A stretch of 64,000 bases of DNA from Bacteroidia bacterium. Its GTDB lineage: Bacteria > Bacteroidota > Bacteroidia > UKL13-3. Location: assembly GCA_021740845.1 (NCBI GenBank), contig JAIOYZ010000012.1:1-64000 (forward strand), given 5' to 3'. Under the pieces are notes generated by a model that made no database searches, had not been told where the DNA came from, and saw nothing but the letters and a program-made list of their open reading frames with translations. Positions 1-64,000 of the stretch are shown one piece after another; the stretch's first letter is position 1, and each line of letters begins with the position of its first letter. The position numbers and the translations under genes are program-made.

Positions 1-2335
1 GGAAACATGGGTTATAAGCATTGGTGCTAGTATCCAATCCACTTTCTAATGCTACACGGGTAATTCCAACACTACCATCTGCCAAATTGATATCTGTTAA
101 ACATGCAGGTTGATCGTATGCTCCTATGTTTACATAATCCACTTTAATTAAAGAATCATTTCCATACTGATTGGTTACAGCCAATTTCACAGTATACTTG
201 GTTCTCTGTGTAAAACGAATCATTGGATTTTGACTTGTGCTATTTGTTCCCATTATAAACTGTGCAGTTCCTGGAGTGAATGTCCACTTCCAAGTGCTTG
301 GACCAAATAAACTCTTATCTGTAAAACGGAAAGTATCGGTATTGAATCCTTGAATTTTATCTGCTTCAAAACGCGTAACTGGTTTTTGAGTAGTTGGCAA
401 GAACAATACATTCTTGCAAGTTGTATCGCTACCCACACAATTATAAGTTACCAAGCAAATCTTTTTGTATTGAGGCGCTGTAATCAAGAAACTTCTGGTT
501 GCTGTTGCTCCTGCGGAATCGTAAACACCATTACCATCAGTATCCCAAGAGTATTGCATCAATGTTCCAACAGAAGCGCTGTTAAACAATACAGGCTGTA
601 AGCTGAAAATTGAATCTGGTACAATCATAATTGATGTTGGTTTTGGATAACTTGCTGGCATAGCTTCCCATCTGATGGAGAATCCTGCTGAATCGTAAGG
701 TAAAGTTGGATTTCCTGTTCCTAATTTAAAACGAACAAATATTCTACTTCCACCTCTGATACCATTTTGTAAAATACTTGTAGGCAATTGATTCACATTA
801 GAACCTCCAATAGTTTTAATAATTGGTGCACTTGCACTTGTACCATTATGAATTACCAATGAATCCGTTGGTAACATTTTCATTCTATCTACCCAAAGTA
901 TAATACTATCTGCACAAGGTTCTAATAATAAACCTGGACAACCATTTAATTGAGAACGAGTATAACTTAAGCCAGGACCAGAAGCAGCAAAAATAAATCC
1001 TTCTTGCTCTGAACTCTTATCACTTCCGCTACCGCTACACATATTTATGCTATTCAATACCTCTATATAATCTGGCTTACAAATGGTATCCCAGCCTCTA
1101 TCATTCCATGCTTGCAAACAAACAGTGAACTTACCTGGGTCGCCACCAAAAAACAATGGGTTTTGATCAGTTGGTCCTGCAAAGAAATTATTGAAGTAAG
1201 GAGGTGTAGTACATAAATTACAAGCTGGAGTGTACGTCCAATACCATTGGAAAGGACCATTAGAAGTGATATCAACTAAAGAAGCATAATCGCCAATACC
1301 AATTTTTCTGCGAGCGGCAAAGAAATTTGGTTTTGGAGTAGTATTAGGAGTATCAACCCAAATGTACTTTACTACACTATCACGCAAACTATCACGCTTA
1401 AGAGCGTTAATTGCAAGTAATCTTACCGGAACAAAACCTCTATTAGGGAAAGTATATTTAAAACGAGAATCGTATTTAGCAGTATCAATATATTGTTGAG
1501 ATGTCCAACCAACATTTTGACGGCTATAACCAAATGGCAAAGAACTTACATTAGGTAAATCCCAATAATTACGTGTAGTGTTTGTACTAGTTGCAACCAA
1601 ATTATAAGGACTATTGATCCAAACTGTATCATTAGGAATGGTGTTAACTGTTGCTTGACTAGGATAAAAATTTGCAATTGGAGGCAACACTGGACCACTT
1701 CCAGAAGGCAAGAAATTCAACCTCATATTTGCTCTTGAAGTACTTGAACTTGTAGCAGTATTGGTACAATTACCTGCAGCATCTTGATAGCGGTATGCAC
1801 AAGAAGTAAAGGTTGTTGTAGAAAAATAAGTTTGGGAATTATAATTATAACAAGAATTATTAAAACAAATGTCAACCAATAAATTACCTCCAGTATAGGT
1901 AAAAGGTGAACTAAATACATGTGTATTCCAGCCTGCAACATCAGTAAAAGTTAGAGGACCGTGCACTGTAACTAAACCTACATCATCAAAAGTGGTAATG
2001 GAGGTTACGGAGGTTTCTTTAACTTTAATAGTAAAACCTGATAAAGGATAAGTAGAACATGTTATCAATCCTTGGGAAGATGTACTAGTTGCAACATTTA
2101 ATGCTAAACTAGTTAATTTACCAGAGGTTACTCCTTGAGAGGCTATCTCTGAAGCCAAAATTAGATATTGATGTCTTGCACCCCAATAATAATTTCCATA
2201 GGGAGCGGGATAAGATGTACCAGTATTGGTAGATGTACCAGTACCGATTGTAATCAATTGGGCATGACTTTGCTGCAGGAGCAAAAGGCCAATTGTTAAG
2301 GTGAATAACCTTTTTAAATAGTAAAACATTTTCAT
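1..2335 (-). CDS. Large secreted PKD-domain protein, 3' end outside the window
   Basis: The frame is open from an ATG at 2335 to the left edge, giving about 778 visible codons. The N-terminus (MKMFYYLKRLF, a hydrophobic run, then SHAQ) is a clear signal peptide. Residues about 25-200 form a domain seen in Bacteroidota surface proteins, with YPAPYGNYYWGARHQ and a segment like ILASEIASQGVTSGKLTSL. The segment encoded around 60-480 has PKD features (FRFTDKS, WKWTFTP, YTVKLAVTNQYGND). Many Ser/Thr/Asn-rich stretches fit an extracellular adhesin-like or gliding-associated protein, probably exported by the type IX system, but the sorting domain would lie beyond the edge. No enzyme motif is visible. 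The export and PKD calls are solid; any precise role is unknown. Confidence 0.8.
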   Translation of the reverse strand, partial: MKMFYYLKRLFTLTIGLLLLQQSHAQLITIGTGTSTNTGTSYPAPYGNYYWGARHQYLILASEIASQGVTSGKLTSLALNVATSTSSQGLITCSTYPLSGFTIKVKETSVTSITTFDDVGLVTVHGPLTFTDVAGWNTHVFSSPFTYTGGNLLVDICFNNSCYNYNSQTYFSTTTFTSCAYRYQDAAGNCTNTATSSSTSRANMRLNFLPSGSGPVLPPIANFYPSQATVNTIPNDTVWINSPYNLVATSTNTTRNYWDLPNVSSLPFGYSRQNVGWTSQQYIDTAKYDSRFKYTFPNRGFVPVRLLAINALKRDSLRDSVVKYIWVDTPNTTPKPNFFAARRKIGIGDYASLVDITSNGPFQWYWTYTPACNLCTTPPYFNNFFAGPTDQNPLFFGGDPGKFTVCLQAWNDRGWDTICKPDYIEVLNSINMCSGSGSDKSSEQEGFIFAASGPGLSYTRSQLNGCPGLLLEPCADSIILWVDRMKMLPTDSLVIHNGTSASAPIIKTIGGSNVNQLPTSILQNGIRGGSRIFVRFKLGTGNPTLPYDSAGFSIRWEAMPASYPKPTSIMIVPDSIFSLQPVLFNSASVGTLMQYSWDTDGNGVYDSAGATATRSFLITAPQYKKICLVTYNCVGSDTTCKNVLFLPTTQKPVTRFEADKIQGFNTDTFRFTDKSLFGPSTWKWTFTPGTAQFIMGTNSTSQNPMIRFTQRTKYTVKLAVTNQYGNDSLIKVDYVNIGAYDQPACLTDINLADGSVGITRVALESGLDTSTNAYNPCF

Positions 2336-2406
2336 ATAGTTGTAATTTTCAGTTGTTTAAATCAAAAGATAAAGTCAAATTTATAGAATTTTGTTAAAAA
2401 ACCAAA

Positions 2407-3492
2407 TTAAGGAAAGCCAAAATATGGGTTTGTGACAAAACTTGTATCATTTAAAGAGAGCAAGAAATTTAGTAAATCTATTTTGTCTTGAGGAGTTAAA
2501 TTAAGGCCTCCCTTATCAAAATTTTTACTAATCATGGGATCCACCGTTGGTGAATTTTTTGTACCACTATCATAAAAATTTATAACCTCCATTAAATTCG
2601 AAAATCTACCATCGTGCATATAAGGGCCCGTAAAAGACAAATTTCTCAAGGATGGAGTTTTAAACCTACCAATATCAGCAGGAATACCCGTAATTCGGTA
2701 AAGTCCGCTGTCCTTTGGTATAGCATCAAGACCATTGTTATGGAAATTAAAATCTGTAAAAAATGGAGAGCTTAAATTACCATGACAATGGAAGCAATCA
2801 CCTTTTTCTGTCCCAAAAATAATCATACCGTTTATTTCACTTTGAGTCCTTAATCGCTCCCTCCGTTCTGCCTTATCCCAGTTGGAGTTGGACGAAATTA
2901 ATGTTCGTTCGTATTGAGCAATGGCCTTTGCTAATTTAATGGAGGTAATACTGTCTGAACCAAAAGCTTTTCTGAATAAGGAAGGGTATTCGGAATGGTT
3001 TTGCAACCTTGCAACCACATCAAACAAACTCTTATTTGACATTTCTATAGGGTTCATAATTGGCCCTATTGCTTGTCTTTCTAAATCATTGGCCCCACCA
3101 TCCCAGAAATAATGATGAGGGGTAAAATTGTATTTATCAGTCCATCCTAAATTAAATAAAGGCATAGCTGCCCTTACACCAACATCTCCAAAAGCTCCAA
3201 TACTAAATTTATTTGGGTCAGCAAAACTATTAGATTGTAAATGACAACTATTACAACTTTGTGTATTGTTGGCAGATAAAATTGGGTCAAAAAATAATTT
3301 TTTACCTAATTCTACACCCGCATTGGTTAAAGGATTATCGGCAGGTATAGGAAAAGAAGACCAACCCAAATTCGTAGGTATTTTGAGAATATATGGACTA
3401 GGGTCATAGGCATATGGATCCCCAACTACTGGATCCTTTTTGCAAGAACCAATAATCATTAAAATGCCAACCCAAATTAAAATATTTTTCAT
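2407..3492 (-). CDS. Di-heme cytochrome c peroxidase, MauG/MbnH-like lipoprotein
   Basis: The protein is about 361 residues when started at the ATG at 3492, which gives a lipobox ending IIGSC at Cys17; eight further codons upstream (to 3516) would spoil the signal. Two heme c motifs are visible, CNSCH near residue 80 and CFHCH near 233, with the family motifs GKKLFFDP, FWDGG and PYMHDG. This is the bacterial di-heme peroxidase/MauG fold, periplasmic and membrane-anchored. The gene directly follows an MbnP-like gene on the same strand, with the upstream stop (3497) only a few bases from this start, so the two are almost certainly co-translated. By analogy with MbnH it may oxidise a Trp of its partner rather than reduce peroxide. 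The family is certain; the MbnH-type role is inferred from the pairing. Confidence 0.88.
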   Translation of the reverse strand: MKNILIWVGILMIIGSCKKDPVVGDPYAYDPSPYILKIPTNLGWSSFPIPADNPLTNAGVELGKKLFFDPILSANNTQSCNSCHLQSNSFADPNKFSIGAFGDVGVRAAMPLFNLGWTDKYNFTPHHYFWDGGANDLERQAIGPIMNPIEMSNKSLFDVVARLQNHSEYPSLFRKAFGSDSITSIKLAKAIAQYERTLISSNSNWDKAERRERLRTQSEINGMIIFGTEKGDCFHCHGNLSSPFFTDFNFHNNGLDAIPKDSGLYRITGIPADIGRFKTPSLRNLSFTGPYMHDGRFSNLMEVINFYDSGTKNSPTVDPMISKNFDKGGLNLTPQDKIDLLNFLLSLNDTSFVTNPYFGFP

Positions 3493-3496
3493 TTTG

Positions 3497-4285
3497 CTAT
3501 TCAATTGAATGCACACTTACCATATCATCCATATTTCCACTTAATTTTGGAGCATTTGGCTCTGTTTCGCTATGGAGCACATATCCATCTGTTTCAAAAC
3601 TATATGTTTCTGGATTTTGAAACATTTCATTAACATCCATTACTAAGTTGATCTTTGGGGATTTCGATTTTAATTTATATTCTTTCAAATCCAAAATTGT
3701 GGTTGGTAAATTTGAATCTCCACCTAAATCAAAAGAATAATTTGTACCTTTAGAAGTTGGCCCATTTATACGGAAAAAGATATACCCAGTACTCCATGTC
3801 CAAAACATTCCATAGGCAGGGTCTAAAGCTCCTTCTTGTAGACCCTCATGGTTACGTAGTGGATCAACCCCAATTAATAAAGTTAAGCCAACATAATTTC
3901 CAGCGGGCACATTGGAAAGAGTAAATGTTTTTGAGGATTCCACTGCATAATCTAATAAATTGTAATTCCCCAATTTTACATCAGACCCATCTGCTCTTTT
4001 CAAAGTAATGTTAGTTAAATAATGCTTAAGGTCTTTGATAGAAAAGGTATCTCCACCTGCTGTAACGTAACTCTGAGTATTTAAAACAATAGGAGCTCCA
4101 TCAAAATTATAATCCATGGAAAAGGTTATTGAGCCAGTTTCTGGTAAAACAAAACCAGTGAATTGTGTTAAGGTATCGTAAGGATTAACAGTAGGTTCTT
4201 CTTTTTTAGGCGGGTCATCAGATTTACATGACGAAAAAATGGCAGCAAACCCTACAATTAGTCCTAAAATAATTTTAGTTCTCAT
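3497..4285 (-). CDS. MbnP-like copper-associated lipoprotein
   Basis: The protein has 262 residues, with a lipoprotein signal MRTKIILGLIVGFAAIFSSC and Cys at 20. The middle carries the MbnP-family signature: a GVDPLRN segment, then FWTWSTGYIFFRINGPTSKG, followed by a beta-rich C-terminus. MbnP proteins are periplasmic copper-binding partners of MauG-like MbnH enzymes, which modify a Trp of MbnP; the conserved Trp-rich segment is present here. I see YSFDLGG where I recall a His in many relatives, so copper ligation may differ. It is first in a two-gene operon with the di-heme peroxidase and is preceded by a good promoter (4310-4339). No methanobactin genes are nearby, so the pair probably serves general copper handling. 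Confidence 0.8.
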   Translation of the reverse strand: MRTKIILGLIVGFAAIFSSCKSDDPPKKEEPTVNPYDTLTQFTGFVLPETGSITFSMDYNFDGAPIVLNTQSYVTAGGDTFSIKDLKHYLTNITLKRADGSDVKLGNYNLLDYAVESSKTFTLSNVPAGNYVGLTLLIGVDPLRNHEGLQEGALDPAYGMFWTWSTGYIFFRINGPTSKGTNYSFDLGGDSNLPTTILDLKEYKLKSKSPKINLVMDVNEMFQNPETYSFETDGYVLHSETEPNAPKLSGNMDDMVSVHSIE

Positions 4286-4309
4286 AATTCAATTTCATTA
4301 GATCAATTT

Positions 4310-4334
4310 CAAATATAAAGAAACTTTATATTTG
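4310..4334. promoter_or_regulatory. 25-bp palindrome joining divergent -7 boxes
   Basis: CAAATATAAAG and CTTTATATTTG are perfect 11-bp inverted repeats separated by AAA. Each arm contains a TATATTTG -7 box, one facing the MbnP-like gene and one (4327-4334) facing yajQ. No clear -33 TTG is visible for the yajQ direction. It may be an operator, or simply two back-to-back -7 elements. Confidence 0.5.
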
Positions 4335-4339
4335 CCCAA
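4310..4339 (-). promoter_or_regulatory. Promoter of the MbnP/MbnH-like operon
   Basis: Read on the minus strand there is TTG (4339-4337), a 19-base spacer, then TATATTTG (4317-4310), an excellent match to the Bacteroidota TTG-N19-TAnnTTTG consensus. It lies 25 bp upstream of the ATG at 4285. Confidence 0.7.
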
Positions 4340-4396
4340 GCAAGGTAGTACACTCCCTTCTAATTTATTATTAATTTTTACTTAAATAAAATTGAC

Positions 4397-4888
4397 ATGC
4401 CAAGTTTCGATATCGTTAACAAAATTGACCTTCAAAGTATTGATAATGCAATAAATACTGCAAAAAAAGAGCTTTTAAATCGGTATGATTTGAAGGACGA
4501 ATTGTGTTCGATAGAATTCGATAAAAAAAGCAAATCAATTAAATTAGAGGCCAAACAAGATATGGCATTGCAAACTTTAATTGATATAATTTTAGGCAAG
4601 TTTAGCAAGCAGCAATTAGACGTAAGAACCATTGATTTAAGCACTGAACCAAGGCCTAGTGGTAAACTTATGTTGCAAGACTTAAAAATCAAAGAGGGTA
4701 TAGACAAAGAAAAAGCAAAAAAAATATTGTCGCATATAAAGGCTTATAATGCAAAAGTTCAAGCTTCTATAAACGATGACCAGATTAGGGTTACAAGTAA
4801 AAAAATCGATGATTTACAAGAATTAATATCAGAGTTGAGACAGCATGATTTTGAAGTTCCACTTCAATTTGAAAATTTCAGAAGCTAA
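4397..4888 (+). CDS. yajQ: YajQ family cyclic-di-GMP/nucleotide-binding protein
   Basis: The protein has 163 residues, full length for YajQ/UPF0234. It begins MPSFDIV, the family signature, and continues with the duplicated alpha/beta fold (NAINTAKKELLNRYDLK, then KIKEGIDKEKAKKI and VPLQFENFR at the C-terminus). Family members bind nucleotides, and in Xanthomonas c-di-GMP, and act in the cytoplasm; the role in Bacteroidota is not established. A divergent promoter sits about 60 bp upstream. The gene is followed on the other strand by cdaA with only a 2-bp gap, so the two converge without a visible terminator. Confidence 0.93.
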   Translation: MPSFDIVNKIDLQSIDNAINTAKKELLNRYDLKDELCSIEFDKKSKSIKLEAKQDMALQTLIDIILGKFSKQQLDVRTIDLSTEPRPSGKLMLQDLKIKEGIDKEKAKKILSHIKAYNAKVQASINDDQIRVTSKKIDDLQELISELRQHDFEVPLQFENFRS

Positions 4889-4890
4889 GA

Positions 4891-5715
4891 TTAATCTCCA
4901 AAAGAGACCATTTCTTTGGTGAACTGTTGATTAAGTTTATCAAGTATTTCTTCGGCTAAAAGTCCATCCTCAATTTTGCCCTCTTGAACGTAACTAAGTG
5001 TCCCTTTTTCTTCACTTACTACCAAACAAATTGCATCAGATTGCTCGGTAATACCAATTGCAGAAAGGTGTCTTAGTCCGTATTTATTAACAATTTGAGG
5101 ATTCTCACTGATAGGCAAAACACAATTTGCTGCAATAATTCTTCCTCCAGAAATTATCATTGCTCCATCATGAAGAGCGCTGGTTTTATTGAAAATACTT
5201 AGTATTAATCTTTTGGAAATAACAGATTCCATTATTTCTCCACTAGCAGCAATAAACTTCAGTTCGGAGGTAATCGGAAAAACAATAATAGCTCCGGCTT
5301 TCTGTGTTGCCAATTCTCTACAAGCTTCAATAATTTCTTCAAAAGGCGTGTGAAAGGTTTGTTGAATTTTCCATTTCCAAGGAAATATATTCCACCAATT
5401 TTTATTTTCCCCCAAAACAGAACTATTGCCAATTACCAATAAGAATTTCCTAATTTCTTGTTGAAAAACAATCAAAACTGCAATAATCCCTACCTTAGCA
5501 AATTCGCTCAAAAGACCCGACATGAGTGGCATTTCGAAGTATCTAACCAATAACCAAAAAACATAAATGGTGATTAGGCCAATAAGGATATTAAAAGCTA
5601 AACTGCCTTTTAAAAGTTTTATTAATTGGAAACATAAAAACACCACCAACAATAAATCAAGAATATTGATGATGCTAAAATGATAAGTTAATATTTCGAA
5701 ACGATTATCGAACAT
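4891..5715 (-). CDS. cdaA: Diadenylate cyclase (CdaA type, DisA_N domain)
   Basis: The protein has 274 residues. Three hydrophobic segments occupy about residues 17-82, followed by the DisA_N cyclase domain. It would make c-di-AMP from two ATP at the inner membrane, controlling potassium and wall homeostasis. DGA (183-185) is intact. The second signature, normally G-T-R-H-R, reads GLRHL (213-217), so the second Arg of RHR is Leu, and I confirmed this in the nucleotides near 5065. This could lower activity or be a lineage variant. It lies downstream of folP on the same strand, the usual Bacteroidota arrangement, with 56 bp between. Confidence 0.92.
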   Translation of the reverse strand: MFDNRFEILTYHFSIINILDLLLVVFLCFQLIKLLKGSLAFNILIGLITIYVFWLLVRYFEMPLMSGLLSEFAKVGIIAVLIVFQQEIRKFLLVIGNSSVLGENKNWWNIFPWKWKIQQTFHTPFEEIIEACRELATQKAGAIIVFPITSELKFIAASGEIMESVISKRLILSIFNKTSALHDGAMIISGGRIIAANCVLPISENPQIVNKYGLRHLSAIGITEQSDAICLVVSEEKGTLSYVQEGKIEDGLLAEEILDKLNQQFTKEMVSFGD

Positions 5716-5771
5716 GCCACGATTTTAAGGAAAAGTAGCGTTAAAAATAAATTGGAAATGTAATACTTGTT

Positions 5772-6629
5772 TTAGTGGCTAAAATTTCCATTTAATGCTT
5801 CGTAAATTTTAACCGCTTCTACAGCCTCTTTTACGTCGTGCGTCCTCAAAATCTTAGCACCTTTATTTAAAGCAATTTGATGAATATTTGAAGTTCCATT
5901 TAAGGCTCCATCGGCATCCACATTTAACACTTTTTGAACCATTGATTTTCTTGAAACTCCAACTAGTAAAGGCAATTCAAAAATTTTAAAAACGTCTAAT
6001 CTATTCAGCAATTCATAATTATGAGAAAGGTTTTTCCCAAAACCAAAACCTGGATCTAAAATAATATCTGCCAAACCAAATTCTGCCAGTTTATTGAGTT
6101 TTTTGGAAAAGAAATTACAAATATCCAAAACAGTATCTTGGTATTGAGGATTAGCCTGCATGGTTTGTGCATTCCCTTTTTTGTGCATCAAAATATAGGG
6201 TACTTTTAACTCTTTCACTACATCAAACATATTAGAATCCTCATCCCCGGCAGATACATCATTGATTATACAAGCTCCTTCTAAAATTGCTTGCCGAGCC
6301 ACTTCACCATAAAACGTATCAATAGAAAGTAGTGCATTTGGAAACTCTCTTATTATATGTTTAATACCAGGAATTACCCGTTTAAGTTCCTCCTCCACTC
6401 CTACTTTTTCAGCTCCAGGCCTAGTAGATTGGCCGCCTACATCCAAAAATGTTACTCCATCTTGCAACATTTTTTCTGCTTGCTCTAAAATAATTCGGTT
6501 TGAACCAACCCTGCTGTTTTCAAAAAAGCTATCTGGAGTGAGATTTAATATTCCCATTACTTTGGGCCTTTCTAATGAAATAAGCCTTCCACAACAATTT
6601 ATTGAAATTTTTGTTAATAATGCTTGCAA
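5772..6629 (-). CDS. folP: Dihydropteroate synthase
   Basis: The protein has 285 residues. It joins p-aminobenzoate to the pterin diphosphate in folate synthesis, in the cytoplasm. Visible signatures are MGILNLTPDSFF near residue 25 (the usual Asp-Gly run after Ser-Phe is altered), FLDVGGQSTRPGA, the SIDTFYGEVA loop, DPGFGFGK, and GVSRKS with a C-terminal RTHDV. It probably shares a transcript with cdaA. Its 5' end lies close to the divergent DUF1599 promoter at 6624-6652, so the two transcription units share a short control region. Confidence 0.96.
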   Translation of the reverse strand: MQALLTKISINCCGRLISLERPKVMGILNLTPDSFFENSRVGSNRIILEQAEKMLQDGVTFLDVGGQSTRPGAEKVGVEEELKRVIPGIKHIIREFPNALLSIDTFYGEVARQAILEGACIINDVSAGDEDSNMFDVVKELKVPYILMHKKGNAQTMQANPQYQDTVLDICNFFSKKLNKLAEFGLADIILDPGFGFGKNLSHNYELLNRLDVFKIFELPLLVGVSRKSMVQKVLNVDADGALNGTSNIHQIALNKGAKILRTHDVKEAVEAVKIYEALNGNFSH

Positions 6630-6652
6630 TTATACCTCCTCGCTTATTTTTG
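6624..6652 (+). promoter_or_regulatory. Promoter of the DUF1599 transcription unit
   Basis: TTG (6624-6626), an 18-base spacer and TATTTTTG (6645-6652) match the Bacteroidota consensus. Transcription would begin near 6659, which rules out the ATG codons at 6602 and 6620 as starts of the following gene. Confidence 0.6.
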
Positions 6653-6679
6653 CGCTCTGACAAATTAAAGATAAACCAA

Positions 6680-7228
6680 TTGATTAATCAAACCTCAATA
6701 CAATACCAACAAGTAATTGCACAATGCAGGGCAATCTTTGAAAAGAAGAATCATGATTATGGTCCAAGTTGGCGAATCATGCGTGTATCTAGTATAACTG
6801 ACCAAATATTTATTAAGGCAACACGAATTAGAACCTTAGAAGAAAAAGGAGTGCAAAAAATTGATGAGGGGGTTGAACCCGAATGGATGGGTATTATAAA
6901 TTATTGCATTATGGCATTGATTCAGTTGGATGAAAGCAGAAAGGATAAGGATCTATCTGAGTCAGATTTATTAACTCAATACGATTCTTTGGTTCAAACC
7001 ACCCATGATTTAATGGAACAAAAAAACCATGATTATGGGGAAATATGGAGAAGCATGTTGGTAAGTACTTTTACAGACATGCTTTTAATGCGGGTAAACA
7101 GAATACACCAAATAATAGAATTAGAAGGAAATACATTGGCAAGTGAAGGAATTGAAAGCAATTTTATGGATATGATAAATTATTCTGTTTTTGCTTTGAT
7201 CCGCTTAAATGAAAAAAACAAAAAATAA
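6680..7228 (+). CDS. DUF1599 domain protein, tandem repeat
   Basis: The open frame runs from an ATG at 6602, but the predicted promoter lies inside that extension, so I place the start at the in-frame TTG at 6680. The remaining 182 residues hold two copies of the DUF1599 module: KKNHDYGPSWR...SSITDQIFIKATRIR and QKNHDYGEIWRSMLVSTFTDMLLMRVNRI. Each ends in an MGIINYC or MDMINYS helix. DUF1599 proteins are thought to be nucleotide-related, but no activity is established. The gene heads a run with the DoxX-like and shikimate kinase genes (12-bp and 10-bp gaps). The family is certain; the start is less so. Confidence 0.85.
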   Translation: MINQTSIQYQQVIAQCRAIFEKKNHDYGPSWRIMRVSSITDQIFIKATRIRTLEEKGVQKIDEGVEPEWMGIINYCIMALIQLDESRKDKDLSESDLLTQYDSLVQTTHDLMEQKNHDYGEIWRSMLVSTFTDMLLMRVNRIHQIIELEGNTLASEGIESNFMDMINYSVFALIRLNEKNKK

Positions 7229-7240
7229 AGAGTTACGATT

Positions 7241-8356
7241 ATGAAATGGATTACACAAATTAGTAGAATTTTAGTAGGAGTATTATTTATTATTTCTGGT
7301 TTAATAAAAGCAAATGATACTTTAGGATTTAGTTATAAATTATTAGAGTATTTTGAAATCTTTCAAATGCAATTCTTAGACTCCTATGCGGTTGCATTTA
7401 GTATGGTAATTTGCATATTTGAAATTGTTAGTGGAGTTGCCCTATTACTTGGCGTATACAATAAATTAAACGCTTGGCTACTCCTTTTATTAATTGCCTT
7501 TTTCACTCTTTTAACTGGCTATAGCGCCATTACCCATAAAGTAACAGATTGTGGATGTTTTGGGGATGCATTAAAGCTAAAACCTTTCGAAAGCTTTATG
7601 AAAGATGTGGTCTTATTAATTTTAATTCTTTTTATCTTTTTTGGTACAAAATACCTACAGCCACTTTTTAATAAAGTTATACTAAACATTAGTTTATTTG
7701 TAGCCATTTTAGTTTCAACTTTCTTTACGTTTTATACCTTTATGTTCTTACCAGTTAAGGATTTTCTACCCTATAAAATTGGTAATAATATTAAAGAACT
7801 TACCCTCTTTCCAGAAAATGCAGAAAGGGATGTTGTAGAAATGATTTTTGTTTATGAAAAGGCTGGTCAAACCTTTGAATTTACAGCCAATACATTGCCT
7901 GAAGATATAGACCAATACAATTTTGTAGATAGAAAAGATAAGGTTATCAAAGAGGGTTTTAAGCCACCTATTCACGACTTTAAAGTATTTGATGAAAATG
8001 GATTGGAGCTAACAGATAGTTTGTTTGCAGGAACTGATTATAAAATACTTTTGGTTCAAACCAAACTTAACGAAAGCAGAACTGGTTTAGAAGAACCAAT
8101 AAGAGCTTTGTCTAACGAATTTATAAAAAACGGATTTCAATTTTGGGCCCTTACCTCCAATAATTTAGAGGAAGCAAAAACATATTGTCAAGAGAATAAA
8201 TTTGGATTTAAATATTCAAATATGGATGCGATTCCATTAAAATCAATGGTTAGATCAAACCCAGGAATCCTGTTATTAAAAGGAAATGTTGTGGTGAAGA
8301 AATGGGGTGCTTACAATTTACCTACCTATTCTACACTGCAAAAATACATGAATTAA
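7241..8356 (+). CDS. DoxX/MauE-like integral membrane protein (BT_3928 type)
   Basis: The protein has 371 residues. Four hydrophobic segments lie in about the first 150 residues (starting KWITQISRILVGVLFIISG), with the Cys pair DCGCFGDALKLKPF between the third and fourth helices, as in the DoxX/MauE group. The C-terminal 200 residues are hydrophilic and probably periplasmic, with a thioredoxin-fold-like secondary structure but no CxxC. Relatives sit next to DUF1599 and tpiA in many Bacteroidota, as here. A redox or disulfide-linked function is suggested by the CGC motif and by MauE homology but is not shown. Confidence 0.82.
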   Translation: MKWITQISRILVGVLFIISGLIKANDTLGFSYKLLEYFEIFQMQFLDSYAVAFSMVICIFEIVSGVALLLGVYNKLNAWLLLLLIAFFTLLTGYSAITHKVTDCGCFGDALKLKPFESFMKDVVLLILILFIFFGTKYLQPLFNKVILNISLFVAILVSTFFTFYTFMFLPVKDFLPYKIGNNIKELTLFPENAERDVVEMIFVYEKAGQTFEFTANTLPEDIDQYNFVDRKDKVIKEGFKPPIHDFKVFDENGLELTDSLFAGTDYKILLVQTKLNESRTGLEEPIRALSNEFIKNGFQFWALTSNNLEEAKTYCQENKFGFKYSNMDAIPLKSMVRSNPGILLLKGNVVVKKWGAYNLPTYSTLQKYMN

Positions 8357-8366
8357 TAGCGGCAAT

Positions 8367-8879
8367 ATGCCTCACCAAAGAATCTATCTTATTGGAATGC
8401 CTGGTTGTGGGAAAAGCACTTTTGGGAAGAAACTTGCTAAAGCATTCAGCTATAAATTTATTGATCTAGATAAGGAAATTGAAAACTCAACAAACAAATC
8501 CATTCCCCAAATTTTTGAGGAGTTAGGTGAAGTTGGTTTTAGAAAATTGGAGAAAGAGGTACTAATTAAAACTACATTTCAAAATCACTTAGTGATTGCT
8601 TGTGGAGGAGGAACACCAAGCTACGAAGACAATATAAAACTAATGAATAATGCAGGTTTAAGTATCTATTTAAAGGTCCCTTTAAGCTATTTAGCAAAGC
8701 GAATTCTAGACTCAAAAACCCCAAGGCCACTCTTTATAGGTAAAAATAAAGAAGAAATTATACTGAAAGTTGAAGAAATTTTTGAGCAAAGAAGGTGCTT
8801 TTATGAGGCTGCTAAGGTGATTATAGAAAGCAACCAAGAAAGACGCAACCTACTATTAAACAAATCATTACAAACTTAA
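8367..8879 (+). CDS. aroK: Shikimate kinase
   Basis: The protein has 170 residues, normal for the family. It phosphorylates shikimate with ATP in chorismate synthesis. Visible are the Walker A GMPGCGKST, the shikimate-binding DLD, the FRKLE segment, the CGGGTP loop and the lid Arg in KTPRPLF. It begins 10 bp after the DoxX-like gene and is probably co-transcribed. Confidence 0.96.
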   Translation: MPHQRIYLIGMPGCGKSTFGKKLAKAFSYKFIDLDKEIENSTNKSIPQIFEELGEVGFRKLEKEVLIKTTFQNHLVIACGGGTPSYEDNIKLMNNAGLSIYLKVPLSYLAKRILDSKTPRPLFIGKNKEEIILKVEEIFEQRRCFYEAAKVIIESNQERRNLLLNKSLQT

Positions 8880-8980
8880 CATTGGCTAAAATCTTCTGAG
8901 ACCCATTAAATAAAGATATTTTGTTGAAAACGTGTGAAAACAAAATTCTTTATTTTTTTTCTGAAAACCATTGTAAGTAC

Positions 8981-9010
8981 TTGACAATTCAAATCCGTTT
9001 GTTAAGTTTG
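8981..9010 (+). promoter_or_regulatory. Promoter of the HU gene
   Basis: TTG (8981-8983, in the context CTTGACA), a 19-base spacer and TAAGTTTG (9003-9010) give a near-perfect Bacteroidota promoter. The start codon is 30 bp further on at 9041. Confidence 0.75.
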
Positions 9011-9040
9011 TTATGCAAAACCCTTAAATATTTAAATACG

Positions 9041-9313
9041 ATGAACAAACAAGACTTAATCGATTCAATGGCAAAAGCTGCCGGTGTAACTAAGGTTCAG
9101 GCTCAGGCTGCTTTAGATGCTTTCATGAATTCAACTCAAACTGCTTTGAAAAAAGGTGACAAAGTTATCTTGGTAGGATTTGGAACTTTCTCAGTTACTA
9201 AACGTGCTGCTCGTAAAGGCCGTAATCCTCAAACAGGAAAAGAAATTAACATTCCAGCAAAAAAGGTTGTTAAATTTAAAGCTGGTGCTGGCTTGCAAGC
9301 TAAAGTTAAGTAA
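9041..9313 (+). CDS. hup: HU family DNA-binding protein
   Basis: The frame is open from 8921, but the protein begins at the ATG at 9041 (MNKQDLIDSMAK), giving 90 residues, standard for HU; the upstream part contains the promoter. The HU signatures GFGTFSVTKRAARKGRNPQTGKE and the DNA-binding arm are clear. It is a nucleoid protein that bends DNA non-specifically. The gene is rich in GCT alanine codons, as expected for high expression, and is followed at once by a strong terminator. Confidence 0.95.
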   Translation: MNKQDLIDSMAKAAGVTKVQAQAALDAFMNSTQTALKKGDKVILVGFGTFSVTKRAARKGRNPQTGKEINIPAKKVVKFKAGAGLQAKVK

Positions 9314-9331
9314 TTTACCTTTACCTAAAAT

Positions 9332-9364
9332 AAAAGCCCATTGCATAGCAGTGGGCTTTTTTAT
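9332..9364 (+). terminator. Rho-independent terminator after HU
   Basis: AAAAGCCCA (9332-9340) pairs with TGGGCTTTT (9352-9360), followed by a T-run. It lies 18 bp after the HU stop codon. Confidence 0.85.
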
Positions 9365-9371
9365 TGTGGTT

Positions 9372-9385
9372 CGGTTTGAACCAAA
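9372..9385 (+). repeat. Interspersed 14-mer CGGTTTGAACCAAA
   Basis: Exact intergenic copy between the HU terminator and the convergent phosphoribosyltransferase gene. See the finding on this word. Confidence 0.8.
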
Positions 9386-9389
9386 AAAA

Positions 9390-9887
9390 TTAGGAAAGGT
9401 AAACGAGAATCTTTCCTGCTTTCATAGTTACACTAACATGTTCTTGCAAGGTGGTTTGCAAGGAAAGTCCTATAAAATCTGCTGCCACGGGGAAGCTTTT
9501 GTGATTTCGGTCTACCAAAACCGCTATTTGAAGAGATTGGCAAGGCTCCTGTAAAAAGGGGTGCATTCCATAAATCAAAGTTCTACCTGTATTAAGAACA
9601 TCATCAAACATTATAATGGTTTTATTTTGGAAGGCCTTAATTGATGGGGATATTTTGGCCGAATCAAAACTAGGCTTGTCTTTACTAATTTCTATTTCAA
9701 CTAAAGAAATTTTGATTTTAGTAATTTGTTCAAGCTCCTCTTTAATTCGCTTTGCTATTTCAACCCCTTGACCTGTAATGGCGGCAAAAACAATTTCCTT
9801 TTTATCAAAATTGCGCTCATAAATTTGATAGGCCATTCTTCTCAAAATTTTTTGAACTTGTTGGTGATCCAAAATCTGCGTTTTCAT
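9390..9887 (-). CDS. Phosphoribosyltransferase, PyrR-like
   Basis: The protein has 165 residues with a type I phosphoribosyltransferase fold. The PRPP loop is IIMFDDVLNTGRTL near residue 90, preceded by a flexible loop and followed by AVLVDRNHKSFPVAADFIG, close to the PyrR C-terminus. PyrR regulates pyrimidine genes and has weak uracil transferase activity; no pyr genes are nearby, so the substrate is uncertain. It stands alone on the minus strand, converging with HU. Confidence 0.85.
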   Translation of the reverse strand: MKTQILDHQQVQKILRRMAYQIYERNFDKKEIVFAAITGQGVEIAKRIKEELEQITKIKISLVEIEISKDKPSFDSAKISPSIKAFQNKTIIMFDDVLNTGRTLIYGMHPFLQEPCQSLQIAVLVDRNHKSFPVAADFIGLSLQTTLQEHVSVTMKAGKILVYLS

Positions 9888-9957
9888 AAAATTTAGTTCT
9901 TAAGGGATTCTACTAAGTAATTAACAACTATTTTGACGTATTTCTTTGGCAATTTAA

Positions 9958-9986
9958 TTGATTTTGAACCAAACAACCTATATTTG
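9958..9986 (+). promoter_or_regulatory. Upstream promoter for L31
   Basis: TTG (9958-9960), an 18-base spacer and TATATTTG (9979-9986). It is the first of two apparent tandem promoters before rpmE2. Confidence 0.5.
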
Positions 9987-10026
9987 CCCACACAAAGGCC
10001 GAGAAAAAGTTTTTTTGTTCAGAAAT

Positions 10027-10056
10027 TTTGAAAATGAATAAAAACCCATATCTTTG
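10027..10056 (+). promoter_or_regulatory. Proximal promoter for L31
   Basis: TTTG (10027-10030), an 18-base spacer and TATCTTTG (10049-10056), followed 24 bp later by the rpmE2 start codon. Confidence 0.6.
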
Positions 10057-10078
10057 CCGTCCTTAATTTTGAGAGAAA

Positions 10079-10333
10079 ATGAAAGAAGGTATCCACCCAA
10101 AAAGCTATAGAAAAGTTGTTTTCAAAGACATGTCTAATGACTATATGTTCATTTGCCATAGCACAGTAGACACAAAAGAAACCATTCAGTATGAAGATGG
10201 TAACGAGTATCCATTATTTAAATTGGATATTTCTCACAAGTCACATCCATTCTTTACTGGACAGACCATGTTTATCGATACAGCAGGTCGTATTGACAAG
10301 TTCAAAAAACGTTATCAGAAAAAAGCTGATTAA
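10079..10333 (+). CDS. rpmE2: 50S ribosomal protein L31, type B
   Basis: The protein has 84 residues, starting [19 protein letters not shown], with [18 protein letters not shown] and a C-terminal [13 protein letters not shown]. This is the type B (YkgM-like) form, without the zinc-binding Cys cluster of the type A protein. It is a single-gene unit with its own promoters and terminator. Confidence 0.97.
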
Positions 10334-10344
10334 TAATACTATTG

Positions 10345-10380
10345 AAAAAAGCCCCAACTTTTTGTTGGGGCTTTTTTTTT
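10345..10380 (+). terminator. Rho-independent terminator after L31
   Basis: GCCCCAAC with six leading As (10345-10358) pairs with GTTGGGGC plus Ts (10364-10377) around a five-T loop, followed by a long T-run. Confidence 0.9.
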
Positions 10381-10426
10381 AGCCTTATTGGGCGTAATTT
10401 AGTGGGCTAATCCTAAGTTAAACCTT

Positions 10427-11638
10427 ATGCATTACCTTTTTTTCGACCCAGAAATAAACAGGGCAAATCTTCTACCATTTACGTTTACTAGACCAGTTGC
10501 TAACTTACGAGTTGGCATATTAACAATTAATGAAAAATGGGAAAAACACCTCGGAGAAGGCCAATATGGCTATCTTACAGAGGATTATTTGAGTGAAAAA
10601 TTCACTTCTAATATTGGCTCCCATAATATTTTAATAAACGGCAGTATTTGCCCAACACCTACCTTAATTAAGGAAATCCAAGGTTTACATAAGAATAAAG
10701 ATGCAATTAGCTATCAAGGAATGTTGTTGGCTGTTTATTTGGATGAGGCATTTTTAGATTCTTTTACAGAGGAAATTTCTGAGTACCATGCCAAAGAAAC
10801 CGAGGAAACTCAAATTCTCCAATTAAATTATTGTTACGATATATTCTCTAAAAATGGAGAAGCCATCGAATTGGATTATGATTTAATTACAAAAGGAAGG
10901 ATTTCTCAACCCATTCCGGAAGGCAACCAATTTCTAAACCCTGAAAGGATTTTTATTGAGGAAGGTGCCAAAATTAACTTCTCCATTTTAAATGCATCAA
11001 CAGGTTCTATTTACATTGGTAAAGATACCGAAATTATGGAAGGCTGTAAAATACGTGGTCCATTTGCTATGTGCGAACATGCTGGTTTAAAAATGGATGC
11101 AAAAATATACGGACCAACCACACTTGGCCCGCACTGTAAAGTTGGCGGGGAGGTTAATAATGTGGTGTTTTATGCATACAGCAATAAAGGTCATGATGGC
11201 TTTGTAGGAAATGCAGTAATTGGCGAATGGGTAAATATGGGTGCAGACACCAATAATTCAAATCTCAAAAACACTTATGATGAGGTAAAACTTTGGAATT
11301 ACCGGAGTGAGAGATTTGAGAAAACAGGTTTGACCTTTTGTGGGTTGATGATGGCGGATCATGCAAAATGTGGTATTAATACCATGTTTAATACAGGAAC
11401 AGTTGTAGGCGTTGGAGCCAATATATTTGGAGCAGGATTTCCAAGGAATTTTGTACCAAGTTTTAGCTGGGGAGGAGCAACAGGATTTGAAACTTTTGTA
11501 TTGAGTAAATTTTATAAAACTGCAGAAGCCGTTTGCAAAAGAAGAAATATCACCTTAGATGACGTTGACAAGGAAATTCTAAAAAACATATTTGAACAAA
11601 GTAAAAAACATCGATTTTGGGAGAATGGAAACTCCTAA
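10427..11638 (+). CDS. GlmU-like sugar nucleotidyltransferase family protein
   Basis: The protein has 403 residues. The N-terminal half starts YLFFDPEINRANLLPFTFTRPVA, a Bacteroidota-specific nucleotidyltransferase-like domain without the usual LAAGxGTRM loop. The C-terminal half is a left-handed beta helix of hexapeptide repeats (about 195-345: KINFSILNAS, GPFAMCEHAGL, GPTTLGPHCKVGG), as in GlmU and other acyltransferases. It is annotated in relatives as a putative GlmU, but lacking the pyrophosphorylase loop it may not be a classical enzyme. It precedes tpiA by 24 bp and probably shares its transcript. Confidence 0.85.
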   Translation: MHYLFFDPEINRANLLPFTFTRPVANLRVGILTINEKWEKHLGEGQYGYLTEDYLSEKFTSNIGSHNILINGSICPTPTLIKEIQGLHKNKDAISYQGMLLAVYLDEAFLDSFTEEISEYHAKETEETQILQLNYCYDIFSKNGEAIELDYDLITKGRISQPIPEGNQFLNPERIFIEEGAKINFSILNASTGSIYIGKDTEIMEGCKIRGPFAMCEHAGLKMDAKIYGPTTLGPHCKVGGEVNNVVFYAYSNKGHDGFVGNAVIGEWVNMGADTNNSNLKNTYDEVKLWNYRSERFEKTGLTFCGLMMADHAKCGINTMFNTGTVVGVGANIFGAGFPRNFVPSFSWGGATGFETFVLSKFYKTAEAVCKRRNITLDDVDKEILKNIFEQSKKHRFWENGNS

Positions 11639-11662
11639 GATTTGTACTAACCTATAAAAATC

Positions 11663-12427
11663 ATGAGAAAGAAAATCATTGCTGGTAATTGGAAAATGAA
11701 CAAGAATTTGGAAGAAGGTTTAGGCCTTGTTTCTGAAATTAGTAACATGCTTAAAGACGAGTATTCTGGAAGTGCTAAAGTTGTTATTATCCCACCCTTC
11801 TTGCATGTGGCCGCAAGCACAAAATTGGTTGCAGAAAACAGCCGTTTAGCAACAGGAGCACAAAACTGTAGCAACCACAAAAGTGGAGCATACACTGGAG
11901 AAATAAGTGCAGATATGATTATGAGTTGTGGCGCAACTTATGTGATAATTGGACATAGCGAACGTAGACAATATTTCAATGAAACCAATGATTGGTTAGC
12001 TAAGAAAATTGATGCTGTTTTAGAAGCTGGATTAACTCCAATTTATTGTTGCGGTGAAACCTTAGAAGAGCGCGAAACCAATGCTCATTTTACTGTTTTG
12101 GAAACTCAAATTAGCGAAGGTTTATTTCATTTAAATGCTGAGCAAATGGCGCAAGTTGTAATAGCATATGAGCCAGTTTGGGCAATTGGAACAGGTAAAA
12201 CTGCGAGTACAGAACAAGCTCAAGAAATACATGCCTTTATTAGAGGATTAATTGGTAAAAAATATTCAAGCGATTTGGCAGAAGAAATTACCATTCAATA
12301 TGGTGGAAGTGTGAAGCCAGATAATGCTAAAGAATTGTTCTCTGCACCTGATATTGATGGCGCATTAATTGGCGGTGCAGCGCTTCAAAGCCGCAGTTTC
12401 GTTGATATTATAAAGTCAATGAATTAA
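11663..12427 (+). CDS. tpiA: Triose-phosphate isomerase
   Basis: The protein has 254 residues, full length. It interconverts dihydroxyacetone phosphate and glyceraldehyde 3-phosphate in glycolysis. Visible are AGNWKMNK (substrate Lys), IIGHSERR (catalytic His), the catalytic Glu in AYEPVWAIGTGKTA (which includes the mobile loop), and YGGSVKPDN plus GALIGGAAL for phosphate binding. It ends the unit begun by the GlmU-like gene. Confidence 0.98.
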   Translation: MRKKIIAGNWKMNKNLEEGLGLVSEISNMLKDEYSGSAKVVIIPPFLHVAASTKLVAENSRLATGAQNCSNHKSGAYTGEISADMIMSCGATYVIIGHSERRQYFNETNDWLAKKIDAVLEAGLTPIYCCGETLEERETNAHFTVLETQISEGLFHLNAEQMAQVVIAYEPVWAIGTGKTASTEQAQEIHAFIRGLIGKKYSSDLAEEITIQYGGSVKPDNAKELFSAPDIDGALIGGAALQSRSFVDIIKSMN

Positions 12428-12438
12428 TTTATTTAGGT

Positions 12439-12470
12439 CGGTTTGAACCAAATTTCTTTGGTTCAAACCG
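12439..12470. repeat. Perfect hairpin of two 14-mer repeats
   Basis: CGGTTTGAACCAAA (12439-12452) and its exact reverse complement (12457-12470) are separated by TTTC, forming a perfect 14-bp stem. There is no T-run after it on either strand, so it is not a canonical terminator, although it lies 12 bp after the tpiA stop. Confidence 0.85.
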
Positions 12471-12608
12471 AAAAATAGTAAGACTGGGGAAATTGACTTT
12501 ATTTAGTTGATTTCCCCTTAATTTTTAAAAACTTTCTGTTCTATTAACAATTGATTTGTATTTTGCCGTTAAATTGTTGAAACCAAATCAACAACTGAAA
12601 TTTTTATT

Positions 12609-15600
12609 ATGAAAAAATTAATTGTCGTAAGCTTGGCTTTATTACTTTTTTTACCAAAAGTACAAGCACAAAGACCAAATAGCTTTTCGTTTGATCCATC
12701 CGTGTTTATTGGGGAATTTGAAGCCTTTATTTCCACTTCTTCTAATAAGGAAGTTAGAGATATGGCCGAAGAGTTTAGTGGTTACTATGGAGCAGGAAAA
12801 TTTAGCAATGCACAAAAAATTCAAATCATAAAATTGGGCAATGAAATGCTCAATGGCAATTGTCAAATTAGTCCTGATTTTGAAGGTTACCTAAAAACCA
12901 TCAATGCTTTGGTAAGTAACAATTACATGAATAAGTTTGATGGTTGGCATAAAACCCTTTCTGCCTCCTTAAAACGTTCAAAGGATGATTTTCAGAAATT
13001 TTTGTTGGTTTCAAAAAATGTTTTTGCAGAAAATAAACTTCTGGTACTGGGTGGATTTACTTGGGTTACATCTACTGCTGATGCAGATTTATTAGTTGAA
13101 GGCGAACCCTTATTCTCCTTTAAGAAACTTAATTTAATCTGTTATACCCCAGGTGATACTTTTGAATTATATAATACTACTGGAAAATTTTATCCTTCTA
13201 AAAATCTTTGGGTAGGAAAAGGTGGAAAGGTAGATTGGACAAGGGTTGGATTGGATTCTAACAAGGTATATGCCCTTATAAAAAATTACAAAATAGATTT
13301 AAACGATGGTCAGTTGGTTGCAGATTCGAGTAGTTTTTACAACTTAGATATTTCTGCCAAGCCCATGTTGGGTAAAGTTACAGATAGACCCATGGGTAAA
13401 TCTCAAGGAGACAAAAGTACGTATCCGCAATTTGAAGGTTATTTTTCTACATTTACCGGAACCAGTTATGGAAAGGCCAAGTTTAAGGGTGGATTTGGAA
13501 TGCGTGGAGCTTTAGTTATTGGTAGAGGCAATGCTGAGCAAAAAGCTGAACTCTGGTTTACCTTTAAAAACAAACCCTTTATGAGGGTTCAATCACCAGA
13601 ATTTTTTGTAAGAGAAAATAAAATTTCTGTTGAAAAAGCGGAGGTTACCATTTTCTTAGAAAAAGATTCTATTTACCATCCACAATTAGCTTTCAATTAC
13701 TTGATAGATCAAGACAAATTAAGCTTGTATAGAAATGATAAAATGGGTATTGCAAGTGCACCATTTATGGACAATTACCACAATATTGAATTTTATGTTG
13801 ACCAAATAAAATGGGATTTAAATAGTCCTAAAATTGAATTGGATAATATTGCAGGCGATGTGCCTGCACGATTTGAATCTATAAATTATTTTAGGGATGT
13901 TTTGTATGACAAAATAGGTGGAGTTTTATCCTATAATCCACTTCAACGCATTAAAAAATATTGTGAAGACAATAAGGTTACTAGTTTTAGAGTGGAAGCC
14001 TATGCAAAAGCATTCAAGAGTAATGTGAGCGATATAAGAATTCAAATGATAGATTTGAATGACAAAGGATATGTAAATTTTGATGGCCCGAAAAACATGG
14101 TTTACGTAAAGCGTAAATTAATTGATTATGTAAACGCGCACAATGGAAGAACCGACTTTGATGCCATTAGTTTCAGTTCTTTAATAAGTGCCATTCCAAA
14201 CGCCCATATCAGTTTAATTAATTATGATATGGTGGTGCAAGGAGTACCCAAGTTTTTCTTTAGTGACTCACAGAATGTTTATATTATTCCTAAAGACCAA
14301 GTGGTAACACTTAAGAAGAATAGAGGAATGGATTTTAGCGGAAAATTGAGGGCGGGGATGGCAGATTTTTATGGAAATAACTTCGCCTTTGATTATAATA
14401 GTTTTAAGATTAGGTTAAATAATGTAGATTCATTAAAGTTCCTCTATCCTGATGATTCTGTAGGGATGATGAGACATGTGAAAAGTGTAATTCAAAATAT
14501 TTATGGAACCCTTGAAATAGATTTTCCATATAATAAATCTGGAAGAAAACGATATCCAAAATATCCTGTATTTACCTCAGAGGTTGGGTCCCAAGTTTAT
14601 TACGATTACCCAACCACTATGAACGGAAGTTATGACAGAAACCGTTTTAACTTTGAAGTAGACCCTTTTACATTGGATAGTTTGGCCGATTTAAATTTGT
14701 ATACTTTGGCTTTAGGAGGAACCTTTCATTCAGGCGGTATCCTTCCTGAAATGCGCCAAGAAATTTATTTACAGCCCGACAAATCTTTGGGTTTTTATAT
14801 TCCAAATGACCAAGTTACCAAATACCCATTGTATGGTGGGAAAGGAAATGCTGTCATGGATTTGAGGTTGAGTAACGACGGATTAATAGGAGATGGAACC
14901 CTTTCCTATTTGGCCTCAAGAACCTCATCGCATCGGTTTGAGTTTATGCTTGATTCTATGAACTCAAACAGTTATATGTTTGAAAACGATAGGACCTCGC
15001 TATTTCCAACAGTAATTAAATCTCCAAATGTAAAAACCCATTGGATTCCATATCAGGACACAATGTTTATTTCTAATAAAGGTGAACCTATGAAAATTGC
15101 CTATGATGGAGCCAAACTTTATGGAACTATTATTCTAACCCCAAAAGCTATGAAAGCTAAAGGAAATATGGATATTGAGGGTGGTAAATTAGAAGCGAGT
15201 TTGTTTGAACTAAAACCTGTGGAAGTACTATCTGATGATGCTGTATTTAAACAAATGGATCCAAAAGATACAACCAAGGTGGCTTTTGCTACAGGAAAAG
15301 TGAAGGCCTACGTTAATTTAGAACAAAAATATGCTGAGTTTACCTACAATAATTTCCCAAGCTTAAATAGCAATTTTGTTTTAAACAATTATTCTGGTTC
15401 ATTCCAAAAACTTAAGTGGGATATGCTTCCAAAAACTTTAGAGTTTACCGGACCAGTTACCCCACAAAAAGCGGAGGCTGGTGCTTATATGGTTAGTAAT
15501 AGAAATTCGCAGGATAGTTTAAAATTTTCGGCTGGATCTGCATTTCTTACCTTAAACGATTATGTGATGCAGGTTAGAAAAGTTCCATTTATTTTAATTG

Positions 15601-16988
15601 CAGACAGCAAGGTTTTTCCTGATAGTGGTCAGTTAATTTTAAGACAAAATGCAGAAATGGATATGTTGGTAAATGCCAAAATAAAGGCAGATACCCTCAA
15701 CCAATACCACGACATTGAAAAAGTAACCATTAAAATTAACGGCAGAACCAGTTGTACAGGTGCTGGAACATATACTTATTTGGATAGAAATAAGAAACCT
15801 CAGAAATTTTATTTAGATGAAATTTATGTAGCCGACAAAAAATTTATTGAAGGTAAAACCTTAATTCCGGATTCTATAAATTTTATGGTTGGACCTAAAA
15901 TTGGATTTAGAGGAAAAACCATCTTGCATTCATTTAATAAAAACCTTGAATATGCAGGTTTCTTTAAAGCCATGCACGAACAGTTTTTACCTAAAACAGA
16001 TTGGTTCAAATCTGCCGCTACTATTAACCCAGATTCTGTTTATATAAACCTTACCCCACCACTTACCAACCTAAATAGGCAAGCTTTATTTAATGGCTTT
16101 TATGTAAGTACAGATTCTTCGCATGTTTACCCTGCGTTGTTTGCCAGAAAACGCAATACCAGCGACCAAGAGTTAATGAAATGCGAAGGAACATTTACTT
16201 ATAACGAGAAATTTGACGAGTTTAGACTTGGGCCATACGATAAGGTTTTTGGCAATGCAAAGCGCGGGAACTTTATGGCCATGAGTGAGAATAAGAAAAT
16301 AGTTTATGGTGAAGGAAAATTTGATTTCGGATTTAATACACAAGGATTTGAAATAAAGAGTGCTGGATATTGCACTTATAATTTGGCCGATACCACATTT
16401 GGAATGAAAGTTACCATGCTAATTAACATGCTACTTCCGCAACAGGCTGTAAAAATGATGGTTGACTCTTTGGTACAACAATCATCTGGCGCTGGGACAA
16501 ATTACTTCGAAAAAAATGTTATCAAATTGAGTATTCCAGAATTGGTTGAAGACAAAATCTTCAAAAGATTAGGAGATAATATGGAAGAGGAATTGAGCTC
16601 CAAAAACATGGAGGATTTACAAAAAACATTCTTCATAACGGATGTTGCTCTATATTGGAATCAAACCAAACGTGCCTTTATGAGTAATGGCGAATTGGGA
16701 ATACGTAGTATTGAGAAAAACTTAATTGAACGTCGTATTGAAGGAAATATAATTATCACCAAGCGTAGAGGCGGAGATGATATTGTTATTTACCTGCAGC
16801 ACGACAATGGATCTTGGTATTACTTTAAATATCAAAAAGGAGTAATGGCTGTGGTTAGTTCAGATTTATTGTTTAATGAAGTATTAAAAAATAATATTGA
16901 TAAAATTTCTAAAGAGAAAAGTGATTATAAAATTCGCCAGGCAAATATTTCTGATAGAAATAAATTTGTTAGGGCTTTGAGAAAATAA
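12609..16988 (+). CDS. 1459-residue exported protein of unknown function
   Basis: A signal peptide (MKKLIVVSLALLLFLPKVQA) is followed by a very long hydrophilic protein. I see no transmembrane helix, no lipobox and no type IX sorting domain. The sequence is rich in alternating beta-strand patterns with many aromatic and Asn/Asp residues (for example YPQFEGYFSTFTGTSYGKAKFKGG near 275), suggesting a large beta-structured periplasmic or outer-membrane-associated protein. I recognise it only as resembling long uncharacterised Bacteroidota proteins. It ends 2 bp before plsY, so it is probably co-transcribed with a phospholipid-synthesis enzyme, which might hint at an envelope role. The function is unknown. 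Confidence 0.85.
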   Translation: MKKLIVVSLALLLFLPKVQAQRPNSFSFDPSVFIGEFEAFISTSSNKEVRDMAEEFSGYYGAGKFSNAQKIQIIKLGNEMLNGNCQISPDFEGYLKTINALVSNNYMNKFDGWHKTLSASLKRSKDDFQKFLLVSKNVFAENKLLVLGGFTWVTSTADADLLVEGEPLFSFKKLNLICYTPGDTFELYNTTGKFYPSKNLWVGKGGKVDWTRVGLDSNKVYALIKNYKIDLNDGQLVADSSSFYNLDISAKPMLGKVTDRPMGKSQGDKSTYPQFEGYFSTFTGTSYGKAKFKGGFGMRGALVIGRGNAEQKAELWFTFKNKPFMRVQSPEFFVRENKISVEKAEVTIFLEKDSIYHPQLAFNYLIDQDKLSLYRNDKMGIASAPFMDNYHNIEFYVDQIKWDLNSPKIELDNIAGDVPARFESINYFRDVLYDKIGGVLSYNPLQRIKKYCEDNKVTSFRVEAYAKAFKSNVSDIRIQMIDLNDKGYVNFDGPKNMVYVKRKLIDYVNAHNGRTDFDAISFSSLISAIPNAHISLINYDMVVQGVPKFFFSDSQNVYIIPKDQVVTLKKNRGMDFSGKLRAGMADFYGNNFAFDYNSFKIRLNNVDSLKFLYPDDSVGMMRHVKSVIQNIYGTLEIDFPYNKSGRKRYPKYPVFTSEVGSQVYYDYPTTMNGSYDRNRFNFEVDPFTLDSLADLNLYTLALGGTFHSGGILPEMRQEIYLQPDKSLGFYIPNDQVTKYPLYGGKGNAVMDLRLSNDGLIGDGTLSYLASRTSSHRFEFMLDSMNSNSYMFENDRTSLFPTVIKSPNVKTHWIPYQDTMFISNKGEPMKIAYDGAKLYGTIILTPKAMKAKGNMDIEGGKLEASLFELKPVEVLSDDAVFKQMDPKDTTKVAFATGKVKAYVNLEQKYAEFTYNNFPSLNSNFVLNNYSGSFQKLKWDMLPKTLEFTGPVTPQKAEAGAYMVSNRNSQDSLKFSAGSAFLTLNDYVMQVRKVPFILIADSKVFPDSGQLILRQNAEMDMLVNAKIKADTLNQYHDIEKVTIKINGRTSCTGAGTYTYLDRNKKPQKFYLDEIYVADKKFIEGKTLIPDSINFMVGPKIGFRGKTILHSFNKNLEYAGFFKAMHEQFLPKTDWFKSAATINPDSVYINLTPPLTNLNRQALFNGFYVSTDSSHVYPALFARKRNTSDQELMKCEGTFTYNEKFDEFRLGPYDKVFGNAKRGNFMAMSENKKIVYGEGKFDFGFNTQGFEIKSAGYCTYNLADTTFGMKVTMLINMLLPQQAVKMMVDSLVQQSSGAGTNYFEKNVIKLSIPELVEDKIFKRLGDNMEEELSSKNMEDLQKTFFITDVALYWNQTKRAFMSNGELGIRSIEKNLIERRIEGNIIITKRRGGDDIVIYLQHDNGSWYYFKYQKGVMAVVSSDLLFNEVLKNNIDKISKEKSDYKIRQANISDRNKFVRALRK

Positions 16989-16990
16989 GT

Positions 16991-17635
16991 ATGAATACAG
17001 GATTTTTAATTTATGCAGGAATTGGTTCCTACCTTTTAGGGTCTATACCTACAGCTGTTTGGTATGGAAAAACCTTTTTTGATATTGATGTTAGAGAACA
17101 TGGTAGTGGAAACGCGGGTGCAACAAATACACTTCGCGTACTAGGTAAAAAGGCTGGCATTACAGTTCTATTTTTTGATTTCATGAAAGGTTTAGCAGCT
17201 GGTAGCCTGTTATACTTGCAAAAGGATTTAATGCCCGGAAATTCGGAATTTCGACAATACCAATTGCTTATCGGAATGATTGCCGTTTTAGGTCATGTGT
17301 TTCCAATTTTTGCAGGATTTAAAGGAGGAAAAGGCATTGCAACCCTTTTGGGAATGGTTGTAGCTGTAAGTTGGCCAGTTTCATTACTGTGTGCCATAAC
17401 CTTTGTCTTAAGCGTTTGGATTAGCAAACATGTATCAGTTGGAAGTATGTTAGGAACCATTTTAAGTCCGCTTTTTGTACGAGTTATTTATGGTCCAAAC
17501 GAAACATTTTTCCTTTATTTTTGCTGCGTAATTGCTTTATTAGTTGTTTATACTCATAGGAGCAATTTAGCAAGGCTTAGAGCGGGAACGGAGAGTAAAT
17601 TTTCATTTAGCAAAAAGCCAGAAATAGAAAAATAG
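16991..17635 (+). CDS. plsY: Glycerol-3-phosphate acyltransferase PlsY
   Basis: The protein has 214 residues and about five membrane segments. It transfers acyl groups from acyl phosphate to glycerol 3-phosphate at the inner membrane, the first step of phospholipid synthesis. Conserved motifs are GSIPTAVWYGKTFF, the glycine-rich EHGSGNAGATNTLR, GHVFPIFAGFKGGKGIAT and a C-terminal HRSNLARL. It lies 2 bp after the giant exported protein and 8 bp before clpS. Confidence 0.97.
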   Translation: MNTGFLIYAGIGSYLLGSIPTAVWYGKTFFDIDVREHGSGNAGATNTLRVLGKKAGITVLFFDFMKGLAAGSLLYLQKDLMPGNSEFRQYQLLIGMIAVLGHVFPIFAGFKGGKGIATLLGMVVAVSWPVSLLCAITFVLSVWISKHVSVGSMLGTILSPLFVRVIYGPNETFFLYFCCVIALLVVYTHRSNLARLRAGTESKFSFSKKPEIEK

Positions 17636-17643
17636 TTAAGTAC

Positions 17644-17922
17644 ATGTTAAAAGAAGTTACAAAAACAGAAGAAGAAGTTGACCTTTTAGAAGAAACCACA
17701 GATATGTTTCAGGTGGTTTTGTATAATGATGATGTAAATACCTTTGATTGGGTTATAGAATGCCTTGTAGATATTTGCGAGCACGATGAATTACAAGCAG
17801 AGCAATGCGCCCTATTGGTTCATTTTAAAGGAAAAGCAAGTGTAAAAAAGGGGGAATTGGGACAAATGAACTCTATTTGCCAAGCATTATGCGATAGTGA
17901 TTTGTCTGCTGTGGTAGAATAA
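17644..17922 (+). CDS. clpS: ATP-dependent Clp protease adaptor ClpS
   Basis: The protein has 92 residues. It delivers N-degron substrates to ClpA/ClpC. The ClpS core is visible: FQVVLYNDDVNTFDWVIECL with the substrate-pocket Asn-Asp-Asp, a helix with EQCALLVHFKGKASVKKG in place of the usual VHxxGxAxV, and a C-terminal CQALCDSDLSAVVE. It is in line with plsY and the CoA-transferase gene. Confidence 0.9.
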   Translation: MLKEVTKTEEEVDLLEETTDMFQVVLYNDDVNTFDWVIECLVDICEHDELQAEQCALLVHFKGKASVKKGELGQMNSICQALCDSDLSAVVE

Positions 17923-17938
17923 ATAATACAAAAATAAT

Positions 17939-18640
17939 ATGCTTAATAAAGTTGTTAAAAACGCCGAAGAAGCCATTCATGATATTGAAGATGGTGCAAC
18001 CATAATGTTAGGTGGATTTGGATTGTGCGGAATTCCAGAAAACTGCATTACGAGTTTGGTTCAAAAAGGAACCAAAAATTTAACCTGTATTTCTAATAAT
18101 GCGGGAGTAGATGATTTTGGAATTGGCTTATTACTTAAGACCAAACAAGTGAAGAAAATGGTTTCTTCTTATGTGGGCGAAAATGCAGAATTTGAAAGGC
18201 AATTATTAAGTGGAGAATTAGAAGTGGAATTAATTCCTCAAGGAACATTGGCCACACGCTGTATGGCAACAGGCTATGGAATGCCAGCTATTTTCACTCC
18301 TGCAGGTGTTGGAACCGAGGTTGCAAATGGAAAAGAACAAAGAGATTTTAACGGCAAAACCTATTTATTAGAGCATGCCTTTGATTCTGATTTTGCTATT
18401 GTAAAAGCATGGAAAGGCGATACCCATGGTAATTTAATTTTTAGAGCTACTTCCAGAAATTTTAATCCATTGATGGCTATGGCAGGTAAAATAACTATTG
18501 CAGAAGTAGAAGAATTAGTGCCTGCTGGTACTCTTGATCCAGACTGTATACATACACCGGGAATATATGTAAATAGAATTTTCCAAGGTGTAGATTACGA
18601 GAAAAGAATTGAGCAGGTTACTACCAGTAAACGCGCATAA
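17939..18640 (+). CDS. scoA: 3-oxoacid CoA-transferase, A subunit
   Basis: The protein has 233 residues. Together with a B subunit it would move CoA from succinyl-CoA to acetoacetate. The A-subunit signatures are [16 protein letters not shown] near residue 24 and later [12 protein letters not shown], plus [15 protein letters not shown]. The catalytic Glu belongs to the B subunit, and no B-subunit gene follows; the next gene is a lipoprotein. The partner must be elsewhere or lost. The A-subunit call is firm. Confidence 0.93.
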
Positions 18641-18647
18641 AAAATCC

Positions 18648-18684
18648 ATTTCGGTTTGAACCAAAATTAGGTTCAAGCCGAAAT
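18648..18684. repeat. Hairpin of two interspersed repeat copies
   Basis: ATTTCGGTTTGAACC (18648-18662) and GGTTCAAGCCGAAAT (18670-18684) form a 15-bp stem. The single departure from the consensus leaves a T-G pair, which would still pair as U-G in RNA. It follows the scoA stop by 7 bp and has no T-run. Confidence 0.75.
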
Positions 18685-18787
18685 AATAAAGTGACTTTAG
18701 TTTAACCCAATATTTTAGTTGCTTGAAATAACCATATTATTTTTGCCCCTGATGGATTTCTTCATTAGTTAACATTTTAAATTTTAT

Positions 18788-19321
18788 ATGAATAAAATAA
18801 TTCTCTTTGCTACTTTCCTAATTGGGTTTTCATTTGCTTGTAAAAAGGTTGACAAGCTTACAAAATTCAACTTGAACTACGAGGAGAATGTTACTATACC
18901 ATCATCCACCGGAATAAACCTTCCGTTTAATATTCTTTCGCCTGATATTACAACCAATTCCGAATCCAGTTTTTCAGTAAATAATACGCGTAAGGATTTA
19001 ATTGAAAGTATAAAATTAACCAAGCTAGACTTAGAAATTATTTCACCATCAAATGGAAATTTTAATTTTTTAAAATCCGTAGATATCTATATTTCGGCAG
19101 ATGGTTTAGCAGAAACAAAAATTGCATACAAAGAAAACATCCCCAATAATGTTGGCAGTAAATTATCACTCGATTTAACGGATACCGATTTAAAGGAGTA
19201 TATCAAAAAAGACAAGTTTAGTTTAAAATTAGTATCGGTAACAGATGAATTTATTGCCACCGACTATAAAATAAAAATTAGCACTTCCTTTTTTGTGGAT
19301 GCAAAAATTTTAGGCCAATAA
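18788..19321 (+). CDS. Putative lipoprotein of unknown function
   Basis: The protein has 177 residues with a lipoprotein signal (MNKIILFATFLIGFSFAC, Cys18 followed by KK). The rest is hydrophilic and beta-rich, with no recognised motif. A weak promoter (TATTTTTG at 18738-18745) lies before it, separate from scoA. It converges with the MacA-like operon, the stop codons being 3 bp apart. I cannot assign a role. Confidence 0.75.
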   Translation: MNKIILFATFLIGFSFACKKVDKLTKFNLNYEENVTIPSSTGINLPFNILSPDITTNSESSFSVNNTRKDLIESIKLTKLDLEIISPSNGNFNFLKSVDIYISADGLAETKIAYKENIPNNVGSKLSLDLTDTDLKEYIKKDKFSLKLVSVTDEFIATDYKIKISTSFFVDAKILGQ

Positions 19322-19324
19322 TTC

Positions 19325-20431
19325 TTATTTCTTATCCTTGTTCTCCAAAGGCACGGTTGGGTCTTTAATTTTATCTGTAGGCTTTAAACCATCTACAATT
19401 TCTATATTAATTCCATCACTTATACCTGTAGTAATTTTGCGTTTTTCAAAAACTTGAGTTGCGGTTTCTACTTCCACAAAAGCAATCTCTTTTTCAAACT
19501 GAAGAACAGATTCGGGTAAAGTCCAAACGCTATCTTTTCTTCCTAAAACGATATCTGCATTTGCGCTATAACCTGCTCTCAAAAAGCTATTCGTTTTTAG
19601 ATTAACCTTGGCCTTAATTTGAAATTGAATAGCACCATTTTCTTTTACACCTTTTGGCGCAATGTATTCCAAAACTGCATTAAATCTTTCGGCATCAATG
19701 GCACCAACGGTTAAAATTAAATCCATTCCAGGCTTAATTTTTCCTACTTCACTCTCGTCAACTTTTCCTTCAAAAATCATTTCGCCCATATCTGCAACAG
19801 TTGCAATTGTAGTTCCCTCATTAAAAGTATTGCTTTCAATAACGCTGCTCCCCTCTTTTAAAGGCACATCTAAAACCATTCCATCAATGGTACTTCTTAC
19901 AATGGTATTGGTACTTTTTCCAGAGTTTTTACTTACCCCTTCTTTAATCAATTGAATATTATTTTCGGCAGCACTTAGCTCTTCTTTAGCATTGTTATAA
20001 GCCAAACGAACTTGTTGAAATTCTGACATAGAAATCATCTTTGCATCAAACATATTCTGGTTTCTTTCCATGTCAATTTTAGCATTATCAAAACTCAATT
20101 GAGCCCTGCTAACACGACTTTCGGCATTGGCCAAATTAATCATATTAGGAATAATACGAATGCGCGCAATCATATCTCCTTTACGAATTTTATCGCCAGC
20201 AATCACATAAAGTTTTTCAATTATTCCACTAACTTGGGGTTTAATATTAACCTCTTTGCGAGGCACAACTGCACCCGTAGCAACTGTTTTACGAATGATA
20301 TTATCTTTTACCAATTGGGTGGTATTGTAAATAATGGGCTTTTGTTCCGACTTATTATACAAAAACCAGATGGTATATATAAAGAGAATTCCCATCAAGG
20401 AAAAGAAACTTATTCTAACTATTTTTTTCAT
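19325..20431 (-). CDS. HlyD/MacA-family periplasmic adaptor subunit
   Basis: The protein has 368 residues. One N-terminal membrane anchor (about residues 5-22) is followed by a lipoyl-like half motif (VNIKPQVSGIIEKLYVIAGDKIRKGD), a coiled-coil hairpin (about 80-165), the second lipoyl half (IDGMVLDVPLKEGSSV) and beta-barrel/MP domains. It bridges an inner-membrane ABC exporter to an outer-membrane channel. It is last in a five-gene minus-strand operon with the peptidase, ATPase and two permeases. No TolC-like gene is present nearby. The substrate is unknown. Confidence 0.9.
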   Translation of the reverse strand: MKKIVRISFFSLMGILFIYTIWFLYNKSEQKPIIYNTTQLVKDNIIRKTVATGAVVPRKEVNIKPQVSGIIEKLYVIAGDKIRKGDMIARIRIIPNMINLANAESRVSRAQLSFDNAKIDMERNQNMFDAKMISMSEFQQVRLAYNNAKEELSAAENNIQLIKEGVSKNSGKSTNTIVRSTIDGMVLDVPLKEGSSVIESNTFNEGTTIATVADMGEMIFEGKVDESEVGKIKPGMDLILTVGAIDAERFNAVLEYIAPKGVKENGAIQFQIKAKVNLKTNSFLRAGYSANADIVLGRKDSVWTLPESVLQFEKEIAFVEVETATQVFEKRKITTGISDGINIEIVDGLKPTDKIKDPTVPLENKDKK

Positions 20432-20465
20432 TTATCAACTATTATCTTTTACTAAACTATTTTTA

Positions 20466-21722
20466 TTACTCATATCTTAAGGCATCTACAGGGCTAATTG
20501 AAATCGCTTTTCTTGCAGGAATAATTCCAGCCAAAGCGCCACAAACCACTAATATTCCTAATGCTTTTAACACAATATCTAATTGCACACCAGGTTGGTA
20601 AAACATACCTGTATCTTGCCCAGCGATGGCCATATTAATACCCTCCATTAAAAACACACCAGCCAGCATTCCAAAATACCCAGCCATAGAAGTTAACAAA
20701 ATTGACTCCATAACAATTTGCGAAATAATGGATGCAGGAGTTGCGCCTAATGCTCTGCGAACGCCAATCTCGCGGGTTCTTTCTTTTACAATTATGAGCA
20801 TGATATTACTCACACCAATTACTCCAGCCAACAAAGTTCCAATACCTACAACCCAAACCAAAAGACTTATTCCACTAAAAAGCCCTTGGATTTTAGCAAA
20901 CTCTTTTTGACTATTCCAACTGCCAATTGCATATGGGTCATCGGGAGAAATTTTATGGCGTTGAGCCAGTAATTTTTTTATTTTATCTTCAACTAAAGAA
21001 GCAGGGTATTGCGGTTTAGCAGTTAGGCTGAACCAACCAATTTTTCCACCCCAATTAAATGCTTGCTGAAAAGTAGTGAAAGGAATATAAATGGTTTGCA
21101 TTTTCTCCTCCGCATCTTCTCCAGATTTCTCGGTGGTTAAAGTTCCCACAACTTTAAAATAGGTTCCATTTACCTGAATGTATTGTCCTAAAGGATTTTC
21201 ATCTTTAGCAAATAGTACTTCTTGTACACGAGAAGCGATGATGCAAATTTTTCGTTTTTCTTTGATATCGTAATCGTTGATATACCTGCCAGAAGTAATT
21301 TTAAATGTTTGAATAAACCGATTGTCTGGAAAATCACCACGAACCACAAAAGGGCCAGTTTTGGTGCCTCTGCTCACATTGTTCTCGCCCCTATATCCAC
21401 CCAATTGGGCAGAAGGTGCTAAAACATCCAATTCAGGAACATTGTCTTTTATGGCTTGAATATCGTCTTCTTCAAAATTAAATTGTCTTCCACGCGGCAA
21501 ACCTTTGTATGGAATGGTAGTTTTCTGTGTCCACATATAAACTGCATTGGTAGCAGAACCACCAAAAGAACGCGTAACGCCGTTTTGCAAACCATTGCCT
21601 GAACCTAACATGACCATCAACATAAAAATGCCCCAGAACACACCAAAAGCAGTTAGGGTTGTTCTGAGTTTGTTTTTACTCAAGGTTTGTAATACTTCGT
21701 TTATTCTATCACCGTCAATCAT
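20466..21722 (-). CDS. MacB-like ABC transporter permease (second paralogue)
   Basis: The protein has 418 residues: an N-terminal membrane helix, a long MacB_PCD periplasmic domain and three C-terminal membrane helices (FtsX domain), with VKERTREIGVRRALGATPASI and ending ARKAISISPVDALRYE. It is a paralogue of the neighbouring permease (1 bp apart); the two probably form a heterodimer. There is no fused ATPase; the ATPase is a separate gene upstream. Confidence 0.93.
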   Translation of the reverse strand: MIDGDRINEVLQTLSKNKLRTTLTAFGVFWGIFMLMVMLGSGNGLQNGVTRSFGGSATNAVYMWTQKTTIPYKGLPRGRQFNFEEDDIQAIKDNVPELDVLAPSAQLGGYRGENNVSRGTKTGPFVVRGDFPDNRFIQTFKITSGRYINDYDIKEKRKICIIASRVQEVLFAKDENPLGQYIQVNGTYFKVVGTLTTEKSGEDAEEKMQTIYIPFTTFQQAFNWGGKIGWFSLTAKPQYPASLVEDKIKKLLAQRHKISPDDPYAIGSWNSQKEFAKIQGLFSGISLLVWVVGIGTLLAGVIGVSNIMLIIVKERTREIGVRRALGATPASIISQIVMESILLTSMAGYFGMLAGVFLMEGINMAIAGQDTGMFYQPGVQLDIVLKALGILVVCGALAGIIPARKAISISPVDALRYE

Positions 21723-21723
21723 C

Positions 21724-22956
21724 TTATTCTCCTCTCAAAGCATCAATGGGTTGAACCGAAGCCGCTTTTCTGGCAGGTAAAAAACCTGCTAATAATCCGG
21801 CAATAATTAACAATAGCATAGCATATAAAGCGATAGATAAATCAACTTCTGGCTTTCTAAAAAAATCAGAATCGGGAACATATTTTTTAAATGCCTCCAA
21901 TAAAAATATTCCAAGCATCATACCTACATACCCAAACAAAGAAGTAATAAAAACAGACTCTTGAAGAATTAAAGAAACCACACTCCATGGAGTAGCGCCT
22001 AAAGCTTTTCTGATACCAATCTCCACTGTTCTTTCTTTTACAACAATCATCATGATATTACTAACGCCAACAATACCTGCTATTAAAGTTCCAATACCGA
22101 TAATCCAAATGAAAATATTAATGCCAGATATTAGTCCAATAATTTTGCGGTATTCGGTTAGGTTATTCCAAACAAAAACTGCTTTTTTATCGTTGGGATC
22201 GTAATGGTGTTTAGCCGCTAATAAAGCTCTTAATTCTTGAGTTATAGCCTCGCTATTATCAATATCATTTTCATTAATACTCAAAACAATTTGATCGATG
22301 CGGGTATTACCTGTAAATGCTCTTTGAGCGGTAGTAACGGGCACATACGCTCTTCTATTATCTTGGTCTCCCCCATCATCAAAAAACAAACCCACCACTT
22401 TAAACATGATTCCATTGATATTAATCTCATGCCCAATTGGATCGATACCAACAAAAAGTTCCTCCACCATTTTCCTTCCAATACAGGCTACTTTTCTGCA
22501 TTCTTGAATATCCTTTTCGTTAATGAATCTGCCTTTGGTAAGATTTATTTTTTCGGGATAAACCATTCCTGGGTGAACACCTTTTACATTAAAGTTTCCA
22601 TACTTTGAACCAAAACTAATGATGCTAATTTCCCACATATGCATTCGGGCGCTGGCATGTTCGGCTCTATCATAATTTTTGTTTACCAGTTCGTAGTCTT
22701 CATTGGTAAACTTTATGTCTCGCCCAGGTTGGTAGCCTTGGTAAGCCACTGATGTTTTGCCTGCATTTAGCCAAACACTATTTACAGCATCGCGGTTGAA
22801 TTGATTCTTAACACCATTTTCTAAACCTGTTCCTGCACCCAACAAAACAATAAGCATAAAGATTCCCCAAGCCACACTGAAGCCAGTAAGAAAGGTACGC
22901 AACCTATTCTTAGCAATGTTTGCAAAAATCTCCTGCCATTTATCTAGTTCAAACAT
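21724..22956 (-). CDS. MacB-like ABC transporter permease (first paralogue)
   Basis: The protein has 410 residues with the same architecture as its neighbour: N-terminal helix, periplasmic core, FtsX domain with VKERTVEIGIRKALGATPWSV and the ending ARKAASVQPIDALRGE. It lies between the ATPase gene (1-bp gap) and the second permease (1-bp gap). It is an inner-membrane component of a MacAB/LolCDE-type exporter acting on a periplasmic or lipoprotein-like substrate. Confidence 0.93.
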   Translation of the reverse strand: MFELDKWQEIFANIAKNRLRTFLTGFSVAWGIFMLIVLLGAGTGLENGVKNQFNRDAVNSVWLNAGKTSVAYQGYQPGRDIKFTNEDYELVNKNYDRAEHASARMHMWEISIISFGSKYGNFNVKGVHPGMVYPEKINLTKGRFINEKDIQECRKVACIGRKMVEELFVGIDPIGHEININGIMFKVVGLFFDDGGDQDNRRAYVPVTTAQRAFTGNTRIDQIVLSINENDIDNSEAITQELRALLAAKHHYDPNDKKAVFVWNNLTEYRKIIGLISGINIFIWIIGIGTLIAGIVGVSNIMMIVVKERTVEIGIRKALGATPWSVVSLILQESVFITSLFGYVGMMLGIFLLEAFKKYVPDSDFFRKPEVDLSIALYAMLLLIIAGLLAGFLPARKAASVQPIDALRGE

Positions 22957-22957
22957 A

Positions 22958-23620
22958 TTAGTCTATGATTAAACCATCTTTTAAGCGAATGGTTCTTTGG
23001 GTCATTTCTGCAATATCATGTTCGTGAGTTACAATCACTACGGTGATTCCTTGTTGGTTAATGTCTTTTAAAATTTCCATTACCTCATAACTCGTTTGCG
23101 TATCTAATGCGCCTGTAGGTTCATCAGCTAAAATTATTTTAGGCTTAGCAATAAGGGCTCTTGCAATTGCAACCCTTTGTTTTTGTCCGCCACTCAATTC
23201 ATTTGGCATATGTTCTGCCCAATCTTTTAGGCCAACTTTTTCTAAGTATTCCATTGCTATAAGGTTTCGCTTTTTCCTACTTACATCTTGGTAATACAAA
23301 GGCAAAGCAACATTCTCCATTGCATTTTTAAAAGAGATTAGGTTGAAAGATTGAAACACAAAACCAATGAATTGATTTCTCAATTTAGCGGCATGCTTTT
23401 CATTCATGCTTTTAATCAATTTTCCTTCTAGCAAATATTCGCCTTGATTGTATGAATCTAAAATGCCAAGAATATTGAGCATAGTAGACTTTCCACTTCC
23501 GGAGGAACCCATTATAGAAACCATTTCACCAGATTCTATGTGAGCATCAATTCCTTTTAGAACATGCAAACTTGAACTGCCCGTATGATATGTTTTATGG
23601 ATATTCTTTAATTGAATCAT
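22958..23620 (-). CDS. ABC transporter ATP-binding protein, LolD/MacB type
   Basis: The protein has 220 residues, full length for a LolD/MacB ATPase. Walker A is GSSGSGKST, the Q-loop is FVFQSF, the signature is LSGGQKQRVAIARAL, Walker B is IILADEPTGALD, and the switch His lies in VTHEHDIAE. Its start overlaps the peptidase stop by 4 bp (ATGA), showing translational coupling. It powers the two permeases downstream. Confidence 0.95.
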   Translation of the reverse strand: MIQLKNIHKTYHTGSSSLHVLKGIDAHIESGEMVSIMGSSGSGKSTMLNILGILDSYNQGEYLLEGKLIKSMNEKHAAKLRNQFIGFVFQSFNLISFKNAMENVALPLYYQDVSRKKRNLIAMEYLEKVGLKDWAEHMPNELSGGQKQRVAIARALIAKPKIILADEPTGALDTQTSYEVMEILKDINQQGITVVIVTHEHDIAEMTQRTIRLKDGLIID

Positions 23621-25551
23621 GGGCGTTTTTCTTTTACATAAATTCTTCCACCCAAGTGGGCAGCAAGAAACTTTTCCATAGAACCATAAAAATCAAATTG
23701 GTTCTCTTCGTTTCTGAACCCATGCCCTTCGTTATCTTTAACCATATATTCAACCTTAACACCGCGTTTTTTAAGAGCTTCAACAATTTGGTCACTTTCA
23801 GATTTATTTACTCGAGGATCGTTTGCTCCTTGAGCAATAAATAAAGGCACCTTAATTTTATCTACAGAAAATAAAGGCGAAGACTCTCTTAATAGAATTG
23901 AATCTTGTTTTGGATCGCCTACCATTTCGTACATCATTTTCATAAAAGGTTTCCAATAAGGAGGCACCGTTGCCATAAAAGTAAATAGATTGGAAACCCC
24001 AACATAATCAACACCGCATGCATAAACATTTGGAGTAAAGGTAACACCAGCAAGTGTGGCATAACCTCCATAACTAGCGCCATAAATTCCTACTTTTTTA
24101 GGGTCGGCAATACCTTCTTTAATTAACCAATTTACGCCGTCTGTAATGTCTTGTTGCATGGTATTTCCCCATTGCTTAAAACCCAATTCCCAAAACTTTC
24201 TTCCGTAACCAGTAGAACCTCTAAAATTCATTTGTAAAACTGCATATCCTCGGTTTGCCAAAAACTGAACTTCTGGGTTCCAACCCCATTCATCGCGATA
24301 CCAAGGACCACCATGTGGATTAATAATTACTGGTAAATTTTTGCCAGAACTCCCTTTTGGTAAAGTTAAATATCCATGAATGGTATTTCCATCCAAAGAA
24401 ACATAACTTATTGGTTTCATTTCGCACATTTGGTTCTCATCTAACCAAGGCCCTCTGTCTGTAATTTTTGTTAATTCATCCTTTTTAATATCGTAAAAAT
24501 AGGAAGCACCTAAAGAACGGTCGCTTATGGTTCGAACCAAAATTTTGTCTTCGCTTAAATTTGAACTGGTAATAATTATTTCGTATTTGGTACCCAATTT
24601 GGAAGCTAATTTTTGGTATAAATTTTCTGTTTCTTTATCCAAAAATTTCATTTCAGTTTTGTCTGTGATATAATCAATTTCTGTTAAAACTTTTCTTTTT
24701 TTCGAGTAAGACAAATCGCTTACATCTACATCTGGGTGAGAAAACAAAACTTCCAATTCTTTTCCATTGGCAATATCAAATTTTACAATTGCAGATTTAT
24801 CCCTATTTAAATTGGATGCCGCATAAATGTATTTGTTATCAAACGTAAAGAACAAAGGAGTTACTGTTTCTTTAAATGAGGTTCTAAGCACTTGTTTGAA
24901 TGGTGTTTCTATATTAGGACGATACAATAAAACTTGGTTCACACCATCACTTTGCACAGCCACTCTAATTGTACCATCATGGTCGGTAATCCAATTAATA
25001 ACGCCACCAGGATTCTTAGCCTCCATCTTTAATTCACCCGTTTCAATATTTAAATGGTAAACATCAAAAAGTTCTGGATTTTCTTTGTTCATGCCCACTA
25101 AAATCTCATTGGGTTTATCTACCAAGGCGTCCACAATTTGAACACTTACTTTTGGGAAAGGAGTTAAATCTGCTTGCTTTTGTGTGCCTACATTAACTGA
25201 AAAAAGATGGTAATTTTCATCACCACCATTGTCTCTTATATAAACTATTAGGCTATCACTTTTCCAAAAATACCCAGAAATATCTCTGTCTTCTAAAGCA
25301 GTTAATTGAACGGTATCATTTGAACCAATTTGGGTTGCAAAAATATTCATTCTACTATTAACAGGCTTTGTAAAAGCTATTTGCTCTCCAGATGGAGACA
25401 AAATAAAATAGGCATTTTCTGGATTCCGAAAAAAATTCTCCATTGCAATTACAGGTGCAACCGCATTTCCATTTTCTTTTTTGGGCGAACAAGCTCCAAT
25501 CACAAAAAAGAGGACGAATCCTCCAAACAACATCTTAATATCGCTTTTCAT
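23617..25551 (-). CDS. S9 family prolyl oligopeptidase-like lipoprotein peptidase
   Basis: The protein has 644 residues. The signal ends IGAC (Cys21), so it is probably a lipoprotein. An N-terminal beta-propeller (about 40-370) precedes an alpha/beta-hydrolase domain with Ser493 in GASYGGY, Asp578 in QGANDPR and His610 in NEGHGF, a complete catalytic triad. S9 enzymes cleave oligopeptides, often after Pro. It is the first gene of the exporter operon and is coupled to the ATPase, so its substrate could be related to what the transporter moves; that link is inferred. Confidence 0.93.
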   Translation of the reverse strand: MKSDIKMLFGGFVLFFVIGACSPKKENGNAVAPVIAMENFFRNPENAYFILSPSGEQIAFTKPVNSRMNIFATQIGSNDTVQLTALEDRDISGYFWKSDSLIVYIRDNGGDENYHLFSVNVGTQKQADLTPFPKVSVQIVDALVDKPNEILVGMNKENPELFDVYHLNIETGELKMEAKNPGGVINWITDHDGTIRVAVQSDGVNQVLLYRPNIETPFKQVLRTSFKETVTPLFFTFDNKYIYAASNLNRDKSAIVKFDIANGKELEVLFSHPDVDVSDLSYSKKRKVLTEIDYITDKTEMKFLDKETENLYQKLASKLGTKYEIIITSSNLSEDKILVRTISDRSLGASYFYDIKKDELTKITDRGPWLDENQMCEMKPISYVSLDGNTIHGYLTLPKGSSGKNLPVIINPHGGPWYRDEWGWNPEVQFLANRGYAVLQMNFRGSTGYGRKFWELGFKQWGNTMQQDITDGVNWLIKEGIADPKKVGIYGASYGGYATLAGVTFTPNVYACGVDYVGVSNLFTFMATVPPYWKPFMKMMYEMVGDPKQDSILLRESSPLFSVDKIKVPLFIAQGANDPRVNKSESDQIVEALKKRGVKVEYMVKDNEGHGFRNEENQFDFYGSMEKFLAAHLGGRIYVKEKRP

Positions 25552-25739
25552 ATCAGTAATAATAAGTCAAAATAAGGCAGCCACCTCATTAAACCAAATC
25601 ATAATTTGATGATAGGTGAGTGAAGAGGATGAAAGGATTTTTAGGGATATTATCACTGTCATTTTACCACTTAACAATTTTTGGAAAAGCAGCAATTATT
25701 ATTAACCTTGCATTTGCAAAAAATACCTATTTTTACCCC

Positions 25740-26309
25740 ATGGAACTATATACAAATCTCCCTCCTCTCCTCAAAACTTTTTGGCTTATTGCAATCCCAA
25801 GTAGTTTAATATTTTTGATCCAAACCATCTTAACTTTTATTGGTGCAGATGCTACTGATGGGCTGGATGCCGACTTTGATGGTGACATGAGTGGCAATGA
25901 TGGGCCACATCAACTATTCTCTTTTAGAAACCTAATCCATTTTTTACTGGGATTTAGTTGGGCTGGAATTTCATTTTATTCAAGCATCCAATCAGGCACT
26001 ATTCTTATTTTACTCGCCTTAGTGGTTGGCTTAGCCTTTCTCTTTCTGTTCTTTTTAGTAATCCAACAAATTCAGAAATTGTCTGAAGATAATTCCTTTC
26101 AGTTTACAAATACAATTGGCAATACTGGTGAGGTGTATTTAATAATTCCTGGGCATAAAAAAGGAACTGGAAAAGTTCTAATAAGCGTGCATGGCTCCAC
26201 TCATGAGCTACTAGCCATGACAGACGGTGAGACCATCGAAACAGGCTCCATGGTAATTGTGGAAAGACTAGAAAACAAACAAATCCTAATCGTTAAAAAA
26301 ATATCCTAA
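25740..26309 (+). CDS. NfeD-like membrane partner of flotillin
   Basis: The open frame extends to 25620, but the likely start is the ATG at 25740 (MELYTNLPPLLKTFW), giving 189 residues; a -7-like box TATTTTTA ends only 4 bp before it, so the mRNA may be nearly leaderless. Membrane helices lie near residues 12-32, 57-80 and 83-110, followed by an OB-fold-like domain (GNTGEVYLIIPGHKKGTGKVLI) typical of NfeD/YqiJ proteins. Its stop overlaps the flotillin start. NfeD-type proteins act with SPFH proteins in membrane microdomains. Confidence 0.8.
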   Translation: MELYTNLPPLLKTFWLIAIPSSLIFLIQTILTFIGADATDGLDADFDGDMSGNDGPHQLFSFRNLIHFLLGFSWAGISFYSSIQSGTILILLALVVGLAFLFLFFLVIQQIQKLSEDNSFQFTNTIGNTGEVYLIIPGHKKGTGKVLISVHGSTHELLAMTDGETIETGSMVIVERLENKQILIVKKIS

Positions 26310-27823
26310 TGACACCAATTCTTTTAATTGCAGTTGCGGCAATTGTTTTGTTCGTAACCATTTCAACTTTAGTTTCCAGGTACAAAAGATGTCCTTCCGA
26401 CAAAATCTTAGTTGTATACGGAAGAACAGGCGGAACCTCTGCTAAGTGTATTCATGGCGGTGGAGCCTTTATTTGGCCCGTTATTCAGGATTATGCTTTC
26501 TTGGATTTAAAACCACTTTCTATTGAAGCCAATTTAACAAATGCTTTAAGTAGACAAAACATTCGCGTGGATGTTCCTTGTAGATTTACAATTGCCATTT
26601 CTACCGAATCAGACAATATGAATACCGCTGCTGAAAGGCTTTTAGGTTTATCATATGAACAAATTCAAGAATTGGCAAAAGATATTCTCTTTGGCCAATT
26701 GCGTTTGGTTATTGCTACCATGACTATCGAAGAAATCAATTCGGATAGGGATAAATTTTTGGATAATATTTCTAAAAATGTAGATAGCGAGTTAAAGAAA
26801 ATTGGTTTAAAACTCATCAATGTAAACGTAACAGATATCAAGGACGAATCTGGATATATTGAAGCATTAGGAAAAGAGGCTGCTGCAAAAGCAATTAACG
26901 AAGCAAAAATTAGCGTTGCAGAGCAGGAGAAAATTGGTGAAACTGGTAAGGCCTTAGCAGATAGAGAAAAAGATACTCAAATTGCAGAAACGCACAGAGA
27001 TAGGGATGTAAAAATTGCCATTACCATTAAAGATAAAGAAGTAAGCATAGCATCTGCTAAAAAAGACGAGGCTATTGGTAAAGCGGAAGCAGAAAGAGAT
27101 ACTCGTGTTAAAACCTCAGAAGCAAATGCAATTGCTATTAAAGGAGAAAATGAAGCCCGTATAGCCATTGCACAATCTGAAGCTTTGAGAAGAGAAAGAG
27201 AGGCAGAAGCTTTAAGAACAGCATTGGCATCAGAAAAAGTACAACAAGCAAAAGCATTAGAAGAGTCATATTTAGCAGAACAAAAAGCAGAATCTGCTCG
27301 TGCAGATAGGGAGCGTGCAACACAAAATGCCAATATTGTAATTCCTGCAGAAATTGCTAAGCAAAGAGCCATTATTGATGCACAAGCAGAGGCAGAAAAA
27401 ACAAGGGTTCAAGCAAAAGGTGAGGCAGATGCAATCTTTGCTAAAATGGAAGCAGAAGCAAAAGGTTTGTACGAAATTTTAACCAAGCAAGCTGAAGGTT
27501 ACAAAGATGTTGTTGCTGCTGCTGGTGGTGACCCAACTAAAGCTTTCCAATTATTATTAATTGAGAAATTACCTGAATTAGTTAGAACCCAAGTTGAGGC
27601 AGTTAAAAATATTAAAATTGATAAAATTACTGTTTGGGATTCTGGAAACGGACAAGGCGATAACGGCAATTCTAGCACTGCCAATTTTGTTTCAGGAATG
27701 ATGAAAACTGTACCACCATTAAACGACTTATTTAACATGGCAGGTTTAAATCTTCCTACTTATTTAAAAGGTGAAAATCCATCGGTTCAAACCGAAACTA
27801 AAAAAGATGAAAACGATAATTAA
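26309..27823 (+). CDS. Flotillin (SPFH domain, YqiK/FloT type)
   Basis: The protein has 504 residues. It has an N-terminal membrane segment (PILLIAVAAIVLFVTISTL), then the SPFH/band 7 domain (about 25-190, with VDVPCRFTIAIS), a long Ala/Glu-rich coiled coil (about 190-400) and a flotillin C-terminus (AGGDPTKAFQLLLIEKLPEL). It scaffolds lipid microdomains in the inner membrane. The coding overlap with the NfeD-like gene shows an operon. One copy of the interspersed repeat core falls in the last codons (27784-27793, SVQTE). Confidence 0.95.
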   Translation: MTPILLIAVAAIVLFVTISTLVSRYKRCPSDKILVVYGRTGGTSAKCIHGGGAFIWPVIQDYAFLDLKPLSIEANLTNALSRQNIRVDVPCRFTIAISTESDNMNTAAERLLGLSYEQIQELAKDILFGQLRLVIATMTIEEINSDRDKFLDNISKNVDSELKKIGLKLINVNVTDIKDESGYIEALGKEAAAKAINEAKISVAEQEKIGETGKALADREKDTQIAETHRDRDVKIAITIKDKEVSIASAKKDEAIGKAEAERDTRVKTSEANAIAIKGENEARIAIAQSEALRREREAEALRTALASEKVQQAKALEESYLAEQKAESARADRERATQNANIVIPAEIAKQRAIIDAQAEAEKTRVQAKGEADAIFAKMEAEAKGLYEILTKQAEGYKDVVAAAGGDPTKAFQLLLIEKLPELVRTQVEAVKNIKIDKITVWDSGNGQGDNGNSSTANFVSGMMKTVPPLNDLFNMAGLNLPTYLKGENPSVQTETKKDENDN

Positions 27824-27839
27824 TTAACCTGATAATAGC

Positions 27840-27882
27840 AAAGGCTTGCAAATTATAACTATAGTTTGCAAGCCTTTTTTGT
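27840..27882 (+). terminator. Rho-independent terminator after flotillin
   Basis: AAAGGCTTGCAAA (27840-27852) pairs with TTTGCAAGCCTTT (27865-27877), followed by a T-run. Confidence 0.88.
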
Positions 27883-27898
27883 TAATAAAAACAAAGAA

Positions 27899-28258
27899 AT
27901 GGAAAAGGTAAATATTGTGGAGAAATTGAGTCTGTTTTCTGATTATTGGAACCCAAGAATTGTGGGTGAACTAAACGGACAGCAGGTAAAACTTGTTAAA
28001 TTTAAAGGCGAATTTATATGGCATCACCACGAGCATGAAGACGAAATGTTTTATGTGATAGATGGCGAATTTACCATGGAATTAAGAGATAAAAATATCC
28101 ACCTTTCTGCCAACGAATTTTTTATTGTGCCAAGAGGCGTGGAGCACAGGCCAGTTGCAATAAATGAGGTAAGTATTATGCTGTTTGAACCAAAAGAAAC
28201 TTTAAATACTGGCAATAAAAAAAGTGAACTTACTCAAGAAAATTTAAAGCACATTTAA
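27899..28258 (+). CDS. Small cupin-domain protein
   Basis: An upstream ATG at 27866 lies inside the flotillin terminator, so I use the ATG at 27899 (MEKVNIVEKL), giving 119 residues. The cupin motif 1 is WHHHEHEDEMFYVIDGEF with three His and a Glu as likely metal ligands; motif 2 is FIVPRGVEHRPVA. Single-domain cupins of this type are usually annotated only as such; the substrate is unknown. It is followed by a DinB-type gene 38 bp on. Confidence 0.88.
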   Translation: MEKVNIVEKLSLFSDYWNPRIVGELNGQQVKLVKFKGEFIWHHHEHEDEMFYVIDGEFTMELRDKNIHLSANEFFIVPRGVEHRPVAINEVSIMLFEPKETLNTGNKKSELTQENLKHI

Positions 28259-28268
28259 AAAATTATTT

Positions 28269-28282
28269 CGGTTTGAACCAAA
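28269..28282 (+). repeat. Interspersed 14-mer CGGTTTGAACCAAA in a 5' leader
   Basis: Exact copy between the cupin stop and the start of the DinB/YfiT gene, 14 bp before that start, where it could occupy the leader of the mRNA. Confidence 0.8.
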
Positions 28283-28296
28283 AGGAATTACAAAAC

Positions 28297-28818
28297 ATGG
28301 AAGAATTAAAATACCCAATTGGAAGATTTGAAAATCAAGCTACAATAAGCCTTGAATTATGGAATGATTATGTGGAAACGTTAAGAAACTTTCCAGGATT
28401 ATTAAAGCAAGAAGCGGAAGGTTTAAGTGAGCAAATATTAAATACACCTTACCGCCCAGATGGCTGGACTATAAGGCAAGTAGTGCACCATTGTGCAGAT
28501 AGCCACATAAATTGTTTGATGCGCTTAAAACTTGCCTTAACAGAAGAAAATCCTACCATAAAACCCTATTTAGAAGACAAGTGGGCAAAATTACCTGATA
28601 GCAATTTAGACCTAAATCCATCCATGCTAATTTTGGAAGGAGTGCATCAGAAAATTGTTTGTGTTATTGAAAGCTTAAATGAAGAGGATTTGAAACGAAC
28701 CTATATTCATCCAGAACATGGAAAAACATTTACGATATTAGAATTAATTGCATTGTATGCTTGGCATTGCAAACACCATTTAGCGCATGTTCAATTGGTA
28801 ACGAAAGCAAATAAGTAA
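28297..28818 (+). CDS. YfiT/BstA-type DinB family protein (putative bacillithiol transferase)
   Basis: The frame can start at a TTG at 28273 inside the interspersed repeat, but the ATG at 28297 (MEELKYPIGRFE) fits the family, giving 173 residues. The DinB four-helix bundle has metal His residues in VVHHCADSH and at the end in AWHCKHHLAHV. YfiT/BstA proteins add bacillithiol to electrophiles; older annotation calls them metal-dependent hydrolases. Family membership is clear, and the thiol substrate is inferred. Confidence 0.9.
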   Translation: MEELKYPIGRFENQATISLELWNDYVETLRNFPGLLKQEAEGLSEQILNTPYRPDGWTIRQVVHHCADSHINCLMRLKLALTEENPTIKPYLEDKWAKLPDSNLDLNPSMLILEGVHQKIVCVIESLNEEDLKRTYIHPEHGKTFTILELIALYAWHCKHHLAHVQLVTKANK

Positions 28819-28822
28819 AAAA

Positions 28823-28857
28823 AGAAAAGGCCAGTAAAACTGGCCTTTTCTTTTTTT
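28823..28857. terminator. Bidirectional terminator between convergent genes
   Basis: AGAAAAGGCCAG (28823-28834) pairs with CTGGCCTTTTCT (28840-28851), with T-runs on both sides. It serves the DinB gene and the minus-strand lipoprotein gene. Confidence 0.88.
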
Positions 28858-29434
28858 ATTCCAATACCATTGGAAATCTAACAGAAATATCTGTTGAACC
28901 TGCCGTTAACCCATCTATTTTTGGAGAACTTTCGGTATAATGTTTTAAAACCACATCCAAATTCTGATTACCAGAAACCGCATTTAGAGTATAGATTTTA
29001 TATTTCAATCCCAACTCAATTGGTGGCACATGTGTATCAAAATCTAAAATATTCACCCATACATTTGAGGTGGAAGAGGTAAATACAAATCTATGATGAT
29101 TTGCATCCTCTCTAATTTCCTCTGTAACATTAAAAACAGGTGTTTTACTTTCGTCTAAAATTTGGGTTGAACCAAAATAAGTGCGGTTAGCCTTTAACTT
29201 TAAAGTATCTAAAGTAATTGCTGTACCTGGACCTCCTAGCTGTTTCCAAGAATACAAAAATGTATCGTTGGTTGCAGAATCTACTAAGGTTAATGTTACA
29301 GATGTAATCAATTCATTCTCCTCATCGATATTGGTATGTTCATCTGTACTTTGCTTTTTACAAGAGCTAAAATAAACTAGTGATAAAGCCAATAATGAAA
29401 GGATACTAAAATTTGTTTTTATAAAATTTTTCAT
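28856..29434 (-). CDS. Lipoprotein partner of the TonB receptor
   Basis: The protein has 192 residues with a lipobox (YFSSC, Cys25). It starts its mature part with an acidic run and ELITSVTLTLVDS, and later has EEIREDANHHRFVF and VVLKHYTESSPK. This matches small Bacteroidota lipoproteins, sometimes labelled type 1 periplasmic binding fold, that are encoded directly after a TonB receptor. The stop-to-start gap to the receptor is 9 bp, so they are co-transcribed. It may bind the receptor's cargo at the outer surface or periplasm. Confidence 0.75.
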   Translation of the reverse strand: MKNFIKTNFSILSLLALSLVYFSSCKKQSTDEHTNIDEENELITSVTLTLVDSATNDTFLYSWKQLGGPGTAITLDTLKLKANRTYFGSTQILDESKTPVFNVTEEIREDANHHRFVFTSSTSNVWVNILDFDTHVPPIELGLKYKIYTLNAVSGNQNLDVVLKHYTESSPKIDGLTAGSTDISVRFPMVLE

Positions 29435-29443
29435 GTTTTGTTT

Positions 29444-31777
29444 TTAAAAGGGAATTTGAATTCTAAGAATAAAATTAATTCCGGGATCATTTGTAAAATA
29501 CCTGAACCTACTTAAGTAATCCCGGTAACTTTGGTTCAGGGCGTTTTGAATGCTAAAGGAAACATTCCAAGCTGGAGTTCTTCTAAAAGGCTTGAATGTA
29601 GCGCCAGCATTTAGGTTAATTAAATAATACGCTGCAGGTGGATTGGCAAAATCTTGATTGGGCACAAATCTTTTTTGTTGTGCCACCCATAAACTTTGCA
29701 CTTCTGCAAATGGTTTTCTGATCCATCTTCTTCCTCTAAAAAGATAGGTAAAAGTATGTTCCATTCTATTTGCTGGCATCCAAAACAAGGCTTGGTTCAA
29801 ACCTAAATTTTGACCATACAAATAGGAGAAACGCGATTCCCATTGCCAAGCTCTTGGAGGTGCATAATGTAACGCAAATTCTGCTCCCAATAAACTTGCA
29901 TTGTTTTGTGTAAATTGAAATGCTGGAAAGGCGCCACGGATAGTAAGAATAGGCTCTGCCAAGGGAGTCTTATAAATAAAACCATCAAAATATTGCGCAA
30001 AAATACTGAGTTCAGAATGCCAATTTCTAATGTGGTTTTTTATACTAATATCCACCAAAAAATTGCGCTCAGGTTTTAATAAAGAATCACCCATTTCAAA
30101 CGATGCCAAGCCATAATGCAGACCATAACTATAGAGTTCATTTACGGCTGGTGGACGCCATGCACTTTGCAAAGAAGTAGTTAAAATAAAATCGTGTTTA
30201 AAATTTCGATTCCAAGTTAAACCAGCGCTCGGACCTTTAAAAAACCGTTGGTAGGCATATGTTTTTTGAAAGCGTTTGTATTCTGGGACATCCAAATTTC
30301 GAATATCGTAACGTAATCCTAAAGAAACATTTCCGTGAATTAACTCTCGCTTTATTAGAGCATAAGTGCCCAAAGAAAGCGATTGAAATGGAGGAATAAT
30401 AAACTGCAATCCCGCAACCGTATTTTGTTGCAACATTTCCGAAACACCTACTTTCAAATGCCAATGAGCTTTTATTTGCCTCTCATAAATTTGCTCACCT
30501 TGAAAACTCTGAATCTCCAAATCCATAGCTGGTTTGCCTTGTAACGCCTGGTTGTATACTCTTTCTGCATCATACTCCTCTCTCCTATTTACTTGTTGCG
30601 AATACAAAAGTCTTAACTGAGATTTAGAACTAATTTGATATTTAAATTCAGAAGAAAATATCACGTGTGTCACTTCTTGATAAGGCTTTCCAATTTTATA
30701 AGTAAAAGGCAAAATAATGAGTGGTTGCGAAGCTTGAATTGCTTGGTTCAAATCGTCTATATTACCTAAATGAGAGCCAACAAAAATTCCTTGCTCGCTT
30801 TCAAATCGGCTCAAACCAAACTCTAAACTCCATTTTTTCCTTCCGTAAACTACATTTATAGATTGAGCATTTTCCTTAAATCCAGTATTGCTAATATTGT
30901 AATCTGTTGCATGTGCATCGCCTGCTCTTCTTAAACTTCCTTGCGCACGCCAAGCAAAATAATTGGTGGTTCCTTTTCTACCTTCTAGCATTAAAGAACT
31001 GGCTCCTTGCTTGCTATTGCTTAAACTTTGCAAAGATAATTGCCCCTTAATTCCAGGAGATGATAACCATGGTCGTGGCAAAATACGAATTACACCACCA
31101 ATAGCCTCTGGACCAAATTCTACTGCCGATGCACCTTTTATAACTTCAATTCTATTGGCCATAAATGGATCTAATTCCGGCCCATGATCGTCGCCCCATT
31201 GCTGACCTTCCATGCGCGTATTGCCTTGAATGGTTGTTAATCTTTGTCCGCTTAAGCCTCTAATAACAGGTTTTGCAATGCCTCCTGCAGAGCTAATTGT
31301 GGTTACTCCGTTTACTGTTTTCAATAAATCACTAATGTTTTGCCCTTGGCGTTGGGCAATTTGCTCAGCAGATAAATAGTCTTTTTCTCTGCCAGAAAAC
31401 ATAGCAGAATTCCCAGTTGTTTCAATCAAGGTTTCATGTAAATGTTGCGACTCTGGGCAAAGTTGAACCAACAAATTTCCATCGAATGGTAATTTAGCCA
31501 AAACATCTTTATGATGATATCCAATATAACTAATGTGAATTAAACTCATACCATTAGGCAATGAATCTATTTCAACCTTTCCTTCCTCGTCTGAAATATG
31601 CAAATGCTTGTGTTTTTGCACGCTAACAGATGCGCCATACAAAGGCTCATGCGTAAGACTATCTGTAATTTGTAAGATTATTTTATTAGAGGCATTTTGG
31701 GCAAATACGGTTTGAACCAAAGCGCCTAATACAATAAAAAATAAAAACAAGATAGCCTTGAAATAATTTCGGTTCAA
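29444..31777 (-). CDS. TonB-dependent receptor, ZnuD-like
   Basis: The protein has 777 residues. After a signal peptide (ending VFAQ) come a carboxypeptidase-regulatory-like domain (about 30-110), a plug (NISDLLKTVNGVTTIS, IRGLSGQRLTTIQG, RIEVIKGASAVEFGPEAIGG) and a C-terminal beta barrel ending in Phe. The plug with DDHGPELD resembles metal (zinc or haem) receptors of the ZnuD type. The neighbouring His/Cys-rich protein and lipoprotein support metal uptake, but the ion is not shown. An exact 14-mer repeat (31708-31721) falls in the signal peptide coding sequence. Confidence 0.9.
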   Translation of the reverse strand: MNRNYFKAILFLFFIVLGALVQTVFAQNASNKIILQITDSLTHEPLYGASVSVQKHKHLHISDEEGKVEIDSLPNGMSLIHISYIGYHHKDVLAKLPFDGNLLVQLCPESQHLHETLIETTGNSAMFSGREKDYLSAEQIAQRQGQNISDLLKTVNGVTTISSAGGIAKPVIRGLSGQRLTTIQGNTRMEGQQWGDDHGPELDPFMANRIEVIKGASAVEFGPEAIGGVIRILPRPWLSSPGIKGQLSLQSLSNSKQGASSLMLEGRKGTTNYFAWRAQGSLRRAGDAHATDYNISNTGFKENAQSINVVYGRKKWSLEFGLSRFESEQGIFVGSHLGNIDDLNQAIQASQPLIILPFTYKIGKPYQEVTHVIFSSEFKYQISSKSQLRLLYSQQVNRREEYDAERVYNQALQGKPAMDLEIQSFQGEQIYERQIKAHWHLKVGVSEMLQQNTVAGLQFIIPPFQSLSLGTYALIKRELIHGNVSLGLRYDIRNLDVPEYKRFQKTYAYQRFFKGPSAGLTWNRNFKHDFILTTSLQSAWRPPAVNELYSYGLHYGLASFEMGDSLLKPERNFLVDISIKNHIRNWHSELSIFAQYFDGFIYKTPLAEPILTIRGAFPAFQFTQNNASLLGAEFALHYAPPRAWQWESRFSYLYGQNLGLNQALFWMPANRMEHTFTYLFRGRRWIRKPFAEVQSLWVAQQKRFVPNQDFANPPAAYYLINLNAGATFKPFRRTPAWNVSFSIQNALNQSYRDYLSRFRYFTNDPGINFILRIQIPF

Positions 31778-31862
31778 AGCAATTTATTTAATGAAATTTA
31801 TGGGAAATAATACCTCTGTATGAAATGAACAAAAACAATTTCACATAGGTATAAAATATTGG

Positions 31863-32261
31863 CTAAGCGTATTGTGGCGGCCCTTTATTTGTTGGTAGAG
31901 AAACGAGTTTGTATGGATACGAATATGGTTGAAATATAAAATGGCAACTTCCTTCCAAAACGGCCAAAACCAACTCTGTATTTTTATGTGTAAATGATTT
32001 TACAAAATGAAACTGACACCAAAAACACTTTGTTAAGGATTGGCTAATATGATGACTGTGCTCGCAAGAATGGCTGATTCCTTCTTGGCAAAAATAATCA
32101 TCCAGTTGGCAATGGTGATTTTCCTCTGCTTTTGCAAAATGGCTTTCAAAAGCATGCTCTTCTGCCTCATGAAAATGAAGCAAGTTAATTGGTAAAAAGC
32201 TAAGGCTAAAAATACCAACTAAGAATAATGCAATATGTTTTCTAAAAGCTATCAATGGCAA
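31863..32261 (-). CDS. His/Cys-rich small exported protein
   Basis: The protein has 132 residues: an N-terminal hydrophobic segment (IALFLVGIFSLSFLPINLL), then a His/Glu/Cys-rich middle (LHFHEAEEHAFESHF, EENHHCQ, SHSCEHSHH, CFWCQFHF) and a C-terminus NKGPPQYA. Short proteins with such a GPP end precede TonB metal receptors in several Bacteroidota. The His/Cys content suggests metal binding or sensing. It lies 85 bp before the receptor gene, on the same strand. No biochemical role is established. Confidence 0.72.
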   Translation of the reverse strand: MPLIAFRKHIALFLVGIFSLSFLPINLLHFHEAEEHAFESHFAKAEENHHCQLDDYFCQEGISHSCEHSHHISQSLTKCFWCQFHFVKSFTHKNTELVLAVLEGSCHFIFQPYSYPYKLVSLPTNKGPPQYA

Positions 32262-32277
32262 TCAAAGATACTAGAAC

Positions 32278-33096
32278 TTATTTCTTTTTAAAGGTATTCA
32301 TAGGTAAATTAAAGCCAAACTGCAATGCAATTGCTCCCGACATAAAATGATGTTGCAATCTACCTTGATGATCGGCGCCTAATTCTGTTGTTAAATAATG
32401 GGCAAAAGCGCCTTGTGCCATGGTTTGCAAAAAGAAATATTTGTAAATATCTAAGCGCAAACCCGTGTTAACGCCCAGCACATAACCTTGTGGCTTAAAA
32501 TGTCCGCCATCGTAATTATCTAAAACCGTTGAAATGGTAAAGGAATACAAAACTCCCGCACCTACTTTATTTAGCCAACTAAATTCTAATGTTTTGTTTT
32601 TTGCCAATACAGATTTTTTCAAAATATTAGCCATCAAATAATTGTTACCATTGGTATGTTGGATGTGCACAAATTTTGGATCAACCAATGTGTCTTTATC
32701 AATTTCTCTTCCACGAATAGTTCCAGTAACGCGCACTATTTGGTTGTCGGTAACCACATATTTCAAATGATCCCAGCTCAATTCTACACCCAAATTTCTT
32801 TTGTCGTTAAATAAATAACCAATATGCAAATTGTATTGCGGAATGGTTAATTCGCTAATAGGACCAATATGCTCAAAATTGCTTTTATCGTGAGCTTTGG
32901 CCTTTATCATTTTAAAATCATAATCATCGCTGGTACTATTGTAAAGATGCAAAGTGCTTTTGGTATAGGCCTCTCTATTATAGCCCCAACTCAAATACAA
33001 AGTACCTGGTTTTCGTTCTTGTGCCTCTGCTAATAAACCTACTAATAGGCAAAAAGTAAACAGGCCAATTTGTTTCAATCCAATCCTACTGTTCAT
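32278..33096 (-). CDS. Putative outer-membrane beta-barrel protein
   Basis: The open frame reaches 33225, but the signal peptide begins at the ATG at 33096 (MNSRIGLKQIGLFTFCLLVGLLAEAQ), giving 272 residues. The mature part alternates polar and hydrophobic residues with aromatic strands (YLSWGYNREAYTKSTLHLY, YNLHIGYLFNDKRNLGVELSW), and ends LQFGFNLPMNTFKKK, consistent with a small outer-membrane barrel. It lies 16 bp upstream of the His-rich gene and heads the probable metal-uptake operon. The family is not recognised. Confidence 0.7.
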   Translation of the reverse strand: MNSRIGLKQIGLFTFCLLVGLLAEAQERKPGTLYLSWGYNREAYTKSTLHLYNSTSDDYDFKMIKAKAHDKSNFEHIGPISELTIPQYNLHIGYLFNDKRNLGVELSWDHLKYVVTDNQIVRVTGTIRGREIDKDTLVDPKFVHIQHTNGNNYLMANILKKSVLAKNKTLEFSWLNKVGAGVLYSFTISTVLDNYDGGHFKPQGYVLGVNTGLRLDIYKYFFLQTMAQGAFAHYLTTELGADHQGRLQHHFMSGAIALQFGFNLPMNTFKKK

Positions 33097-33199
33097 GAAT
33101 CTCGTAATTAAAAGTGCCGCGAATTTGAACTTTTCTTCCAAATAAATTTTTAAAAATTGACAAAAGGAGAAAAATAGGTTCAGAATTTTAAAAACAATT

Positions 33200-33276
33200 C
33201 GGTTTGAACCAAGCCTTGCTAGCATTTGGAAAGGATTATTTCAAAATGAAACCGAAATTTTATTTGGTTCAAACCG
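33200..33276. repeat. Inverted pair of interspersed repeats upstream of hutU
   Basis: CGGTTTGAACCAAG (33200-33213) and TTTGGTTCAAACCG (33263-33276) face each other 49 bp apart. They lie between the divergent barrel-protein and hutU genes. Confidence 0.75.
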
Positions 33277-33336
33277 ACCCTTACTATTTTGAACCCTAAA
33301 TGAAAAACCGCAAGCTCAAAAGCAAATATTTACCCC

Positions 33337-33367
33337 TTTGCTAACAAAAAAAATAGGCCTATTTTCG
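33337..33367 (+). promoter_or_regulatory. Promoter of hutU
   Basis: TTTG (33337-33340), a 19-base spacer and TATTTTCG (33360-33367), followed 17 bp later by the hutU ATG. Confidence 0.7.
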
Positions 33368-33384
33368 CCCTCAAATCAAGAACA

Positions 33385-35046
33385 ATGAGGAAAGAATTAC
33401 ACGCCGCTACTGGCACCGAAATTAGTTGCAAAGGTTGGGTTCAAGAAGCAGCTTTGCGCATGTTGCATAACAATTTAGATCCAGATGTGGCAGAGCGCCC
33501 AGAAGATTTAATAGTTTATGGTGGCATTGGAAAAGCAGCCCGTAATTGGGAAAGTTTTGATTTAATTGTAAAAGCACTTCGCGATTTAGAAGACGATGAA
33601 ACTCTTTTGGTTCAAAGCGGAAAACCTGTAGGAATTTTACCAACACACAAAGATGCTCCTAGAGTAATAATTTCGAATAGCATGTTGGTTCCTAAATGGG
33701 CCAATTGGGAAACTTTTCATGAATTAGACAAAAAAGGTTTGATGATGTATGGCCAAATGACGGCCGGAAGTTGGATTTATATTGGCTCTCAAGGTATTGT
33801 TCAAGGAACCTACGAAACCTTTGCCGAAGCTGCTCGTCAGCATTTTGGTGGAAGCTTAAAAGGAACCCTTACCGTAACCGCTGGTTTAGGTGGTATGGGT
33901 GGCGCTCAACCTTTAGCTGTTACCATGTGCGATGGTGTTTGTTTGGCTGCTGAAGTGGTGGAATGGCGTATTAAAAAACGCATTGAAACGCGCTACTTAG
34001 ATATAATGAGTAGAGACATTGATGAGGCAATTGACAAGGCTTTGAAAGCCAAAGAAGAAGGCAGACGCTTGTCTATTGGAGTAGTTTGTAACGCAATTGA
34101 TTTATTAGAAAGATTGATAGAACGTAATATCACTCCAGATTTGCTTACAGACCAAACCTCAGCGCACGATCCATTGAATGGTTATTACCCAGAAGATATT
34201 GCAGAAGAAGTTGCAGATAGAATGCGCAAAACCGATGCAGATAAATATACTCGTTTGAGTTTAGACACCATGGCACATCACGTAAAATTGATGTTGGAAT
34301 TGCAAAAACGCGGTGCAATAACTTTTGATTATGGCAATAATTTAAGAGGCCAAGCAAAAGATTTAAGAGGTGTAGAAAATGCTTTCGATTTCCCTGGTTT
34401 TGTGCCTGCATATATTCGTCCATTATTTTGCGAAGGTAAAGGCCCTTTCCGTTGGGTAGCGCTTAGTGGCGACCCAAATGATATTTATGTAACCGACCAA
34501 GTAATGAAAGATTTGTTTCCAGAAAACACTTCGTTGCACCGTTGGTTAGATATGGCTAGAGAGCGCATCGCTTTCCAAGGATTACCTGCTAGAATTTGCT
34601 GGATTGGACAAGGAGATAGAGAAAAAGCAGCTTTGGCATTTAACGAATTGGTAAGAACAGGAAAAGTTAAAGGCCCTATTGTAATTGGTCGCGACCATCT
34701 AGATACAGGTTCTGTTGCTTCACCAAACAGAGAAACCGAAGCTATGAAAGACGGTAGCGATGCCGTAGCAGATTGGCCTATATTAAACGCATTAATTAAT
34801 ACAGCCGGCGGCGCAAGTTGGGTAAGCGTGCACCATGGAGGTGGAGTTGGAATGGGCTATAGCATTCATGCCGGTATGGTAATTTTAGCAGACGGCACAG
34901 AAGATGCAGCCAGAAGATTAAAACGTGTATTGCATAATGATCCAGCAATGGGTGTAATTCGTCACGCAGATGCAGGTTACGATATTGCCATTGACACCGC
35001 TAGGAAACACAGATTAGATATTAAAGAAAGATTGAAAGACAAATAG
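33385..35046 (+). CDS. hutU: Urocanate hydratase
   Basis: The protein has 553 residues, full length. It converts urocanate to imidazolonepropionate with NAD+ in histidine breakdown. Signatures include [20 protein letters not shown], the NAD-binding [37 protein letters not shown] with the active-site Cys, and [17 protein letters not shown]. No other hut catabolic gene lies beside it; a HutD-like gene is 25 kb away in this window. It has its own promoter and terminator, so it is a single-gene unit. Confidence 0.98.
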
Positions 35047-35067
35047 GTATTTCTGACCCAAATGAAT

Positions 35068-35107
35068 AGCCATCAATTACCAAATTAAGGTTGTTGGTGG
35101 CTTTTTT
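35068..35107 (+). terminator. Rho-independent terminator after hutU
   Basis: AGCCATCAATTACC (35068-35081) pairs, with two G-T pairs and one mismatch, to GGTTGTTGGTGGCT (35089-35102), followed by six Ts. Confidence 0.7.
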
Positions 35108-35175
35108 ATTTAATGGCATTTTTAAAATACCAATTGTATTTCTTTGCCAAATTTGCTAAAATATCAAAGGCATTT

Positions 35176-35189
35176 CGGTTTGAACCAAA
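35176..35189 (+). repeat. Interspersed 14-mer CGGTTTGAACCAAA
   Basis: Exact intergenic copy between hutU and the PNGase-like gene. Apart from this and the hutU terminator, I see nothing else in the 266-bp gap. Confidence 0.8.
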
Positions 35190-35312
35190 CGATTTTTTGA
35201 AAAAATAAAATACGCCTTGAATCTATTTGTTATTTTCTTCGATGCATTCCACATTTTGGGATATTAGCCATACAAGGTTATATTTGGGCATTAACAAAAT
35301 GTTACCTAAATT

Positions 35313-38300
35313 ATGAATAGAAGTATAGCTGCAATTTTCTTTATTATGCTGGGCTTTAGCGCATTTTCGCAACAGCCAGGCGATACCATTAAAGTTCAAA
35401 CCTTCCATTATGGAAGTACCACACGAGATACTTTTGTTAGCTTTCCAACAGGTAATTTGAAGTTTGAAAAAATTATTATGAAATACAATATGCGTTGCAA
35501 AAACGCATTGATTTCTAATAGCACCAATAGAGATCAAGGTTGTGGTGAATGGGATTATTCTTGCAATAGCTATATTGTTGATTCAAACAAAATTGAAAAA
35601 GTTTTAACCAAGCAGCCCAAATATATAATTTCAAATTTTAAAGGGAACACATTTAAATACACCACAAAACCCGTTTACGATTACTACAAATTTATCCAAC
35701 AAAAAATTGAGGTAGATTCCATCCTAATCGACAGTTCTTTTGAAATTAATTTTGGTTCAGCCAGTGCTAACCAAATTTTAAAAACAGACCAACGCTCTGG
35801 CAAAACGCAACTTATTTATACCGCAGCAGAATTAAATGCGGCAGGTTTTACAGCAGGAGAAATAAGCGCTCTTAATTTTCAAGTTAGCAATAACGGTGGT
35901 ACGGCTCATTTTTTAAAGGTAAAAATGAAACATTCTTCCTTAACAGAATTAAACCCCAATAATCCAGAAACAACAGGATTTACTGATGTATTTTTTAGCG
36001 ATTATACCTTTGTGAACGGCGAAAACTTCATTCGGTTCAAAACGCCATTTAATTGGAATGGAACAGATAATTTGGTTATTGAACTTTCTTATACCAATAT
36101 GGTGGCCAGCACTCCAATTGTTTTTGTTGGAAGCACCGATACCCTAAATTTATCCATTTCTAGCAATAACAATTTTGCTTTAAATTTATCTAATTTTGGA
36201 AATGCTAGTTTAAATACAAGCAACCTAAGTAGTATAGATAAGGAAATTACGATTGCCTTTTGGGCTTATGGCGATGCAGCTGTTATGCCTGTTAGCACCA
36301 CACTTTTATATGGTTATTCTACAGCTGCTGCAAACAGACAATTAAATATTCATTTACCACATTCCAATACCAATGTGTATTTTGATTGTGGCTTTTCTGG
36401 TGGTTATGATAGAATAAATAAAGTTGCTGTTGCAGCTGAACAAGGCGGGCAATGGAACCATTGGGCATTTACCAAAAATGCCACTACAGGCGATATGAAA
36501 ATATACCTGAATGGAGTTCTATGGCAATCAGGAACAGCTAAAACTAAAGCTATTCAAATCTTAAATTTGTTTTTAGGTACCGACCAAAATTTAGCCAATA
36601 ATTACAAAGGAAAAATAAACCAATTGAGTATTTGGAACAAAGAATTATCTGCCACCACCATTGCCAATTGGATGAACCTAGCTTTGAATGAAAAACATCC
36701 TAATTATGAGAATTTACTAAACTATTATCCTTTACAAGAAGGTAGCGGTTTGAACCTAAACGAGGTTAAAAATAATACCGTTTCAACTGGTACAAATTTG
36801 CAATGGACATATGATAGAGGAGAAAAGTTAACTAGTGGCTTTATGGCCAGTGGAATTAGGCCTTTACTTAAGCTTTTAAGAGGTGATTATAACCTAACAT
36901 TAACCAATGAATTTGTGATGGATTCTGTACTAAGGAACACTAATACCATTGAAGAATTTTCTGTGACCTCCAAAGAAGGAATCTATCCTATTTCCAATGA
37001 TTTGGTAACAAAAATCTCTACTACCAACAATCTGTTTGAAGCCAACTATAGTTATGTATATGAAGGCAATACCACCACTCTATTGGATTCTATTGCAAAT
37101 GCAAGTGAAGGAGAATTGGTGTTAATGGATTTCGATAAATACAATCGTTTTCCTTTTTACAATGAAATTATGTCGTTTGTAACACCTTATGGAATTGGAC
37201 TAGATTTAGGGAAAACAGGAAAGACTTGGTATTACGATGTAACAGATTTTACACCAATACTTAAAGGAGACAAACGCATAGTAATGACACTAGGAGGACA
37301 GAACCAAGAACAAATGGATGTGGAGTTTTACTTTATTGTTGGAACACCAGTAAGGGATGTTTTGGAGTTCAATCAAATATGGCAAGGAACAAATAGAATC
37401 GGCTCAGCGTCTATTGTTAGCATAAATAATGAAACCAAATTTGCCGCAGAAAATGTTCCTTTATTGAGCACAGGAAAAGCCTTTAAAATTAGATCTTCTA
37501 TAACTGGGCATGGTAGCGAAGGAGAGTTTGAAGTAAACGGAGGACCAGTAGATCACATGTTAAATATTGGCGGTGGACCAACAGAATTTACTTGGAAAAT
37601 AGTTATGGAATGTGGCTATAATCCTGTTTTCCCTCAAGGCGGAACATGGGTTTACGATAGACAAGGCTGGTGCCCGGGAAAAAGTTCAATGCTTAAAGAA
37701 CAATACATTACTCCATTGGTTACACCCGGCGCAACCGTAAGTATAGATTATAATACCTCAACACCAAGTGTAAGTGGCGGAGCTTATAATTATCAAGTGG
37801 CGCATCAATTGGTAACTTATGGTGATGCTAATTTTAAAACAGATGCCAGAATTATGGAAGTAATTGAACCAAGCGATAAGATTTCATACGGCAGAAGTAA
37901 CCCAACTTGTTCTCAGCCAAGAATAGTTGTTCAAAACTCTGGTTCGGATGCTATTACTAGCATGGAAATTAGCTATTGGATAAATAACAATAGTAGCAAA
38001 GAAACCTTTACGTGGACAGGCAATTTAGCATTTCTAGATACCACAATGATTAAGTTACCAATAGCTGATTTATGGAAAAATGGAGTTTTAAATTCTGGCA
38101 ATATTTTTAAAGCAGTAATAAGCAAAGTAAATGGAGCCACAGACCAATATGCTTTAAACAATTTATTCCTATCGCCATTTGAAAGACCGGAGGTGAAACC
38201 GGGTAAATTAACTGTAGAATTAAGAACCAATAATAACCCAACAGAAAACTCCTATCAATTGGTAGAAGAAAGTGGTTATGTTATAGATGCACAAACCTTT

Positions 38301-38777
38301 GACAAAGCAAATACTACTTATTCATTCACCTACCAACTAGGTGGTTGCTATAAAATTATTATGAAAGATAATGGTAATGACGGACTTTCATGGTGGGCTA
38401 ATTCTAGTCAAGGCACAGGTTTTATGCGCTTACGTTCAGAATCCGGAAGTGTTTTAAAAACATTCCAACCAGATTTTGGAAGTGGCTTTGAATATGGCTT
38501 TACCACGGATTTCTTGTTATCAAAAAACGAAGTTGAGTTAAGCAATATTGTTATATTATATCCAAACCCAAGCAGAGGAAATTTTGAGGTAAGTGGAGAG
38601 AAAATGCACTTAGCAGAAATTAGAATTTTTGATATTATTGGCAATGAAATTAGCCTGCCAAATCAGGTTGGACAAGATAAAGTTTCCTATTCTACCAATG
38701 GATTGATACCAGGAGTTTATTTGGTTCAAATTAATTTAAATAACCAAAAAATTGTAAAGCGTTTGTTGGTGAACTAA
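35313..38777 (+). CDS. Type IX-secreted PNGase F-like protein with LamG domain
   Basis: The protein has 1154 residues. A signal peptide (ending AFSQ) is followed by a PNGase F N-terminal-like region (DQGCGEWDYSCNSYI near residue 73), a domain with YTAAELNAAGFTAGEIS, a LamG/concanavalin-like domain (about 280-450, FALNLSNFGN to GKINQLSIWN), then PNGase F catalytic-type domains (FEVNGGPVDHMLNIGGG, YDRQGWCPG near 785-790). The C-terminus is a type IX sorting domain (LYPNPSRGNFEVSG ... GVYLVQI). PNGase F removes N-glycans from glycoproteins outside the cell. Activity is likely but untested, and the LamG insertion enlarges the protein well beyond the Elizabethkingia enzyme. Confidence 0.88.
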   Translation: MNRSIAAIFFIMLGFSAFSQQPGDTIKVQTFHYGSTTRDTFVSFPTGNLKFEKIIMKYNMRCKNALISNSTNRDQGCGEWDYSCNSYIVDSNKIEKVLTKQPKYIISNFKGNTFKYTTKPVYDYYKFIQQKIEVDSILIDSSFEINFGSASANQILKTDQRSGKTQLIYTAAELNAAGFTAGEISALNFQVSNNGGTAHFLKVKMKHSSLTELNPNNPETTGFTDVFFSDYTFVNGENFIRFKTPFNWNGTDNLVIELSYTNMVASTPIVFVGSTDTLNLSISSNNNFALNLSNFGNASLNTSNLSSIDKEITIAFWAYGDAAVMPVSTTLLYGYSTAAANRQLNIHLPHSNTNVYFDCGFSGGYDRINKVAVAAEQGGQWNHWAFTKNATTGDMKIYLNGVLWQSGTAKTKAIQILNLFLGTDQNLANNYKGKINQLSIWNKELSATTIANWMNLALNEKHPNYENLLNYYPLQEGSGLNLNEVKNNTVSTGTNLQWTYDRGEKLTSGFMASGIRPLLKLLRGDYNLTLTNEFVMDSVLRNTNTIEEFSVTSKEGIYPISNDLVTKISTTNNLFEANYSYVYEGNTTTLLDSIANASEGELVLMDFDKYNRFPFYNEIMSFVTPYGIGLDLGKTGKTWYYDVTDFTPILKGDKRIVMTLGGQNQEQMDVEFYFIVGTPVRDVLEFNQIWQGTNRIGSASIVSINNETKFAAENVPLLSTGKAFKIRSSITGHGSEGEFEVNGGPVDHMLNIGGGPTEFTWKIVMECGYNPVFPQGGTWVYDRQGWCPGKSSMLKEQYITPLVTPGATVSIDYNTSTPSVSGGAYNYQVAHQLVTYGDANFKTDARIMEVIEPSDKISYGRSNPTCSQPRIVVQNSGSDAITSMEISYWINNNSSKETFTWTGNLAFLDTTMIKLPIADLWKNGVLNSGNIFKAVISKVNGATDQYALNNLFLSPFERPEVKPGKLTVELRTNNNPTENSYQLVEESGYVIDAQTFDKANTTYSFTYQLGGCYKIIMKDNGNDGLSWWANSSQGTGFMRLRSESGSVLKTFQPDFGSGFEYGFTTDFLLSKNEVELSNIVILYPNPSRGNFEVSGEKMHLAEIRIFDIIGNEISLPNQVGQDKVSYSTNGLIPGVYLVQINLNNQKIVKRLLVN

Positions 38778-38813
38778 GGACCAAACGGAACAGCAATTCA
38801 AAAACTTTAAACA

Positions 38814-38846
38814 AAAAGCCCAAGGAAATTTTCTTGGGCTTTTTTG
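38814..38846 (+). terminator. Rho-independent terminator after the PNGase-like gene
   Basis: GCCCAAG preceded by As (38814-38825) pairs with CTTGGGC (38834-38840) followed by six Ts. Confidence 0.87.
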
Positions 38847-38994
38847 TGTTCAAATTATTCAAACAATTTGAAATTGGATTATCAATCCTAATTATAGGAA
38901 ATTGATTTATGGAGAGAAAATAATTCCAAGAAATGGGATAGATAACCTATTTATAAAAGTACATCTTGCTGATGCATTTTACATCTATGAAACG

Positions 38995-39085
38995 AAACAA
39001 TCTACCCCCTTGTTTCAAATTCTTACTCCCACCCTTTTTGTTTGGCAATGCGGCGCCAAGTATCGAGGGGGGAGTTTGATTTTTT
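38995..39085. repeat. Possible degenerate inverted-repeat element
   Basis: AAACAATCTACCCCC near 38995 and GGGGGGAGTTTGATT near 39066-39080 are imperfect inverted repeats about 55 bp apart. A 61-codon open frame across it (38902-39087) has no recognisable product. It could be a small non-autonomous element or a chance structure. Confidence 0.3.
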
Positions 39086-39160
39086 AAGAGGCTAGGAATG
39101 TGTCTTTGGGTTTTAGTCCTTGGTTGTTTGTAAAAATGGCCAATGGTTCGCTTCTAGATT

Positions 39161-39220
39161 GGATTTGCAATACGCTGGTTTGGATTTGCAATCCAAATCA
39201 CTTTATTGAGGATTTGCAAT
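39161..39220 (+). repeat. Three copies of GGATTTGCAAT
   Basis: The 11-mer occurs at 39161-39171, 39182-39192 and 39210-39220. The middle copy is part of an inverted repeat TTTGGATT-TGC-AATCCAAA (39179-39197). It lies in the 575-bp gap between the PNGase-like gene and the nuclease gene, which otherwise holds the terminator and the possible element at 38995-39085. Confidence 0.6.
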
Positions 39221-39352
39221 TCGACTTTCCCAAACAAAGTTGATTGGCTATCAATTTCGATTCCATTCAACTCTACTTGTTTGGAAGGCAAAGCAACATT
39301 CTTTGAAAGTAGTTATCACTAATATTCATAATCCTATTCCTAATTCACTAAC

Positions 39353-40381
39353 ATGACTAAGACAAATAATGTTCCTTACTTAGAGTTTTTAACTGATATA
39401 AAAGCGAAAATTCGCCAGTCACAATATGAGGCATTAAAAAAGGTAAACAAAACTTTGCTATCACTTTATTGGGACATTGGAAAAGATATCGTTGAAAAAC
39501 AAGAAAAATTTGGGTGGGGTAAATCTATTGTAGAAACTCTGTCGAAGGACCTTCAAGATGAATTTCCGGGAATGAATGGATTCTCGCCTGCTAACTTGTG
39601 GCGTATACGAAGCTTTTATGCTAGTTATCAAGCAAATGAAAAACTCGCACCACTGGTGCGAGAAATTAGTTGGAGTCATAATTTGGTGATAATGGAAAGG
39701 TGTAAGGATGAATTAGAAAGAAAGTTCTACATTCAAATGACACGCAAGTTTGGGTGGTCAAAAAATGTATTAATTCATCAGATAGAAGGAAAATCGTATG
39801 AAAAATACCTGCTAAACCAAACAAATTTTGACCAGGCTGTGCCAGAGAAATATAAACACCAGGCAAAATTAGCCGTGAAAGATGAATACAATTTTGAGTT
39901 TTTGGAAATTAGCGTAGAGCATAGTGAACGAGAATTGGAAAATGCACTTATTAATAACATTAGGAACTTCCTGTTAGAATTGGGAAGTGATTTTACTTTT
40001 GTCGGAAATCAATACAGGCTAAATATTGGAGATGAAGACTTCTATATTGATATTTTACTTTACCATCGAAAGTTAAAGTCTCTGGTTGCAATTGAATTAA
40101 AGACTGGAAGTTTTAAACCCGAATATGCTGGTAAAATGAATTTTTATTTAACAGTTCTCGACGAAACTATTAAATATGAAGGAGAGAACCCATCCATTGG
40201 TATTATTATTTGTAAGGGAAAGAATAAAACAATAGTTGAATATGCTTTACGAAGCACAACAAGTCCAATTGGAGTATCCAATTACAAATTAACAGAAACA
40301 CTCCCGAAGGAATACAAAAATTTGTTACCAACTCCTCAAGAAATAGAGAATAAATTGTCTGGTTTTATTGATAATTTGTAG
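39353..40381 (+). CDS. DUF1016 (YhcG-type) PD-(D/E)XK nuclease family protein
   Basis: The protein has 342 residues. The N-terminal DUF1016_N region has ALKKVNKTLLSLYWDIGKDIVEKQ and FGWGKSIVETLSKDLQDEFPG, then NLWRIRSFY. The C-terminal nuclease domain has FVGNQYRLNIGDEDFYIDILLYHRKLKSLVAIELKTG, where D-(x)n-ExK forms the catalytic core. Such proteins are common near restriction-modification systems or alone in accessory DNA, and some act in defence or recombination. Here it stands alone between repeat-rich spacers, suggesting a horizontally acquired gene. Confidence 0.92.
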   Translation: MTKTNNVPYLEFLTDIKAKIRQSQYEALKKVNKTLLSLYWDIGKDIVEKQEKFGWGKSIVETLSKDLQDEFPGMNGFSPANLWRIRSFYASYQANEKLAPLVREISWSHNLVIMERCKDELERKFYIQMTRKFGWSKNVLIHQIEGKSYEKYLLNQTNFDQAVPEKYKHQAKLAVKDEYNFEFLEISVEHSERELENALINNIRNFLLELGSDFTFVGNQYRLNIGDEDFYIDILLYHRKLKSLVAIELKTGSFKPEYAGKMNFYLTVLDETIKYEGENPSIGIIICKGKNKTIVEYALRSTTSPIGVSNYKLTETLPKEYKNLLPTPQEIENKLSGFIDNL

Positions 40382-40405
40382 GTGAAAATTGTTGGAATAA
40401 CTTTC

Positions 40406-40470
40406 CGCTAGAAGCTAGAGGCCAAAAACTAGTTGCCTTTCAACAACAATTCGCCAGGAGCTAGCGGCCA
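40406..40470 (+). repeat. Two degenerate copies of a CTAG-rich 19-mer
   Basis: CGCTAGAAGCTAGAGGCCA (40406-40424) and CGCCAGGAGCTAGCGGCCA (40452-40470) match at 16 of 19 positions. They lie between the nuclease gene and gmd. Confidence 0.5.
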
Positions 40471-40527
40471 TAATTCAATATCCCAAAATTAGGTACAATA
40501 GCCCAAAATTCTTTACATTCGTTGCCA

Positions 40528-41661
40528 ATGAAAGTTGCTTTAATAACAGGAATTACTGGTCAGGATGGAGCCTATTTGGCTGAATTTCTTTTGAAAAAAG
40601 GATACTTTGTGCACGGCATAAAACGCCGCAGCTCCTTGTTTAATACCGACAGAATTGATCATTTGTATCAAGATCCCCACGAAAAAAATGTGAACCTTAA
40701 ATTGCATTATGGCGATTTAACGGATAGCACCAACCTTATTCGCATTATTCAAGAAACGCAACCCGACGAAATTTACAATTTGGCTGCAATGAGTCATGTT
40801 CATGTAAGCTTTGAAACTCCAGAATATACAGCCAATGCAGATGGAATTGGAACCCTTCGCATTTTGGAAGCAGTTAGGCTTTTAGGTTTGACCCAAAAGA
40901 CCAAAATTTACCAAGCTTCTACTAGCGAATTATATGGTTTGGTTCAAGCCGTACCACAAAGTGAAACCACTCCTTTTTACCCACGCTCTCCTTATGCCGT
41001 AGCCAAACTTTACGGATATTGGATTACCGTAAACTACCGCGAAGCATACGGAATGTATGCTTGTAATGGAATATTGTTCAACCACGAAAGTCCGGTAAGA
41101 GGAGAAACCTTTGTTACCCGTAAAATAACCCGAGCTGCTAGTAAAATAGCAATGGGATTACAAGACAAATTGTTTCTTGGAAACCTAAATGCACAGCGTG
41201 ATTGGGGACATGCAAAAGATTATGTAGAAGCAATGTGGCTTATCTTGCAACAAGAAAAACCAGAAGACTTTGTGATTGCAACTGGAGTAACTACTTATGT
41301 GCGGGATTTTGTAAAAATGGCTTTTGCAGAAGCTGGAATTCATTTACGTTTTGAAGGTAGTGACGAAAACGAAAAAGGAATTATTGAAAGTTTCGACTCT
41401 GCTTTAATGGAAAAGTTGGAGCTAAATAACAACTTAAAAATTGGAGATGAAATTGTTGCTGTAGACCCACGTTATTTCCGCCCAACAGAAGTTGATTTAT
41501 TAATTGGCGATCCAAGTAAATCAAATAATCAATTGGGTTGGAAACCAAAGTATACTGTACAAACTTTGGTTGAGGATATGATGCAAAACGATTTGCAATT
41601 GATGAAAAGAGATAAATTTTTAAAAGATTCTGGCCACAAGATTATGCGGTATTTTGAATAA
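40528..41661 (+). CDS. gmd: GDP-mannose 4,6-dehydratase
   Basis: The protein has about 377 residues from the ATG at 40528 ([22 protein letters not shown]); an in-frame TTG two codons upstream is less likely. It converts GDP-mannose to the 4-keto-6-deoxy sugar, the precursor of GDP-fucose and related sugars. Signatures are the NAD(P) motif [16 protein letters not shown], and the catalytic [11 protein letters not shown] -7-like box TACATTCG ends only 6 bp before the ATG, so the mRNA might be nearly leaderless, though no -33 is clear. Fucose synthase and other sugar genes are not adjacent. Confidence 0.96.
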
Positions 41662-41734
41662 TAGTTTAAATAGGTCTTAATCCTATTTCTACTATTATTT
41701 ATCCAGAAAAAAATATCAATCGGCGCAAACCTAT

Positions 41735-42523
41735 CTAAGATTTTTTCCTAGGACTCACATTTTTACCTGATTTCATTTTAGATTTAAAATGTGCCTGAAG
41801 ACTATCTAAATTTTTCACTTGAGTTTTAGATATGCTTACCTCATTTAACACTTGAAAAATAACAGTACTATTAACTATTCCCTCAGAATAAGCAAATGCT
41901 ATAAGTTGTTGGGTATTGCTTAATTCAAATTCCTTTAGCAATAAACCTCTATATTTCTCTATGCTTGATGTCTCATATCCCAATAATGGCGCTATTTCTT
42001 TTGAGGACAATCCGGCACTAATAAATCGGATTATTTTTAAATGAACAGGACTAAGTACTTTTCTCCAATTCTTTTCGTCACGCATTTGCAATGCAGTACT
42101 TTTGGTGGCCATATCCCAGCTCTCAATCAAACTGTTATTTGGATAAATAGGTCTTCCCTCTAATAGAATTGGTAGCGCTCTCAAAATCTGATCTCTGGTT
42201 TTCCTACAATAATTTTGAGTTCCCATTGAAATTAAATCTTCCATTACATGACTATAATAACCATGAGATACCAAAAGCATTTTAAACTTACTCTTTTTTG
42301 CAAGTAGGTTACGCATAGTTTCCATACCATTTAAAACTGGCATCCGATAATCGATAATAACCACATCAAAATCTACTGGGCAGTTTTCTAAATGATTCAA
42401 GAAATCGCTACCATTTAAAAAGGTATGCACAATTTCATAATCTCCAGTTTTGATTAAATAATCAATTGCTAGGGTTAGGTCTAAGGGACTGTCTTCTACT
42501 AAGACTACTTTCTTTCGGTTCAT
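41735..42523 (-). CDS. Orphan response regulator, LuxR-type DNA-binding output
   Basis: The protein has 262 residues. The receiver domain has VLVEDS near the start, the phospho-acceptor Asp in VVIIDYRMP near residue 59, LLVSHG and the Lys in CRKTRD. The C-terminal HTH is LuxR/NarL type (LSPVHLKIIRFISAGLSSKEIAPLLGYETSSIEKYRG, about 165-200), followed by a 35-residue basic tail. No histidine kinase is adjacent; the long upstream gap (42524-43081) may hold its targets. Confidence 0.9.
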   Translation of the reverse strand: MNRKKVVLVEDSPLDLTLAIDYLIKTGDYEIVHTFLNGSDFLNHLENCPVDFDVVIIDYRMPVLNGMETMRNLLAKKSKFKMLLVSHGYYSHVMEDLISMGTQNYCRKTRDQILRALPILLEGRPIYPNNSLIESWDMATKSTALQMRDEKNWRKVLSPVHLKIIRFISAGLSSKEIAPLLGYETSSIEKYRGLLLKEFELSNTQQLIAFAYSEGIVNSTVIFQVLNEVSISKTQVKNLDSLQAHFKSKMKSGKNVSPRKKS

Positions 42524-43081
42524 AATTATATTTCAAGTTAAAAAGTGAATCTACTAAAAGCTAATAAATTAACTTATTGTTAAGACAATGTTAAAAGTTG
42601 ATGCTATAATTTAAAAGAGTAAATTTACCTAAATCCCAATATTTAGTATGGAAAACACGAATTTGGTATCTAAAAAGCAAAGTGTAAAAACATTTAATTT
42701 CGCCTCTCAATGATAGATTATTCTAGGACTTGCAATTATTCATAAATCAAATATTTTCCAAATATTTTTTGTCATATTTTTCTTAAAAAACAATCCTAAA
42801 TACCAGAAAGCAGGTGATTTTTTGAATGAAAATTATTACTAATTATCTGCTTCAAGAATATTAATTTTCGCTAATCAATTACTTTTTTTACACCTATTTT
42901 TAAACTATTTTGTTGAATACAGATGAAAAATTAAGTAAAAATTGCTGCTATGTTTATTCCTAAAATATCCGTTATTTGGATGAATAAATGCATGAAAATC
43001 GCCAGAATCTTTTTAGGTTCAAACCGAAACCATTTGACTTAGCAAGCAAAAAATGCGTTCTTAAACAGTTGGAAAATCATT
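42524..43081. other. 558-bp AT-rich spacer
   Basis: The spacer separates the divergent response regulator and M1 peptidase genes. I found no open frame of note, no tRNA and no clear terminator. One core copy of the interspersed repeat is present (GGTTCAAACC at 43016-43025). It probably holds the two promoters, but I cannot place them firmly. Confidence 0.6.
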
Positions 43082-44803
43082 ATGAAAAAAAATACCTATA
43101 TACTTTTTATTTGGGCAATTACCTTAAGTAGCTGTTCATTAATTGGTTTGAACCTAAAAAGAAAAGCCCCAAATAAAGCAGATAAATACCCCACTTTTAC
43201 TCAAAAAGATTCTGTATTTGGATATTTGTATCCAGACAGAGAAAACTACAAACCTTATTATTACCAATTAAGTGTTGATTTTAATATTGAAAAAAAATCA
43301 ATTGATGGAATAGCAAATATACATATGCTAGCGAATAGCGATTTAAATGAAATTCAATTGAACCTTCATGAAAATTTGTCCATTTCGGAAATAGATTTTT
43401 TATACAAAGGAGGTAAACAAGTTTATGAATTAAGTAAGAGCAATTTGCCTATTAAAAGAAAATACAACGCACTTTGGATTAAATTACCGAATACAATTGG
43501 CAGAGGCGAAAATTTTGAATTAATTATTCATTATGGAGGCAAACCTGTAATTGCCAAAAGGCCACCTTGGGAAGGTGGATTGGTATGGAAAAAAGACAAA
43601 CAAGGAAGACCTTGGATTGGCGTTGCTTGCGAACAAGTTGGTGCCAATTTATGGTGGCCTCTCAAAGACCATTTAACCGCAGAACCAGATAGCATGCAAA
43701 TGACATTTATTGTACCTGATGGATTAACAGCAGTGAGTAATGGACTTCTAATTAACAAAAATACCGAAGGACCAAAAGATACGTTTACCTATAAAGTAAG
43801 CTACCCTATTAATACCTACAATGCAACATTTTATATTGGCAATTTTGAGCATTTTAGCACTGTTTACGATAGAGGAGAAAACAAGAAATTACACTTTTAT
43901 GTATTGGATTATAACCTTGAAAAAGCCCAAGAGCATTTTAAACAAACCACTAAAATAATTTCTGCTTATGAAAGATTATTTGGTGAATATCCCTTTTGGA
44001 ACGACCAGTATAAATTGGTGGAAAGTCCGTTTGAAGGAATGGAACACCAAACAGCCATTGCTTATGGAAATGGCTATAAAAACAATGCCCAAGGAGTTGA
44101 TTATATCATCTTGCACGAATCTGCACATGAGTGGTGGGGCAATGCTATTTCTGTAAAGGACTATGCTGATATTTGGATACATGAAGGAATGGCAACATAT
44201 AGCGAAGCTTTGTTTATGGAAGACCAATTTGGATATAGAAGTTATTCCAATTACTTAAATTTTTATAGTATGCTTATCAAAAATAAACGTCCTATGGTAG
44301 GGCCAAAAGATGTTAATTTTTGGAACTACAAAGACTCAGACCCATATATGAAAGGAGCTTTAATGATGCATAGTTTGAGGAACACTATTAATGATGACCA
44401 TTTGTTTTTTGATATTATTAAAACATTTTACCAAACCTATAAATACCAAACTGTAACCTCAAAAGATTTTATTGAAATGGTGAACCAAAAAACTGGCTCA
44501 GATTATTCCTGGTTTTTCAATAAATATCTATACCAACATCAACCTCCTAAATTGGTATACGTGTTAAAGGTAAATGAGGCAACCAATACACAAGAGTTAA
44601 CATATCGTTGGGATCAAACAGATTCTAATTTTAAAATGCCAATTTATATAAAAGCACCAAATGGATCTCGTTTAAAAATTACGCCAGAATACACCGAAAA
44701 AACCTATAACGGTGTAGGTGATAAATTAATAATTATTGATTCTCAATGCGCTTATTTTTCTAAGAAAGCGTATAAGAAAGCACTTCCGAAACGGAAGCCA
44801 TAA
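43082..44803 (+). CDS. M1 family zinc aminopeptidase, lipoprotein
   Basis: The protein has 573 residues with a lipobox ending SSC (Cys18). The M1 zinc site is HESAH (345-349) with the third ligand Glu368 in WIHEGMATYSE, and the substrate motif is GMEHQ (319-323) in place of GxMEN. It would remove N-terminal residues from peptides in the periplasm or at the outer membrane. A repeat core (43145-43154) encodes GLNL just after the lipid Cys. It is a single-gene unit with a strong terminator. Confidence 0.93.
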   Translation: MKKNTYILFIWAITLSSCSLIGLNLKRKAPNKADKYPTFTQKDSVFGYLYPDRENYKPYYYQLSVDFNIEKKSIDGIANIHMLANSDLNEIQLNLHENLSISEIDFLYKGGKQVYELSKSNLPIKRKYNALWIKLPNTIGRGENFELIIHYGGKPVIAKRPPWEGGLVWKKDKQGRPWIGVACEQVGANLWWPLKDHLTAEPDSMQMTFIVPDGLTAVSNGLLINKNTEGPKDTFTYKVSYPINTYNATFYIGNFEHFSTVYDRGENKKLHFYVLDYNLEKAQEHFKQTTKIISAYERLFGEYPFWNDQYKLVESPFEGMEHQTAIAYGNGYKNNAQGVDYIILHESAHEWWGNAISVKDYADIWIHEGMATYSEALFMEDQFGYRSYSNYLNFYSMLIKNKRPMVGPKDVNFWNYKDSDPYMKGALMMHSLRNTINDDHLFFDIIKTFYQTYKYQTVTSKDFIEMVNQKTGSDYSWFFNKYLYQHQPPKLVYVLKVNEATNTQELTYRWDQTDSNFKMPIYIKAPNGSRLKITPEYTEKTYNGVGDKLIIIDSQCAYFSKKAYKKALPKRKP

Positions 44804-44837
44804 AAAAAGCGGCCTCGCAAATGCGAGGCCGCTTTTT
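44804..44837. terminator. Bidirectional terminator between M1 and yceI genes
   Basis: AAAAAGCGGCCTCGCA (44804-44819) and its perfect complement (44822-44837) surround an AA loop. The stem ends in A/T tracts suitable for both strands. Confidence 0.92.
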
Positions 44838-44855
44838 AGTAATCAATTGAATTAA

Positions 44856-45473
44856 TTATTTAGTTGCAAGAACTCTAACTTTTACGTTAAACTCATCAGA
44901 AATTGCTTTGTCGCCAAGACCTTCAAAGAAACTGCTAGAACCATAACGAATATCGTATTGGGCACGGTTAATATTAAAATCTGCATTAACAATTACCTTA
45001 TCGTTAGTAATAACTACCATAGCAGGGAAAGTAATTTCTTTGGTGATTCCTTTGATTGTTAAATCTGCAACAATTGTATAATTGTTTGAACCTACAGCTG
45101 CACCTTTAATTGCTGTTGCACTTTTAACTTTTATAATAGCTTGAGTGTGCTTTTCTACCGAAAAGAAATCATCACTTTTTAAATGCCCAACCAATTTATC
45201 ATGGTATTCACCTGTTAAATCTGTAGCATCAATGGTTGTCATGTCAATTACTATTTCTGCACCCTTTAAAATAGTACCGGCAGTTACAATAGTACCTTTA
45301 GAGAATTTTGCAACACCACTGTGTTCACCAGTAACTTTAGTGGCATGCCATTTAAATGTAGAAGCAGCTGCATCAACATTGTAAGTAGACTCTCCTGCTT
45401 TCTTAGCTGGAGGATTTGCAATTGCAGATAAACCCAGACCTGCAATTGTTAACATTAAAATATATTTTTTCAT
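44856..45473 (-). CDS. YceI family periplasmic protein
   Basis: The protein has 205 residues: a signal peptide (MKKYILMLTIAGLGLSAIA), then the YceI lipocalin-like fold beginning YNVDAAASTFKWHATKVTGEHSG, with the typical HDKLVGHLKSDDFF and DLTIKGITKEITFPA. YceI proteins bind isoprenoid-like lipids. It follows a MarR regulator gene by 12 bp and is probably controlled by it. Confidence 0.95.
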   Translation of the reverse strand: MKKYILMLTIAGLGLSAIANPPAKKAGESTYNVDAAASTFKWHATKVTGEHSGVAKFSKGTIVTAGTILKGAEIVIDMTTIDATDLTGEYHDKLVGHLKSDDFFSVEKHTQAIIKVKSATAIKGAAVGSNNYTIVADLTIKGITKEITFPAMVVITNDKVIVNADFNINRAQYDIRYGSSSFFEGLGDKAISDEFNVKVRVLATK

Positions 45474-45485
45474 AACTTTTTGAAC

Positions 45486-45941
45486 CTAAAAACCATTTGC
45501 TAGTTTATCTAGAATGGTATTAAGTAAATGGGCATCCTCATTGCTCAAACAATTTAACTGGGCCTCAAAAGCTGGAAACTTCTTGTCGATTTCTTCCAAT
45601 AATTTTAAACCTTCCAGTGTAATTACTATATCAACTTGGCGTCTATCAGCTTTACACTCTCTTCTAGTTAAGAGCTTCTTAAGCTTTAACTTTTCAATTA
45701 ACCTAGAAGCATTGCTCATTTGATCTAACATTCTGTCTTGAACCAAACCCACACTGGCTGGATTTGGATATTGCCCTCTTAATATTCTCAATACATTGTA
45801 TTGTTGAGGCGACAAATCATAGGTTTTAAAAAAACGAGCTTGCTCTGAATTAATCAATCCAGAAGTGTAAATGAGATTAAGCAACATCTTGTGATGCTCA
45901 CTCTTGAATTTAGTTTGTTGAATAGCTTTTTCGAGTTCCAT
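45486..45941 (-). CDS. MarR family transcriptional regulator
   Basis: The protein has 151 residues. The winged helix is LSPQQYNVLRILRGQYPNPASVGLVQDRM followed by SNASRLIEKLKLKKLLTRRECKADRRQVDIVIT, where the DxR wing motif is intact. It heads a two-gene operon with yceI. A palindrome in its own promoter (45960-45971) is a strong candidate operator, so it is probably self-regulated. Confidence 0.93.
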   Translation of the reverse strand: MELEKAIQQTKFKSEHHKMLLNLIYTSGLINSEQARFFKTYDLSPQQYNVLRILRGQYPNPASVGLVQDRMLDQMSNASRLIEKLKLKKLLTRRECKADRRQVDIVITLEGLKLLEEIDKKFPAFEAQLNCLSNEDAHLLNTILDKLANGF

Positions 45942-45950
45942 TTACAGGTA

Positions 45951-45983
45951 CAAATTTATATGTATATACATCTAATGTCCAAA
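45951..45983 (-). promoter_or_regulatory. MarR/YceI promoter with palindromic operator
   Basis: On the minus strand, TTTG (45983-45980), a 21-base spacer and TAAATTTG (45958-45951) form the promoter. Inside the spacer lies the perfect 12-bp palindrome ATGTATATACAT (45960-45971), the size and place expected for a MarR dimer repressing its own gene. Confidence 0.65.
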
Positions 45984-46015
45984 CATTTTTACTATTTATA
46001 TTTTAATTCGCTCAT

Positions 46016-47683
46016 TTACTGATGCTTATTTTGATAAACAGGTATTCCACCAATATATGATTCAATAATATTTGAGTTTCTAATTTTGTATAAATCGTCT
46101 TTAAATAAGTTGATATCACTTACAATAAAATCGGCGTAGGTACCTGGTAGCAATGAACCCATTGTATTTTCTTGGAAAGCAGCTTTTGCAGGCCATGTAG
46201 TTATTCCCATAAAAGCTTGTTGCCTTGTTAAAGCTTCCTGAGGAAAAAATCCACCAATTGGAAATCCATTGGCATCTTTACGAGAAACGGCAGCATCAAA
46301 AGTATAAAATGGGGAAACTGCCTCAACTGGAAAATCTGTTCCTAAAGGCAACCAATTGAGTTGTTTCAACAAGGAAGAATAAGCATAAGCACCATTCATT
46401 CTGTTTGAACCTAAACGTTCTTGCGCCCAATATTGATCGCTAGTAGCATGTGTGGGTTGAACCGATGGCACTATATCAAATTGGCCAAACAAATTTCTAT
46501 CTGCAGGATTAACAACTTGAGCATGCTCAATTCTCCAACGTCTATCAGAATGGTAACCAATGTATTTCCCATATAAATTTAATAGCAATCGATTGGTTGA
46601 ATCGCCAATAGCATGAGTATTTAATTGAAAAGGAGACCTAGCTATTTGAGCAATAAAATTCTCCATTTCAGATAAGGGAGTCAACAAAAATCCAGAATGA
46701 TTTGGCGAATCAGAATAGGGTTCCAATAAACAAGCACCTCGAGAACCTAAGGCTCCATCGCCATACATTTTAAAACTATTTACCTGCAACAAATTAGTTT
46801 TATAAACACCCCGGTTGAGCCAATAATTTAGATTCTCTTGGGTAATACTAACCATTGCGTTGATTCTAATCTTTAACCAGCCAGTTTGTTGCAAAGAATC
46901 AATTAATAAAATAATCTCAGTATCTAAGCCAGCATCGGTAACGGCAGTTAATCCATTTTGAAAACAAATTTGCTGTGCATCTAAAAGTGCCTTTATTTTC
47001 TCCCTATAGCTAGGTTTGGGCATAACACGTTCTACCAAATCAACAGCATTATCAATTAGCACTCCGCTCACCTTACCATTCTCAATTAAAATTTCACCGC
47101 CAGCAACCTTGGTGTTTAAATCAATCCCAGCTAAGCGCAAGGCAAAATCATTTGCAATAGCAGCATGCCCATCAACCCTCTTCAATAAAACTGGTATATC
47201 AGGAAAAGCATTGTTTAAAGCGGCATTTGTTGGAAATGCTTTACCAACCCATTTGTTTTGATCCCAACCTCTACCTAATAGGTAATCCTTAGTTTGCTTA
47301 GAATAAAAACTCATGCATTTATCTACTGCATTATCAAACGATTTAGATTCAGACAAATCTACCATTTGAAGAAATTGTCCTAATCCGTAAAAATGGCAAT
47401 GCGCATCAATCAATCCTGGATAAACATATTTCCCATTTAAACTTATTTGCGAATCCACCTGAAACTGACGTAAAAGATCTTTTGCGGCTCCTATTCCAAG
47501 TATTTTACCATGGTCAATTACCATTGCATCAGCAGTAGTTAATAAAGAATCAGCCATCTGAATCTTAGCATCAACTACTATCATACCCGCAGGCACCTTT
47601 GGTTTACATGCAGTAAAAAAGGCTAGGTTCAAACCGAAAAAAATAAACAGTACAAATGGTATGGAATGGTTTTTAGTTTTCAT
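46016..47683 (-). CDS. YtcJ-like amidohydrolase, lipoprotein
   Basis: The protein has 555 residues with a lipobox ending FTAC (Cys26). It belongs to the amidohydrolase superfamily: metal His in DAHCHF near residue 93, GLTAVTDAG, HAIGD, RIEHAQ and GTDFPVE. YtcJ-type enzymes hydrolyse amide or formyl bonds; the substrate is unknown. It overlaps the acyltransferase gene by 11 bp. A repeat core (47626-47635) encodes GLNLA within the signal sequence. Confidence 0.9.
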   Translation of the reverse strand: MKTKNHSIPFVLFIFFGLNLAFFTACKPKVPAGMIVVDAKIQMADSLLTTADAMVIDHGKILGIGAAKDLLRQFQVDSQISLNGKYVYPGLIDAHCHFYGLGQFLQMVDLSESKSFDNAVDKCMSFYSKQTKDYLLGRGWDQNKWVGKAFPTNAALNNAFPDIPVLLKRVDGHAAIANDFALRLAGIDLNTKVAGGEILIENGKVSGVLIDNAVDLVERVMPKPSYREKIKALLDAQQICFQNGLTAVTDAGLDTEIILLIDSLQQTGWLKIRINAMVSITQENLNYWLNRGVYKTNLLQVNSFKMYGDGALGSRGACLLEPYSDSPNHSGFLLTPLSEMENFIAQIARSPFQLNTHAIGDSTNRLLLNLYGKYIGYHSDRRWRIEHAQVVNPADRNLFGQFDIVPSVQPTHATSDQYWAQERLGSNRMNGAYAYSSLLKQLNWLPLGTDFPVEAVSPFYTFDAAVSRKDANGFPIGGFFPQEALTRQQAFMGITTWPAKAAFQENTMGSLLPGTYADFIVSDINLFKDDLYKIRNSNIIESYIGGIPVYQNKHQ

Positions 47684-48560
47684 TGTTATTTCTCCTTTTA
47701 TGCTTCCATCTTCTATGACTCCATAACCAAGATTCTGGATTACGTAAGATAATTTTCTCTAACAAATGCATGTGTGTTTCTGTAATTACATTTTCCTCCA
47801 TTAATTGTGGTTCATTGGTAATTGGTATAAAATCAATCTCATAAAAGCCTCTTTTTACACGAACCATTTCACCATATAAAACAGGGTAATTAAACTTTTT
47901 TGCTAATTTCTCTACACCCACAAAAACTGGAGTATCTTGGTTTAAGAAAGTCATCCAATGGCAGCCATCAGGACCAGGAGTTTGGTCGGCAACAAATGAA
48001 ACTGCTGTAGGAATATCTTTTCGCTTAAGCATTTCCCTCAAAATGTTTTGCATAGGAATGGTGTACACACCAAAACGTGTTCTAATAAAATTCACGTACC
48101 ATTCAAACCATGGATTAGTAAGTTGGTGATATAACACATCTACTTGGGCGCTTTTTAAATGCAAGGATTGTCCTGCCCATTCCCAATTAGCCATATGCCC
48201 GCATACCAAAATAAAAGGTTGGTTTCTGGCATTTAAGGTTTGAACCAAATGAAGATTATGAAATTTAATATGGCTAGAATAATAGGATTTATTTAAGGTG
48301 GCCATGCACAGAGTTTCTAAGGTTACATCAAATAAATTTCTATAGAAATCCCATGCAGTTTTTTTTATCCATTTCTCATCCTTATCGGGAAAAGAATTTC
48401 GAAGATTTTCAAAAATAACTTTTTTTCTGTAGCCAAAAATATAGTACACCACAAAGCGCAAACCATCCGAAATAAAATATATCACCCTCATTGGAAGTAA
48501 GGCCAATAAATATAATGGAATAGCTAAAATAATATAATACCAGTGAAACTTAGGCTTCAT
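47673..48560 (-). CDS. LpxL/HtrB-family lipid A acyltransferase
   Basis: The protein has 295 residues. One N-terminal membrane segment is followed by the acyltransferase motif HMANWEW (H-x4-E) near residue 115, with KDIPTAVSFVADQTPG and an FLNQDTPVFVG segment. It adds secondary acyl chains to lipid A precursors at the inner membrane. It follows a VOC gene by 3 bp and overlaps the amidohydrolase, so these genes form one transcript. Confidence 0.92.
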   Translation of the reverse strand: MKPKFHWYYIILAIPLYLLALLPMRVIYFISDGLRFVVYYIFGYRKKVIFENLRNSFPDKDEKWIKKTAWDFYRNLFDVTLETLCMATLNKSYYSSHIKFHNLHLVQTLNARNQPFILVCGHMANWEWAGQSLHLKSAQVDVLYHQLTNPWFEWYVNFIRTRFGVYTIPMQNILREMLKRKDIPTAVSFVADQTPGPDGCHWMTFLNQDTPVFVGVEKLAKKFNYPVLYGEMVRVKRGFYEIDFIPITNEPQLMEENVITETHMHLLEKIILRNPESWLWSHRRWKHKRRNNNEN

Positions 48561-48563
48561 TAA

Positions 48564-48911
48564 TTACTCTCTAGCGTGAATTCCAATTCGGTTTCCTTCA
48601 CTATCTTCACAAATTCCTGTATAACCAAACTCTTCGCTTATAAAGGCAGCAGGGCGTAAAATTTTGCCACCTAATTTTTCGGCCAGGGCCATTTGCTCTT
48701 GAATTGGCATTCTGGCATTTAAATAAACCATTACACCTGCAAAGGAAGGTTTGTAGGCAACGTGTTGAACCAAGGCCCCTTGTTGCCCTCCAAGAATTGC
48801 CATTTTAAAATCACCTAAATCCTGAAGGTGAATATTTGCATTTAGGAATTTTTCATAAAACTCCATTGCCCGGGTCATGTTGCTAACCGGAATTTCAAAC
48901 CATGTTATCAT
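48564..48911 (-). CDS. VOC (glyoxalase-like) family protein, short
   Basis: The protein has 115 residues with one VOC fold: WFEIPVSNMTRAMEFYEKFL at the start, the middle GALVQHVAYKPSFAGVMVYL and the end EDSEGNRIGIHAR, with metal-ligand candidates in the usual places. The reaction is unknown. It lies between a second VOC gene (12 bp) and the acyltransferase. Confidence 0.88.
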   Translation of the reverse strand: MITWFEIPVSNMTRAMEFYEKFLNANIHLQDLGDFKMAILGGQQGALVQHVAYKPSFAGVMVYLNARMPIQEQMALAEKLGGKILRPAAFISEEFGYTGICEDSEGNRIGIHARE

Positions 48912-48923
48912 ATTTTTAGCATA

Positions 48924-49301
48924 TTAATGAGGAGGTTCCCATAATTCGATTTTATTTCCTTCAGGATCTATCACCCAGCCAAACTTTCCAAATTCACTAG
49001 AATCTGTTTTATCCAAAACGTTAACGCCTTCCGATTTTAATTGCGGCAATAAAGTATCTAAATCGGCTACGGTAAAATTAACCATAAAAGAAGAGTTTGA
49101 AGGATTGAAATATTCAGTTTTCTCTTCAAAAAAACTAAAAACTTGAGATCCTCCAGGATGTTCCTCAATAAATACTTTTGGTTCAAAAACTGCACCCCAA
49201 TCTTGCATTGAAATACCCAAATGCTTGATATACCAAGCCAGCATGGCCGGTTTATCTTTGCATTTTAAAAACACACCACCTAAACCTGTTACTCTTTTCA
49301 T
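48924..49301 (-). CDS. VOC (glyoxalase-like) family protein, long
   Basis: The protein has 125 residues with one VOC fold: VTGLGGVFLKCKDKPAMLAWYIKHLGI, SFMVNFTVADLDTLLPQL and WVIDPEGNKIELWEPP, the last with the metal-ligand Glu. It differs enough from its neighbour not to be a recent copy. The substrate is unknown. Confidence 0.9.
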   Translation of the reverse strand: MKRVTGLGGVFLKCKDKPAMLAWYIKHLGISMQDWGAVFEPKVFIEEHPGGSQVFSFFEEKTEYFNPSNSSFMVNFTVADLDTLLPQLKSEGVNVLDKTDSSEFGKFGWVIDPEGNKIELWEPPH

Positions 49302-49303
49302 AA

Positions 49304-49822
49304 TTATTTTGATTTTCTTTTAAATGTAAATCCCGCTACAACAGAAAACAATAGCCCAACTGGTAATATCTCGGAAATGGTTATTAAAAATGCCCAAAAT
49401 GGATTTTCATAAAGTTTCATATAACCTTCCATTTCTGTTTTCATTTCCAAAATAAGTTGTTCATCTAAGCCACTATTCTTAGCCTTCTCCATTTCGTAAT
49501 GGGAATAATCTGCCATAAACTCGGGATACAGGTATTTATTCACCATTAACCAAGCCAAAGCATAAATAACAGACGATATTAGGGTAATCCACAAACCGGT
49601 AAGAAAGGCCCAACCAAAGGAAAAATTAGCATCGCCCAGAGAATTTCTGGTTTGCCAAACACCAACAAAAATAAAAGCAAGAGCAATTGCCATGGCAATA
49701 TATCCATATACCATTGCATTCTCAAAATTGGGATTATCTTTATTAATAACCCAAAGCATTAACATCCAAAATCCATTTATGGTTCCAGAGATCAAGCCAT
49801 TGCGCCAAATAATTGTTCGCAT
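49304..49822 (-). CDS. DUF4199 family membrane protein
   Basis: The frame extends to 49936, but the ATG at 49822 (MRTIIWRNGLISGTING) begins a protein of 172 residues typical of DUF4199: membrane helices near 10-28, 38-58, 68-95 and 140-165, with a hydrophilic loop (YSHYEMEKAKNSGLDEQ) before the last. The function is unknown. It heads the run with the VOC, acyltransferase and amidohydrolase genes. Confidence 0.85.
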   Translation of the reverse strand: MRTIIWRNGLISGTINGFWMLMLWVINKDNPNFENAMVYGYIAMAIALAFIFVGVWQTRNSLGDANFSFGWAFLTGLWITLISSVIYALAWLMVNKYLYPEFMADYSHYEMEKAKNSGLDEQLILEMKTEMEGYMKLYENPFWAFLITISEILPVGLLFSVVAGFTFKRKSK

Positions 49823-49928
49823 AAAATTTATTTTAAACCTAATTTCAATATTAGCAGGAAAGTGCAGATTAACAAAATCTTTAAAGCAATATAGTTTAAA
49901 AGTCAACTGAAATAAACAAAAATAGTTC

Positions 49929-49958
49929 TTGCTCAAAATCTAGGAATGATTATTTTTG
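49929..49958 (+). promoter_or_regulatory. tRNA promoter
   Basis: TTG (49929-49931), a 19-base spacer and TATTTTTG (49951-49958) lie 22 bp before the tRNA. Confidence 0.7.
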
Positions 49959-49980
49959 CGCCTCGCTAATTAAGTTAGCA

Positions 49981-50054
49981 GGGCCTATAGCTCATTCGGT
50001 TAGAGCATCTGACTCATAATCAGGGGGTGCCTGGTTCGATCCCAGGTGGGCCCA
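49981..50054 (+). tRNA. tRNA with CAT anticodon (Ile2 or elongator Met)
   Basis: The 74-base gene folds as a full cloverleaf: acceptor GGGCCTA with TGGGCCC (one G-T pair), D stem GCTC/GAGC, anticodon stem TCTGA/TCAGG with loop CTCATAA, and T stem CCTGG/CCAGG with loop TTCGATC. The discriminator is A, and CCA is not encoded. The CAT anticodon fits either tRNA-Met or the lysidine-modified tRNA-Ile2; the context GACTCATAATC resembles Ile2, but I cannot decide between them. Confidence 0.93.
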
Positions 50055-50141
50055 CAGAAATCAGTTTGGGTGTGAGTGCGAGAGTGCTCACACTTACAAA
50101 TGGTTTTCTTCTTCTCCTCACCCAAACTCCAACTCAAACTT
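50052..50141 (+). repeat. 90-bp direct repeat, first copy, abutting the tRNA
   Basis: It begins with the last three bases of the tRNA (CCA) and is identical to 50251-50340 except at one base. It contains a nested hairpin: AGTTTGGGTG (50063-50072) with CACCCAAACT (50119-50128), enclosing GTGTGAG (50070-50076) with CTCACAC (50087-50093). Just after it is ATGGAAAGC followed by a stop, resembling a decayed start of the gene that follows the second copy. Confidence 0.9.
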
Positions 50142-50250
50142 AATAATTTTAGAATGGAAAGCTAAGGTTCACTCCGAAAGCAATAATCTCAACTCTATTA
50201 TTTTTAAAAAAATTTAACCCAAAATAAATTTTAAGAGTGGTATGCATGAA

Positions 50251-50340
50251 CCACAGAAATCAGTTTGGGTGTGAGTGCGAGAGTGCTCACACTTACAAAT
50301 GGTTTTCTTCTTCTCCTAACCCAAACTCCAACTCAAACTT
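50251..50340 (+). repeat. 90-bp direct repeat, second copy
   Basis: It differs from the first copy at a single base (C to A within the second hairpin arm). It ends 4 bp before the start of the GIY-YIG remnant. The 109 bp between the copies holds nothing recognisable apart from the decayed start. Confidence 0.9.
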
Positions 50341-50344
50341 TTAA

Positions 50345-50542
50345 ATGGAATCCATAAATCAAGGCGAAAACGTTTTCTCTTGCTATATCATCTTCAGCAT
50401 GACTCTTAATAAATATTTTATTGGAATCACTTCTGAAGGTGCCCAAAACAGATTAATTAAGCATAACACTTCTGCGGATGGGAACTCTTTTACCTCTAAG
50501 ACCAATAGCATTATATTCCCTCATTACAACTTTAGGGTTTAA
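50345..50542 (+). pseudogene. Truncated GIY-YIG endonuclease
   Basis: The 65-codon frame contains the N-terminal half of a Bacteroidota GIY-YIG protein: CYIIFSMTLNKYFIGITSEG corresponds to YILYS...LNRYYIGxT, followed by RLIKHNTSADGNSFTSKTN. The catalytic C-terminal part (the IEKHIK helix with its Glu) is missing, and the frame ends soon after. I therefore read it as a remnant. Intact members are single-strand-type nucleases, often misannotated as UvrC-like. Confidence 0.7.
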
Positions 50543-50655
50543 CCCAAATCAATCCTCTCCAAATCACATTTTAGAATCACCTTGAAAAGTTTATTTCCAT
50601 TTCAACTTTATAGCACCAAAGAACAATGACCAAGAAGCAAAGACATTTTTTTACC

Positions 50656-50663
50656 TACCTTTG
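50656..50663 (+). promoter_or_regulatory. -7 box upstream of der
   Basis: TACCTTTG lies 20 bp before the der ATG. No TTG is visible at the usual distance, so the promoter is only half supported. Confidence 0.35.
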
Positions 50664-50683
50664 CAAGTTCAAATTAGAAATCA

Positions 50684-52003
50684 ATGGGTAATATAGTAGC
50701 AATAGTTGGAAGACCAAACGTAGGGAAATCAACACTTTTTAATAGGTTGATGGGCGAATTTAAAGCCATTGTAGACGATTTTAGCGGAGTAACCCGCGAC
50801 CGCCATTATGGAAAAGCAGAATGGCTCAACAAAGAATTTACCTTAATTGATACAGGCGGTTATGTTCATAATAGCACCGATATTTTTGAAACTGCCATTC
50901 GCGATCAAGTAAAAATTGCAATCGAAGAAGCAGATGTAGTATTATTTATGGTGGATGTTCAAGTTGGGATAACCGACTTAGATTCTGCTTTTGCAAATTT
51001 GCTTCGTAGAACCAAAAAACCAGTATTAGTAGTGGTTAACAAGGTAGATACTTTTGAAAAAGAACACGACTCTTACGAATTTTATAGTCTAGGATTTGAA
51101 AAAATGTTCTGTATTTCTTCTGGCAGTGGCAGTGGAACAGGAGAACTTTTGGATGAAATTATATCCTTAATTCCAGATGAAGATTTGGTGATGAGCGAAG
51201 ATAATGCAGAAGATGAAATACCTAAAATTGCTGTGGTTGGAAGGCCAAACGTTGGTAAATCATCCTTGGTAAATGCGCTTTTAGGAGAAGATAGAAATAT
51301 TGTAACCGATATTGCTGGAACCACAAGAGATACCATTCACTCCCACTATAATGTATATGGAAAAGAGTTCTTATTGGTAGATACAGCGGGAATTAGAAGA
51401 AAGAAGAAGGTTAACGAAGACATCGAGTTTTACTCCGTAATGCGCTCCTTACGTGCCTTAGAAAATTGCGATATTGTTATTTTGGTTTTAGATGCTCAAT
51501 TAGGTTTGGATCAACAAGACCTAAACTTGGTTACATTAGCTATTAAGAATGGAAAAGGCTTGGTAATCCTAGTGAACAAATGGGATTTGATGCAAAAGGA
51601 AACCAATACTGCCAGAAATTACGAAATGGAAATCAAGGAAAAATTGAAGCCATTTGATGATGTTCCCATTATTTTTACTTCTGCCATTGAGAAGCAAAGA
51701 ATTCACCGTGCTGTAGAGGTGGCCATGCAGGTTTATGAAAATAGAACTAAAAGAATTACCACTTCTAAGCTGAATGAATTCATCGAAAAAATTATAGAGG
51801 CATATCCTCCACCTTCTGTAAAAGGAAAGTTTATCAAGATAAAATATGCCACCCAATTACCGGGTAGAAGTCCAAAATTTGTCTTTTTCTGTAACTTACC
51901 ACAATATGTAACCGATAGTTATAAAAGATATTTAGAGAACAAAATGCGCGAAGAATATGACTTCTCTGGAGTACCGGTTACCATTTATTTTAGAAAAAAA
52001 TAA
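50684..52003 (+). CDS. der: Ribosome biogenesis GTPase Der (EngA)
   Basis: The protein has 439 residues with two tandem GTPase domains and a C-terminal KH-like domain. G1 motifs are GRPNVGKST (residue 8) and [10 protein letters not shown]3 motifs are DTGGY and DTAGI; G4 motifs are NKVD and NKWD. The C-terminus ([15 protein letters not shown]) is typical. It acts in 50S subunit assembly. Confidence 0.98.
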
Positions 52004-52010
52004 ATTTATC

Positions 52011-52040
52011 TTGCAGATATTAAAGTATTTCCTATATTCG
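52011..52040 (+). promoter_or_regulatory. Promoter of the small Ala/Glu-rich lipoprotein
   Basis: TTG (52011-52013), a 19-base spacer and TATATTCG (52033-52040), 36 bp before the ATG. Confidence 0.7.
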
Positions 52041-52076
52041 CACCGATTTTAGAAAAACAATTTAAAAACAAGTAAA

Positions 52077-52328
52077 ATGAAAAAAGTATTATCAATCGTT
52101 GCCGCTTCTGCTATGTTGGCTATCGTAGCATGTGGTCCTTCAGCTGAAGAAAAAAAGAAAGCTGACGAAAAAAGAATTCAAGATTCAATCGAAGCTGCTC
52201 AGCGTAACGCTGATTCATTAGCTGCTTTAGAAGCATCTATGTTGCCAGCTGACACTACTGTTGTTGCTGCTGAAGGTGCTGAAGCTGCTCCTGCTACAGA
52301 AGTTGCTCCTGCTGAAGCTGCACACTAA
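52077..52328 (+). CDS. Small Ala/Glu-rich lipoprotein
   Basis: The protein has 83 residues: a lipoprotein signal (MKKVLSIVAASAMLAIVAC, Cys19), a charged helix (EEKKKADEKRIQDSIEAAQRN) and an Ala/Glu/Pro-rich tail. It may be an abundant envelope lipoprotein of the Lpp or stress type. The gene uses GCT alanine codons heavily, like the HU gene, and has a strong promoter and terminator, which together suggest high expression. No domain is recognised. Confidence 0.82.
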   Translation: MKKVLSIVAASAMLAIVACGPSAEEKKKADEKRIQDSIEAAQRNADSLAALEASMLPADTTVVAAEGAEAAPATEVAPAEAAH

Positions 52329-52350
52329 TTATTAGTGAACAGAATCAATC

Positions 52351-52389
52351 GAAAAAAGAGTCCCGAAGGTTCGGGGCTCTTTTTTTTTC
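52351..52389 (+). terminator. Rho-independent terminator after the small lipoprotein
   Basis: AGAGTCCCGAA (52357-52367) pairs with TTCGGGGCTCT (52370-52380) around a GG loop, followed by a long T-run. Confidence 0.9.
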
Positions 52390-52409
52390 TACTTTTTAAC
52401 AAAAAATAT

Positions 52410-52439
52410 TTGGCTTCCGGAAAATTATACATATTTTCG
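52410..52439 (+). promoter_or_regulatory. Promoter of rpmH
   Basis: TTG (52410-52412), a 19-base spacer and TATTTTCG (52432-52439), 20 bp before the L34 start. Confidence 0.7.
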
Positions 52440-52459
52440 CAGTCCTAAAATTAAAGGCA

Positions 52460-52621
52460 ATGGCTCAACCAACATTTAACCCATCTATAAAAAAGCGTAA
52501 AAACAAGCATGGTTTTCGCGAGAGAATGGCAAGCGCTTCAGGCAGAAAAGTAATCAAAGCTCGTAGAGCTCGTGGTCGTAAAAAATTAACCGTTTCTGAC
52601 GAAAAACGTCATAAGCATTAA
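52460..52621 (+). CDS. rpmH: 50S ribosomal protein L34
   Basis: The protein has 53 residues, typical for Bacteroidota L34. It reads [19 protein letters not shown], then [22 protein letters not shown], the Arg/Lys-rich L34 core (normally GFRxRMxTxxGRxVLxxRRxKGRxxL). The gene is usually paired with rnpA and yidD, and those follow here. Confidence 0.96.
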
Positions 52622-52628
52622 TTTTTAA

Positions 52629-52686
52629 TTTCTATTCTCAACTACTATTGCAGTTTAATTCCGCAATTGGCTAATGAGAAATAGAA
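52629..52686 (+). other. Possible structured RNA segment downstream of rpmH
   Basis: TTTCTATTCTCA (52629-52640) can pair with TGAGAAATAGAA (52675-52686), with a one-base bulge, around an inner ATTGC/GCAAT stem. It may be an mRNA 3' structure or chance; no known RNA family is recognised. Confidence 0.25.
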
Positions 52687-52796
52687 CTAGTAAGGTTAAC
52701 TAAAAATATTTAGTTGGCTTTGCGCAATATCAAACAGAGAAACAAATTTGGTTTTTCAGTTTGACCCTAAAAAGAAGAATCCAGGTTCAAATTATA

Positions 52797-52824
52797 AAAT
52801 CCCGCCCCTGCGGGATTTTTTTTG
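52797..52824 (+). terminator. Terminator between rpmH and rnpA
   Basis: AAATCCCGC pairs with GCGGGATTT around a short CCCT loop, followed by eight Ts. It lies 57 bp before the rnpA start. Confidence 0.85.
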
Positions 52825-52880
52825 CTTTTGTATTTTTCTATTTTAAAATTGAAAACCAACAAAAATTGGTTCAAAACGAA

Positions 52881-53300
52881 ATGGCACCTAACGGATTATT
52901 AAAAGTTGAACGGGTGCGAGCCAAGAAAACCATTGACTCGCTTTTTGGCAAGGCCAGCAAGGCAATTATTGCTTACCCATTTAGGTTTTCTTGGGTTTGG
53001 CTTGAACCAAATTCTCTAGGCAATTGTTCTGTTTTGTTTATTAGTTCGAAGAAGAAATTGAAATCTGCAGTTGACAGAAATAGAAGAAAGCGATTGTTAA
53101 AAGAACTCTATCGGCTCAACAAAACTCCGTTAGTAACTTATTTAAGTAAAAACGGTTTGAACCTAGCGCTTTCTATTAATTTTGTGGGTTCTGAAACTTT
53201 AGACTTTCATTTACATACTCCCCTATTTCAAAAAGCAATCAATAAATTACTCCTTGAATTACAAAAAAATAATACAAGCACCCTTCCTCCTACTCATTAA
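52881..53300 (+). CDS. rnpA: Ribonuclease P protein component
   Basis: The open frame reaches 52761, but that part contains the rpmH terminator, so the start is the ATG at 52881 ([21 protein letters not shown]), giving 139 residues. RnpA features are the N-terminal KKxx[13 protein letters not shown] and the signature [14 protein letters not shown]. It supports RNase P RNA in tRNA 5' maturation. A repeat core (53154-53163) encodes GLNLA. Its end overlaps the yidD start by 47 bp. Confidence 0.93.
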
Positions 53301-53481
53301 GTTGTATCAAGGACTTATTTCTCCTTTACTTCCTAATGCATGTAGGTATACTCCAACTTGCTCAGAATATACTGTTGAGGCAATAGAAAAACATGGAGTA
53401 TTAAGGGGGATTTGGCTTGGAGTAAAAAGAATTGGAAGGTGCCATCCGTGGGGCGGCCATGGCCACGATCCCGTTCCATAG
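53254..53481 (+). CDS. yidD: Membrane protein insertion efficiency factor YidD
   Basis: The protein has 75 residues. The start is a TTG at 53254, inside the rnpA gene. The YidD signature is clear: [33 protein letters not shown] and [20 protein letters not shown]. It assists YidC-dependent membrane insertion. The order rpmH-rnpA-yidD is conserved in many bacteria. Confidence 0.94.
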
Positions 53482-53585
53482 CTGATTTTACCGCTTAGGT
53501 AAAGCTTGAGCAACTACTCCTATTCTTATAAAATTTTATAATTGGTTGATGCGTTTTCAGGAGTATCCACTAAATTCCACCCAAA

Positions 53586-55247
53586 ATGAAGATACTTACA
53601 AAAAAAATTCGCTGGTATTACCTATTAATAGTTGCTGGTATTGGCCTCTTTTCTTTTACTGCAGCAGATAATTATTTTGAAATCTCTAAAAACTTAGAGC
53701 TTTATGCATCCGTTTTCAGAGAAATTAACACCTATTATGTAGATGATATAGATGCTGGCAAGCTAAACAAGAAAGCTATTGATGAAATGCTAAGGACATT
53801 AGATCCTTATACCAATTTTATTAGTGAAGCAGAAGCTGAAGATTTCCGTTTTCAGATGACGGGCCAATATGGTGGTGTAGGCTCCCAAATTGTTCAAAAG
53901 GGCGATTATGTAGTGATTACCGATCCATATGAAGGCTACCCGGCACAAAAGGCGGATTTGCGAGCAGGAGACTTATTAGTTAAAGTTGAAGGTAATGATA
54001 TAAAAAACAAAAGCACTTCAGACGTAAGCAAATTATTAAAAGGTCAGCCTGGCTCTAGCGTAAACATTGTAATTAAGCGCAATGGAGTGGAGATGAATAA
54101 GACTTTGGTAAGAGAGGAAATTAAAGTTAAAAACGTTCCTTATTACGGGTTAATTAATCCAGAAACAGGATATATTAAACTAACTGGATTTACTCAAGAT
54201 GCAGGTAAAGAAGTTCGCGAGGCTTTGTTGGCTCTAAAAAAGCAAAACATAAAACAGGTAATTTTAGATTTAAGAGGAAACCCAGGTGGTTTGTTGCACG
54301 AAGCTGTAAATATTGTGAATGTATTTGTACCTCAAGGCAAACAAGTAGTATTTACGAAAGGGAAAGTTAGTGAGTGGGATAAAAGCTACGAAACCAGCAT
54401 GCCCGTTACGGATGCTACCATTCCATTAACTGTCTTAGTGAATAGAGGATCTGCTTCTGCTTCAGAAATTGTTTCTGGTACCATACAAGATTTAGACCGA
54501 GGAATTGTAATTGGGCAAAGGAGTTTTGGAAAAGGTTTGGTTCAAAGCACCCGACCATTAAACTACAATACCCAAATAAAAATAACAACGGCCAAATACC
54601 ATACTCCAAGCGGCAGATGCATACAGGCTTTGGATTATAGCCATAGAAATGAAGACGGTAGTGTAGGTTCTGTTCCAGATTCGTTGAAAAAAGAATTTAA
54701 AACCAAAAACGGAAGAAAAGTATTTGATGGCGGAGGAATTGATCCCGACGTAAAAATTGAAATTGAACCTCTATCGCAGCTAACTCAAAGTTTACTTGCT
54801 AAGCTAATTATTTTTGATTTTGCAACAGATTTTAGAAACAAGCATGATAGTATTGGCGACCCTAAAGCATTCATTTTAAGCAATGAGGAATTTGAAAATT
54901 TCAAAAAATATGTTCAAACGCAGGATGTAGATTATAGCACACAAACCGAAAAGGAATTAGAGGAATTAAAGAAAAAGGCAGAAAAAGAAAACTACTTTGA
55001 AGCTATTAAGGAAAGCTATGAAACCATGAAAAAACAATTGAAGCATGATAAATTAGCTGATTTGGATAAAAACAAAGTGGAGATTATTAGTTTGATTGAA
55101 GAGGAAATTGTGCGCAGATATTATTACCAAAAAGGTAGAATTGAGGCTTCTTTTGCACATGATAAAGATATCATTGAATCCTTGAGATTGTTTGGCAACC
55201 CAACCCAATTTAATCAAGTATTAGCGCCACTTCCAAGCAAAAAATAA
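53586..55247 (+). CDS. S41 family C-terminal processing peptidase
   Basis: The protein has 553 residues. An N-terminal membrane anchor (WYYLLIVAGIGLFSF) is followed by a PDZ domain (about 90-175, GGVGSQIVQKG and GQPGSSVNIVI) and the S41 core with Ser in NRGSASASEIV and Lys in GQRSFGKGLVQ, then a long coiled-coil tail (about 440-510). It degrades periplasmic proteins from the C-terminus. TauE/SafE and M28 genes follow closely, probably in one transcript. Confidence 0.95.
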   Translation: MKILTKKIRWYYLLIVAGIGLFSFTAADNYFEISKNLELYASVFREINTYYVDDIDAGKLNKKAIDEMLRTLDPYTNFISEAEAEDFRFQMTGQYGGVGSQIVQKGDYVVITDPYEGYPAQKADLRAGDLLVKVEGNDIKNKSTSDVSKLLKGQPGSSVNIVIKRNGVEMNKTLVREEIKVKNVPYYGLINPETGYIKLTGFTQDAGKEVREALLALKKQNIKQVILDLRGNPGGLLHEAVNIVNVFVPQGKQVVFTKGKVSEWDKSYETSMPVTDATIPLTVLVNRGSASASEIVSGTIQDLDRGIVIGQRSFGKGLVQSTRPLNYNTQIKITTAKYHTPSGRCIQALDYSHRNEDGSVGSVPDSLKKEFKTKNGRKVFDGGGIDPDVKIEIEPLSQLTQSLLAKLIIFDFATDFRNKHDSIGDPKAFILSNEEFENFKKYVQTQDVDYSTQTEKELEELKKKAEKENYFEAIKESYETMKKQLKHDKLADLDKNKVEIISLIEEEIVRRYYYQKGRIEASFAHDKDIIESLRLFGNPTQFNQVLAPLPSKK

Positions 55248-55253
55248 AACCAA

Positions 55254-56072
55254 TTGGAACTATTAGATTATGTAATTATTGCTCTGTTTGGCTCACTAGG
55301 TGCTTTTATTTCTGGCTTTTTAGGAGTAGGTGGCGGTATTGTTTACATACCTGTTTTAGATTATTTTCTTCAAAAATCGGGGATGCACAACGATATGCTG
55401 GTGAAAGGAATTTTGGCCAATTCGCTTTTTACCATCATTTTTTCGGGAAGTGTTTCTAGTTATAACCAATATAAAGTTGGCAATTTCTTTCCAAAGCAAA
55501 TACTACAAACTGCATTACCCGGAATGGTAACGGCATTTATTATTACCTATCTTATTAAAACAGGAACTTGGTATTCCAAAACCACTTTCAACTACGTTTT
55601 TGCCAGCATGCTTTTTATTATTGTTTTTAGAATGTTTGCCACCAAAGCTAAAAACTATGAAGGTCAGCCAGAATCACCAGCTTGGCATTACCAGGTAACA
55701 GGTTTTTTTGCTGGGATTGTAACAGCCTTTTCTGGATTAGGTGGTGGTGTAATTATGACTCCTTCCTTTACAGACATAATGAAGCAAAATATTAAAAAGG
55801 CAAGCTCCATATCTAATGGAGTTATTCCTTTGTTTGCAATAGTTTTAGGCATTTATAACCTATCTGATAAACCTGCTCAATACATTAGCGATTATCAAAT
55901 TGGTTATATTGTTTTGCCGGTGGTATTGCCCTTAATAATTAGCACATTCATTTTTGCACCTATTGGAGTTAGGGTTTCTCAAAAAACTTCACAGCAAGTT
56001 ATTCGAATGGTTTTTGCTACTTTCGCTTCTCTAGTTTTTATCAAACTTATATATGAAATCTTTTTTAAATAA
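55254..56072 (+). CDS. TauE/SafE family sulfite exporter-like permease
   Basis: The protein has 272 residues with about eight membrane helices. The start is TTG at 55254, 6 bp after the S41 stop. The repeated TauE/SafE glycine-rich motifs are FLGVGGGIVYIPVL and AFSGLGGGVIMTPSF. Family members export anions or small sulfonates; the substrate is unknown. It overlaps the M28 gene by 20 bp. Confidence 0.9.
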   Translation: MELLDYVIIALFGSLGAFISGFLGVGGGIVYIPVLDYFLQKSGMHNDMLVKGILANSLFTIIFSGSVSSYNQYKVGNFFPKQILQTALPGMVTAFIITYLIKTGTWYSKTTFNYVFASMLFIIVFRMFATKAKNYEGQPESPAWHYQVTGFFAGIVTAFSGLGGGVIMTPSFTDIMKQNIKKASSISNGVIPLFAIVLGIYNLSDKPAQYISDYQIGYIVLPVVLPLIISTFIFAPIGVRVSQKTSQQVIRMVFATFASLVFIKLIYEIFFK

Positions 56073-57771
56073 AGCAATTGCTTTAGCCTTATTAATTTCG
56101 CCTCTTGCAGGGAAATTATCTGCCCAAACCTTACCTAAATCAGAGAAAGATATTCTTATTTCTTTGGAACACAATTTAGGATACTTAGCTGATGACCATA
56201 TGGAAGGCCGTCTGATTGGTAGTAGAGGAGAAAAAATTGCCTACGATTTTATTATAGAAAATTTTCAATCCTTAAACATTTTGCCAAAGGGAGAAAATGG
56301 TTTCGTACAATCGTTTAAACTCAAAAAAGTTTCTTGTAAAAATGCTACTCTAGAAATCTCCAATAAAAGTGGCGACAACCATTTCGACAAGATTAATCCT
56401 TCTAAAAACTTTCCTTTATCTTATAGCAAACCTGGCAAAGTAGAGGCAAAATGTGTTTGGGTAAATTATGGCATCGAGGCTCCTAGTTTAGGTGTAAATG
56501 ATTATGCAAATATCAAAAGTGTAAAAGGCAAAATTGTGGTTATGCGTTTGGGTCAGCCCGAATACAATAACCCACATTCTGCACTTGGCGCTTATGGTGC
56601 TTTGGAAGCAAAAATTGATAGTGCAATTCATAAAGGAGCAGCAGGAATTATAATTGTAAATAATAACAATGAAATTCTTGAACCCGATTTTAAACCAATT
56701 GTTAAGGCACCATTTAAAAGTGTTCCCATTTATTTCTTAGGCAAACAAGCAGGTTATGATTCCATCAACTTTGTAAATGCAAAGGCGAGTATTCAAGTGG
56801 ATACCGCAAGCTTTGAATTGGAAGGTCATAATGTAATTGGTTATATCAATAATAAATCTGCTTATACCGTGGTTGTTGGAGCGCATTACGATCATTTAGG
56901 TTATAATGAGCTAGGTGGTTCAACCTATAGAAAAGAACAGAATGAAAAGCTTCAAATTCACAATGGTGCTGATGACAATGCCAGTGGAACCGCAGCATTA
57001 TTAGAATTGGCAGAGTTATTACAAAAATCTCCTTTTAGAGCTCACAATTATTTATTCATTGCCTTTAGCGGAGAAGAAGAAGGTTTATTGGGTTCACATT
57101 ATTTTGTTGATCATCCAACCATTCCTTTGGCTCAAATAGATTATATGATTAATATGGACATGGTAGGAAGATTAGATACCGTAAAAAACATGTTTTCTAT
57201 TAGTGGAACCGGCACTTCGCCAAGATGGGATAGCATTCTGCCAACTATTTCTATAGATCCCATAAAAGTAAAATACGACCCAAGTGGAACCGGTGCTAGC
57301 GACCATACAAGTTTCTATAATGTAGGCGTACCTGTTTTGCATTTCTTTACCGGCAACCATGCAGATTACCACAAACCTAGCGACGATTGGGAGTTGATTA
57401 ATTTTGATGGAAGCTTAAAAGTAATAAAATACATTTATTCCTTGGTAGGAAAATTGGACAAACAACCCAAATTAGCATTCACTAAAACCAAAGAAAATGA
57501 AGCTACAAAAACTAATTTTAAAGTCACTTTAGGCATTATGCCAGATTATTTATTTGAAGGTAAAGGCTTAAAAATTGATGGCACAACAGACGGAAGACCT
57601 GCCGCAATAGCTGGTTTAAAAAGAGGTGATATCATTATAAAATTGGGGGACTATACAATTGGCGGAATGGAAGATTATATGAGCACTTTAGGCAAATTTG
57701 AAAAAGGAACTGCAACTCAAGTAATCATTCTGCGCGACGGAAAAGAAATGAGTTTCCCTATTACTTTATAA
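56053..57771 (+). CDS. M28 family metallopeptidase with PA and PDZ domains
   Basis: The protein has 572 residues. A signal peptide (ending LSAQ) is followed by a PA insert (about 120-235), the M28 zinc peptidase domain (HYDH, NGADDNASG, GEEEG, NMDMVGR, and DYHKPSDD supplying the zinc ligands) and a C-terminal PDZ domain (about 490-570, GRPAAIAGLKRGDIIIKLG). It is a periplasmic or surface aminopeptidase. A 14-bp repeat hairpin with a T-rich end follows the stop. Confidence 0.95.
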   Translation: MKSFLNKAIALALLISPLAGKLSAQTLPKSEKDILISLEHNLGYLADDHMEGRLIGSRGEKIAYDFIIENFQSLNILPKGENGFVQSFKLKKVSCKNATLEISNKSGDNHFDKINPSKNFPLSYSKPGKVEAKCVWVNYGIEAPSLGVNDYANIKSVKGKIVVMRLGQPEYNNPHSALGAYGALEAKIDSAIHKGAAGIIIVNNNNEILEPDFKPIVKAPFKSVPIYFLGKQAGYDSINFVNAKASIQVDTASFELEGHNVIGYINNKSAYTVVVGAHYDHLGYNELGGSTYRKEQNEKLQIHNGADDNASGTAALLELAELLQKSPFRAHNYLFIAFSGEEEGLLGSHYFVDHPTIPLAQIDYMINMDMVGRLDTVKNMFSISGTGTSPRWDSILPTISIDPIKVKYDPSGTGASDHTSFYNVGVPVLHFFTGNHADYHKPSDDWELINFDGSLKVIKYIYSLVGKLDKQPKLAFTKTKENEATKTNFKVTLGIMPDYLFEGKGLKIDGTTDGRPAAIAGLKRGDIIIKLGDYTIGGMEDYMSTLGKFEKGTATQVIILRDGKEMSFPITL

Positions 57772-57789
57772 AAAATTATTTTACATCTA

Positions 57790-57826
57790 AAATTTGGTTC
57801 AAAACAATTCGGTTTGAACCAAATTT
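57790..57826. repeat. Hairpin containing the interspersed repeat, possible terminator
   Basis: AAATTTGGTTCAAA (57790-57803) and TTTGAACCAAATTT (57813-57826) form a perfect 14-bp stem. The full 14-mer CGGTTTGAACCAAA is at 57810-57823. A T-rich tail follows on the plus strand, so this copy could end transcription of the M28 gene. It lies between convergent genes. Confidence 0.8.
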
Positions 57827-57831
57827 TTGTT

Positions 57832-58497
57832 TTAGCTAGTTTGTATTTTCTGCACTTCCACCATGGCATGAACCCTGTATTTCCATTGACCATCTAAGGT
57901 TTCGCATAAAATATAGGTTCTAAGTTTTTTGATTTTTTTCAAAACATGCTTCTCGTTTTTCATCTTAAAAACATCTCCATCTTCCAATTGAGAGAGTGTA
58001 AGAATATGCGTTTTCCTATCGTCGTATTTGCGCAATACTTGGAGCAATTTTACATCTGCAGATTGCGAATACTTTGGGTTTTGCATGTGCTTTGCCAAGG
58101 TAGCTTTTAAATCGTAGGGGAAAATTTCCAATTCAAAAAAAGGTCGCATACAGATTTTAAATTCGTTCTTCCACTCCACTCCATGTGCATCGTGGTTATT
58201 GCCGTATTTAACAAAAGTAGTGTGGTGCGCTAACTCATGAACAAAAGTTATTAAAAACTCAAACCGACTTAAATTATGGTTGATAGAAATGCGAGAACCT
58301 TTTCCGCTATGAGGCATATAATCGCCATAGCGGCCTTTGCGCTCTACCTCAATATGCAAATGCAATCTGTAAAACATTATTAATTCAGAACAAAGCTCAA
58401 CAGAATTATTGGGCAAATATTCTTGCAAAACCTTCATCAATTTTGCTTTGTGTTCCAGCTGTTGTTCTGTAAAGGATTCGAATAATTTTAGAGTCAT
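57832..58497 (-). CDS. SprT-like zinc metalloprotease-type protein
   Basis: The protein has 221 residues. The metal site is HELAHHTTFVKYGNNHDAHG (HExxH near residue 87 and a third His in the DAHG run), followed by WKNEFKICM, as in SprT/Spartan-like proteins. The C-terminal 70 residues are basic. Its biological role in bacteria is not established. It precedes nothing on the minus strand before the repeat hairpin. Confidence 0.9.
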   Translation of the reverse strand: MTLKLFESFTEQQLEHKAKLMKVLQEYLPNNSVELCSELIMFYRLHLHIEVERKGRYGDYMPHSGKGSRISINHNLSRFEFLITFVHELAHHTTFVKYGNNHDAHGVEWKNEFKICMRPFFELEIFPYDLKATLAKHMQNPKYSQSADVKLLQVLRKYDDRKTHILTLSQLEDGDVFKMKNEKHVLKKIKKLRTYILCETLDGQWKYRVHAMVEVQKIQTS

Positions 58498-58508
58498 TAC
58501 TAGTTCTC

Positions 58509-59093
58509 TTATCTTAGCACTTCTGCCAAAACTAAATGGGTGGTATGGGTTGCATACAAAAAGATATTTACCTCTTCGTTTAAAGTATCAACCATCAAAC
58601 TCATTTCTTGTTTTAACTGGTATTCTCTATCGTTAATTGAAACTACAATGCTTCCATCGTGCACATAAAAAAACAAGAGTTGCCCAGCATTGCTTTGATC
58701 CAATTGTAATCGTTCACCTGTTTCAATTTTTTGGTATTGACAAGAAACCAATTGATTTCCATTTGTCATTACATTAAAATCGGTTCCTTTTCCTTTGCAT
58801 TCAATATTAGTTCCACCATCAAAAGAAATTTCATCGCCAGGCAATACCAATTGTTCGCCTTTGGTTTGAACCGAAAGAAGAAGACATCCTTCGAGTAGGA
58901 GTAAATTTCTTTGAATGCCCGGTAAATGCGTAAACTGGGATTTGGGATCTTTTACCTGAGCTACGCTTATACGAATTTGAAAATTTCTTTCTTGATAACT
59001 CGACTCTTTAGGGAAGATAAAAAGCTCGGTGGTATGACCACCATTCCAAACACTTTTCTTGTAATTATTAGGGTTTAATAGGCTTACCTTCAT
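58509..59093 (-). CDS. HutD/Ves family protein
   Basis: The protein has 194 residues of HutD-like cupin fold, starting KVSLLNPNNYKKSVWNGGHTTELFIFP (the WxGGxTxE signature), with RISVAQV and LPGIQRNLLLLEG. HutD proteins associate with histidine-utilisation genes but have no proven reaction. The urocanase gene is 25 kb away in this window. A repeat core (58863-58872) encodes SVQTK. It lies 11 bp before the SprT-like gene. Confidence 0.88.
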   Translation of the reverse strand: MKVSLLNPNNYKKSVWNGGHTTELFIFPKESSYQERNFQIRISVAQVKDPKSQFTHLPGIQRNLLLLEGCLLLSVQTKGEQLVLPGDEISFDGGTNIECKGKGTDFNVMTNGNQLVSCQYQKIETGERLQLDQSNAGQLLFFYVHDGSIVVSINDREYQLKQEMSLMVDTLNEEVNIFLYATHTTHLVLAEVLR

Positions 59094-59263
59094 TTTGCAG
59101 AGAATTTAGTTTGGGTAAAAAGTAAGCGGACGCTTTACCTGAAAATAAACTGTCCAAATAAGGCAAATAAATCTAAGGCGGCTTTCCATACCTGCAATTA
59201 AATAAATAATTGACAAGAAACCACCAATTAAATTGGAGAATTGTAAACCTATATAATCAACAC

Positions 59264-60022
59264 TTAGCTATTCAGCCAATTCTTAAAATCTGCGGCCTTA
59301 TCTCTGCTCACCAAAACCTCCTCATCCATAGGCGGTTTTAACTGAATTTTGAGCTTTCCATTAAAATAAGAACTCACGGTTTCTATAGCTTCCAAATTGG
59401 CAAGCACCTGTCTGTTTATATGAAAAAAATTCGCAGGGTTGAGCATTTTAGAAAGTTCTTCAATAGAATGATCCACCACAAATTTTTTACCTTCTAAAGA
59501 AACCAGATAAACCATTTTATCGGCAGCCATAAAATAAGCGATATCTTTAGTAGAAATGCTGATTAATTTCTGACCTAATTTCACTAAAAACCTTTGCTTA
59601 TACGTTTGGTTCAAACCGGGCCTTAAAGCATGTAACAATTGCTCTATGTTTACTTGGTTTGAATTACCATGCCTCAACTTAAACTTTTGCAAAGCACTTT
59701 TTAATTCATTGGGGTCAATGGGTTTTAACAAATAATCAATGCTATTTACTTTGAAAGCTTTCAAGGCAAATTCATCGTAAGCGGTAGTAAAAATTATGGG
59801 GCAAGAAATGGCAACCTGATTAAAAATCTCGAAACTTTGTCCATCTGCTAATTCAATATCCATCAAAGCCAAATCAATGCTTGGATGGTTTTGAAACATA
59901 TTTACCGCACTGCTAATACTATCTGCATGGGCAACAATTTCTATTTCTGGGTCAATTTCTTGAACCAATTTAATCATTCGCTTTAGCGCAGGAATTTCAT
60001 CTTCTACAATACAGATTCTCAT
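59264..60022 (-). CDS. LytTR family response regulator
   Basis: The start is the ATG at 60022 (MRICIVEDE), giving 252 residues; eight codons of open frame lie upstream. The receiver has the acidic pair EDE, the phospho Asp in LALMDIELADG, a Thr in IFTTAYDE and a Lys in YLLKPID. The output is a LytTR DNA-binding domain (RFLVKLGQKLISISTKDIAYFMAAD onwards). It lies 5 bp after the kinase gene stop, so the two are one operon. An exact 14-mer repeat lies in its coding sequence (59605-59618). Confidence 0.95.
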   Translation of the reverse strand: MRICIVEDEIPALKRMIKLVQEIDPEIEIVAHADSISSAVNMFQNHPSIDLALMDIELADGQSFEIFNQVAISCPIIFTTAYDEFALKAFKVNSIDYLLKPIDPNELKSALQKFKLRHGNSNQVNIEQLLHALRPGLNQTYKQRFLVKLGQKLISISTKDIAYFMAADKMVYLVSLEGKKFVVDHSIEELSKMLNPANFFHINRQVLANLEAIETVSSYFNGKLKIQLKPPMDEEVLVSRDKAADFKNWLNS

Positions 60023-60027
60023 GTTGA

Positions 60028-61059
60028 TTAAATTAAAGGAACACAAACTTCAAAATGCGTTTGAGATTGGCGAATTAACACCTCTTGATTGCTTAGGAAA
60101 TGGTATCTATTTTTAATATTGCTTAAACCAATTCCGTTAGTAGGAGTAAGCTGTGTTTTTGCTTGTAAATTATTGCGCACACAGAGTCTATCGGCAAAGG
60201 CCTCAATGTTTATAGTTAGCGGCTTATCCCTACTAATAACATTGTGCTTGATGGCATTTTCTAATAATATCTGAAGAGTTAAAGTAACAATGTCTTTGTT
60301 TAATAAATTATCGGCTACCGAAACCTCTACTTTTAAATTATCTCCAAACCTTATTTGGTTCAAAAAAACATAGCTCTTCATAAAATCAAGTTCCTCTCCT
60401 AAGCTAACCGTTTCTTTGTCGTTTTGAGAAAGCAAATACCTGTAAACACTTGCCAATTGCTGAACAAAATCTGTAGCAAGCTTAGGATTTTCTTCTATTA
60501 AACTGCTTAAAGTATTCAATGAATTGAATAAAAAATGAGGATTTACTTGACTCTTCAAACTTTCAAATTCGGCAGTTAGCGTACTTCTTTTTAAAGCCTC
60601 TTTTTCGGTAATTGATTTTCGCCAGTGGTTAAAAAATTCTATGGCAACAAAAACAGCATTTATAAAAAGTGTTATGCTAATTGAAACCACTAAGAAGGTT
60701 ATGTTTTGTCTTGAACCTAAATCACAAACTTTTCTCATGATGATTGGATACATCACACTATTGAAAAAGTAATTGACCAATGCGGGCCAAAACATGGCAA
60801 CAATTCCTGTATAAATAATCTTCTTTTTAGCATTGGTTTCCCAACTCCAATTTGGGTAGGGAGAATATTCTACCAAAGCAATATTTCCATTCCAGATTAC
60901 AGCAATAAAAATAAATTGAAATAGTATTTTTTGTCCAAGACCAATATTAGCGGCGGCCTCTTCTGCATCGGAAGCAAAGGCTATAGAGAAGAAAATTGCC
61001 AATGCCAAAATTATTAGATGGCGTATAAGCAAATCTTTTGTATCAAATAATTTTGGCAT
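60028..61059 (-). CDS. LytS-type sensor histidine kinase
   Basis: The protein has 343 residues with four predicted membrane helices in the first 160, then a His_kinase domain with the phospho-accepting His in QVNPHFLFNSLNTL (near residue 196) and an ATPase domain with LQILLENAIKHNV and GIGLSNIKNRY. The signal is unknown. It is the partner of the LytTR regulator directly downstream. Confidence 0.94.
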   Translation of the reverse strand: MPKLFDTKDLLIRHLIILALAIFFSIAFASDAEEAAANIGLGQKILFQFIFIAVIWNGNIALVEYSPYPNWSWETNAKKKIIYTGIVAMFWPALVNYFFNSVMYPIIMRKVCDLGSRQNITFLVVSISITLFINAVFVAIEFFNHWRKSITEKEALKRSTLTAEFESLKSQVNPHFLFNSLNTLSSLIEENPKLATDFVQQLASVYRYLLSQNDKETVSLGEELDFMKSYVFLNQIRFGDNLKVEVSVADNLLNKDIVTLTLQILLENAIKHNVISRDKPLTINIEAFADRLCVRNNLQAKTQLTPTNGIGLSNIKNRYHFLSNQEVLIRQSQTHFEVCVPLI

Positions 61060-61082
61060 GGCAATAATTTAGAAACACAATG

Positions 61083-63455
61083 TTAGAAATAAATACGGTA
61101 AAAAGGCACAGGGAATAAACCTATTTGGTAATTGGTATCCAAGGTTCCTGTTCTAGGATTCCAGGTTTGGTTCAACACATTTTGAGTATTGAAAACATTT
61201 TGAATATCCAATGCCCACTCTTGGGTAAACCGCTTGCTATTTTTCTTAAAACTAATCTTGATATCCGTTCTAAAAAAATCTTGCTGTCTATCTTGATATG
61301 CTTTAGCATAATCATAAACTACATCTCCTTTTGCAATAGAAGCGGTTTGGTCAATAGGAATAAATCTACGTCCTCCGCTATAAGTTACCTTTAAATTTAG
61401 AGCCAATACATTGTTTCTATTTGAACCAACTTTCCATTCTTTTCCTGCCAAACCATTCATAACAAAATTTCCGTTGAACGCTGTATTTCTCCATACTTCA
61501 TCGCTACCTTGGTATTTACTTTGGTAAAAAGAACCGGTTACTAAATAATACAAACCTTTGCTAAAGAAACGCTCTAAGGTAATTTCTAAACCATAGTTAT
61601 AGCCTTTGCCCTTATTTACTAAACTATCTTCGTAAACTGGAATAAAGTCGGCGCCAAAATTAACTGTAGAGAAAAAAGATGCATTGCTAGTTACCGGTAC
61701 GCTATTTAATCTTTGGTAATATGTTTCTACTTTCACACGCGTATTTTCTGTCATCATCCAATCGTAGCCAATTACAAAATGGTTGGCCTGACTCATCTTT
61801 ACATTCTTATTGGTTTGCGCATAAACCAAATTGGGGGTATCAATTAAAGTTTGGGTAAAATAAGTTAGTAAAGGTTGCATTTGACCATGCTTACCATACC
61901 CAAAGCTTATGGAATTTTTTGGTGAAATTTGGTAACGAATACTTGCTCTTGGATCAACAGAATACGTTTGATTTAAATGCAAATAATTAACATGCAAACC
62001 TGCATTAAAAGTTAAATTCTCTGTATAACGGTAGTTATAATTTACATAGCTTTGGGTTAAGAAAGTTCTCTCTTTAAAATCTAAACGGGTATAATATCCA
62101 TTAAGGCCAGTTACCCAAAGACTATCGTTCATATTACCACCTAAATTGCTCGCTATTACACCAATTTTAAAGGAATGTTGTGCATTCAATTTTTGGTTAA
62201 AAAAAGTATGTAGGCTGATCCTATCGTTTTGAGTATATCTATTCAAGAAATAGAATTTGTTATTGTTATTGTCTAAGGTATCTACCCTGGCATTATTAGA
62301 TTCTCCAGAAGCCGTTAATACAGATTTGATATACGATTTTTTGCTTAGCTGGTACGAATGACTAAAACCAATAACACCCATTCTACTACTAAAATCTACA
62401 TCTTGGGCAAAGGCTAAATTGCTGCGCTCCTCCCCTTCCTTTTTGCTATCTAATAATTGGGTAGAACTAATACCGCCCATTCCAAAGAAACTAACTGAAC
62501 CAAGCTTGGTTTTAGGGAAATTAAATTTAAAGGATAAATCTTGGTATTTAGGAATACCTGAATTGCCAAATTGAATTCCCATGGCATCAAAAAAACTAAG
62601 GGTTGAATACCTATAACTGGCAATATAAGAGGAGCCTGTTTTTTTGTTGATAGGACCTTCTGCCAATAGCTCCAAACCAGCAAAACCTATCTGACTAATA
62701 AACTCTCTTTTCTCGTTGTTTCCTGTTCGCATTTTTAAATCAAAAACACCTGAGTTGGCATTGCCATATTCTGCAGGAAATGCACCCGTCATAAAATCTG
62801 AATTGGCCAACATATTATTGTTTAAAATACTCACCGGACCACCATTGGCACCTTGACTACCAAAATGATTTGGATTAGGAATATCAGCACCTTCAAAGCG
62901 CCATAACAAACCCATTGGCGAGTTTCCTCTAATAATGATATCGTTTCTTTGGTCGTTACCACCGCCAGCAACTCCGGCAAAATTGGAGGCCATTCTACTT
63001 GGGTCGCCAAAACCGCCTGCGTAGCGCTGCGATTGATCAATGGTAAAGGAGCGACCACTCACCAAAACCAAATCGTTATTGGTTTTAGCTTGGTTGCTTT
63101 TGGCAGAAATTACCACCTCATTGGCACGCATTACTTTCTCTACCATTTCAATATTTAAAACCACTTCTTTGGCAGAATTCACAATTATATCAGAAAGGGT
63201 TTTGTCTTCGTAACCGATATAAGTAATACGCACTGTTTTTCTTCCTAGGCTAACTTTTTCAATTTTAAATTTTCCATTTTCATCGGTGGAAGCACCAAAG
63301 GTTTTGGTATCGTTAATTACTAAAACAGTGGCGCCAATTAAAGGTTGTTTGGTTTCTTGGTCGATTACGGTACCTCTAACCACTTGGGTAAAGTCTTGGG
63401 CTTGAACCAAAAAACCGACTAATATTAATAAACTGCTAAATAAAATTCGTTTCAT
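61083..63455 (-). CDS. TonB-dependent receptor with carboxypeptidase-like domain
   Basis: The start is the ATG at 63455 (MKRILFSSLLILVGFLVQAQ), giving 790 residues. A carboxypeptidase-regulatory-like domain (VVRGTVIDQETKQPLIGATV) precedes a plug with NDIIIRGNSPMGLLWRFEG and GANGGPVSILNNN, then a barrel ending in Phe. The DIIIRGNSP motif is typical of a Bacteroidota group of receptors of unknown ligand. It lies directly upstream of the LytS/LytTR genes (24 bp), all on the minus strand. Confidence 0.92.
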   Translation of the reverse strand: MKRILFSSLLILVGFLVQAQDFTQVVRGTVIDQETKQPLIGATVLVINDTKTFGASTDENGKFKIEKVSLGRKTVRITYIGYEDKTLSDIIVNSAKEVVLNIEMVEKVMRANEVVISAKSNQAKTNNDLVLVSGRSFTIDQSQRYAGGFGDPSRMASNFAGVAGGGNDQRNDIIIRGNSPMGLLWRFEGADIPNPNHFGSQGANGGPVSILNNNMLANSDFMTGAFPAEYGNANSGVFDLKMRTGNNEKREFISQIGFAGLELLAEGPINKKTGSSYIASYRYSTLSFFDAMGIQFGNSGIPKYQDLSFKFNFPKTKLGSVSFFGMGGISSTQLLDSKKEGEERSNLAFAQDVDFSSRMGVIGFSHSYQLSKKSYIKSVLTASGESNNARVDTLDNNNNKFYFLNRYTQNDRISLHTFFNQKLNAQHSFKIGVIASNLGGNMNDSLWVTGLNGYYTRLDFKERTFLTQSYVNYNYRYTENLTFNAGLHVNYLHLNQTYSVDPRASIRYQISPKNSISFGYGKHGQMQPLLTYFTQTLIDTPNLVYAQTNKNVKMSQANHFVIGYDWMMTENTRVKVETYYQRLNSVPVTSNASFFSTVNFGADFIPVYEDSLVNKGKGYNYGLEITLERFFSKGLYYLVTGSFYQSKYQGSDEVWRNTAFNGNFVMNGLAGKEWKVGSNRNNVLALNLKVTYSGGRRFIPIDQTASIAKGDVVYDYAKAYQDRQQDFFRTDIKISFKKNSKRFTQEWALDIQNVFNTQNVLNQTWNPRTGTLDTNYQIGLFPVPFYRIYF

Positions 63456-63476
63456 TGTTGTAAATTTAGGAAACAA

Positions 63477-63669
63477 AAATGAGCACTTAGGCTATCTTTT
63501 CATTTCTTTAATGGACCAAACGTAGAATATTTAGGATGAAATGAAAAAATACCAAACCGAAATAAGGAATGGAAGGATTCAGTATTAAATTAAATCAAAG
63601 CTAAGCTAAAGACAATAATTTTTTGCCAAAACGGGAAAAGTTTAATTATTTGTATCACTCCTTTTATTT
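63477..63669. other. 193-bp spacer
   Basis: The spacer lies between the TonB receptor gene and the small gene at 63670. It is AT-rich, with no convincing promoter, terminator or open frame. Confidence 0.5.
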
Positions 63670-63822
63670 TTAACAATCAACCGTATTAAACGTAGAATAA
63701 GGATGCCCTATTGAAATGCGGCCATTTGGTTCAAAACTTCCAATGGTCAATTCCTTTGGTGCCTTGCTAGATGATTTGCAATTACAATTTTGTGCCATTA
63801 ATAAACGAATTACTTTTCTCAT
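63670..63822 (-). CDS. Small hypothetical protein, 50 residues
   Basis: An ATG at 63822 opens a 50-residue frame (MRKVIRLLMAQNCNCKSSSK, ending FNTVDC). It begins 6 bp after the stop of the upstream partial gene on the same strand, which suggests translational coupling. The basic N-terminus, NCNC motif and C-terminal Cys are notable but match no family I know. No Shine-Dalgarno is obvious, which is common in Bacteroidota. It could be a chance frame. Confidence 0.4.
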   Translation of the reverse strand: MRKVIRLLMAQNCNCKSSSKAPKELTIGSFEPNGRISIGHPYSTFNTVDC

Positions 63823-63828
63823 TTGGAT

Positions 63829-64000
63829 TTATTTGATCAATTCAAAATAAACTAAATTCAAACTATCTCGAATGGTTATTATTCCCAAATTAGGTACCAT
63901 AACTCCAATTACTTTAGACTCAATGTCAAAATTGGAATATTCAAAGAATGAATTCGAAAAGATTGTATCACCTACCGCAGTATCTCCAATATAATGTTCA
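63829..64000 (-). CDS. Hypothetical protein, 5' end outside the window
   Basis: A minus-strand frame is open from the right edge to a TAA at 63829-63831, giving 56 visible codons (ending LGIITIRDSLNLVYFELIK). The alternating hydrophobic pattern looks like real protein, but there is no motif. The start and most of the length may lie outside. Confidence 0.45.
   Translation of the reverse strand, partial: EHYIGDTAVGDTIFSNSFFEYSNFDIESKVIGVMVPNLGIITIRDSLNLVYFELIK

Follow-up and report, generated by a model that had tools for sequence, protein, structure and literature searches.

The region considered here lies within a window of 64,000 nucleotides, by which we mean the whole stretch of Bacteroidia DNA that was analysed, and it opens on the plus strand with an intact tRNA gene carrying the anticodon CAT, which we take to be of the Ile2 type and which is the putatively invaded gene (49981-50055 according to ARAGORN; 49981-50054, with 63.3 bits, according to Rfam RF00005). 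On the same strand follow two direct repeats of 90 nt each, differing at one base (99% alike), as the initial annotation had recognised: the first (50052-50141), which begins on the final three (Rfam) or four (ARAGORN) bases of the tRNA, is structured and, in the alignment to G009 and G012, is made up of the last bases of the tRNA and its own 3' trailer; the second (50251-50340) holds a duplicated tRNA 3' end (CCACAG) together with the trailer. A plus-strand spacer of 109 bp (50142-50250), without significant likeness to GIY-YIG or tRNA sequences, separates them. The truncated GIY-YIG nuclease frame, also correctly placed in that annotation, starts with ATGGAATCC 4 bp beyond the second repeat and spans 65 codons (50345-50542, plus strand). 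Its score against Pfam PF01541 is 22.3 bits over residues 12-51 only, just below the curated cut-off of 22.6, so that it looks like a truncated member of this family; five relatives found at the same tRNA score 26.8-39.8 bits against the same cut-off, and in the alignment with six same-tRNA relatives the window copy is without the conserved C-terminal half, including the catalytic Glu. Among 93 other GIY-YIG proteins, its best match is L131, an element at the same tRNA in G025, a host belonging to another genus. In the window copy, the remnant test detected no tRNA remnant behind the ORF, and the hairpin test applied to the surveyed loci detected no terminator. The window tRNA is shared in full by six genomes of the genus; the genes at 48168-49304, which in the window lie upstream of it and inverted, are found downstream of the same tRNA in G009 (L193) and G012 (L194), and the frame at 48924-49301 is presumably glyoxalase-like.

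The 90-nt repeat folds better than shuffled sequences (z -2.57 and, in a second run with 4 extra bases, -2.70), and it had been proposed to be one part of a repeat-nuclease class. This did not hold. In the genome of origin, full-length copies are limited to the two in the window, and across 98 genomes, this one included, the remaining matches (E <= 0.001) cover only 23-33 nt each. Moreover, the first 50-56 nt of the repeat can be aligned to the sequence that trails this tRNA in G009 and G012, the window tRNA and trailer being 88-89% alike to both, and no GIY-YIG gene was found at the window-type tRNA of these two genomes. Since its first part matches trailers that are free of a nuclease, the repeat is read as a duplicated tRNA end with its own trailer, and the idea of a mobile structured unit was rejected on the basis of the two full copies and of this trailer homology. 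A decayed second gene start had also been suspected after the first repeat; ATGGAAAGCTAA is indeed present at 50154, inside the spacer, and the likeness of the spacer to the GIY-YIG region is no better than that of shuffled sequence (p 0.19 overall and 0.24 for its first 60 nt), so that this candidate was discarded too. The spacer is possibly the remainder of a deleted first unit.

The genome of origin (G000) contains twelve matches to PF01541. GIY-YIG genes lie behind tRNA-Arg(CCT) on contig C41, behind tRNA-Asp on C17, and between or behind tRNA-Asn pieces on C51 and C57; the ORF on C17 runs into another, incomplete copy of this tRNA-Asp and terminates there, so that its stop codon is tRNA sequence. 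Arrays of tRNA pieces were seen at several of these places. On the minus strand of C41 (L035, about 4043-4352) the GIY-YIG gene follows the intact tRNA-Arg(CCT), upstream of which stand three tandem 78-bp copies of its 5' half in which the D-loop carries a GC-rich hairpin, and on C57 (L038, 794-1236) tandem 126-bp repeats consist of the 5' half of tRNA-Ser(GCT) plus upstream sequence, with a hairpin in the tRNA part. Contigs C17, C51, and C57 end at most about 320 bases from the GIY-YIG match, in tRNA-fragment arrays, and since contigs of this genome end inside them, short-read assemblies probably represent such arrays incompletely. Further arrays were observed in other genomes: contig C34 of G145 carries at least six tandem GIY-YIG copies, most of them about 365 bp apart and the last with an internal stop (22 matches genome-wide), and contig C1 of G224 has two sets of three tandem copies with a spacing of about 320 bp. 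In Litoribacter ruber (L254), nine tRNA genes (six Asp, three Gly), several of them 101 bp apart, are packed into about 1.3 kb upstream of the GIY-YIG gene at 2001, together with tRNA-Asp 5' pieces, an amplification of whole tRNAs beside a GIY-YIG unit.

The survey of GIY-YIG loci embedded 107 short-frame PF01541 loci from 39 genomes (seven loci from the genome of origin and further batches of 29, 60, and 11); it left out the long-frame matches L027, L028, L030, and L031 of the genome of origin, as well as L032, and the batch of 29 was drawn from among the matches listed, leaving out frames longer than 250 aa and second matches inside a fetched locus. An intact tRNA gene lies within 450 nt upstream on the same strand in 38/107 loci and on the opposite strand in one; downstream of the GIY-YIG gene, the same-strand and opposite-strand counts are 3/107 and 1/107. 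When only the 82 loci having 450 nt on both sides are considered, upstream tRNAs are on the same strand in 32 cases and on the opposite strand in one. The expectation that GIY-YIG genes sit beside tRNAs was thus borne out, the case of an intact tRNA being found in 24 of the 39 sampled genomes; a looser count, which takes in weak fragment matches (e.g., G066) as well as the hand-added G017 and window-type tRNA sites, gives a tRNA or a fragment beside a GIY-YIG gene in 32/60 searched genomes, the genome of origin included.

The usual order is that of an intact tRNA, a terminator, the ORF, and, at the stop codon of the latter, a broken fragment of that tRNA's 3' part. Indeed, a terminator-like hairpin follows the tRNA in 31/38 loci (1/38 in the control placed inside the ORF), and a remnant of the same tRNA was detected at the ORF end in 27 of the 36 testable loci of set 1 and not detected in the other nine, versus 1/36 in the reverse-complement control. 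In a second set, from named genomes, such a remnant is present in 17/20 loci; this set 2 comprises 25 of the 33 loci of the window-type subfamily, 20 of them with an intact tRNA within 450 nt upstream (eight loci were omitted, seven without such a tRNA and L246, from a genome already in set 1), and it shares genomes with the survey of the window-type tRNA described below. In a few loci, e.g., L075, L116, and L248, the remnant is barely above the threshold. Measured from the end of the stop codon, the start of the remnant in the two sets together ranges from 46 bases upstream to 73 bases downstream, and it is at or upstream of this point in 36/44 cases, so that the nuclease frame frequently ends in tRNA sequence. 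Likeness to the tRNA was also detected upstream of it, in 12/34 and 8/18 loci, in the form of tandem 5' pieces where inspected. At L101, L113, L256, L313, L323, and L327, the intact tRNA follows the ORF rather than preceding it. The initial annotation had envisaged a unit inserting or duplicating next to a tRNA 3' end; the link with tRNAs and the duplication were both recovered, but the duplicated pieces start inside the tRNA gene, anywhere from the acceptor or D-arm through the variable region, which suggests that the element inserts into the gene itself and not next to its end.

As far as the breadth of the phenomenon is concerned, small genes of the "GIY-YIG nuclease family" are plentiful in Bacteroidota genomes, where they are usually annotated as generic nucleases. 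A scan of genome contigs for the window-type subfamily returned 33 loci, 32 of which have a tRNA or a fragment within 700 nt according to the program; the 33rd, L253, has a tRNA fragment recognised by eye only. The hosts include isolates of Algoriphagus, Flavobacterium, Algibacter, Portibacter, and Litoribacter, and also one Candidatus Dojkabacteria MAG. In the latter (L256, about 1937-2433) a tRNA-Asp 5' fragment with a hairpin precedes the GIY-YIG gene, an intact tRNA-Asp overlaps the end of the ORF, and a hairpin-bearing 3' remnant follows; it is possible that this locus reflects a transfer between phyla or, alternatively, a binning error. A profile of the tRNA-linked proteins matches 93 of the 148 genomes sampled across the phylum. 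In a phylum-wide sample, all 29 loci have a tRNA or a fragment, with an intact same-strand tRNA upstream in 24/29 and an opposite-strand one in 0/29, it being understood that the sample consists mostly of per-genome best matches to that very profile, and hence leans toward this kind of locus by construction, and that one of its members (L301) repeats L096 of the earlier survey.

The AlphaFold2 model of a relative (pLDDT 84.5, pTM 0.74) consists of one GIY-YIG domain and a helical tail. The Tyr, Tyr, Arg, and Glu of GIY-YIG domains are catalytic. Residues Y5, Y16, G18, R27, and E66 are invariant in 13 relatives, and a catalytic role of the Tyr, Arg, and Glu residues is given in the accessible part of PMC2988022. 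The Foldseek search of the PDB gave no match at E <= 0.001; its top six matches, at probability 1.00 and E-values of 0.004-0.03, are UPF0213 and Slx1 proteins, the title of the Slx1 structure entry referring to the processing of branched DNA. No NCBIfam family was matched above its cut-off, and one query protein each against phage and plasmid records gave no match.

The phylogenetic tree was built on 93 loci, the first 96 minus three fragments shorter than 55 aa (the later batch of 11 loci was left out), and on 100 columns; it has many open forks, and the window row is a long branch in it, grouping with L131, from the same tRNA in G025. Linkage to a tRNA requires five changes on this tree versus about 31 when shuffled, so that, as judged from these sequences, tRNA-linked and unlinked GIY-YIG proteins appear to be largely separate. 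Among the 43 tRNA-linked rows, for which the CAT tRNAs were sorted by their first bases into three kinds (the names given to them being our assumption), the identity of the tRNA requires 21 changes (shuffled mean 32.4, minimum 29) and the host family 17 (shuffled mean 16.7, minimum 15). By this measure, the nuclease tree tracks the identity of the tRNA and not the host family.

Unoccupied sites were sought, and found, in the relatives. At the accA-tRNA-Asp site, for which the best 30 of the loci of 59 genomes were compared, the tRNA-Asp is present in 28/30 loci and is followed by a GIY-YIG gene in 2/28 (G000 and G026); the window-type tRNA was found in 50/60 genomes, and among the best 30 of these 50 loci eight carry a GIY-YIG gene. 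Presence and absence of the nuclease at the same tRNA are therefore both seen in relatives, synteny being shown for the accA-tRNA-Asp site only, since the flanks of G002 and G003, when compared, have nothing in common beyond the tRNA region and the trailer. Remnants of the tRNA are concentrated at occupied loci: taking both tRNAs together, they were detected in 8/10 occupied versus 2/48 unoccupied loci (2/2 versus 1/26 for the accA-tRNA-Asp, 6/8 versus 1/22 for the window-type tRNA), the occupied loci without a detected remnant being the window and L217, which is cut by a contig end. By eye, G028 at the tRNA-Asp and G019 at the window-type tRNA have a scarred look. In G002, the stretch that follows the remnant matches what G003 (92% over 65 bp) and G017 (87.5% over 64 bp), two genomes having no GIY-YIG gene at this tRNA, carry as the native end of the tRNA and the trailer directly behind it; the trailer that adjoins the intact tRNA of G002 differs from theirs and by eye resembles that of G015. 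On this sequence comparison, we regard G002 as a filled site with its native trailer displaced behind the insert. G015 is the one clear case of a diverged imported part accompanied by a native displaced part: in its remnant, the 3' half (positions 41-75) does not differ from the window tRNA at any base, and the 3' half of its intact tRNA is divergent. The 5' acceptor strand of this intact tRNA carries matching changes, and for this reason the whole tRNA may be foreign or may have been compensated later.

What the loci themselves display is the anatomy of the units, the fact that relatives differ in whether a unit occupies a given tRNA, a native trailer displaced in one case, and a nuclease phylogeny in line with tRNA identity. 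We consider it likely that a large group of selfish GIY-YIG elements invades tRNA genes of Bacteroidota in a homing-type manner and rebuilds them, and that the window contains one such element in a decayed state. This agrees with the suggestion, made from the window alone, of a selfish-looking single-nuclease unit that duplicates at tRNA genes and decays, GIY-YIG genes being found behind tRNAs, usually with a duplicated tRNA 3' part; moreover, the match of the architecture with that of the mORFs of fungal mitochondria, discussed below, is the reason why the units are read as homing-type elements. As for their cutting, repair route, mobility, and selfishness, we infer the following course. The unit would consist of a tRNA 3' part, a terminator, and one small GIY-YIG ORF; the nuclease would make its cut within an arm or a loop of a tRNA gene not yet occupied, and repair from an occupied copy, with the tRNA homology as a guide, would insert the unit. 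The 5' part of the host gene and the imported 3' part would then make up a whole tRNA, and the remnant downstream of the nuclease gene would be the displaced, dead 3' part of the host gene. Repeated rounds might generate tandem arrays, and the units might subsequently decay into tRNA fragments and trailer copies such as those of the window.

The window shares with the group the same tRNA, the same nuclease clade, and a duplicated tRNA 3' end; against this explanation stand the lack of a detected remnant and terminator in the window copy and the fact that its GIY-YIG frame follows the second trailer and is preceded by a spacer, and we read the copy as a decayed and rearranged homing-type unit. 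Also against it are the nine set-1 loci without a detected remnant, the loci whose intact tRNA follows the ORF, and the few in which whole tRNAs are duplicated (L123, L243, L254, and L326). Moreover, the nuclease is little more than a catalytic domain, which leaves the target specificity unaccounted for, and self-cutting must be limited somehow, given that an intact rebuilt tRNA should stay a target. A cut of the tRNA DNA guided by structure or by the T-loop is plausible by analogy with SegB, which cuts inside tRNA genes. Among the matches listed in searches of open-licence papers, preprints excluded, we found no description of tRNA-linked GIY-YIG units in bacteria, nor of a tRNA-invading lifestyle with a spare tRNA end, an absence that is weak evidence. 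If these are tRNA-invading selfish elements, then tRNA genes are attacked by parasites of a few hundred bases; this would explain numerous tRNA fragments and tandem arrays of the phylum, perhaps also broken contigs, and would provide a compact system for understanding how a parasite uses an essential gene as a home without killing its host.

A separate puzzle concerns the hairpins in the dead tRNA halves. Stems of at least 7 bp are present in 33/44 remnants, 19/89 intact tRNAs, and 3.9% of shuffled remnants, and the pattern TCC[CG]...[CG]GGA or CCCCG...CGGGG occurs in 33/44 remnants versus 4/89 intact tRNAs. These hairpins replace parts of the anticodon arm, of the variable/T region, or, in L123, of the D-arm; the core of the T-loop is retained in 19 of the 39 remnants that reach the 3' end versus 84/89 intact tRNAs, and the SegB-type motif in 3/39 versus 32/89. 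The Dojkabacteria locus (L256) has hairpins of the same kind. At first they looked element-specific, because three of the four copies of CCGATAGCTATCGG in the genome of origin are inside tRNA-Asn fragments. This idea was rejected since the palindrome TCCCGAT(0-6)ATCGGGA is dispersed in 36/60 genomes (138 copies in G033, 94 in G065, and nine in G000). In 30 palindrome loci, one per genome, seven palindromes are in tRNA pieces (L261, L262, and L265 by program; L272, L280, L282, and L285 by eye) and three more are near tRNAs (L269, L276, and L279); on these counts, palindromes look enriched at tRNAs without being exclusive to them. No paper containing CCGATAGCTATCGG was found in the open-licence literature. 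It is conceivable, although we give the idea only a small chance, that a distinct class of two-part mobile systems exists in Bacteroidota, as well as in one or more Candidatus Dojkabacteria MAGs, in which a minimal structure-selective GIY-YIG nuclease would enter and rebuild tRNA genes and would put TCCCGA...TCGGGA-type hairpins into the arms of the displaced tRNA halves, thereby marking this copy as uncuttable and blocking its recombination with the intact tRNA; the dispersed palindromes would then be products of the same machinery.

The same loci might also be explained by a tRNA amplification brought about by a nearby GIY-YIG nuclease and selected for dosage, as with SegB and tRNA-Tyr in phages, in place of a selfish invasion. 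According to the accessible part of PMC13096335, SegB cuts within tRNA genes and drives tandem repeats of a tRNA and a truncated segB; tandem arrays are seen here as well, and extra tRNAs are whole in L243, L254, and L326 and nearly whole in L123. However, most of the extra copies are broken and bear hairpins, and Rfam, which called 15 tRNAs in 12 loci, recognised among the remnants only that of L123, so that we think this explanation unlikely.

We hold it to be very unlikely that the loci are scars of integrase-type islands or phages, with tRNA 3' ends as attachment sites, the fragments as attL/attR, and the GIY-YIG gene as a passenger. Integration does typically leave duplicated tRNA 3' parts and regenerated tRNAs, and this is what favours the idea. 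Nevertheless, the tandem units of roughly 320-380 bp have room for little beyond the GIY-YIG ORF, and the starting points of the duplications vary along the tRNA. In addition, in 11/26 compared loci the duplication takes in the sequence following the tRNA, the nuclease tree tracks the tRNA, and phage and plasmid records gave no match with the one query each.

About as improbable is an ordinary host-function GIY-YIG protein (of the UPF0213/YhbQ or Slx1 type) lying behind tRNAs by chance or for expression, with fragments arising from unrelated slippage: the nearest solved structures and the 54 of 96 sampled loci in which the program found neither a tRNA nor a fragment (L053, one of them, has a fragment by eye) speak for it, but the separation of linked from unlinked proteins on the tree, the bias in strand and order, the remnants at stop codons, and the presence or absence at the same tRNA speak against it. 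A group I intron was rejected, since the Rfam gathering search of 12 loci gave tRNAs only.

The selfish homing-type units proposed here can finally be compared with known systems. A close parallel in architecture is that of the mORFs, endonuclease ORFs in mitochondrial genes of Glomus (atp6, atp9, cox2, and nad3) and Allomyces (atp6), whose order, as described in the accessible sections of PMC3630166, is that of the host 5' part joined to an imported 3' part, the endonuclease ORF, and the displaced native 3' part; according to the same sections, the endonuclease of the atp9 mORF is of the GIY-YIG type, and in the atp6 mORFs the displaced 3' part is closer to relatives than the imported one. 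The tRNA units likewise show a nuclease ORF and a displaced native 3' part (G002 versus G003/G017), behind a tRNA whose 3' part is putatively imported. Unlike the mORFs, which reside in protein genes of fungal mitochondria, they target bacterial tRNA genes, of many tRNA species; moreover, their nuclease is minimal, a terminator separates the tRNA from the ORF, and the remnant contains hairpins.

A second parallel is SegB of phages T4/T6, a homing endonuclease of the GIY-YIG type that is free-standing and encoded within a cluster of tRNAs (PMC13096335, PMC2988022, accessible parts), and whose repeats involve a microhomology between the 5' end of the tRNA and the 3' end of segB (PMC13096335, accessible part). 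Both cases have a GIY-YIG gene beside tRNA genes and tandem repeats of tRNA and nuclease, as far as the accessible text on SegB goes. We noticed that the SegB motif RAWTSGAAC is the reverse complement of the tRNA T-loop (the terms T-loop and T-arm are absent from the text of PMC13096335). In contrast to our units, SegB is a phage gene between tRNA genes, and the accessible text describes neither an imported tRNA 3' half nor a displaced remnant. UPF0213/YhbQ and Slx1 (1zg2, 1ywl, 4xlg, 6seh, and 7cq2; Foldseek E 0.004-0.03) have a nuclease domain of the same fold and size. Lastly, group I introns with homing endonucleases occur in tRNA genes (PMC3984707, accessible part), and like them the units would place a selfish nuclease gene in a tRNA gene without the tRNA being lost; unlike them, they have no intron in the 12 tested loci.
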